Positions 1 to 38,099 of a stretch of DNA of 38,099 bases are shown here, piece after piece. The stretch is from an uncultured Eubacteriales bacterium (GTDB lineage Bacteria > Bacillota > Clostridia > UBA1212 > CASDQQ01): NCBI GenBank assembly GCA_949282945.1, contig CASDQQ010000150.1, forward strand, positions 1 through 38,099, in the 5' to 3' direction. A program made the position numbers and the translations under genes. The notes beneath the pieces were generated by a model that had not been told where the DNA came from, did not search any database, and saw only the letters and a list, made by a program, of their open reading frames with translations. Each line of letters starts with the position of its first letter. The first letter of the stretch is position 1.

Positions 1-404
1 AACTCTTCACTAACAATTTCAATAGCTTGACTGATATTGCGTCCACTTTTAAAAGCATTATTCATAATAATAATTGCCGTTAATAAATCATTTTCTAAAG
101 CTCTTCTATATGTTTTATATTTAATAAAATAAACAGCATCGGGAATAAAGAACCCAACAAGTAGTGGGACACCAACTTCATAAAGAGGCATAAACTGCAT
201 TTGAATAACATTAGATACAAAAGCCACAATTACTAATAATAAAGCAGTTAACACTTTTAACGACAAAATTTCTAAACCATTTTTATGATTCTCTGAAACT
301 ACCACATATTTTTCTAACCTTTTAGCATAACGCGTGGCAAACACAGATTTTTTTAAAACATTTGCGATTTTATGATTAAGTTTTATATATTTTGAAACAA
401 AGAA
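1..404 (-). CDS. Type II secretion F-domain (TadB/TadC-like) membrane protein, fragment joined in frame to rpoC
   Basis: The last 134 visible codons of the open frame that begins as rpoC do not resemble RpoC. After a basic helical stretch ([17 protein letters not shown]) there is a hydrophobic segment ([20 protein letters not shown]), a second one ([18 protein letters not shown]), then [20 protein letters not shown] followed by [13 protein letters not shown]. That last part matches the start of a T2SSF domain, where the ALxxxLxxxxxxxxxGxSxxxAxE pattern is typical of TadB/TadC inner-membrane platform proteins of Tad pili. The gene is cut at both ends: by the window edge at its C-terminal side and by the rpoC junction at its N-terminal side. 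By hand count the GC is about 28 percent over bases 1-400, clearly lower than the adjoining rpoC. The family call is fairly sure; that it belongs to this genome at this place is doubtful. Confidence 0.6.
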
Positions 405-2408
405 GTCAACCTTCTTTTCCGCTTCCTGCATCATCTGCTTTTTAGCTTCCGGCACTTTAACGTCAGCAACGGATACTGTTATAGCTCCTTTAGTGGAATA
501 TTTATATCCCAGAGCTTTTATACGGTCAAGGACGACAGAAGACTCGGTAGTTCCATGCTTCTTGATACATTTATCTATAATTACTCCCAATTCCTTTTTT
601 CCCACGAGGAAATTTATCTCATACAAAAATTCATTTCCCGGTATTGTCCTGTCTATGAACCCTATATCCTGGGGGATAGCTTCATTAAAAATTATCCTTC
701 CTATAGTAGTCTCTATTATTCCGGATTTCTTAACTCCGTCTACCTCAACGGTCCTTCTCAGCTTGATCTTGGAGTGAAGATCTATATATTTATAGTCATA
801 GGCCATCAAGGCTTCTTCTACTGATACAAATACCTTTCCTTCTGGAGAAGAGTCTTTATCTACAAGCGTAAGATAATAACTTCCCAAGATCATGTCCTGA
901 GTGGGCACGCATATAGGCTTACCGTCTTTAGGCGCTAAAAGGTTGTTCGCGGAAAGCATTAAAAATCTTGCTTCCGCCTGCGCTTCCGCGGAAAGCGGAA
1001 CGTGAACAGCCATCTGATCTCCGTCGAAGTCCGCGTTATATGCCGTACAAACCAACGGATGGAGTTTTATGGCCCTGCCTTCAACCAAAACAGGTTCAAA
1101 AGCCTGTATTCCTAATCTGTGCAGAGTAGGCGCTCTGTTTAAAAGCACCGGATGTTCTTTGATTATGTCCTCAAGTACATCCCATACTTCATCGCTTACT
1201 CTCTCCACCTTTTTTCTTGCGCTCTTTATATTAAGAGCCATACCGTCTTCAACAAGCTTCTTCATAACAAACGGCTTGAACAGTTCAAGAGCCATTTCTT
1301 TGGGAAGTCCGCACTGATACATTTTAAGCTCCGGACCTACTACTATAACCGAACGTCCAGAGTAGTCCACACGTTTTCCCAGAAGATTCTGACGGAAACG
1401 TCCCTGCTTACCTCTTAACATATCGGAAAGAGACTTGAGCGGCCTGTTTCCAGGTCCTGTAACGGGTCTTCCTCTTCTGCCGTTATCCATGAGGGCGTCT
1501 ACTGCCTCCTGGAGCATTCTCTTTTCGTTACGAACTATAATATCCGGCGCCTCAAGCTCTAATAAACGCTTAAGTCTGTTATTTCTGTTTATAACTCTTC
1601 TGTACAGATCGTTAAGATCAGATGTGGCAAATCTGCCTCCGTCTAGCTGTACCATAGGTCTTATATCCGGTGGAATAACTGGTATCACAGTCATTATCAT
1701 CCACTCCGGCTTGTTATCTGAAGCTCTGAAGGCTTCAACCACTTCAAGGCGCTTAACGAGCTTGAGTTTCTTCTGATTTATAGTCTGTCCGCCTTTTTCC
1801 TTTTCCATCTCGGAATACTTGTTGATTTCTCCGCGGAGCTCTTCGGAAAGTTTTTCGATATCTATTTCTTTGAGAAGTATCTGTATAGCCTCCGCTCCCA
1901 TTTTTGCCACAAAGGAGTTTGCCCCGTACATTTCGAGGGCGTCACGGTATTCTTTTTCGGAAAGTATTTGATTTTTTGTAAGCATTGTATTTTTAGGGTC
2001 TATTACAATGTAGGCGGCAAAATACAATACTTTCTCAAGAGATCTTGGAGCTATGTCCAGAAGCAATCCCATCCTGCTCGGTATACCTTTAAAATACCAA
2101 ATATGAGATACCGGAGCGGCAAGCTCTATGTGTCCCATTCTCTGCCTTCTGACTTTGGAACTGGTGACCTCAACCCCGCATTTATCACAAACTATACCCT
2201 TATACCTATTCTTCTTATATTTACCGCAGTGGCACTCTCCGTCCTTCATAGGACCAAATATCCTTTCGCAGAAAAGCCCGTCCCTTTCCGGTTTAAGAGT
2301 TCTATAGTTAATGGTTTCCGGCTTTTTCACCTCTCCCCTTGACCACTCAAGGATCTTTTCCGGTGAAGCCAACCCTATCTGAATTGAATCAAAGCTGTAA
2401 TCTACCAT
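405..2408 (-). CDS. rpoC: RNA polymerase beta' subunit RpoC, N-terminal 668 residues only
   Basis: This is the N-terminal half of the largest RNA polymerase subunit. ATG at 2408 follows AGGAG, and the frame opens with [20 protein letters not shown]. The N-terminal zinc finger ([20 protein letters not shown], about residues 70-90), the clamp and lid region ([20 protein letters not shown]) and the catalytic Mg-binding loop [12 protein letters not shown] (about residues 455-465) are all intact. Recognisable RpoC ends at [16 protein letters not shown] (Asp668). The bridge helix, trigger loop and C-terminal clamp are missing, and the frame continues into an unrelated membrane protein. A normal RpoC has about 1,180 residues, so this version could not form an active polymerase. 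The gene follows rpoB after 16 bases, as in the usual rpoBC operon. The break is most likely an assembly join. Confidence 0.95.
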
Positions 2409-2424
2409 TCGATCATCTCCTTTA

Positions 2425-6177
<3,753 letters not shown>

Positions 6178-6337
6178 TCGCAATCACCTCATAAAAAATA
6201 TTTTTTAATAAAACAATTGTCGGACAAATAACTCGCCTGTTAAGCCATGAATAGTATGATCCTCGGCCATATTCAGAAAATTATTCAACCATTTTAGTAT
6301 CAGAGGCGCATACCGCCATCTTACGATACAGATTATT

Positions 6338-6366
6338 ATTGTAACACGGCTTTTTGAGAGCGTCAA
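6338..6366 (-). promoter_or_regulatory. Sigma-A promoter of rpoB-rpoC
   Basis: On the minus strand TTGACG (6361-6366) and TACAAT (6338-6343) are separated by exactly 17 bases, close to the sigma-A consensus. Transcription would start near 6331 and give a leader of about 150 bases before rpoB. I saw no autoregulatory fold in that leader. The 76-codon frame at 6205-6435 runs through this promoter and is not believed to be a gene. Confidence 0.8.
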
Positions 6367-6378
6367 CAAAATTTTTAA

Positions 6379-6419
6379 AAAAACATCTGACAGACTAATC
6401 TTATCTGTCAGATGTTTTT
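6379..6419 (-). terminator. Rho-independent terminator after the CotH lipoprotein gene
   Basis: A perfect 16-bp inverted repeat (6379-6394 and 6404-6419, 9-base loop) with core ACATCTGACAGA is flanked by A and T runs. It lies 29 bases beyond the stop of the gene at 6448 and just before the rpoB promoter, so it insulates the two units. Confidence 0.85.
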
Positions 6420-6447
6420 CAATTCTATAATACATTTAAATTACTTT

Positions 6448-9420
6448 TTATCCATTAGGAAACAGTTCCGCCATTCTAGCATCAGACAGTCCGAAATATG
6501 CCTTCATCTCTTTCATAGCCTGCGCTCTCCTCCTGTTTATAATGCTTTTGAGACCCGCTACCTCCGACTGCCATCTACTGTAGCTTTCAGGCTTTCCCCA
6601 TTTCTGGCAGTGCATATCCATTTCTCCGTCTATCTGAGCCACCATGCTGTCCAGAATACTATTCATCCTTTCGGGCATAAAGGTATTATTTAAATGATAC
6701 GCGTATCTTTCTATAAACTTATTCTTAAATTCTGAATTTTTCAAAAGAGCGCACTGCAGCGTGGTTTCAAACGCGTTTCCAGAGCCGTGCCCTCCCGGAT
6801 TAAACAGATTTTTGATAGAATTTGTCTGTCCGGTTACGCTGTCGCTTCTAAGCGTCATATCCATATCAAAAAGTACCCACTGCCATTTTGCGCCTTCCTT
6901 TCTCTCTCTGTAAAACTTCACATTTCCGGTATCTCCGTTGCAAAAATATATCTCCGCTATAAGGTAGTCTATATAATTATCGATATCCACCCAGTTTTCA
7001 ACCACCTCATAATACTCCGACTTGCTCAGATCATGGCTCTTCACATAGCTCATAAGTTCTCCGTAATTGTCATAGGTACCGGAAAGCACATTTCTATTTC
7101 CCTTTATAATATCTACATTGTCAGGGTCTATGCCATAGTGGCTTTCAAGATAACTTTCATTTATCTTCTCTCTCATCTCATAAAAGCCCCAGTATTCCCC
7201 GTTAATGTAAAGCACTACCGGCTGCCAGTCCATAAGCGCCAGAGTGGTCTGTCCCTTCATCACCTGCGCCGCAAAAGAATCCCTTATTCTGGCAAATTTC
7301 TGATCCTGTCCTCCCGCCCTCAAAATAACGTTGCTCATAGTGGTTATGCTGTTATCTTTGAAAAACGGATAGGTTATACTTCCGAGACCGTAGTCTCCTC
7401 GCATGTGGATTGAAATGGACTTTTGATCATATGCTCTGGAGTACTGTCCGAAAATCTTCGCTCCGGCTATAAATTCCACCTGTTTTTCTCCGTTTTCATC
7501 ATAATATTCAAAAGTCACCTTACGCTCCCAGTCCTTCCAGAAGTTAGCTCCGGTGTACGGAAAGGGATCTTTATATCCGGGGCCATTGGCAAGTATTCCG
7601 TTATTATATCCGAAAAGGTCGTCGGGATCTCCTGATATACATACTACAGGTATGCTGTGAGTCTTTCCCACGATAAAACTGGAAACCACCGTATCGCTTG
7701 GCAGATACCCCTGCTCGATAGCCTTGACCTTTATAGTGGTATTTTCAGTAAGCGTAATTCCTCCGGTATACTTTTGGGAATTTATATTAGGTTCAGATCC
7801 GTCGGTAGTATAATAAAGTTCAGCGTTTTGAGGAGCGCTTACCGTTATGACGGTACCGGAATTGACATACCCTCCCTCAGAAGATATCTCCGGCTTAGCC
7901 GTATATGAAGCATATTTTTCCGATGAATTGGCCGCCCCCGGCGTTTCCTCCATAAAAAAATAACGCACCGCTTCTTCAGTACCGGCGCGCCCGCTTGTAT
8001 ATCCGTCAGACAGCCGCCCCGTCTCAAACGCGTCTATAATATAGCCTTCGGGGTCTGTAAGATATACAGTATCCCCTTTGGCCGAAAGCTTAAAATCAGT
8101 GTGGAGCCTGGAGGCAAAATTCGACGGCACATTCTCTCCCGTGGCGTAGATCACAAGATATTCTCCCGCCGCAATGGTCCTGTCTCCAAATGTATAGTTA
8201 TATTTATCCAGAGCGTCCTTGCTTAATCCGTATCCTTTAAGATTGACGCTCTCTCCTGTTCCATTATATATTTCTATCCAGTCCGACTGCTGCTTGTCAT
8301 TATACGGCAGGGAAACACTGGAAACCTCGCTTACCCAAAGTCCCTTTGCCTTAAGAGAAACCGCCGTTCCAAGATCATCATACCCCTGCGTGGTATTGGC
8401 TTTCCCGGGCGTAGGCTTAGCGTAGTATACCCATTTGTTCCTGTCCTCCGCGCTCCTTCCGTAAGAAACATTTTCCGGAAGCGAATATACTGCCGCCGAG
8501 TCTACTGCGGCTCCGGACCCTGTAGAAAGTATAAGTATCTTGTCATTCTGTCCAAGCTTAAAGTTCGCGTGCAGTTCCCCGCTTTCAGTTACCTTGTTTT
8601 TCCCTGAAAGCCATACTGTCAAATATCCTCCCGCTTCTATCGTCACATTGGGGAACGTCCACTTCTGCAGATTGCCATCTTCCGTGCTCAGGCCGTACCC
8701 CGCAAGGCTTATCGCCGTATCTGTAGTATTATAAAGCTCCACCCAGTCGCTGTAATCTCCGTCGCTGTCATAACAAATATACGAGTTCCTGGACATATAC
8801 TCGTTGATCACTATCTCTCCGCTTCCCGCTTCTCCGGTATTTTCTCCTCCCTGCTCCGCTTCCGCTCTCTTTCCTCCGTTCCTGGCTCCGGGCGTGGCAC
8901 TTATCATTATTCCATATTCTCCGTCGTTTTCTCCTCCGTCCTGTACTCTTCCGTAGGAAACGTCCTGCGCAAGCTCCGGAACGCTTACCGAGTCTATCGA
9001 GGATATGCTTCCAGTCGATAAAACTACATTCTCGCCTTTAGAAGAAAGCTTGAAATTCGTATGACATGTATATCCGTCGTCCTCCACCTTGTCTTTTCCT
9101 GATGCAAATACTATCAGATACTCTCCCGCCTTTATTTTTATTCCCTGTGGAAACTGCCACTTCGCCGCGTCATAAAGGCTGTCTGAAAGATAGTATCCTC
9201 CTATATCTATATCCTTGTCGGAACAGTTATATATCTCTATCCAGTCGCTGCTGTCTCCGTCTCCGTCAGTCAGCGTCGTCTTATTGCTCGTTACCACCTC
9301 ATTGATAACCAGGGTCTTATCCCCGCTTCCAAACAGAGAACCGCAGCCCGACATCAATCCGGCTAACATAAAAATAGTTAAGATTATGGATATTACCCTT
9401 TTTGCTTTTGTAAATTTCAT
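6448..9420 (-). CDS. Secreted lipoprotein with three lamin-tail domains, a chitobiase-like domain and a CotH kinase domain
   Basis: A 990-residue surface protein. The N-terminus has basic residues, a hydrophobic core and a lipobox ending LMSGC, so Cys26 is the likely lipidated residue. Three lamin-tail repeats follow (about 35-185, 200-345 and 360-500), each with the signature SDWIEIYN or SDWVELYN and then GYxLS. Next is a chitobiase C-terminal-like module (about 515-585, YYTTDGSEPN). The C-terminal part (about 590-900) is a CotH domain with YINGEYWGFYEMREKINESY and WVLFDMDMTLRSD. CotH proteins are atypical protein kinases known from spore coats; secreted versions with lamin-tail domains are common in Clostridia and probably act on or bind surface partners. 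ATG at 9420 is preceded by GAGGAGG. It has its own terminator (6379-6419). A possible -10 TATACT lies at 9449-9454, but no convincing -35 was found. The substrate is unknown. Confidence 0.88.
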   Translation of the reverse strand: MKFTKAKRVISIILTIFMLAGLMSGCGSLFGSGDKTLVINEVVTSNKTTLTDGDGDSSDWIEIYNCSDKDIDIGGYYLSDSLYDAAKWQFPQGIKIKAGEYLIVFASGKDKVEDDGYTCHTNFKLSSKGENVVLSTGSISSIDSVSVPELAQDVSYGRVQDGGENDGEYGIMISATPGARNGGKRAEAEQGGENTGEAGSGEIVINEYMSRNSYICYDSDGDYSDWVELYNTTDTAISLAGYGLSTEDGNLQKWTFPNVTIEAGGYLTVWLSGKNKVTESGELHANFKLGQNDKILILSTGSGAAVDSAAVYSLPENVSYGRSAEDRNKWVYYAKPTPGKANTTQGYDDLGTAVSLKAKGLWVSEVSSVSLPYNDKQQSDWIEIYNGTGESVNLKGYGLSKDALDKYNYTFGDRTIAAGEYLVIYATGENVPSNFASRLHTDFKLSAKGDTVYLTDPEGYIIDAFETGRLSDGYTSGRAGTEEAVRYFFMEETPGAANSSEKYASYTAKPEISSEGGYVNSGTVITVSAPQNAELYYTTDGSEPNINSQKYTGGITLTENTTIKVKAIEQGYLPSDTVVSSFIVGKTHSIPVVCISGDPDDLFGYNNGILANGPGYKDPFPYTGANFWKDWERKVTFEYYDENGEKQVEFIAGAKIFGQYSRAYDQKSISIHMRGDYGLGSITYPFFKDNSITTMSNVILRAGGQDQKFARIRDSFAAQVMKGQTTLALMDWQPVVLYINGEYWGFYEMREKINESYLESHYGIDPDNVDIIKGNRNVLSGTYDNYGELMSYVKSHDLSKSEYYEVVENWVDIDNYIDYLIAEIYFCNGDTGNVKFYRERKEGAKWQWVLFDMDMTLRSDSVTGQTNSIKNLFNPGGHGSGNAFETTLQCALLKNSEFKNKFIERYAYHLNNTFMPERMNSILDSMVAQIDGEMDMHCQKWGKPESYSRWQSEVAGLKSIINRRRAQAMKEMKAYFGLSDARMAELFPNG

Positions 9421-9515
9421 AAATAAATCCTCCTCAGTCTATTTACAGAGTATACTTTTGGAGTCTGAAAAACAACCCGCTTGCAATGATTTTACAAATT
9501 GTTGACAATCTGCCA

Positions 9516-10430
9516 TCATATTTTTTGCAGATCGTAGGGGGTTTCCTGGTATACATAATAGTTCAGCCAGTTCACGTAAAGTAGATTTGCATGACCCCTC
9601 CATTTTACGATCGGAGGCTTAGACGGATCATCATCCTTAAAATAGTTTTTAGGTATATCTATATCAAGGCCCTTTTCCTTATCTCTGAAATATTCTTTTG
9701 CAAGTGTATCGCCGTCATACTCGGAATGCCCTGTCACAAATATCTGGCGCCCGTCCTTTGAGGCAACTATGTATATCCCGGCTTCTTCAGATTCCGAAAG
9801 AATTTCAAGCTCATCGCACCTTAATATATCCTCCTTTTTAGTGGCAGTATACCTGGAATGAGGTACATAAAAAATATCGTCAAAGCCTCTCATCAGTTTA
9901 ACATTGTTTTTCGATTTAGTATGCGGGAAAACACCAAATACTTTTTTGTCCAACCTGTACTTTGGTATCCCGTAATGGTAATAAAGCGCGGCCTGGGCTC
10001 CCCAACATATATGATAAGTAGAAAAAACATTTTTCCTGCTCCATCTCATTATGGCGGTCAGTTCTTTCCAATAATCCACATCTTCGAACTTCATGTGTTC
10101 CACCGGAGCTCCGGTTATTATAAGTCCGTCAAACTTTTCGCTGCATACTTCGTCAAAGGTTTTATAAAAAGTTTTTATATGGCTTATAGGCGTATTTTTT
10201 GAAATATAGGATTTGGGATGTAAAAGGGTGACCTCCACCTGCAGGGGAGAATTTCCTATAAGTCTCAAAAGCTGTGTTTCCGTTTCTATCTTGAGGGGCA
10301 TAAGATTTAATATAGCAATGCGAAGAGGCCTTATATCCTGATATAAGGCCTTCAATTCATCCATTACAAAAATATTTTCACTGTTTAATATTTCAGCAGC
10401 CGGTAAGTCGGCAGGTATTTTTATAGGCAT
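9516..10430 (-). CDS. metAA: Homoserine O-acetyltransferase (MetA family)
   Basis: A 304-residue enzyme of the MetA family, which activates the hydroxyl of homoserine for methionine synthesis. With ATG at 10430, preceded by GGAGATG, the numbering matches the family exactly: nucleophile Cys142 in ICWGAQAA, and His235 with Glu237 in GHSEYDGD. Residue 111 is Glu ([10 protein letters not shown]). In this family Glu111 favours acetyl-CoA and Gly111 favours succinyl-CoA, so I call it an acetyltransferase. An upstream extension to 10475 would overlap the kinase gene and lacks a better ribosome site. The start lies 16 bases after the tyrosine kinase stop, so it is probably co-transcribed with secG-rnr-kinase. 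No SAM riboswitch is visible in front of it. Confidence 0.95.
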
Positions 10431-10446
10431 AAAACATCTCCATAAT

Positions 10447-11844
10447 TTATTTGCTGTTATTCGATCCTTTCCCATAATAACTACTGTAGCTATAGTTATA
10501 ATAGGATTCTCCTCTCTGGGTCCTTTCTACCCGGGTCATGACGAAGCCCAACATATTAGCGTTGACCTTTTCAAGGCTGTCCACTCCTCTTGCCACTTCA
10601 TTATAGGTAGGCTTTCCGGAAGCTACAAAATATATACTTCCGTCGCTGTATCTGGAGAGTATCGCTGCGTCGGTAAACATTCCCGCAGGAGGTGTATCTA
10701 TTATAATTACTTCGTATTCTCCCTTAAGATAATTTATAAGCCTGGTCATAGCGTTTGTTCCCAACAGCTCCGGTGGGTTAGGAGGCCTTATTCCCGCCGG
10801 CATTACATCCAGATTTTCCATAACGTCAGGAACAATTGAAGAGGGGATTTCCATGTCTGCCACTAAAACAGAGGTAAGTCCCTTTACAGTATTTATTTTA
10901 AAATGTTTATGCACTCTTGGTCTTCTTAAATCTGCGTCCACGATAAGAGTACGGCGTCCGTCTTTTGCAAAAGCTTTAGCCAGATTTACGGCTCCGGTGG
11001 TCTTTCCCTCTCCCGGCACAGAGCTTGTAATCGTAAGACAAATACATTCTTTATCTATTCCTGAAAACAGGATGTTAGTCCTTATAGACTTAAAGGCTTC
11101 CAAAAATTGTTCTCCTCCGGTAAGAGTTTCTTCATCCAAATCTCTCTCTTTATTCTTACCGGACTTTTTATCGTAAATATCAGGAACCGCCCCCAGTATA
11201 GTGTACTGAGTGTATATATTTTTCAGATCATCCGTGTATCTTACTTTATTATCGATCATATCTATGGCTATAGCTATTATTATGCCTAATACAAAGCCTA
11301 CTAAAAGGCCTATAACCATATTGAGCTTTTTATTGGGAGACACTGGAGCGTCGGCAGCTACGGCTTCTTCTATTATATTAACATTTTCAAGCTTCATTAT
11401 CTTAGCCGCTTCCTCGGCAAAAACCTTTGAAAGTTCGTTTGCGTATATCGCAGCATATTGCGGGTTCTCGTTAGTCGCGGTTATATATATAAATCTTGTA
11501 TTGCTTACTGCAGTTACTGTTATTTCTGATTCCACATCCGCTGAACTGTAACCCTCCGCTTCAAGTGCGGTCAGCGTCCGAGATATTATAGGTGCTGAGT
11601 TTACAAGTTCTTTATAGTCGTTCACCAGATAATTGTTGGTCATAATATCCTGATACGTATTGGTGCTGCTGTCCGAGGGATTCTGGTATATAAAAATCTT
11701 TACCTGTGATGAATACATGGGAGTAACCAATACAAAACTATATAATCCGGCTATAATTATACCTAAAAGACAAAGTGCCACAATCATTTTCCAACGCTTT
11801 TTCAGCGAATATAAAATCGTAAATAAATCCATGCTCTTTTCCAT
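10447..11844 (-). CDS. Wzz-type chain-length regulator fused to a BY-type tyrosine kinase
   Basis: A 465-residue membrane protein for control of capsule or exopolysaccharide polymerisation. Two transmembrane segments (about residues 20-40 and 180-200) bracket an extracytoplasmic Wzz domain. The cytoplasmic C-terminal half is a BY-kinase: Walker [11 protein letters not shown], Walker A' [10 protein letters not shown], Walker B VIIIDTPP. It ends in a tyrosine cluster ([15 protein letters not shown]), the expected autophosphorylation tail. In many Firmicutes the modulator and kinase are separate genes (CapA/CapB type); here they are fused. No glycosyltransferase, flippase or polymerase gene is nearby, so the target pathway lies elsewhere. 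AGGGAG seven bases before ATG at 11844 supports the start. The gene lies 35 bases after rnr and 16 bases before metAA. Confidence 0.92.
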
Positions 11845-11879
11845 TTGCCATCTCCCTTTTCAATAAGACCAAAATCTAT

Positions 11880-14018
11880 TTAATCGTCGTTATTATATAT
11901 TATACCTATCGCAAATTCAATACTTCTTGTACCTGTATCAGCCCTTACGGCCCGGGCGGTCACACTATCTCCTATACGATACCTCTTATTAGTATGCTCT
12001 CCTATAAGCATATACTGTTTTTCATCATAAACATAGTAGTCGTCAAGAAGATTCTCCATAGGAACAAACCCCTCTATAAGATTTTCTGTTTCGACAAACA
12101 TTCCGAATCTTGCAACTCCCGATACTATACAGGGAAATTCCTCTCCTATATGATTTATCATATATTCTGCCATTTTGAGCTTCACACATTCTCTTTCCGC
12201 CGCCTCGGCCGCCCGTTCCCTCTCTGAGCAATGGTCCGCCGCTTCTCCTAAAATATTTTTATAATGCTCTACTTTATTTTTATCCATCTGCCCATAAATA
12301 CACTGGGAAATAATGCGATGTATGATCAGATCCGGATAACGTCTGATAGGAGATGTAAAATGGCAGTAATATGGAGCTCCAAGCCCATAATGTCCCTGAT
12401 TTTCGGGGGAGTACTTTGCTTTTTGCATTGCTCTGAGCATCAGCGTGCTTATAACTCTCTCCTCCGGCTTTCCCTTAACTCTTTCCAAAAGCCTTTGAAG
12501 TTCAGCCGAATGTACATTTTTTCCTCCCTTAACTTTATATCCCATCACCTTAAGAAACTCCAAAAAGTTATTTAGCTTCTCCTCGTCCGGATTTTCATGT
12601 ATCCTGTATACAAAAGGAACCTCCATCCAGAAAAAATGCTCGGCCACGGTTTCATTGCATATGAGCATCATCTCTTCTATTAATATATTGGCTATAGTTA
12701 TCTCTCTTTTTATTATATCCGTGGGATTGTCCTTTTCATCAAGGATAACTTTTGGCTCGGGAATGTCAAAATCTATAGCTCCCCTTTCAAACCTTCTTTT
12801 TCTTAATAGCAAAGCAAGCTCTTTCATTTTAAAAAGAGTCGAAACCAGTTCTTTATATCTTTCTTTAAGCTCAAGATCGTCCTTTTCAAGTATTTTATAT
12901 ACGTTATTATACGTCATCTGCTCCCTTGAGCGTATAACGCTTTTAAAAATGTCGTGAGACACTACGTTTCCCCTTGTGTCTATCTCCATTGATACTGAAA
13001 GGGCCAGCCTGTCTGTCCTGGGATTCAGGCTGCAAATACCGTTGGAAAGCTTTTTGGGGAGCATAGGCTCTACTCTGTCAGGAGGATATACGCTCGTTCC
13101 TTTTTCATAGGCGCACGTATCAAGATGGCTCCCGCTTTTTATATAGTGAGACACATCGGCGATATGCACCCCTAAAAGGTAGTTTCCTCCGCCGGTAATC
13201 TCTAAAGATATCGCGTCGTCAATATCCTTGGTATCGTCACCGTCTATAGTGAATATCAGCTTTTCCCTCAGGTCGGTCCGTCCCTCCAGGTCTTTTTCTC
13301 TAACCATGTCGGGTATTTTTTCCGCCTCCTTCAGCGCTTCCGGAGTAAATCCTTCTTTAAATCCCTGTTCTCTTAAAACGGAAAGTATATTAAGCCCCTT
13401 ATCCCCCTTATGTCCTAATATTTCCACTACGCGCCCTTCCGGACTTTTACTTTTTTTTGAATCTGTAAGTTCTACTACCACCTTGTCTCCGCTTACAGCA
13501 TTCAGGATGTTTTCCTGTCTGATAAAAATATCCTTATCTTTTTTATTTATAGGTTCGGCTATCCCGAATCCTCTTTTTTGAAAAAATGTACATACTGTTT
13601 TTTCAGTGTTCCTTCTTATTATTTTAACTATTTCACCTTCCCGGCGCTCTCCAAACCTCTCTTTTGAGATTATCCGCGCGGCTACAAGATCCCTGTCCAT
13701 AGCCTTTCCTGTCTTTGACCGATTTATAAAAATATCCTTTTCCCCGGCCTTAACGGGCGTTACAAATCCGAAGCCTTTTATGTTTTTTCTGAATATTCCC
13801 ACATGAAGTCCTAACATTTCAGGAGGGACGCATTTTCCTTTTTCTGAAAAAAATATTTCTCCGCGGTTTTCCAATTCGCTCAGCGCCTCGTCCAGGTTTT
13901 CGGTATCCTCCTCCGAAAGCTTAAGAACTGCCGCAAACCCCGCGGGAAACATTGGTTTATACAAATAGTCATTTATTATAGTCCGTATATCTTCTATTAT
14001 ATCTTTCTTTTCTCTCAT
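11880..14018 (-). CDS. rnr: Ribonuclease R (3'-5' exoribonuclease)
   Basis: A 712-residue RNase R of the RNB family. It has an N-terminal winged-helix region, cold-shock-like domains (GLHVGIFRKNIKGFGFVTPV), the RNB catalytic domain with the metal-binding aspartates in TIDGDDTKDIDDAISLE, the motif GLGAPYYCHFTSPIRRYPDL, and a C-terminal S1 domain (FPCIVSGVARFGMFVETENL). It degrades structured RNA and takes part in trans-translation-linked mRNA decay. In Firmicutes the order secG-rnr-smpB-ssrA is usual. Here secG precedes it, but a tyrosine kinase and metAA follow in place of smpB. The ribosome site before ATG at 14018 is weak, with GGAG about 14 bases away. Confidence 0.97.
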   Translation of the reverse strand: MREKKDIIEDIRTIINDYLYKPMFPAGFAAVLKLSEEDTENLDEALSELENRGEIFFSEKGKCVPPEMLGLHVGIFRKNIKGFGFVTPVKAGEKDIFINRSKTGKAMDRDLVAARIISKERFGERREGEIVKIIRRNTEKTVCTFFQKRGFGIAEPINKKDKDIFIRQENILNAVSGDKVVVELTDSKKSKSPEGRVVEILGHKGDKGLNILSVLREQGFKEGFTPEALKEAEKIPDMVREKDLEGRTDLREKLIFTIDGDDTKDIDDAISLEITGGGNYLLGVHIADVSHYIKSGSHLDTCAYEKGTSVYPPDRVEPMLPKKLSNGICSLNPRTDRLALSVSMEIDTRGNVVSHDIFKSVIRSREQMTYNNVYKILEKDDLELKERYKELVSTLFKMKELALLLRKRRFERGAIDFDIPEPKVILDEKDNPTDIIKREITIANILIEEMMLICNETVAEHFFWMEVPFVYRIHENPDEEKLNNFLEFLKVMGYKVKGGKNVHSAELQRLLERVKGKPEERVISTLMLRAMQKAKYSPENQGHYGLGAPYYCHFTSPIRRYPDLIIHRIISQCIYGQMDKNKVEHYKNILGEAADHCSERERAAEAAERECVKLKMAEYMINHIGEEFPCIVSGVARFGMFVETENLIEGFVPMENLLDDYYVYDEKQYMLIGEHTNKRYRIGDSVTARAVRADTGTRSIEFAIGIIYNNDD

Positions 14019-14061
14019 ATTTTAAAAATAAAAACTCCGTATTTTTTTATATGGTATAAAA

Positions 14062-14093
14062 TAAACGCTGACACTTATTATGCGCAGCGTTTA
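14062..14093 (-). terminator. Hairpin between secG and rnr (possible terminator or attenuator)
   Basis: A 9-bp inverted repeat, TAAACGCTG (14062-14070) with CAGCGTTTA (14085-14093), encloses a 14-base loop. In the minus direction it is followed by a moderately T-rich stretch. It lies in the 102-base gap after the secG stop, so it may end part of the secG transcripts and reduce rnr expression. The T-run is imperfect. Confidence 0.45.
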
Positions 14094-14120
14094 CATTAAT
14101 CAATCATAAAATCTATTAAA

Positions 14121-14369
14121 TTAAAATTTAACAACAAGCCATGCAAGTAATATGGATAGAAAAAGGAAAACTCCCGCGCCGATAGCGGTCCACTTCTTTA
14201 ATTTAGCATCTATAGTCCTGCCTTTATTCTTACCGAAAAATGTTTCCGCCGTTCCTGCTATAGCACCTGAAAGCCCCTGCTGCTTTGAATTCTGGAAAAG
14301 AACCACAACTACAAGTATCACGCACAATATAACGTATATGATCGACAAAATAATTTTTAAAGCATTCAT
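14121..14369 (-). CDS. secG: Preprotein translocase subunit SecG
   Basis: An 82-residue protein with two membrane helices (about 5-25 and 62-80) flanking the conserved SecG loop (LFQNSKQQGLSGAIAGTAET, then FFGKNKGRTID). It is the small accessory subunit of the SecYEG channel. GGAGG precedes ATG at 14369, and a strong promoter lies at 14403-14431. It is the first gene of the minus-strand unit that continues to rnr, the tyrosine kinase and metAA. Confidence 0.96.
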   Translation of the reverse strand: MNALKIILSIIYVILCVILVVVVLFQNSKQQGLSGAIAGTAETFFGKNKGRTIDAKLKKWTAIGAGVFLFLSILLAWLVVKF

Positions 14370-14402
14370 ATTACTACCTCCAAAAATAGCTTAGCAAATG
14401 TT

Positions 14403-14431
14403 AGTGTAGCACATAAAAAAAATAAATACAA
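14403..14431 (-). promoter_or_regulatory. Sigma-A promoter of secG
   Basis: On the minus strand TTGTAT (14426-14431) and TACACT (14403-14408) are spaced by 17 bases, 34 bases before the secG start. It lies in the 185-base divergent region shared with the nucleotidyltransferase gene. For that plus-strand gene I found no promoter I would defend. Confidence 0.7.
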
Positions 14432-14554
14432 GCATTATTTATAATAATATGGAAAGTTTTTCAACTTCCGGCTATCTCAGCTTTAGAATATTAATTTTTA
14501 TTTTTACGCAAAATATCCTCGAAAATATTTTTTATAAGGATGTGTATTTATTTA

Positions 14555-16933
14555 ATGAAAGCTGTTATTATGGCAGGAGGTGAAGGCAGCCGCCTCAGAC
14601 CTCTTACCTGCGATATACCAAAACCTATGGTACCAATACTCAATAGACCTGTAATGGAACACATAATAAATCTGCTAAAAAAGCACGGCATAAAAGATAT
14701 AGCCGCCACATTGGCATATCTTCCCCAAAAAATTTCATCTTACTTTGATACCGGAGAAAATTTCGGCGTAAACATGGCGTATTTTACAGAAGAAAAACCC
14801 CTTGGAACCGCCGGAAGCGTAAAAAATGCCTCGGATTTTTTAAACGAAGATTTTCTTGTCATAAGCGGAGACGCTTTAACCGATATAAATTTAAGCAAGG
14901 CCATAGAATTTCATAAAAACAATAACGCCATTGCCACTCTTGTGCTAAAACGGGTAAAAGTTCCCCTTGAATACGGAGTTGTGGTTACCGCGAAGGACGG
15001 GCATATTATTAAATTTCTTGAAAAACCTTCATGGGGAGAAGTTATAAGCGACACTGTAAACACCGGGATATATATTCTTTCTCCCAAAGTTTTTTCCTAC
15101 TATCCGGAGTCGGAAAAATGTGATTTCGCACAGGATATTTTCCCGCGGCTATTGTCTGAAGGCCTTCCTGTATTCGGTTATGTAACCGACGAATACTGGT
15201 GTGATATAGGAGATATAAACGCCTATTCCCAGGCAAACAAAGACGCTTTAAACGGAATTGTAAATATAGAATACCCCGGATTCGAATTTTTTAAAGGAGT
15301 ATGGCTAGGAAAGGACTGCGTAATAGACGAACAGGTCATATTAAGCCCCAGATGTATAATAGGAGACGGATGCATTATAAAAACAGGAGCCCATATTTCA
15401 GAAAATTCAATAATTGGAAACCACGTCACCATAGGAGAAAACACTTCAGTAAAGAATAGTATTATATGGGACGGCGCAAATATAGGCGCGGCTTCTGAAT
15501 TAAGAGGCGCTCTTATATGTGAAAACACCTCTGTAGATAAGAGAACAAGGATTTTTGAAAGCGCCATAGTGGGTTCTCAGTGTAAAATAGGCTCTGACGC
15601 GTCCATAAAGCCAAAAGTAAAAATATGGCCCGGTAAGACCGTAGACAGCGGTTCTGAAATATCGGGAAATATTGTGTGGGGTTCTGGAGAAATTTTTAAT
15701 TCTAAAAAACTTTTCGGAAACCGGGGTATCTCCGGCACAATAGGCATAGAATTTAATCCTGCCATAGCCTCCGATATAGGCTGCGCTTTCGCCGCTTCCC
15801 TTTCCCCAAGTTCATCTATTTCAGTAGCCCACGACGGCTCAGCCCCGGCGGAGGCAGCGTCTCTGGCCTTTATAAGCGGTGCCGCCTCCTTCGGAGCCAA
15901 CTGCATAAACTGCGGGGAACTTAGCCTTCCGATGCTCAGATTTACAGTAAGAGAATACTGTCATAAAGGCGCGGCATATATAAGTTCGGCCGGAGACAGA
16001 ATTTCTCTTATATTGCTGGACGCCAACGGCTGCGATATTTCAAGAAAAACCGAAAAAAAGGTAGCGGCTTTTTATCAAAAGCACGATATGCCCTTTGCGG
16101 AATATGAAGATATAAAACATATCGTTACTCTGGAAAATATAAAAGAACAATATACAGCCTCTTATCAAAAAAGCGGAATAACTTTTAATTCCCCAATGAC
16201 TGTAGCTATTTCAGGAGACCCAAGAATAAAAAAACTCGCGCAGCGTATTTTTATAAACGGAGGTCTTAAAGTCTGCGACCTTTCTTCAGGAAAATACGAT
16301 CTGGCCGTAACGTTTTCCTCCGACGGAGAAAATTTTGACCTTTACGATGAAAGAGGAGTTCTAATGGAAAAAGACTCTGTGGATATCCTGATCTCCACTA
16401 TACTTTTCGAGACCTGTGAAAAGTGCGCCATGGCCATACCTGTAAGCAAATCTTCAGTTTACGACGAGCTTGCTGAAAAATACGGATCATCCATTCTTCG
16501 CACCGGCAACTCCGCTCAGGATATCATGGAAAAAATATCAAACGATATAATCAGGGAAAGCGCCGATATACAGCTGTCCATGCGCTACGACGCTATCTTC
16601 TGCGTATTTCGGATCATGGCGTATATGCAGAAAAAAGGTTCTTCCCTGTCAAATATAAAAGCCCAACTTCCGGGCTTTTATATAAAGAGTGAGGATATAG
16701 ACTGCTCTTTTGACAGAAAGGGCCTTGTCATGAGAAATCTTTTTGACGAAACGGACGGCAAGGTCTATGAAACGATAGACGGAATAAAAATATATTGCGA
16801 TAAGGGATGGGTACTCATCCTTCCCGATTCAGAACGTCCTGTATTCAGGATCACAGCCGAGGGCATGAAAGAAGAATATGCCCAGGAGCTTTTAATTGAT
16901 TATAAAAATAAAATTTCAGGTTATCTTAACTGA
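14555..16933 (+). CDS. Sugar-1-phosphate nucleotidyltransferase fused to a degenerate phosphohexomutase
   Basis: A 792-residue fusion. Residues 1-235 form a nucleotidyltransferase of the mannose-1-phosphate guanylyltransferase/glucose-1-phosphate type (MKAVIMAGGEGSRLRPLT, IPKPMVPILNRP, VISGDALTDIN, FLEKPSW). About 250-370 is a left-handed beta-helix of hexapeptide repeats. From about 385 it resembles a phosphomannomutase/phosphoglucomutase (SGTIGIEFNPAIASDIG), but the phosphoserine loop normally like TASHNP reads YISSAGDRIS, and no DGDxDR metal loop is seen (SSDGENFDLYDERG instead). The mutase half is therefore probably inactive or regulatory. Similar fusions exist in Firmicutes and Actinobacteria. 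ATG at 14555 gives the canonical start; an in-frame ATG at 14540 overlaps the AAGGA ribosome site. It is a monocistronic unit with its own terminator, and likely supplies a nucleotide sugar for the cell surface. Confidence 0.88.
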   Translation: MKAVIMAGGEGSRLRPLTCDIPKPMVPILNRPVMEHIINLLKKHGIKDIAATLAYLPQKISSYFDTGENFGVNMAYFTEEKPLGTAGSVKNASDFLNEDFLVISGDALTDINLSKAIEFHKNNNAIATLVLKRVKVPLEYGVVVTAKDGHIIKFLEKPSWGEVISDTVNTGIYILSPKVFSYYPESEKCDFAQDIFPRLLSEGLPVFGYVTDEYWCDIGDINAYSQANKDALNGIVNIEYPGFEFFKGVWLGKDCVIDEQVILSPRCIIGDGCIIKTGAHISENSIIGNHVTIGENTSVKNSIIWDGANIGAASELRGALICENTSVDKRTRIFESAIVGSQCKIGSDASIKPKVKIWPGKTVDSGSEISGNIVWGSGEIFNSKKLFGNRGISGTIGIEFNPAIASDIGCAFAASLSPSSSISVAHDGSAPAEAASLAFISGAASFGANCINCGELSLPMLRFTVREYCHKGAAYISSAGDRISLILLDANGCDISRKTEKKVAAFYQKHDMPFAEYEDIKHIVTLENIKEQYTASYQKSGITFNSPMTVAISGDPRIKKLAQRIFINGGLKVCDLSSGKYDLAVTFSSDGENFDLYDERGVLMEKDSVDILISTILFETCEKCAMAIPVSKSSVYDELAEKYGSSILRTGNSAQDIMEKISNDIIRESADIQLSMRYDAIFCVFRIMAYMQKKGSSLSNIKAQLPGFYIKSEDIDCSFDRKGLVMRNLFDETDGKVYETIDGIKIYCDKGWVLILPDSERPVFRITAEGMKEEYAQELLIDYKNKISGYLN

Positions 16934-16946
16934 AATATCAAAAAAT

Positions 16947-16986
16947 AAAAACGGATTTGTCTCAGGCAAAATCCGTTTTTATTTTA
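16947..16986 (+). terminator. Terminator after the nucleotidyltransferase fusion
   Basis: An 11-bp perfect inverted repeat (16947-16957 and 16970-16980, arms AAAAACGGATT and AATCCGTTTTT) with a T-rich tail, starting 14 bases after the stop codon. Confidence 0.9.
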
Positions 16987-17001
16987 TATTGCCGGATAGT
17001 C

Positions 17002-17029
17002 TTGCAAAACTCAAAAAATATGTTACAAT
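17002..17029 (+). promoter_or_regulatory. Sigma-A promoter of the GxGYxYP/URO-D operon
   Basis: TTGCAA (17002-17007) and TACAAT (17024-17029) are separated by 16 bases, 44 bases before the start codon of the gene at 17074. No operator-like palindrome was seen next to it. Confidence 0.7.
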
Positions 17030-17073
17030 CAAACCACACTAAATTTAACTACATACACTAAAGGAGTTTCACT

Positions 17074-18609
17074 ATGAGTAATTTATCAGAACACTTTCAC
17101 CTCTTAAAGACCGGGCACACCGTTTATAATCTGGATACGACATGTTTTTCCGGTGAAGAGCTGCATGTGGCCACATCTCTCCAGGGAGTTGTAGCACAAA
17201 AAGAAGCCCAGATATCTCTTTCCATTCCTGAAGATTGGAAAAACGCCATGATTTCTATGTACGGAACAGAATTTATTCAATTAGAAGGGCTTTGGGAAGC
17301 CGTAGAAAAATTTAAACCTTTCCTAAACGGTATCGTTACTTATTCCGACGCCAGCCAAATCAATATTGCGGCAACCGTAGCCGGAGCCTACGGCTATTTG
17401 ACAGTATCTAAAGAGCTTCTCCCAGAGGCAATAAAATTAGGCCTTAAAGTAAAAGCTGAAGCCGGCGTAGATTATATCAGCGAATATGACGCTTTTAAAA
17501 AGTGCAAACATCTTCTCTGCGGAAAATTTGTATGTCATCAGATCCCTTCAAATCCTGCTCTGAGAGATCTGGCTATCGCAGTTAAAGCGCCAATATATAC
17601 TTCGTCGGAATCAAAAGACGAGCTTTTGGAAATCTACGACTGGGCTGAGGATTTGGGAGCCGTTATAGGATGGTATTACGACGAAGTCGCCGGAGTGGGC
17701 CTTTCTTCCCAACACGGTCTCATGACTCTTCCCTCCGACCACGCGTATAACCTTTCCCTTTTCTCCGGCCTTGAACCAAGAGAACAAAAACAAAAACCTA
17801 TTAAACGTCTTGAGCGTCCGGGAGAAAAAGTTCATTATGTAACATTTTTGCTTTCCGACGGAGACAATCTGCAGGTACATACAAATAATTACAGACTTCA
17901 TAATTTTGCCAGTAAGCGGCGTGGAGAAATACCTTACGGGTTTACCACTTCTCCGTCCATGTATAATATGGCTCCTATCATAAATTCCTACTACTATGAA
18001 CGAGAAACGGAAAATGACGATTTTCTTGCCGCTGTTTCCGGAGTTGGCTATTGCAATCCTGCTCTTTTGCCCAAAGATCTCCTTTTAAAATACGCTGAAC
18101 TTTCCGGCGAATTTATGGGTAAAAGCGATATTGTCAACACTGTGCTTTTAATGGATACCCCAGAGCATATGCTCATCGATCAAAATGAGCATTCCATAAA
18201 CAATCTTTACGACATCACGGCGGCATTTTCCGCTCAGCCCCAGATTGAAGGAGGTTTTATGTATTTCGGCGGTTACTACTGCCCCGACCTGGTTCCGGGC
18301 TGTGTTTTTTGGAACAACGGCAAGCCTTTTAACGGAATCAGAGAAACTTTGTGGCACGGTTCGGATATCTCCAAAGAAGAATACTGTAAAAATCTTGCCA
18401 ACAAGATAAACTCGTATCCTAAAAATCCTTCTGTTATTGAGGGTTATACCGCCATAAACGTTCAGTATTGGCAGTATTATTACGACAAAGTGGCCGATTT
18501 TGTAAAACTATTTGACAAGGATGTCGTGGTGGTTACTCCGAGAGAATTTATAGATATCATGAAGCGTAATGTATCTGACAAAACCACAAAACTATATTTG
18601 GACAAATAG
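17074..18609 (+). CDS. GxGYxYP-family putative glycoside hydrolase-like protein
   Basis: A 511-residue protein with no signal peptide or membrane segment. The middle carries HYVTFLLSDGDNLQVHTNNY, then GFTTSPSMYNMAPIINSYYY and SGVGYCNP. This arrangement is characteristic of GxGYxYP proteins, named after the motif seen here as GVGYCNP, so the second Tyr is replaced by Asn. The N-terminal third would be the accompanying GxGYxYP N-terminal domain. The family is annotated as putative glycoside hydrolases mainly from gene context; no substrate can be read from the sequence. AAAGGAG lies seven bases before ATG. The gene shares a transcript with the URO-D-like gene 45 bases downstream, suggesting a joint catabolic role. 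Family membership is fairly sure; enzymatic activity is unproven. Confidence 0.75.
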   Translation: MSNLSEHFHLLKTGHTVYNLDTTCFSGEELHVATSLQGVVAQKEAQISLSIPEDWKNAMISMYGTEFIQLEGLWEAVEKFKPFLNGIVTYSDASQINIAATVAGAYGYLTVSKELLPEAIKLGLKVKAEAGVDYISEYDAFKKCKHLLCGKFVCHQIPSNPALRDLAIAVKAPIYTSSESKDELLEIYDWAEDLGAVIGWYYDEVAGVGLSSQHGLMTLPSDHAYNLSLFSGLEPREQKQKPIKRLERPGEKVHYVTFLLSDGDNLQVHTNNYRLHNFASKRRGEIPYGFTTSPSMYNMAPIINSYYYERETENDDFLAAVSGVGYCNPALLPKDLLLKYAELSGEFMGKSDIVNTVLLMDTPEHMLIDQNEHSINNLYDITAAFSAQPQIEGGFMYFGGYYCPDLVPGCVFWNNGKPFNGIRETLWHGSDISKEEYCKNLANKINSYPKNPSVIEGYTAINVQYWQYYYDKVADFVKLFDKDVVVVTPREFIDIMKRNVSDKTTKLYLDK

Positions 18610-18654
18610 TTTATATCAACCCTTTTTAGGCAGAAGGAACAGCGAGGATAAGTT

Positions 18655-19896
18655 ATGGTAAGCAAGCAAGAAAAAGAAGTGCTTCGGCAATTGGCTCAAC
18701 GTTATATGCAGTACGCTTCCCTACCTGTACAAAAAGAAAAGATCAGATTATGGAAAGCGCTAAACCGCGGCGAGATGGAACGTCCTATGGTCTGCATAGA
18801 TCAGATTCCCTGGTATGAACTAAATGACGACGGTTTTTTCAATCCTCAGGTGGAAGATCCCGTATTCAGATCAGTGGAGATAGGTCTGAAACAAAAAATT
18901 TATCAGTGGGAACATTTCCCCGTTGATATGGTCTTAGACCCTTACATAGTAATTCCTCTTGCCTTCGGAGATACCGGTATCGGTATTAGCGCGGACAGAG
19001 AATGTCTTGCGTCGGAGAAGGGCAATGAGACCTACGCTCAGCATTTTAACGCCGTGATCAAAGATATGGAGGATATTGAAAAGATCAAAGATCCTGTTAT
19101 TTGGAGAGACGATGAAAAAAGCAGAGAATGGCTAGAGGAGGCCCGGGAAATCTTTAATGGTATTGCCCCGGTAGAGCAGAGTGCCGGAATCCAGTTTCAT
19201 CTCGGAGTCTGGGATAATCTTACGGAGCTGCTCGGCGGAGTGCAGGATATTTACTATGATTTTATTGATCGTCCAGAATTTCTGCATTCGGCAGTGGAAC
19301 GGATTACTCAGTCTAGACTTTCAGCCATAGAACAGTGCAATAAACTGGGTCTGCACAATGATACTATAAATACATGCCACTGTTCTTATATATATACTGA
19401 CGAGCTTCTTCCGGATTCCGGAATGGGTAAAGGCCCCTATTCCAAAAACTGTTGGGCCTTCGGACTGGCTCAGCTCTTCTCTTCCGTGTCCCCCGAACTT
19501 ATGGAGGAATTTGAAGCGCCTTATATCAATCGCATGGCTGAGCATTTCGGCATGATATATTACGGCTGCTGCGACCGTCTTGACGACCGTTTAGACTGGG
19601 TAAAAAAAATCCCCAATATTCGTAAGGTCTCCTGCAGTCCGTGGAGCAACCGGGAAGTTTTTGCCGAAAAAATAGGGCAAAATATCGTTATGTCCAATAA
19701 GCCCTCTCCCGCTTTTATTGGAGCTAATGATTTTGACCGGGAGGCGGTACGGAAAGATCTTAAAAGAACATATGACGCGGCCAGGCACAATAATGTAAAT
19801 TTAGAATTTATTTTAAAAGATATTTCCACTATAAGGCACGAGCCGGAGCGCTTAGATGAGTGGGCCTGTATCGCCATGGAGGTCGTGTCCGGATAA
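18655..19896 (+). CDS. Uroporphyrinogen decarboxylase/MetE-superfamily protein of unknown substrate
   Basis: A 413-residue cytoplasmic protein with a URO-D-like barrel pattern: an N-terminal segment (KALNRGEMERPMVCIDQ), HLGVWDNLTELLGGVQDIYY in the middle, then YYGCCDRLDDRLDWVKKIPN and VSCSPWSNREVFAEKIG near the C-terminus. The URO-D superfamily includes heme-pathway decarboxylases, corrinoid methyltransferases and MetE-like enzymes. This divergent branch has no heme genes nearby, so a heme role is unlikely. The Cys pair in YYGCCD and the CHCSY segment could bind metal, which is only an inference. GAGG precedes ATG at 18655. It is the second gene of the operon that starts with the GxGYxYP protein. 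Confidence 0.65.
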   Translation: MVSKQEKEVLRQLAQRYMQYASLPVQKEKIRLWKALNRGEMERPMVCIDQIPWYELNDDGFFNPQVEDPVFRSVEIGLKQKIYQWEHFPVDMVLDPYIVIPLAFGDTGIGISADRECLASEKGNETYAQHFNAVIKDMEDIEKIKDPVIWRDDEKSREWLEEAREIFNGIAPVEQSAGIQFHLGVWDNLTELLGGVQDIYYDFIDRPEFLHSAVERITQSRLSAIEQCNKLGLHNDTINTCHCSYIYTDELLPDSGMGKGPYSKNCWAFGLAQLFSSVSPELMEEFEAPYINRMAEHFGMIYYGCCDRLDDRLDWVKKIPNIRKVSCSPWSNREVFAEKIGQNIVMSNKPSPAFIGANDFDREAVRKDLKRTYDAARHNNVNLEFILKDISTIRHEPERLDEWACIAMEVVSG

Positions 19897-19912
19897 AGAT
19901 GCTTTAATAAGC

Positions 19913-19953
19913 AATACGGTGCAGTACTTATGAAGGTATTGCACCGTATTTTT
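19913..19953 (+). terminator. Terminator of the GxGYxYP/URO-D operon
   Basis: A 15-bp stem (19913-19927 and 19936-19950) with core ATACGGTGCA is followed by TTT. One position pairs as G-U only in plus-strand RNA, which fits a plus-strand terminator 16 bases after the stop. Confidence 0.85.
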
Positions 19954-20127
19954 AGGGGTATTAAGGAACTCTCTATAAGAAAATTGGCTCTCTCTGTTGA
20001 TTCAGGTGGAAACTGTCCGCACAGTTTCCCTGCTTGTTATCGTATGCGACCGTCTTCTTACTACGCACGATTCGCTGTTTTCTATGAACTTGTCCTTCAA
20101 AGGACTCCCTATAGCATTGCTGTGCTG
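19954..20127. other. Gene-free spacer with one strong short palindrome
   Basis: No credible gene is present. The only structure is a perfect 9-bp hairpin, GGAAACTGT (20008-20016) and ACAGTTTCC (20021-20029), with the 4-base loop CCGC. It lacks a T-run, so it is not a standard terminator. It could be an end or recombination remnant of the sigma-factor islet, but no matching copy was found in the window. Confidence 0.4.
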
Positions 20128-20163
20128 TAAAGAAAGACCACTGCCAAAAAATCAGCAGCGGCC
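20128..20163 (-). terminator. Terminator of the sigma-factor gene
   Basis: Read on the minus strand, GGCCGCTGC (20155-20163) pairs with GCAGTGGTC (20136-20144) over nine positions, two of them G-U, followed by TTTCTTTA. The G-U pairs work only in minus-strand RNA, matching the gene that stops at 20177. Confidence 0.75.
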
Positions 20164-20176
20164 TAAGCTATATGCA

Positions 20177-21742
20177 TCATTTCAAAATAACATAGGTTGT
20201 AGGTAATACCTCTTCGCCGTGATGTGGCAGCAGGAATTTTCTGTCGCACAGAATAGATACCGGTGCGGATATTGCATCTTCAAACAGACGAAGATATGCC
20301 ATATCCTTGGCAAGTCGTTTCAGATACGACGGAACATGGTTTTTCAAAATTCCTGTTACCGTCTCCATCAGGGCTTCCGCCTCGTAAGCAATTCTCATAG
20401 CACTTTCCGAGAACATTTCTTTTAACATTTGATGCTGTTCTTTTGTTAAAACAGGAGCATTTACAAACAGGCCATTTTCCTTCGAAAACACATATCCTTT
20501 CCGAACCATATCGGCAGCGACCGCCAGATCGTTTTCGCTGAAATGCGCGGTATTGCGTTTTGCAATATTCAGAAATACATTGGTGGCAGTTTGCCGATTA
20601 AAAAAGTAGTGATGTACCATCTCTCCGTTAATCGGAAAATCCATAAATTGAATATAATCGCCGTTGTCATTCACTACATTTGATATTCCAAAGCCAAATT
20701 GCGATTCCCAAGCGCTGTGTTCCCCTTTTTCAGCGGCCCAGACAAAGCATTCGGTTCCGAACTTATCTTTCGGATAGATTACCTTTATTTTGTTTTGAAG
20801 TATATCAATAACCGCCCGATACAAAATAAAGCCAACCATCTGCCATGCAAACGAATTGCCTCCCATATCGGCTCCGTAAAATCCAATATTACGAACAGCT
20901 GTCTCTTGCCTTGAAATAGAATCCGTCAGGAGGACTGCAATCCGCTCGCGCAGCTCGGCTGTCTTCACATTGACTTCTTTTGAAAAATCATCCGTAAAAA
21001 TGACGATATTTGTTGAATACCGATTGCCGTCTTTTTTTAGCAGGTCATATTCGTACAGTTCGGACAGCTTATCCTCCATATAAGGAAGGGCAACACCGAT
21101 TTCCAGACTGATCTGCTCCGCCGTCAAATTATCATTATAACAGGCGAACAAAATATTTTGAGAGATTTTGCTATCACACAGGTTATAATACCGATTTGTT
21201 CCGTTTCCCCAAAACAGAAGGGTTAGTTCTTTTGGAGCATAACTTTGCTGACCGTAGGTTCGTTCCATATTCACACCTTCTTTCAGAATTTGTCGTGACT
21301 TGAAAAGCAAGTATTTTACCATGCCTTCGCTGATTTTGAGGTAAGTGGAAATTTCTGAACAGGCCTTATTTTCAATGTAATACAAAATAACTGCCTTACG
21401 ATATTTTTCGGAAAGCAAAGATAATTCGCGGCGCAGCAAATGCACTTCGGAATCATCTTCGGGTAGCAGTTCGGATTCATCTGAAAGGTTTTCTATCAAC
21501 TCGCAATCCTGAACTTTGGCCCTTTTTCGCAGCCATTGTTTATATACATTGCCTGCGACCGCCCACATAAACCCGTAAAAGGTGTCCGCACTTCGTATTT
21601 TTTCGGCGGATTTATAAACCTCGATCAGGATATCCTGTGCCAAATCCTCTGCTTCAAACTGGTTTGGTGTGCGAGCGGCACAGTAAGAGAAGAGCGTTTT
21701 TGTAATCTTCTCTATTTTGTCATCCAGTTCGTGCCTATCCAC
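20177..21742 (-). CDS. ECF-like sigma factor with a large C-terminal extension
   Basis: A 521-residue protein. Residues about 5-75 carry sigma-70 region 2 (FEAEDLAQDILIEVYKSAEK, then FYGFMWAVAGNVYKQWLRKR) and about 105-155 region 4 (LSEKYRKAVILYYIENKACS, then EISTYLKISEGMVKYLLFKS). A normal ECF factor ends there. Here about 360 more residues follow, starting with a possible winged-helix segment (LTAEQISLEIGVALPYMEDK) and then an unrecognised region with no membrane helix. The extension may be a sensor or built-in anti-sigma domain, as in other ECF groups with C-terminal extensions. The start is GTG at 21742, with AAGGAGG seven bases upstream. A perfect palindrome lies at 21775-21793. No anti-sigma gene is adjacent. 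The gene stands alone between unrelated units, which suggests acquisition. Target promoters are unknown. Confidence 0.8.
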   Translation of the reverse strand: MDRHELDDKIEKITKTLFSYCAARTPNQFEAEDLAQDILIEVYKSAEKIRSADTFYGFMWAVAGNVYKQWLRKRAKVQDCELIENLSDESELLPEDDSEVHLLRRELSLLSEKYRKAVILYYIENKACSEISTYLKISEGMVKYLLFKSRQILKEGVNMERTYGQQSYAPKELTLLFWGNGTNRYYNLCDSKISQNILFACYNDNLTAEQISLEIGVALPYMEDKLSELYEYDLLKKDGNRYSTNIVIFTDDFSKEVNVKTAELRERIAVLLTDSISRQETAVRNIGFYGADMGGNSFAWQMVGFILYRAVIDILQNKIKVIYPKDKFGTECFVWAAEKGEHSAWESQFGFGISNVVNDNGDYIQFMDFPINGEMVHHYFFNRQTATNVFLNIAKRNTAHFSENDLAVAADMVRKGYVFSKENGLFVNAPVLTKEQHQMLKEMFSESAMRIAYEAEALMETVTGILKNHVPSYLKRLAKDMAYLRLFEDAISAPVSILCDRKFLLPHHGEEVLPTTYVILK

Positions 21743-21774
21743 TTTTTTGCCTCCTTACTTTTGTGATTGCCGGC

Positions 21775-21793
21775 TTTCACTTATATAGTGAAA
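21775..21793 (-). promoter_or_regulatory. Palindromic operator-like site in front of the sigma-factor gene
   Basis: TTTCACT (21775-21781) and AGTGAAA (21787-21793) are perfect 7-bp arms around TATAT, 32 bases before the GTG start. The central TATATA-like bases could double as a -10 element. It may bind a dimeric regulator or belong to a promoter of this gene; the binding protein cannot be named. Confidence 0.5.
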
Positions 21794-21836
21794 CGAAATC
21801 GTCTACGGTTAATTTTTGGGTAAAAAATTTTTCAAG

Positions 21837-22081
21837 TCAGTAAGGCCGACCGCAAACATAAGCGACATATCGATTATTGTTAATTATAGCGGACAACAGA
21901 AGAAACGCCAGATAAAGCATAAGAGGTTCATAAAAAACTGCTCCTGTATTGAACTTCTTGTATATGCTTTTCTTTTTCAGACAGAAAAGAAAGACAGCAT
22001 AAAAAGCATTTTTGCCTTCGTAGCACCCATAAGATGTATTTCATTTTGTTTTTGAATTACTTTCTTATCTGGTGTTAACAT
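21837..22081 (-). pseudogene. Possible relic of a small membrane protein gene
   Basis: ATG at 22081, with AGGCGG seven bases upstream, opens a 34-codon frame (MLTPDKKVIQKQNEIHLMGA, then TKAKMLFMLSFFSV) that stops at 21977. In another frame the sequence continues to 21837 with a protein-like hydrophobic stretch (EPLMLYLAFLLLSAIINNNR). One frameshift would join them into a protein of about 80 residues. The family is not recognised. It lies directly upstream of the sigma-factor gene on the same strand, so it might once have been a partner. The remaining spacer up to 22138 shows nothing else. Confidence 0.3.
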
Positions 22082-22138
22082 TTATATCCGCCTCTTTTTA
22101 TCGGTGACAGCTATTTTCAGATCTATATTACATAAAGC

Positions 22139-23239
22139 TTATATTACTATAAGATTACGGTCAGTTTGGGTAATCACTTCACATCCTCCGTCTTTAATAA
22201 TTATCATATCTTCTATCCTAACGCCACCAAGTCCTTCAATATAAATTCCAGGCTCTATGGTTATGATGCTGTTTGCCTCAAGTGGTCTGTCATTTGAAGT
22301 ATTTGCGTTGGGTGCTTCATGTATCATAAGCCCTACACCGTGTCCCAGTCCGTGGCCAAAATTTTCTCCGTAACCCATTTCCCGTATATAGCTTCTTGCT
22401 ACAAAATCCAAATCCTTACCCGTAATTCCCGCTTTTGCCGCTTTTATAGCTTTTTCTCTCGCTGTATTTACTATATGATATATTTTTTCAAGCGCTTTTG
22501 TCTCGTCTCGTTTTTCAGTGTTTCCTACAAAAAAAGTCCTCGTCATATCAGAGCAATATCCTTTATAGATACATCCAAAATCAACGGTAACTATATCTCC
22601 GTCGTCAATAACTTTCTCGCTTGCCGTTCCGTGGGGCATAGCCGAACGTTTTCCTGAAGCAACTATAGTTTCAAAAGAAGTCCCCGAAGCTCCTAGTTCC
22701 ATCATCTCGTATTCTAGCCGGTTTTTGACCTGAAGCTCAGTCATCCCAGGCCTTATATACCGTATCACACGTTCAAGCGCCGCGTCGCCTATACGCGCGG
22801 CCTGATATATCAAAGCAGTCTCAGTTTCATCTTTAATACTTCTAAGCCTTTCTACTTTTCCGCTCCCGTCCAAAAGCATTATCCCGTTAAGACTTTCCCT
22901 AAGATTTTTATACTCTTTATAAGTTATAAAATCCTCTTCTATAAAAATATTTTTTATTCTATTTTCCTTTGCCAGTTTATGCAAAAATTTTCCCGGGTCT
23001 CTCCCTCCGTTCAATACTTTATATGCCCCCTCTGTTTCAAGTCCGGCCTGTTCAATATACCTGAAATCTGTTATGAGGAAATTTTCCCTGTCGGTAATCA
23101 AAAGTTGGGCCTCTCCGCCTGTAAATCCTGATAAATACCTGACATTGATGGGATTTACAATGTAAAAACCTCCGCCTGCCCCAAATTGGGCAGTTCCTTT
23201 CAATTTATAGATTCTTTTTTCAATAATCTTTTCTTTCAT
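22139..23239 (-). CDS. Xaa-Pro aminopeptidase-like M24 metallopeptidase
   Basis: A 366-residue cytoplasmic peptidase of the M24B type, removing N-terminal residues before proline or splitting X-Pro dipeptides. Residues 1-125 are a creatinase-like N-terminal domain (YIVNPINVRYLSGFTGGEAQ). The C-terminal pita-bread domain has all five metal ligands: Asp in VTVDFG, Asp in CSDMTRTFF, His in GHGLGHGVGL, Glu in TIEPGIY and Glu in VRIEDM. The size and the HGLGHGVGLMIHEAP motif fit the PepP/PepQ/YpdF group; aminopeptidase and dipeptidase cannot be told apart here. ATG at 23239 directly follows the stop of the previous gene (TAAATG), so translation is probably coupled. It is the last gene of a three-gene unit starting at 25485. 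Confidence 0.93.
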   Translation of the reverse strand: MKEKIIEKRIYKLKGTAQFGAGGGFYIVNPINVRYLSGFTGGEAQLLITDRENFLITDFRYIEQAGLETEGAYKVLNGGRDPGKFLHKLAKENRIKNIFIEEDFITYKEYKNLRESLNGIMLLDGSGKVERLRSIKDETETALIYQAARIGDAALERVIRYIRPGMTELQVKNRLEYEMMELGASGTSFETIVASGKRSAMPHGTASEKVIDDGDIVTVDFGCIYKGYCSDMTRTFFVGNTEKRDETKALEKIYHIVNTAREKAIKAAKAGITGKDLDFVARSYIREMGYGENFGHGLGHGVGLMIHEAPNANTSNDRPLEANSIITIEPGIYIEGLGGVRIEDMIIIKDGGCEVITQTDRNLIVI

Positions 23240-24100
23240 TTATTTTTTCTCTCCTGTATAAGAAGTCAATATTCTCTTAAACTCTAATGCGTCTTCCGCC
23301 TGATTTCCCGCGGATTCGCAAATAATGACCGGGCTCATATCCCTTTTTTGGATAACCTCCGCCAAGGGTTCAAAATCCGGTCCGTATTCAACATCGCAAT
23401 AGTTCCAGTGACGGACCTCGCCTCCGGTAGAAAACTGTATTCTGCTGAAATGAACGTGCAGATTTCTCATTCTGTCCACTCCAAGCTTATTCTCCACCAT
23501 ATCCATAAGCCTATCGAAATCCTCCGCCGTCTTTAATCCTCCGTGAGTCCTGGCGTTTATATGTCCGAAATCGAAAGTGGGGATAAGCCTTTCATCTAAA
23601 GAGCAAAGGTCTATTACCTCTTCCACATTTCCGAGCTGATTTATTTTTCCCATAACCTCGGGGCAAATAGTTATATTTCCATAGCCGCCTTCGTCCGCTT
23701 CTCTGATAATTCTCGGCATAAGACCGAGAGCTAGCTCCATAGCTTTATCTCTTGACATTTTCCCGCAGCCTCCGGGATGAAAAACTATTCTGGAAGCCCC
23801 TAAATTTTTTGCGGCCTCCAGAGTCTGCATAATGTACATTACGGAATTATCTATTTTTTGCTGCTCAGTACTGGCCAAATTTATAAAATATGGAGCGTGT
23901 ACGCTCATGGCTATATCATATTTTTCCGCCTCATCTTTTATTGCTTTAGCCGTTTCCTTCCCTATCCGTACACCCTGTCCGCACTGATATTCATAGGCGT
24001 TAAGTCCCATTTCGCGCAGCCACGCGGGAGCCTGCTCCGACCGTTTAAAACCTGCTTTGTAAAAAGCTTCTCCGTTTCCCGCCGGTCCAAATCTCACCAT
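23240..24100 (-). CDS. Endonuclease IV-fold TIM-barrel protein (Nfo-like)
   Basis: A 286-residue protein of the AP endonuclease 2/sugar isomerase superfamily. Metal-ligand motifs appear in the Nfo order: SVHAPYFINLAS, IVFHPGG, ITICPEVMGKINQLG, PTFDFGHINAR, LHVHFSRIQF and VIICESAG. In endonuclease IV the Glu motif reads PETTAGQG; here it is PEVMGKINQLG, so activity on abasic DNA is likely but not certain. ATG at 24100 overlaps the stop of the preceding gene by seven bases, and its own stop touches the next start, so all three genes are translationally coupled. A DNA-repair role beside a shikimate enzyme and a peptidase has no obvious logic. Confidence 0.85.
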   Translation of the reverse strand: MVRFGPAGNGEAFYKAGFKRSEQAPAWLREMGLNAYEYQCGQGVRIGKETAKAIKDEAEKYDIAMSVHAPYFINLASTEQQKIDNSVMYIMQTLEAAKNLGASRIVFHPGGCGKMSRDKAMELALGLMPRIIREADEGGYGNITICPEVMGKINQLGNVEEVIDLCSLDERLIPTFDFGHINARTHGGLKTAEDFDRLMDMVENKLGVDRMRNLHVHFSRIQFSTGGEVRHWNYCDVEYGPDFEPLAEVIQKRDMSPVIICESAGNQAEDALEFKRILTSYTGEKK

Positions 24101-25485
24101 ACCTTTATACCTCTTTCTTTTAAAAGTTTAACAGCGCTGTCTACCTGTTCTTCCGTAATTTCCGGGCAGCCCGCTTCCTTAGTCCATATTTTAAAAGCCT
24201 CTAATCCCTGGAAAAAAAGCATTCCCATTCCATTGATAGCCAAAGCCCCCTCTTTTTCAGCTTTTTTCAAAAGCAGGGTCCTTTCCGGATCATATATCGC
24301 ATCAAAGCAAACCTGGCCTTTTCTAAATTCAAACGGTACAGTTATAGGCAAAATGTCCTCCTGGGGTCTCATTCCTGCGGACGTAGTGTTTGCGATCAGG
24401 TCATATTCTTTGAATTTTTCTGAAAAATCCCCGTCCTCCCAGTCTATAACCTGGCCTCCGAAGATCTCAGCCAGTTCTCTGGCCTTAGATATCGTGCGGT
24501 TGCAAAAATCCACGGTTGCCCCGCTTTCTATACATCCTGCCGCGACTCCTCTGGCAGCTCCGCCAGCGCCGAGGATAAGTATTTTCTTATCTTTAAAATC
24601 AAATCCCGTTTCATGTTTTACAGCGTTTACAAAACCGTACATATCCGTATTGTATCCATAGGTTTTTCCATTTTTAAACACTATCGTATTTACCGCGCCT
24701 ATCTTTTTGGACCAATGGTCGGCGCTGTCAAGGAATTTCATTATATTTTCTTTATGAGGTACGGTGACGTTCAGTCCTTTAAATCCTTTAGCTTTAAACG
24801 CCTCAAAGCTTTGTTCTAAACTTTCCGGAGCCACGCAGAATTTTTCGTAGAAAAAATTAAAACCTGTAACCTGGCAAAATACATTGTGAAGCTGAGGCGA
24901 TACGGAATGTTCTATAGGATAGCCTATTACTCCCAAAAGTCCCACTGTATCTCCCCCCATTTTCTTCAAAGATCTTCGGTAAGAAGAAATAATGGGACGC
25001 TCCAGGACTCTTTTGGACTTTATAAACAAAGATTCATTTTTATCGATAGGCGTTACCCATATTGTAAAAACGCCGTTTATATTCCCGCCTAAAATGTCCG
25101 TAAAAAACTGATCCCCTATTATACACATATTCTTAAAGTCCGCTCCAAGCAGCCTGGCCGCGCGCTTAAAACCCTTTCCAAGGGGTTTCCCCGCTTTTCC
25201 TATAGTTATTATTTCATCCTTTTTAAAAATATCCTCCGGAATATTTTCAGTGAATACGCTGGCTCTTTCTTCTGTAGCATTGGAAAGGACAGCCGTTGTT
25301 ATACCTGCTCCTTTTAGTGCTCTAAGCCAATCTATAACTTTTTTATCAGGAATTTTTACACTGTATGGTACCAGAGTGTTATCAATGTCTAAGAGCACGT
25401 GGGTTATTCCTTTATACTTCAAAAACTCAGGTGATATTTCATATATATTATTAAAATGAACATTGGGGAAAAAAATATTGCTCAT
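24094..25485 (-). CDS. aroE: YqeG-type HAD phosphatase fused to shikimate dehydrogenase AroE
   Basis: A 463-residue two-domain protein. Residues 1 to about 175 are a YqeG-like HAD IIIA phosphatase: motif I DIDNTLV, motif II VLSNAT, Lys in GKAGKPLGKGF, motif III GDQFFTDILGGN. From about 180 it is a complete shikimate dehydrogenase that reduces 3-dehydroshikimate with NADPH: GYPIEHSVSPQLHN, the catalytic Lys in NVTVPHKEN, GAVNTI, Asp in GYNTDMYGF, dinucleotide loop GAGGAARGVA, NTTSAGM and GMGMLFFQGLEAF. In Bacillus, yqeG and aroE are separate genes with yqeH between them; here they are one polypeptide and yqeH is absent. Both halves keep their key residues. AGGAG precedes ATG at 25485. It is the first gene of a three-gene coupled operon. 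Confidence 0.93.
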   Translation of the reverse strand: MSNIFFPNVHFNNIYEISPEFLKYKGITHVLLDIDNTLVPYSVKIPDKKVIDWLRALKGAGITTAVLSNATEERASVFTENIPEDIFKKDEIITIGKAGKPLGKGFKRAARLLGADFKNMCIIGDQFFTDILGGNINGVFTIWVTPIDKNESLFIKSKRVLERPIISSYRRSLKKMGGDTVGLLGVIGYPIEHSVSPQLHNVFCQVTGFNFFYEKFCVAPESLEQSFEAFKAKGFKGLNVTVPHKENIMKFLDSADHWSKKIGAVNTIVFKNGKTYGYNTDMYGFVNAVKHETGFDFKDKKILILGAGGAARGVAAGCIESGATVDFCNRTISKARELAEIFGGQVIDWEDGDFSEKFKEYDLIANTTSAGMRPQEDILPITVPFEFRKGQVCFDAIYDPERTLLLKKAEKEGALAINGMGMLFFQGLEAFKIWTKEAGCPEITEEQVDSAVKLLKERGIKVW

Positions 25486-25522
25486 TTTTTACCGCTCCTA
25501 TTCTCTGCTTTTGCTGCGTTTT

Positions 25523-25551
25523 ATTTTAGCATAATTTCAGCCTTGCGAAAA
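25523..25551 (-). promoter_or_regulatory. Possible promoter of the YqeG-AroE operon
   Basis: On the minus strand TTTTCG (25546-25551) and TAAAAT (25523-25528) are spaced by 17 bases, 37 bases before the start codon. The -35 is poor. It overlaps the divergent ilvE promoter, so the two may compete for polymerase. Confidence 0.35.
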
Positions 25552-25571
25552 GAAAAATACTGGTATAAAAT
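25543..25571 (+). promoter_or_regulatory. Sigma-A promoter of ilvE
   Basis: TTGCGA (25543-25548) and TAAAAT (25566-25571) are spaced by 17 bases, 28 bases before the ilvE start. The short leader leaves no room for a T-box or attenuator. Confidence 0.6.
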
Positions 25572-25599
25572 ATTAAATTAAAGTCAGGAGGTATTGATT

Positions 25600-26670
25600 A
25601 TGGCATTAGATATTAAAGTAACAAGAACAACTACTCCGAAGGCTAAGCCGGATATGGACAATCTAGGCTTCGGAAAGTACTTTACGGACCACATGTTTAT
25701 AATGAACTACACTGAGGGCAAGGGTTGGCATGACGCCCGCATAGTACCCTATGAGCCTATTGTGTTGGACCCCGCGGCAATGGTATTTCACTATGGTCAG
25801 GAAATGTTTGAAGGGTTAAAAGCATATAAGACGGAAGACGGAAGGACTCTTCTTTTCAGACCTGATAAGAATATAGAGAGAGCTAACCGCACAAATGAAA
25901 GAATATGTATCCCAACCATTCCGAAAGAGGATTTTCTGGACGCGATAAAGGCGATCGTAAAGACTGACGAGGATTGGATTCCTACAAATCCCGGAACATC
26001 ACTATACATAAGACCTTTTATCATAGCTACCGACCCTGTTTTGGGAGTTCGCCCTTCCTATACTTATATGTTCATTATAATTCTTTCACCGGTAGGTGCC
26101 TATTACTCAGAGGGACTTAATCCGGTAAAAATATGGATCGAAGACGATTATGTAAGAGCTGTACGCGGCGGCGTAGGAGAAGCAAAGACAGGCGCTAACT
26201 ATGTGGCAAGTATGAAAGCCCAGGTAAAAGCGCATGACGAGGGATATTCCCAGGTTTTATGGCTTGACGGCGTTTACCGCAAATATATAGAAGAAGTGGG
26301 CGCCATGAACATTTTCTTTAAGATCAATGGAACTATTGTAACTCCCGCCCTGAACGGAAGTATTCTTCCTGGCGTTACCAGAGATTCTGTAATCCAACTT
26401 TGCAAATACTGGGGCGTTCCCGTAGAGGAAAAAAGGATATCTATAGACGACATATTCGAGGCGTATCAGAACGGAACTCTTGAAGAGGTTTTCGGAACAG
26501 GTACGGCGGCCGTCATCTCCCCGGTAGGCGAACTCAGGTGGGAGGACAGGATCATGCCCGTAAACGGCGGAAAGATAGGCGCTTTCAGCCAGAAATTCTA
26601 TGATACTGTTACCGGGATCCAAACTGGCAAGATTGCTGACGAACACAACTGGACTGTTGAAGTAAAATGA
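25600..26670 (+). CDS. ilvE: Branched-chain amino acid aminotransferase
   Basis: A 356-residue fold-type IV PLP enzyme that transaminates leucine, isoleucine and valine with 2-oxoglutarate. Diagnostic stretches are YGQEMFEGLKAYK, RPDKNIERANRTNERI, LYIRPFIIATDP, the PLP-binding Lys in GVGEAKTGANYVAS, YIEEVGAMNIFF, GVTRDSVIQL and GTAAVISPVG. The start is ATG at 25600, eight bases after AGGAGG (25586-25591); an in-frame TTG at 25594 is too close to that site. The gene stands alone between a divergent operon and a convergent hydrogenase operon, with a promoter at 25543-25571 and a terminator at 26690-26727. Confidence 0.97.
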   Translation: MALDIKVTRTTTPKAKPDMDNLGFGKYFTDHMFIMNYTEGKGWHDARIVPYEPIVLDPAAMVFHYGQEMFEGLKAYKTEDGRTLLFRPDKNIERANRTNERICIPTIPKEDFLDAIKAIVKTDEDWIPTNPGTSLYIRPFIIATDPVLGVRPSYTYMFIIILSPVGAYYSEGLNPVKIWIEDDYVRAVRGGVGEAKTGANYVASMKAQVKAHDEGYSQVLWLDGVYRKYIEEVGAMNIFFKINGTIVTPALNGSILPGVTRDSVIQLCKYWGVPVEEKRISIDDIFEAYQNGTLEEVFGTGTAAVISPVGELRWEDRIMPVNGGKIGAFSQKFYDTVTGIQTGKIADEHNWTVEVK

Positions 26671-26689
26671 TTTTTCTTTTCTAAATATA

Positions 26690-26727
26690 AATAAACAGCC
26701 AGTCTATTTGATGATTGGCTGTTTATT
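26690..26727. terminator. Bidirectional terminator between ilvE and the hydrogenase operon
   Basis: A 15-bp stem (26690-26704 and 26713-26727, core AATAAACAGCC) with one G-U pair is followed by T-rich sequence on the plus strand and by T runs on the minus strand. It lies between two converging stops and can serve both units. Confidence 0.88.
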
Positions 26728-26758
26728 TTTTCTTGGATATAAATCTGAAATTTAAATT

Positions 26759-28201
26759 TTACATTAAAATCTTGATCGCGTCGGTAATGGTTTTTTCATA
26801 GGCCTCTTTGCCGTATTTGTCAACTTCGCTCTTGTTCTTCTCTCCGTGAGTAAGACATCCGGCTCCGCCTATGCATCCTCCCTTGCAGGCCATTCCCTCA
26901 ATAAAGTTATACGGCACTCCCTCGATTCCAGAGCTCTTAATTATCGCCGAGGCCTTTAAAAGCGCCGCTCTGCATTCTTCTATTCCATCGCAGGATACGG
27001 ATTTTACTTCAAAGTCTATATTTTGTTCCTTTAGGGACTCTTTTACAGCGTCGCTTAATCCACCGCAGCGCGCGAATATACGTCCGTAATAGGAAGCGTT
27101 GTCCAAAACTCCCAGAGGAAGCTCGGAAAGCTCTATATCTCTGCTGTCAATAAGAGCCTGAAGCTCCTCAAAAGTAAGAACGCTGTCAACATAAGGACTG
27201 ACGCTTTCTTTCTTAATCTCCATTTTCTTAGCGGTACAAGGCCCTATAAAGACAATCTTTGAGGTAGGATCCGTTTCTTTTATATACTTTGAAATAGTAG
27301 CCATAGGGGATATATTGTGAGAAATAAACTCCCTGAGCTGTGGAAAGCTTTTTTCTATATAATCTACAAAAGCCGGGCAGCAGGAACTTGTAAGGAATCC
27401 TTTTTCAGCAAGCTCCGGTCCCTCTTTGTACGCTACCATGTCGGCTCCCAGGGCCGCCTCTACTACACTGTAAAATCCAAGTTCCTTTATAGCGCTTATT
27501 ATCTGTCCCAACGGCGCGTATGTAAACTGACTGGATATAGAAGGTGCTACTACCGCATATAACTTATATTTCGTATTATTCTCACTCTTTTTAATAAGAT
27601 CGATAACATCAAGTATATAAGATTTATCCATTATTGCCCCAAAGGGACACTGATATACGCAGGCTCCGCAGGCGGTGCATTTATCGTTATCTATTGAGGC
27701 GACTTTAGTATCGCTCATACTTATAGCCTTGACCTTACACGCGTTTTCACAGGGTCTCTTATTATTTGAAATAGCATTATACGGACACACCTTGGCACAC
27801 ATACCGCATTCTACGCATTTGTCCTTATCTATGTGAGCCTTTTGATTATGGTCGAATGTTATGGCCCCTTTCTTACAAACATCCTCGCAGCGGTGGGCTA
27901 TACATCCTCTGCACGCGTTGGTAACCTCATATCCGCCTACCGGACATTCATCACAGGCAATATTTAAGACCTCTATTACATTGGGATTATTACGATCTCC
28001 TCCCATAGCCAGAGCAATCCTTTCTCCTACTATAGCTCTTTCTTTATATACGCAGCATCTCATAGTAGCTTCAGTTCCGGAAATTATTTTAGTAGGTATT
28101 TCTAAAGGCGCCCTTTCTAAATTTCCGTCGAAGGCATATCTGGCGACCTCTCTGAGTACCTTATATTTTAGATGCTGGACTTTTGTATCAAATTTTCTCA
28201 T
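26759..28201 (-). CDS. hydA: Monomeric [FeFe]-hydrogenase, probably group B
   Basis: A 480-residue cytoplasmic iron-sulfur enzyme that forms or uses H2. The N-terminal 190 residues hold many cysteines, including two classical [4Fe-4S] sets (C129/132/135/139 and C175/178/181/185) and further sets at C83-C109 and C151/C155. The H-cluster motifs are complete: L1 TSSCCPAF (C274, C275), L2 GPCTAKKME (C322) and L3 EGMACKGGCIGGAG (C439, C443). The retained Cys-Cys-Pro in L1 and Met in L3 fit a catalytic enzyme, unlike the HydS protein in the same operon. The extra Cys-rich N-terminus and lack of a diaphorase partner suggest a ferredoxin-linked group B type; the subgroup needs a tree. Maturases HydE, HydF and HydG are not in the window. 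GAGGGGG precedes ATG. Confidence 0.9.
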   Translation of the reverse strand: MRKFDTKVQHLKYKVLREVARYAFDGNLERAPLEIPTKIISGTEATMRCCVYKERAIVGERIALAMGGDRNNPNVIEVLNIACDECPVGGYEVTNACRGCIAHRCEDVCKKGAITFDHNQKAHIDKDKCVECGMCAKVCPYNAISNNKRPCENACKVKAISMSDTKVASIDNDKCTACGACVYQCPFGAIMDKSYILDVIDLIKKSENNTKYKLYAVVAPSISSQFTYAPLGQIISAIKELGFYSVVEAALGADMVAYKEGPELAEKGFLTSSCCPAFVDYIEKSFPQLREFISHNISPMATISKYIKETDPTSKIVFIGPCTAKKMEIKKESVSPYVDSVLTFEELQALIDSRDIELSELPLGVLDNASYYGRIFARCGGLSDAVKESLKEQNIDFEVKSVSCDGIEECRAALLKASAIIKSSGIEGVPYNFIEGMACKGGCIGGAGCLTHGEKNKSEVDKYGKEAYEKTITDAIKILM

Positions 28202-28219
28202 ATTATACCCCCTCTTTTT

Positions 28220-29392
28220 TTAAAAATAGCTTACCTTGATTTTCTTCCCCATCTGTTTAAGGCATTCCGCTAATTCATCTACAAGTCTCATCTTTATACT
28301 GAAGTTTATAGGCAGATCGGGATTCTGATGAGCCGGATTTATGGCTCTTCCTATATAAAAACTTATATCCGTAGCCTCTTCAAATAATAATTTTGATATC
28401 TGTGAAGCTCCGTCCTTTTTGTATGCCCATTCCATAGTTTTAGTGTCGTCCGCAAGATATCCTTTGGCATACTCAAGCACTTTGTTGATGGTTATGACCC
28501 CCTCAGTTACAAGATCTACACCCTCGATCACTCCTATAGGCGGTATTTCCGGATCCATATATCCTAAAGTGGTCCCCAGTGGTTTCCCCAAATACTTGGC
28601 CGCCAATGTGGATGTGGTCCCTCCGCATACAATATGCTTTCCTTCCTTTGAGAAAAACAGTGACATCATTTTATCAACATCATCAGGATTGGACGGAGGA
28701 CCTATCATAAGATTCATAGGCTGACGCTTTCTTATCTTTACAGTACAAATAGTGGTGTCGTCTCCGGGACGACCTCCATAAAGTCTGTCGCACTCGCCTA
28801 AAAGAATGGTAGAAAGAGCTTTAGCGGTAAATTCATTGTCATAACTAAGCTCCATAAACTCAATTATGCTGTCTCTCTGCCATCCATAATTTAAAGTCAT
28901 TCCTATTCCCGCATGTATGGCGCCGTCGCTCATGGCAATAAAAGTATCGTTCTCTTTTATTAATACCTTTGCCTTATATATAGTCTTTCCTTCTATCTCT
29001 TCTGTAGTCTGCGGATAATCCACATTTTTCCCGTCCCGGAGAAAAATTACATGAGGATTATCGTACTGTATTATCTCGGCCTCACGGTTATCTACGACTC
29101 TTATTATAGTAAACGTGGAGTATGCTATTTTTCTCTCTTCGCACACCGGAAGGGTAGCCGCTATGGTTTTTACACATTCTTCCACGCTCATGGAGTTCGC
29201 CATCATTGTAGATATTATCTTGGAAGTAAGAGTAGAAAGAATATTTGCCTTTACACCGCTTCCAAGCCCGTCCGCAAGTACTATTACCGTAGAGTTTTCG
29301 CCCTGCTCCACGATCTCTATATGATCCCCGCAAAGCTGTTCTCCGTATTTATTTACACTTTTATACCCTATATCGGTACATAAATTATTCAT
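28220..29392 (-). CDS. PP2C/SpoIIE-type serine phosphatase with a C-terminal domain of unknown function
   Basis: A 390-residue cytoplasmic phosphatase. Residues about 5-222 form a SpoIIE/PP2C domain with the metal-binding aspartates in LADGLGSG (Asp41), AMSDGAIHAG (Asp156) and RPGDDTTI (Asp211, Asp212). About 165 further residues (from PMNLMIGPPSNPDDVDKMMS) form a domain I cannot assign. Its start overlaps the hydS stop by eight bases, and hydA follows after 18 bases. SpoIIE-type phosphatases next to sensory [FeFe]-hydrogenases are a known theme, so it probably relays the HydS signal by removing phosphate from a protein. The target is not visible; the APH-like kinase in the operon is a candidate opponent. 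AAGGAG precedes ATG at 29392. Confidence 0.88.
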   Translation of the reverse strand: MNNLCTDIGYKSVNKYGEQLCGDHIEIVEQGENSTVIVLADGLGSGVKANILSTLTSKIISTMMANSMSVEECVKTIAATLPVCEERKIAYSTFTIIRVVDNREAEIIQYDNPHVIFLRDGKNVDYPQTTEEIEGKTIYKAKVLIKENDTFIAMSDGAIHAGIGMTLNYGWQRDSIIEFMELSYDNEFTAKALSTILLGECDRLYGGRPGDDTTICTVKIRKRQPMNLMIGPPSNPDDVDKMMSLFFSKEGKHIVCGGTTSTLAAKYLGKPLGTTLGYMDPEIPPIGVIEGVDLVTEGVITINKVLEYAKGYLADDTKTMEWAYKKDGASQISKLLFEEATDISFYIGRAINPAHQNPDLPINFSIKMRLVDELAECLKQMGKKIKVSYF

Positions 29393-31067
29393 TTTTCAAC
29401 GACTCCTTAAGATTTGTAAGAGCTATTTTAGTTTCCGCCGTAGTTTCTCCCAGTAAAGAAGCAATTTCCTGGACTACTCTCATCTGCTTTTCTATAACCT
29501 TATCCGTTATCTCAATAGTCTGTCTGCTCATATTTTCCTTTTTGTATCTTTCATTTTCTTCTTCTGTTACATCTCTCATTATGATTATTATTATTTTATA
29601 GCCCCGGTCATATATAATGGACTCTTCCACATATTTTTCATATTCCGCCAAATACATTTTTCTGTCGTGTATATTGACCCCTTTATTGAGTACCTCAAAA
29701 AATGGCTGCGGATCCAGTATCCTTACGACCTGCTCTCCAAGAACGTCTTTTTCATTTCTTATATTCATTATCTTTCTTGCGGCCGCGTTTATCTGCTGTA
29801 CCTCAAGCGCCTCATTAAGAACTATGATCCCGTTAGGCGTGTTTTTTATTATATTGTCTGAAAATGACTCCGCCTTTTCTTTTAAAAACGGTAAGCACAT
29901 TGTCAGATCCGCTTTTCCCTGCAAAACAGCCACTGCCTTTTCTCTGCAGCTCTCGTAGCCGCAGCTTCCGCAGTTGAGCTCCTGTTCAGGAGTCATTTTC
30001 CCCATTTTATGCAGAATTTCTTCAATAGCCGCTCCGCCGGGTTTTTGCTTATGTGTTCCTATGAACGCGATATCCTTTTTAAGCAGTTCCTCTTCAGGCT
30101 GTTTTATATCAAAATCTTCCCTGCCCGCGTACTTATCCACCGCAATGAAATCTTTTATCGGCGATCTGTGATTCTTATCCATTGCAGGTCCGCCAATACA
30201 GCTTCCGGCGCACGCCGACATTTCTATAAAGCATTTATCAAGCTTGCCGTCTATAACATCGTTTATAGCATGTATACAGTTTTCTATCCCGTCTATAGTT
30301 ATGTAGCTGTAATCCTCGCTTTCTCGATTCATAGATCTTAGTATTCCTCCTGTGGTAGGAAATAGTCTGGCTCTTCCGTCTCCGTTTTCCTTCTCAGAAC
30401 CGTCCGGTTCAAGTTCTATCCCTTCTGAAGCCAACCACTTTGACAACTCTTCAAAGGTAAGAGCTACGTCTACTATATCTCCGTACTGCTCAGCCTCTTC
30501 TTTTTTTGAAATACACGGTCCTATAAAAACTGTTTTTGCTCCCGGATGTTCTCTTTTTATATAACTGCTGTGAGCCTGCATCGGCGACTGTACATGGGCA
30601 AGAAAAGGAAGCGCCTCCGGATAATGCTTTTGTATAAGTATATTTACCGTATGGCAGCAGGAGGATATTATTACGTTTTTCTCTCCGGACTCAACCATTT
30701 CGTCATAATACCTTTTCACTATGGTAGCGCCCAGAGCAGTCTCCTCCGCGTCGCAAAATCCCAGTTTCTTAAGGGCCTTTTTCATTGCTCCTATCCCTAT
30801 TCCATCATAATTGGCAACAAAGGACGGAGCTATGCTCGCGTATACTGAAAATCCGTCCGCTATCAGTTTTTTTGCTTTGTCTATATCGTCGCGTATCTCT
30901 TTGGCATTCTGAGGACATGCGACAAAGCAGCGTCCGCACAAAATACATTCGTCCTCTACGATATGCGCCTGATTATCGGCAAAACGTATGGATTTAACCG
31001 GACAATTCCTTATACATTTATAGCAGTTTTTACAGTTAGACTTTTTTAGCCTCAAATAATCCTTCAT
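29385..31067 (-). CDS. hydS: Putative sensory [FeFe]-hydrogenase HydS with PAS domain
   Basis: A 560-residue protein combining a hydrogenase core with a signalling part. Two [4Fe-4S] ferredoxin sets come first (C12/15/18/22 and C41/44/47/51). The H-cluster motifs are divergent: L1 ISSCCHTVN (C137, C138; Pro replaced by His), L2 GPCISKKEE (C185), L3 EMSACAGSCIGG (C286, C290), where the usual Met before Ala-Cys is Ser284. A further four-Cys cluster (C366, C369, C374, C391) links to a PAS domain (about 401-500; NIIKNTPNGIIVLNEALEVQ) and a C-terminal helical tail. This order is that of group C sensory hydrogenases, thought to report H2 or redox state rather than make H2 fast. No kinase domain follows the PAS; the output is probably the overlapping phosphatase. 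AAGGGG precedes ATG at 31067. Confidence 0.9.
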   Translation of the reverse strand: MKDYLRLKKSNCKNCYKCIRNCPVKSIRFADNQAHIVEDECILCGRCFVACPQNAKEIRDDIDKAKKLIADGFSVYASIAPSFVANYDGIGIGAMKKALKKLGFCDAEETALGATIVKRYYDEMVESGEKNVIISSCCHTVNILIQKHYPEALPFLAHVQSPMQAHSSYIKREHPGAKTVFIGPCISKKEEAEQYGDIVDVALTFEELSKWLASEGIELEPDGSEKENGDGRARLFPTTGGILRSMNRESEDYSYITIDGIENCIHAINDVIDGKLDKCFIEMSACAGSCIGGPAMDKNHRSPIKDFIAVDKYAGREDFDIKQPEEELLKKDIAFIGTHKQKPGGAAIEEILHKMGKMTPEQELNCGSCGYESCREKAVAVLQGKADLTMCLPFLKEKAESFSDNIIKNTPNGIIVLNEALEVQQINAAARKIMNIRNEKDVLGEQVVRILDPQPFFEVLNKGVNIHDRKMYLAEYEKYVEESIIYDRGYKIIIIIMRDVTEEENERYKKENMSRQTIEITDKVIEKQMRVVQEIASLLGETTAETKIALTNLKESLKNE

Positions 31068-31098
31068 ACGATAGACCCCTTTTCACCTATTAAAATAT

Positions 31099-31143
31099 AT
31101 GTTAGCCGTGACTCCACGTAAAAACGCAGAACGCGGCTAACAT
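31099..31143 (-). other. Stem-loop in the gap before hydS
   Basis: A perfect 10-bp inverted repeat, ATGTTAGCCG (31099-31108) with CGGCTAACAT (31134-31143), closes a 25-base loop in the 130-base gap, the only sizeable gap of the operon. The minus-strand tail TATATTTTAAT is only partly T-rich. It may be a leaky terminator or an RNA-processing element that sets hydS levels apart from adhE. Confidence 0.5.
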
Positions 31144-31197
31144 TTCTAATTTATTACATTTTCTGCGCGTCTTGCAGCGTCAGCCGCCCGGTACAAA

Positions 31198-31440
31198 TTA
31201 TGCCAACCGCCCCTTTATTTCTTTTTCAAAGAAATCCTTCGTATCATCGGGAGTCAGGGAATACAGTCTGTCATCCACTGAAACACAGACGCCTTTAACA
31301 CAGTTTCCGGTACAAAAAGTACCCTTTAACTCAACGTCATCACTAAGTCCGTTTTCTGCAACAAGTCTCTGCAGTTCTTCCACTATCAGTCTTGAACCCT
31401 TCACATGGCAGGAACTTCCTATACAAATTGTAACCGTCAT
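31198..31440 (-). CDS. Thioredoxin-like [2Fe-2S] ferredoxin (NuoE/HydC-like, short)
   Basis: An 80-residue protein with the exact spacing of thioredoxin-fold [2Fe-2S] proteins: C6-x4-C11 (CIGSSC) and C43-x3-C47 (CTGNC), plus C52. It matches the C-terminal half of NuoE/HydC-type subunits without the N-terminal helical part. It probably carries electrons to or from HydS or HydA. I chose ATG at 31440 because the AGGAG ribosome site (10 bases before it) lies inside the longer frame that begins at 31461. It lies 23 bases after the kinase gene. Confidence 0.85.
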   Translation of the reverse strand: MTVTICIGSSCHVKGSRLIVEELQRLVAENGLSDDVELKGTFCTGNCVKGVCVSVDDRLYSLTPDDTKDFFEKEIKGRLA

Positions 31441-31463
31441 TTTACTTACGCTCCTATCCAAAA

Positions 31464-32213
31464 TTATTCATAATCTACTACATTAGCCCAGTGCATAAGG
31501 AATTCCCTCTCCTTGGGTTTTCCCTTCACAAGCTGTGACGCAGCTACTATAGGCAGCCATTGCTGTACGTACTGTTTCGCCGTATCGCTCTTTTTGCAGA
31601 ACAGATCCAAGTACTTGTCAGCAGTAGTTATATCTCCGGCGATCCAGAAAAGGAGATATGTTCTTGCGGCGTCTGCACTGGCATTTCCCTGGGTAGCATG
31701 GGACCAGTCCAAAATATATGCCGTTCCGTCTTCTTTTATTATAATATTACTTGGGTTATAATCGCCATGGCAAAGTTTGGTGTGTTTAGGCATACCGTCA
31801 AGCCTCATATGCAGCTCATATCTTGCGGTGGCGTCAAGACTGGTTTCAGATATTTTTCTGTTCATCTTATCTTTAAGCTTATTAAGAAGAGGCGCCTTCT
31901 TTTCATGCATCTTAAGCTGAAGATCCACGAACAGATTCAAATACTCATCCTTCTTGTTAGGATTCTCTTCCATAAGTCTGGCAAGAGTTTTTCCCTCAAT
32001 ATATTCGGAAACTATCGCCCATTTACCGTCTACTTTAGTTACCTCCAATACTTTAGGGATATTAAGCCCGGTCTCTTCTACTCTCGCCTGGTTCAGGGCT
32101 TCATTCAATATATCTGACTTTGAATAATTCTCATCAAATACTTTGATGGCCAGATCCCCGTCTCTGTACACCGTTTTATCAGTTCTTACCGCGATTACTT
32201 TTTCCAAATTCAT
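31464..32213 (-). CDS. APH/choline kinase-family phosphotransferase
   Basis: A 249-residue kinase-fold protein. It has Lys in AIKVFDENY, a hinge region (IVSEYIEGKTLARLM), the catalytic loop LCHGDYNPSNII with the expected Asp and Asn, and the metal-binding DWS in YILDWSHATQGN. The family contains antibiotic, choline and homoserine kinases as well as kinases acting on proteins. A small molecule is possible, but its place between adhE and the hydS-phosphatase genes makes a regulatory kinase opposing the SpoIIE phosphatase an attractive inference. Antibiotic resistance is not suggested by context. AAAGGAGG precedes ATG at 32213 within the 15-base gap after adhE. Confidence 0.82.
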   Translation of the reverse strand: MNLEKVIAVRTDKTVYRDGDLAIKVFDENYSKSDILNEALNQARVEETGLNIPKVLEVTKVDGKWAIVSEYIEGKTLARLMEENPNKKDEYLNLFVDLQLKMHEKKAPLLNKLKDKMNRKISETSLDATARYELHMRLDGMPKHTKLCHGDYNPSNIIIKEDGTAYILDWSHATQGNASADAARTYLLFWIAGDITTADKYLDLFCKKSDTAKQYVQQWLPIVAASQLVKGKPKEREFLMHWANVVDYE

Positions 32214-32228
32214 ATCGCCTTTCCTCCT

Positions 32229-34841
32229 TTATTTACCGTAATATGCGTTCAAATACATCTCTTTTATTTCACTCATTAACGGATATCTCGGGTTTGCGCC
32301 AGTACACTGATCGTCAAATGCCTGCTCAACCATTTCGTCAAGTCTATCCAGGAAGTTCTGCTCGTCAACTCCATAGTCTTTAATAGTCTTCTTGATTCCG
32401 ACTTTCTCCTTAAGTTCATCTATAGCTTTTATAAGATTCTCTACTTTCTCACTGTCATTTTTGCCTTTTATTCCCAGAGAATCAGCAATCTCAGCGTAAC
32501 GGGCCATAGTGTGCGGATAAGCGTACTGAGGGAAAGTTCCCATTTTTCTTGGAGTCTCGGAAGCATTGAATCTTATAACCTCGTCGATCATAAGAGCATT
32601 TGCTATACCGTGGGGCAGATGATGGAAAGCGCCTAACTTATGGGCCATCGAGTGGCATACTCCCAAGAAAGCATTTGCAAAAGCCATACCTGCCATAGTA
32701 GAAGCATTGGCCATCTGTTCTCTTGCCTCAGGATCATTAGGTCCGTTGTCGTAAGCTCTTGGCAGATACTTGAATATAAGTCTTAAGGCTTCCTTGGCAA
32801 GTCCATCAGTATAAGGAGTCGCCAACATCGCCGCATATGCTTCCAAAGCATGGGTCATGGCGTCTATACCGGAAGCGGAAGTAAGTCCCTTAGGCATATT
32901 CATCATTAAGTCCGCATCTATGATAGCCATATTAGGCATAAGCTCATAATCAGCCAAAGGATACTTGATTCCTGTGCTCTCATCAGTAATTACCGCGAAA
33001 GGAGTTACCTCGGATCCTGTACCTGCCGAAGTAGGAACAGCGATAAAGTATGCCTTTTCACCCATTTTCGGGAAAGTGTACACTCTCTTTCTTATATCTA
33101 CAAAACGCATTGCCATATCCATAAAGTCAACTTCCGGATGCTCATACATTACCCACATGATCTTTCCGGCGTCCATTGCAGAACCGCCGCCAAGAGCGAT
33201 TATACAGTCAGGTTGGAAAGATTTCATTGCCGCCGCTCCTTCTTTCGCACTTGCCAGAGAAGGATCCGGAGCCACATCGTAAAATGTTGTGTGCTTTATT
33301 CCCATTTCGTCCAACTTATCGGTAATAGCTTTTGTATATCCATTATTATACAGGAAAGAGTCGGTAACAATAAAGGCTTTTTTCTTTCCCATTACATTTT
33401 TTAATTCATCAAGTGCTACAGGCAGACAGCCCTTTTTATGATAAACCTTCTGAGGCGTTCTGAACCACAACATATTTTCTCTCCTTTCGGCAACCGTCTT
33501 AATGTTAATCAAATGTTTTACGCCCACGTTTTCGGACACAGAGTTTCCGCCCCATGATCCGCAGCCCAATGTGAGTGACGGCTTAAGCTTAAAGTTGTAA
33601 AGGTCGCCTATACCTCCGTGTGAAGAAGGAGTGTTTACCAAAATACGGCAGGTCTTCATTCTCGCGCTGAATTTATCCAATTTTTCCTGCTCGGTTACCG
33701 CATTAAGATATATGGAAGAGGTATGTCCGTATCCTCCGTCGGCAATAAGTCTTTCAGCTTTATCCAAAGCTTCGTCGAAGTTCTTTACTCTGTACATCGC
33801 AAGTACAGGAGAAAGCTTTTCATGAGCAAACTCCTCTGAAAGATCAACGCTTTCGACCTCTCCGATAAGTATCTTGCAATCTTCCGGAACAGTAACCCCC
33901 GCCAAAGAAGCTATAGTATGAGCCGACTGACCTACGATCTTGGCGTTCAGCGCGCCGTTTATGATTATAGTCTTTCTTACTTTCTCAGTTTCTTCTTTAT
34001 TTAAGAAATAGCAGCCTCTTTCTTTAAATTCTTTTTTAACCTCCGCATAAACCTTATCAAGAACGATCACAGACTGCTCGGAAGCGCAGATCATACCATT
34101 ATCAAAAGTCTTGGAATGTATTATAGAGTTTACCGCCACAAGAATATCCGCTGTATCGTCTATTATCGCTGGAGTATTTCCGGCTCCCACGCCTACGGCA
34201 GGCTTTCCTGAAGAATAAGCGGCTTTTACCATACCTGGTCCTCCGGTGGCAAGAATTATATCCGCTTCTTTCATTATAGTATTTGTAAGCTCGAGAGACG
34301 GGATATCTATCCATCCTATTATTCCTTCCGGAGCTCCCGCTTTCACCGCCGCTTCAAGAACAATCTTAGCCGCCTCTATAGTAGACTTCTTTGCTCTCGG
34401 GTGTGGACTGATTATGATACCGTTTCTTGTCTTTAAAGATATGAGAGTTTTAAATATAGCGGTTGAAGTAGGGTTAGTGGTAGGAATGACCGCCGCGATA
34501 ACTCCGATAGGTTCGGCGATCTTCTTTATTCCGAAAGCCTGATCTTCTTCAATAACACCGCAGGTACGGGTATTTTTATAAGCATTGTAAATGTACTCAG
34601 CCGCATAGTGGTTTTTGATCACCTTATCCTCTACTACGCCCATTCCTGTTTCTTCAACTGCCATTTTAGCAAGAGGTATTCTCTCTTTATTTGCAGCCGT
34701 AGCGGCAGCAAGAAAAATCTTGTCAACCTGCTCCTGAGTATAGGTCGAAAAAATCTGCTGCGCTTTTCTTACTTCCTCAAGCCTTGATTCCAAAGCTTCT
34801 ACATTGTCTACTAAATCATAATGTTTCGCTTCATTTTTCAT
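32229..34841 (-). CDS. adhE: Bifunctional acetaldehyde-CoA/alcohol dehydrogenase AdhE
   Basis: An 870-residue enzyme that reduces acetyl-CoA to acetaldehyde and on to ethanol with two NADH. The N-terminal aldehyde dehydrogenase domain (1 to about 440) has GVIAAVIPTTNPTSTAIFKT and the catalytic Cys252 in NGMICASEQ. The C-terminal iron-dependent alcohol dehydrogenase has GGGSAMDAGKIMW, the region VPTSAGTGSEVTPFAVITD and the metal-ligand stretch GVCHSMAHKLGAFHHLPHG. It works as a cytoplasmic spirosome-forming sink for reducing power. ATG at 34841 overlaps the rex stop as ATGA and has GGAGAG in front; the in-frame TTG at 34856 is therefore not used. Its position directly after rex under a Rex operator implies induction at high NADH. 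Confidence 0.97.
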   Translation of the reverse strand: MKNEAKHYDLVDNVEALESRLEEVRKAQQIFSTYTQEQVDKIFLAAATAANKERIPLAKMAVEETGMGVVEDKVIKNHYAAEYIYNAYKNTRTCGVIEEDQAFGIKKIAEPIGVIAAVIPTTNPTSTAIFKTLISLKTRNGIIISPHPRAKKSTIEAAKIVLEAAVKAGAPEGIIGWIDIPSLELTNTIMKEADIILATGGPGMVKAAYSSGKPAVGVGAGNTPAIIDDTADILVAVNSIIHSKTFDNGMICASEQSVIVLDKVYAEVKKEFKERGCYFLNKEETEKVRKTIIINGALNAKIVGQSAHTIASLAGVTVPEDCKILIGEVESVDLSEEFAHEKLSPVLAMYRVKNFDEALDKAERLIADGGYGHTSSIYLNAVTEQEKLDKFSARMKTCRILVNTPSSHGGIGDLYNFKLKPSLTLGCGSWGGNSVSENVGVKHLINIKTVAERRENMLWFRTPQKVYHKKGCLPVALDELKNVMGKKKAFIVTDSFLYNNGYTKAITDKLDEMGIKHTTFYDVAPDPSLASAKEGAAAMKSFQPDCIIALGGGSAMDAGKIMWVMYEHPEVDFMDMAMRFVDIRKRVYTFPKMGEKAYFIAVPTSAGTGSEVTPFAVITDESTGIKYPLADYELMPNMAIIDADLMMNMPKGLTSASGIDAMTHALEAYAAMLATPYTDGLAKEALRLIFKYLPRAYDNGPNDPEAREQMANASTMAGMAFANAFLGVCHSMAHKLGAFHHLPHGIANALMIDEVIRFNASETPRKMGTFPQYAYPHTMARYAEIADSLGIKGKNDSEKVENLIKAIDELKEKVGIKKTIKDYGVDEQNFLDRLDEMVEQAFDDQCTGANPRYPLMSEIKEMYLNAYYGK

Positions 34842-35503
34842 ACGATCTCTCTCCAATCTAAATTATTTATATTTCGTTCTTTCTTACTATTTATCTCATC
34901 AGACAAATGTCTGGATAAAGCTGCGAGGGACGCCGCCATGTTCTCGTTCTGCACAAGTATTCCTTTTGGTACATTTAAGTGAACCGGGGCAAAATTCCAT
35001 ATCGCGAGGATTCCGCTTTCCACCATTATATCACAAACCTTCTGCGCGTTTTCAGCCGGAACTGTAATTATGCCTATATGAATATTCATGCGCTTAACAA
35101 GATTTTTTATCTTTTCTATATTGAATATCCTTATTCCCTTTACGCTTGTTCCACAGATATCCTCTCTGGTATCAAAGGCCGCTACGATCTTAAGTCCATA
35201 CTCAGAAAACCCTTTGTAGGACATAAGCGTTTTCCCAAGCTGTCCCGCTCCCGCAAGCACTGCTTCATTTGTATTATCGTATCCGAGAGTCTTTGTGATA
35301 TCTTCTATAAGCTCATTTATTTCAAACCCTGATTTAGGCTTCCCCACACATCCTGTAAGAGCAAGATCCTTCCTTACCTGCACGGGGTTAAGCTTAAGGT
35401 CCGTAGCTATAGTGGTGGACGATATGTACTGTATCTTTTCCTGCTGTTTGATTTTTAAATATTCCAAATATCTTGGTAACCTGTTTAAAGTTGGTACAGT
35501 CAT
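34838..35503 (-). CDS. rex: Redox-sensing transcriptional repressor Rex
   Basis: A 221-residue repressor. The N-terminal winged helix (RYLEYLKIKQQEKIQYISST, then TIATDLKLNPVQVRKDLALT) binds the operator. The Rossmann domain binds NAD(H) with the GxGxxG-type loop LAGAGQLGKTL (about residues 83-93). Rex leaves DNA when NADH is high. The ATGA overlap with adhE couples the two genes. GGAGG precedes ATG at 35503. The operator 35564-35581 lies in its own promoter, so the gene is probably autoregulated and controls all seven genes down to hydA. Confidence 0.97.
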   Translation of the reverse strand: MTVPTLNRLPRYLEYLKIKQQEKIQYISSTTIATDLKLNPVQVRKDLALTGCVGKPKSGFEINELIEDITKTLGYDNTNEAVLAGAGQLGKTLMSYKGFSEYGLKIVAAFDTREDICGTSVKGIRIFNIEKIKNLVKRMNIHIGIITVPAENAQKVCDIMVESGILAIWNFAPVHLNVPKGILVQNENMAASLAALSRHLSDEINSKKERNINNLDWREIV

Positions 35504-35542
35504 TTTCCCACCTCCGTGTCGATATTTTTTTATCGATAAGAT

Positions 35543-35570
35543 ATTATCATATATACTCCTGCATTGTCAA
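35543..35570 (-). promoter_or_regulatory. Sigma-A promoter of the rex-adhE-hyd operon
   Basis: On the minus strand TTGACA (35565-35570) is followed after 16 bases by GATAAT (35543-35548). The alternative TAATAT gives an 18-base spacer. The -35 lies inside the Rex operator. Confidence 0.75.
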
Positions 35571-35581
35571 CAATTTAACAA
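35564..35581. promoter_or_regulatory. Rex operator
   Basis: TTGTCAACAATTTAACAA fits the clostridial Rex pattern TTGTYAAnnnnTTRACAA at every position. It covers the -35 element of the minus-strand promoter, so bound Rex would block polymerase. Confidence 0.85.
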
Positions 35582-35634
35582 ACTTTTTTGTAAAAAAATT
35601 TTTTAAAATAAATTTGATTTTTTTGTAAAAAATA

Positions 35635-35663
35635 TTGACAGGTTTAGATTCGGATTTTATAAT
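35635..35663 (+). promoter_or_regulatory. Consensus sigma-A promoter of copA
   Basis: TTGACA (35635-35640), a 17-base spacer and TATAAT (35658-35663) match the consensus perfectly. Such a strong promoter needs a repressor, consistent with the CsoR-type site directly after it. Confidence 0.9.
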
Positions 35664-35668
35664 CCAAT

Positions 35669-35687
35669 TATACCCCATGGGGGTATA
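35669..35687. promoter_or_regulatory. CsoR-type copper operator
   Basis: TATACCCCATGGGGGTATA is a perfect palindrome with 8-bp arms around ATG and the CCCC/GGGG core typical of CsoR sites. It begins five bases after the -10 element and covers the likely transcription start of copA. Confidence 0.85.
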
Positions 35688-35726
35688 TCGAAAACATACG
35701 ATAACATGAAATAAGGAGGCAATATT

Positions 35727-37973
35727 ATGGCGTCAGATTCTAAGAAAACAGAAATATACAATATAGACGGCATGAGCTGCGCGGCCTGCAGCAGCGCTGT
35801 CGAGCGGGTGACCTCCAAGCTTCCCGGAGTGGAAAAAAGTCAGGTAAATCTTACCACATCAAAAATGACTATAACATACGATGAAAATATTTTGACTCCG
35901 GAAGATATAATATCAAAAGTAGAGCGAGCAGGATTTAAAGCGTCGCTTGCTCCCGCAGATTCTATCAAAAGCGACAAGGAGCTATTTGTAAAGCAGGACG
36001 CTTCTTTAAAAATTTCTAGGATAAAACTTATAATCGCGCTCTGTTTCGCCATTCCCCTGTTATATATATCCATGGGACATATGCTTCCCTTCAGGCTCCC
36101 CCTTCCCGGAATAATAGATATGGACATAAATCCTATAGGATACGCTATTGCCCAACTTATACTCACCATACCCGTGCTGATCGCCGGATACAAATTTTAT
36201 ACGATAGGATTTAAAACTTTATTTAAAGGCCATCCCAACATGGACTCATTAGTGGCTATAGGCACTATCAGCGCTTTTCTCTATAGTCTTTACATGACTA
36301 TAAAAATTCCTTCTGACGTCCACAGCGTACATTCTCTTTATTATGAGTCGGCGGCGGTTGTCGTTACTCTCGTAATGTTGGGAAAATATATGGAGAGCAG
36401 AAGCAAGGGAAAAACTTCCGAGGCTATTAAAAAGCTTATGGAACTTACCCCCGACACCGCTGTTTTGATAAATGACGGTGTTGAAACAGAAGTCCCAACT
36501 TCAGATGTTTCTGTGGGCGACCATCTCCTTATCAAGCCCGGATTTAGGATTCCTCTCGACGGAAAGATCCTATCAGGAAGCAGCAGTATAGACGAATCCA
36601 TGCTTACAGGCGAAAGTATCCCCGTGGAAAAAGGCCCCGGGGACACAGTAATTGGCGGAAGCATGAATTACAACGGTTCATTTGAAATTGAAGTTACTAA
36701 AACCGGTTCCGATACTACTCTTTCAAAAATCATAAAACTTGTGGAAGACGCGCAGGGCCGCAAAGCCCCCATATCCAAAACAGCCGACCTGGTGGCGGGT
36801 TATTTTGTTCCTATTGTATTGCTCATAGCTTTGGCCGCTTCCCTTCTATGGTTTTTTATAGGAAATAAGGATTTTTCATTCTGTATCAATATATTTGTAT
36901 CCGTTTTAGTTATAGCCTGCCCATGCGCCCTGGGCCTGGCCACACCTACTGCCATAATGGTAGGCACCGGCGTTGGCGCCAACCACGGTATACTGATCAA
37001 AAGCGGCGAGGCATTGGAGACTGCTCATAAAACTCAGGCCGTAATATTTGATAAAACGGGAACCGTTACCGAAGGAAAACCCAGAGTGGTAAATTTAGTA
37101 TGCGACGACCAGCTTTTGGCTCTTGCCGCGGGCTGCGAGCAGATGTCTGAACACCCACTGGCGGCGGCTATAACAGAGTATGCGGCCGAAAAAGGCCTTA
37201 TCCTCAAAAGGCCGTCCGAATTTGAAAGCATAACCGGGAAGGGCATACACGCCGTAATAGATGATAAAGATCTTTATATAGGTAATTCCTCTCTGGCGCA
37301 AAGTATAGGCGCAGATCTCGGAATCTTTGGAGAGTTTGCCGAAAAAGCCGCTTTAAAAGGCCAGACCCCTATGTTTATCATTTCTGAAGGTAAGACTGAG
37401 GGCGTTATCTGCGTTGCGGATACAGTCAAAAATACGAGCGTTACAGCCATAGAAAAAATAAAATCACTGGGTATAGATGTCTATATGCTTACCGGAGACA
37501 ATAAACTGACTGCCGAATATATAGGCAAGCAGGTGCATATAGAAAACATTTTTTCTGAAGTTCTTCCCGGAGATAAATCGTCTATTGTGGAGAAGCTTCA
37601 AAAATCGGGAAAATGTGTTATGATGGTAGGAGATGGAATAAATGATGCACCCGCGCTTGCCGCCGCCGATATAGGGACCGCTATAGGCTCCGGAAGCGAT
37701 ATCGCTCTGGAATCCGCGGATATAGTCCTGATGAGATCGGATATAGATGATGTATACAAAGCCATAAAGCTGAGTAAATCTACTATAAGAAATATAAAGC
37801 AAAATCTTTTCTGGGCCTTTTTCTACAATACTTTAGGAATACCCGTGGCATGTGGTCTTTTATATCTCTTGGGCGGCCCTTTACTGAATCCCATGATAGG
37901 AGGATTCGCTATGTCCCTAAGTTCCGTCTGCGTAGTAGGAAACGCTCTTAGATTAAAGAGACTTAAACTTTAA
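35727..37973 (+). CDS. copA: Copper-exporting P1B-type ATPase CopA
   Basis: A 748-residue Cu(I) efflux pump. One N-terminal heavy-metal domain has GMSCAACSSAVE (residues 14-25). Membrane segments follow, then the actuator loop (MLTGESIPVEKG), the membrane copper site ACPCALGLATP, the phosphorylated Asp in FDKTGTVTEG, SEHPLA in the nucleotide domain, MLTGDN and GDGINDAPAL. The C-terminal helices contain Asn, Met and Ser residues (FFYNTLGIP, GFAMSLSSVCVV) matching Cu(I) ATPases rather than Zn/Cd pumps. AAGGAGG lies seven bases before ATG. It is driven by a consensus promoter with a CsoR operator, and a csoR-like gene starts 28 bases after its stop. Confidence 0.97.
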   Translation: MASDSKKTEIYNIDGMSCAACSSAVERVTSKLPGVEKSQVNLTTSKMTITYDENILTPEDIISKVERAGFKASLAPADSIKSDKELFVKQDASLKISRIKLIIALCFAIPLLYISMGHMLPFRLPLPGIIDMDINPIGYAIAQLILTIPVLIAGYKFYTIGFKTLFKGHPNMDSLVAIGTISAFLYSLYMTIKIPSDVHSVHSLYYESAAVVVTLVMLGKYMESRSKGKTSEAIKKLMELTPDTAVLINDGVETEVPTSDVSVGDHLLIKPGFRIPLDGKILSGSSSIDESMLTGESIPVEKGPGDTVIGGSMNYNGSFEIEVTKTGSDTTLSKIIKLVEDAQGRKAPISKTADLVAGYFVPIVLLIALAASLLWFFIGNKDFSFCINIFVSVLVIACPCALGLATPTAIMVGTGVGANHGILIKSGEALETAHKTQAVIFDKTGTVTEGKPRVVNLVCDDQLLALAAGCEQMSEHPLAAAITEYAAEKGLILKRPSEFESITGKGIHAVIDDKDLYIGNSSLAQSIGADLGIFGEFAEKAALKGQTPMFIISEGKTEGVICVADTVKNTSVTAIEKIKSLGIDVYMLTGDNKLTAEYIGKQVHIENIFSEVLPGDKSSIVEKLQKSGKCVMMVGDGINDAPALAAADIGTAIGSGSDIALESADIVLMRSDIDDVYKAIKLSKSTIRNIKQNLFWAFFYNTLGIPVACGLLYLLGGPLLNPMIGGFAMSLSSVCVVGNALRLKRLKL

Positions 37974-38001
37974 ATAAAAATACGGAAAAGGAGCTTTATA
38001 T

Positions 38002-38099
38002 ATGCAATGCTGTAATAAAACAAAACACCGGGACGACGACGAATATAAAGATCTGATAAATCGGTTAAACCGTATAGAGGGACAACTCAGAGGCATAAA
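38002..38099 (+). CDS. csoR: CsoR-family metal-sensing repressor, cut by the window end
   Basis: Only the first 32 complete codons are present. The segment DDDEYKDLINRLNRIEGQLR, then GIK, is the characteristic first helix of the CsoR/DUF156 family; KDLxxRLxRIEGQxRGI is its hallmark. The copper ligands further on are outside the window, so copper specificity rests on context: copA upstream and a CsoR-type palindrome at 35669-35687. AGGAG precedes ATG at 38002. Confidence 0.88.
   Translation, partial: MQCCNKTKHRDDDEYKDLINRLNRIEGQLRGI

Follow-up and report, generated by a model that had tools for sequence, protein, structure and literature searches.

The DNA analyzed here, referred to as the window, is a stretch of 38,099 nucleotides (positions 1 to 38,099 of contig CASDQQ010000150.1) from an uncultured Eubacteriales bacterium whose source assembly, GCA_949282945.1, comprises 1.92 Mb in 153 contigs and is 84% complete. 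Its minus strand carries an open frame of 463 codons, running from ATG to TGA, in which a YqeG-type phosphatase is joined to the shikimate dehydrogenase AroE. The frame, its parts, and its neighbors are listed below.

22139–23239, minus strand: M24 aminopeptidase gene (pepQ-like), downstream; also a neighbor in relatives
23240–24100, minus strand: AP_endonuc_2 TIM-barrel gene, downstream, overlapping the end of the fused frame; also a neighbor in relatives
24094–25485, minus strand: fused YqeG-AroE frame, 463 amino acids
24172–24939, minus strand: AroE shikimate dehydrogenase domain, residues 183–438 (TIGR00507)
24940–24963, minus strand: inter-domain joint, residues 175–182
24943–24945, minus strand: GTG, codon 181, presumed former aroE start and possible internal start, from pairing with the 16S tail
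24951–24958, minus strand: GGGGGGAG, a Shine-Dalgarno-like site (run of six G at 24953–24958)
24964–25473, minus strand: YqeG HAD-IIIA phosphatase domain, residues 5–174 (TIGR01668)
25216–25239, minus strand: loop insertion in YqeG, approximately residues 83–90
25600–26670, plus strand: branched-chain aminotransferase gene (ilvE), divergent, upstream; also a neighbor in relatives

No internal stop was found in the fused frame. The other two frames of the same strand hold 40 stops each over this stretch, indicating that the frame is not open by chance. The N-terminal half matched the NCBIfam model for YqeG (TIGR01668) with 103.5 bits against a curated cut-off of 89.1, covering model positions 3–166 of 170, and the C-terminal half matched the model for aroE (TIGR00507) with 251.9 bits against a cut-off of 200.2. 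Pfam matches in the frame were Shikimate_dh_N, Shikimate_DH, HAD hydrolases, and PF09419, the Gep4-type phosphatidylglycerophosphate (PGP) phosphatase family, the last with 30.3 bits against a gathering cut-off of 20.4. All HAD motifs (DxD, S, K, and GDQxxTD) were present in the YqeG half, and residues D33, D35, S68, K100, D125, Q126, and D130 were the same in all 74 YqeG sequences of an alignment. The AroE half contains the substrate and NADP motifs HSxSP, Lys, Asp, GAGGA, and NRT; when aligned with 2hk7, it retained S194 and S196 (HSVSP), K245 (NVTVPHK), and D281 (GYNTD), which we take to be catalytic. A PDB search with this half returned 2hk7 as the best match (E 4.2e-59; residues 4–256 of the 284-residue half), and the YqeG half gave weak HAD matches only (best E 0.00015). 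Single-sequence structure prediction of the fused protein had a mean pLDDT of 40, too low for the model to be used. The fused AroE is the sole PF08501 match in this genome. An earlier, sequence-only reading had described a true two-domain frame with both halves complete and their catalytic motifs present; the single open frame, the two curated cut-offs passed, and the active-site residues in place bear this out.

With the YqeG family (TIGR01668, for example B. subtilis YqeG), the N-terminal half shares a nearly full-length match and the HAD catalytic residues. Elsewhere, YqeG occupies frames of 154–245 codons (among the over-cut-off matches listed, with one read-through exception), whereas in the window it is joined to AroE. 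It also shares the HAD core of the Gep4-type mitochondrial PGP phosphatases (PF09419), but matches that family less strongly than it matches YqeG. The C-terminal half resembles AroE (TIGR00507; 2hk7) in domain and motifs, but its N-terminus is not free and carries the phosphatase.

We searched for the same architecture in other genomes, as had been proposed. Among 31 genomes of the window's order (query P0001, E ≤ 1e-20), the window's fusion was the only one. At class level (391 genomes, E ≤ 1e-40), the search yielded two, that of the window and one in genome G241. In the order of G241 (51 genomes, E ≤ 1e-30), full-length fusions were present in G241, G409, G411, and G412, and a further fusion, in G406, is ended by a stop near a contig end. 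These genomes make up five of the eight searched from a single family, f74; the remaining three, with completeness of 55, 82, and 84%, gave no match. At phylum level (398 genomes, E ≤ 1e-45), the matches listed included the window's fusion only, and the class to which G661 belongs (37 genomes, E ≤ 1e-55) gave no fusion. These genome sets overlap, the E thresholds could miss divergent fusions, and the counts are among the matches listed. A contig scan found one AroE, at 34% identity, and no fusion. The architecture had been called unusual, and it is indeed rare, being found in the window's genome and in one family of another order, with four full-length genomes and one truncated. None of the titles and abstract openings listed in the literature searches describes a YqeG-AroE fusion, and passages of the one paper that names both YqeG and shikimate dehydrogenase treat them apart. 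G409 has two different YqeG-AroE fusions (loci L120 and L121) in one assembly with 5% contamination; they may be paralogs or contamination.

Two groups of candidate YqeG fusions were rejected. A 530-codon frame in G015 had been produced by a search that read through stops, and is really yqeG followed by a separate in-frame pepQ. Of the 31 genomes of the window's order, 25 have long AroE frames (409–564 codons), but these frames do not contain the YqeG match, which is located elsewhere or is absent from the matches listed. Those scanned, in G015 of the order and in G228 and G163 of the wider class, are AroE-AroK fusions (L141:733–2004 in the order; L096:2064–3413 and L102:3664–5052 in the class), and the frame lengths suggest that there are more AroE-AroK fusions in the window's order. 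PDB titles also record AroE fused to a dehydratase, in AROM, and to chorismate mutase (3fbt). In all of these known fusions, as in the window, AroE is one domain of a larger polypeptide; their partners, however, act in the aromatic pathway, whereas YqeG has no such known role.

We then consider whether the window's two genes are truly joined. Codon 181, a GTG, sits where the AroE domain begins, downstream of GGGGGGAG. With an assumed 16S tail sequence, pairing was predicted at −10.7 kcal/mol for this codon, which ranks first among 20 start-like codons in frame; at their presumed starts, the fused gene, the TIM-barrel gene, and pepQ reach −7.1 to −7.4 kcal/mol. TTG 379, which lies deep in AroE and is surely no start, nearly equals it at −10.3 kcal/mol, so such pairing sites also occur by chance. 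One explanation of these features is that the genes are unfused in the cell, and that a consensus error, of one base in the six-G run or of another kind, merged two slightly overlapping genes. The six-G run adjoins the joint, and the +1 frame reaches a stop after 8 codons, which would leave an ordinary overlapping pair with aroE served by a Shine-Dalgarno-like site and a GTG start; moreover, no other genome of the window's family was among those searched. Nevertheless, the frame stays open over its entire remaining length, and four f74 genomes carry both domains joined at full length, with a truncated copy in a fifth, showing that the merger is viable. We consider an assembly or read error unlikely; given the same fusion in another bacterial family, the merger is probably real.

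If the merger is real, the window's frame seems to retain the former start of aroE. Because the GTG at the joint has the strongest ribosome-binding-like site of the frame, the cell may produce free AroE alongside the fusion. Of the six f74 joints, two have no start-like codon, and in the others pairing reaches no more than −3.9 kcal/mol. The GTG 181 signal would fit a recent fusion in the window that is still able to yield free AroE.

The setting of the fused gene recurs in relatives as a cluster of divergent ilvE, yqeG-aroE, the TIM-barrel gene, and pepQ. ilvE is divergent and upstream of yqeG-aroE in loci L097–L099, L101, L103–L106, L109, L110, L136, and L137, and both the TIM-barrel gene and pepQ lie downstream in L095, L105, L120, L122, and L136. 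These neighborhood loci were picked mostly from the best matches and are not a random sample. aroE lies near yqeG in 12 of the 30 best YqeG loci (about 1.5 kb inspected on each side, with some loci cut by contig ends). A second set of 20 loci, of which 18 belong to the window's order, has pepQ beside yqeG in 15 and aroE in 2; in 13, yqeG is beside pepQ without aroE. In 14 genomes, yqeG and aroE share a frame but are separated by one or two stops, and were confirmed as two distinct genes; the genomes searched from G661's class gave three further candidates of this kind, also with stops. Unfused yqeG and aroE thus commonly lie side by side in relatives, and a fusion needs a mere stop loss or small frame change. 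The TIM-barrel protein itself matched nfo and CbiR, both below cut-off, and its gene recurs beside yqeG-aroE in other families at about 49–55% identity.

The sequence-only reading had linked the fusion to a loss of yqeH, by comparison with Bacillus, for which a passage of one paper gives the operon order as yqeG, yqeH, aroD, and so on (PMC5080769). The best YqeH match in the window's genome scored 35.1 bits, far under the cut-off of 297.4, so that no yqeH over cut-off lies elsewhere in this genome. Likewise, none of the 196 genomes searched as relatives, among them that of the window, gave a YqeH match at E ≤ 1e-60 or above the cut-off; in 14 control genomes, the search was positive in three (B. 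subtilis, T. maritima, and L. lactis). YqeG itself is common among these genomes, with matches at E ≤ 0.001 in 188 of the 196 and over cut-off in 126. As YqeH exceeds the cut-off in none of the 196 genomes, and yqeG of relatives often abuts aroE, the fusion does not reflect a local loss of yqeH. Unlike the Bacillus-type operon, neither the window nor these relatives have yqeH between the two genes.

The fusions of the window and of f74 might have a single origin, shared by common ancestry or by transfer, a variant that is compatible with our overall explanation and that we hold to be possible but the less probable one. Domain order and downstream genes are the same in both. When all fused rows were held as one clade, the likelihood was higher than that of the quick free trees by 6.15 log units for AroE and 6.94 for YqeG, with AU p values of 0.614 and 0.632, respectively. 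The quick trees themselves (61 rows for AroE, 74 for YqeG, and 11 for the TIM barrel) set the window apart from f74. In the YqeG tree, however, grouping the window with the other members of its order gave a still better score, 13.08 above that of the free tree (p 0.697), and with 44 joined yqeG and aroE rows, one fused clade scored 4.13 lower (p 0.323). In the latter tree, the nearest neighbor of f74 is the unfused G040 (support 90/84), and the window lies in an open fork with f74, G004/G006, and others; placing it with G004/G006 was 0.66 lower (p 0.463). On one or two origins, the tree tests thus point both ways.

The YqeG loop of the window has 8 residues beyond the usual 17. Longer loops, with 5–11 extra residues, are shared by 11 of the 18 rows of its order and by none of the six f74 fused sequences; seven rows of the order are without one, and outside the order there is only one row with a longer loop, by a single residue. 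Constraining the window to group only with the rows that have longer loops lowered the score of the YqeG tree by 14.35 (p 0.287). The f74 joint is also about 10 residues shorter than that of the window. Because the loop insertion recurs in the window's own order, we lean toward two separate fusions, one in the window and one in f74.

In f74, all six fused sequences exceed the YqeG cut-off, and five, which are full-length, exceed that of aroE; G406 scores 189.2 for aroE against the cut-off of 200.2. For the close pair G411/G412, pN and pS were 0.055 and 0.526 in YqeG, 0.043 and 0.738 over the 30 codons of the joint, and 0.094 and 0.612 in AroE, a pattern that shows purifying selection through the joint. 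Three other f74 pairs have synonymous sites near saturation in both halves (pS 0.736 to 0.809), and the joint is less clear between G241 and G406 (pN 0.251, pS 0.475). In G411 and G412 (L122:6103–7371 and L123:6128–7357), the AroE half is without the residues around the NTTSxG motif; perhaps it is a decaying or altered enzyme.

We then turned to what the YqeG half may act on. The fusion had been offered as a hint that YqeG uses a phosphorylated metabolite near the shikimate pathway, for example shikimate 3-phosphate, so that the fusion would couple or regulate that pathway. In its favor are the widespread yqeG-aroE adjacency and the one or two fusions. Nevertheless, the genome has a separate AroK (a 175-codon frame), whose work a shikimate-phosphate phosphatase would undo; judged by eye, its neighbors resemble aroQ, a chorismate mutase protein, and aroC. 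In the 13 loci noted above, yqeG adjoins pepQ without aroE, and the family match of the YqeG half is to PGP phosphatase (PF09419). Passages on growth defects or essentiality of YqeG make no tie to aromatics: B. subtilis YqeG is stated to be required for normal plate growth (PMC5080769), and yqeG is described among the essential genes of S. sanguinis (PMC12691585). We regard a shikimate-pathway substrate as very improbable. The fusion loses its force as a hint, given that adjacency without fusion is common, that AroE has other fusion partners, and that the match is to the Gep4 type of PGP phosphatase.

PGP is the more likely substrate, as judged from family membership and gene content. Two pgsA genes are over cut-off in this 84%-complete genome, and no match to PgpA was found in it (PgpB-type enzymes were outside the search), so some PGP phosphatase is needed. 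According to a passage of a review, an algal homolog of yeast Gep4 complements a yeast PGP-phosphatase mutant (PMC5897459). Against PGP, B. subtilis YqeG is reported to have only weak phosphatase activity, with five nucleotides and glucose 6-phosphate assayed, and the text of that paper does not mention PGP (PMC5080769). Also against it, passages of two papers name S. mutans YqeG, by context, among 'essential ribosome biogenesis factors' (PMC13041782), and place YqeG in an RNA-flavored co-evolution cluster (PMC3814617).

Taken together, these observations are best explained, with a probability of about 70%, by a fusion of neighboring genes that gave a two-enzyme protein, a PGP-type phosphatase plus AroE with separate activities, in which free AroE may also be made and for which the f74 fusion may be independent. 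Under this explanation, yqeG and aroE, neighbors on the same strand, would have become one frame through stop loss where they meet, or through a slight shift of frame there, giving a single polypeptide with two separate catalytic units. The N-terminal HAD phosphatase would, from its family, probably act on PGP at the membrane surface, and the C-terminal unit, from its motifs and family, would be an NADP-dependent shikimate dehydrogenase; the two halves probably have no substrate in common. Such a fusion would alter the co-production of both enzymes and, more speculatively, could perhaps place AroE at the membrane. A fusion of the same pair, possibly independent, would have been kept in family f74. 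That the repeated joining and adjacency mark a functional connection of anionic-phospholipid synthesis with the shikimate pathway, for instance with AroE membrane-anchored or tuned by YqeG, seems to us quite doubtful. The locus thus presents a rare domain architecture made from joined neighbors, genuine but modest, which arose once or twice. The fusion is no evidence for a new YqeG substrate, but this naturally occurring YqeG-AroE protein, whose AroE half supplies an internal control of activity, would be convenient for testing the idea that YqeG is a PGP phosphatase.

Two other regions of the window drew our attention. At 26759–31067, a SpoIIE-type phosphatase lies between two proteins that resemble [FeFe]-hydrogenases, one of which has a PAS domain, a set that presumably resembles sensory hydrogenase sets. 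At 20177–21742, a 521-amino acid protein with Sigma-70 regions 2 and 4 has an unusually long C-terminal part.
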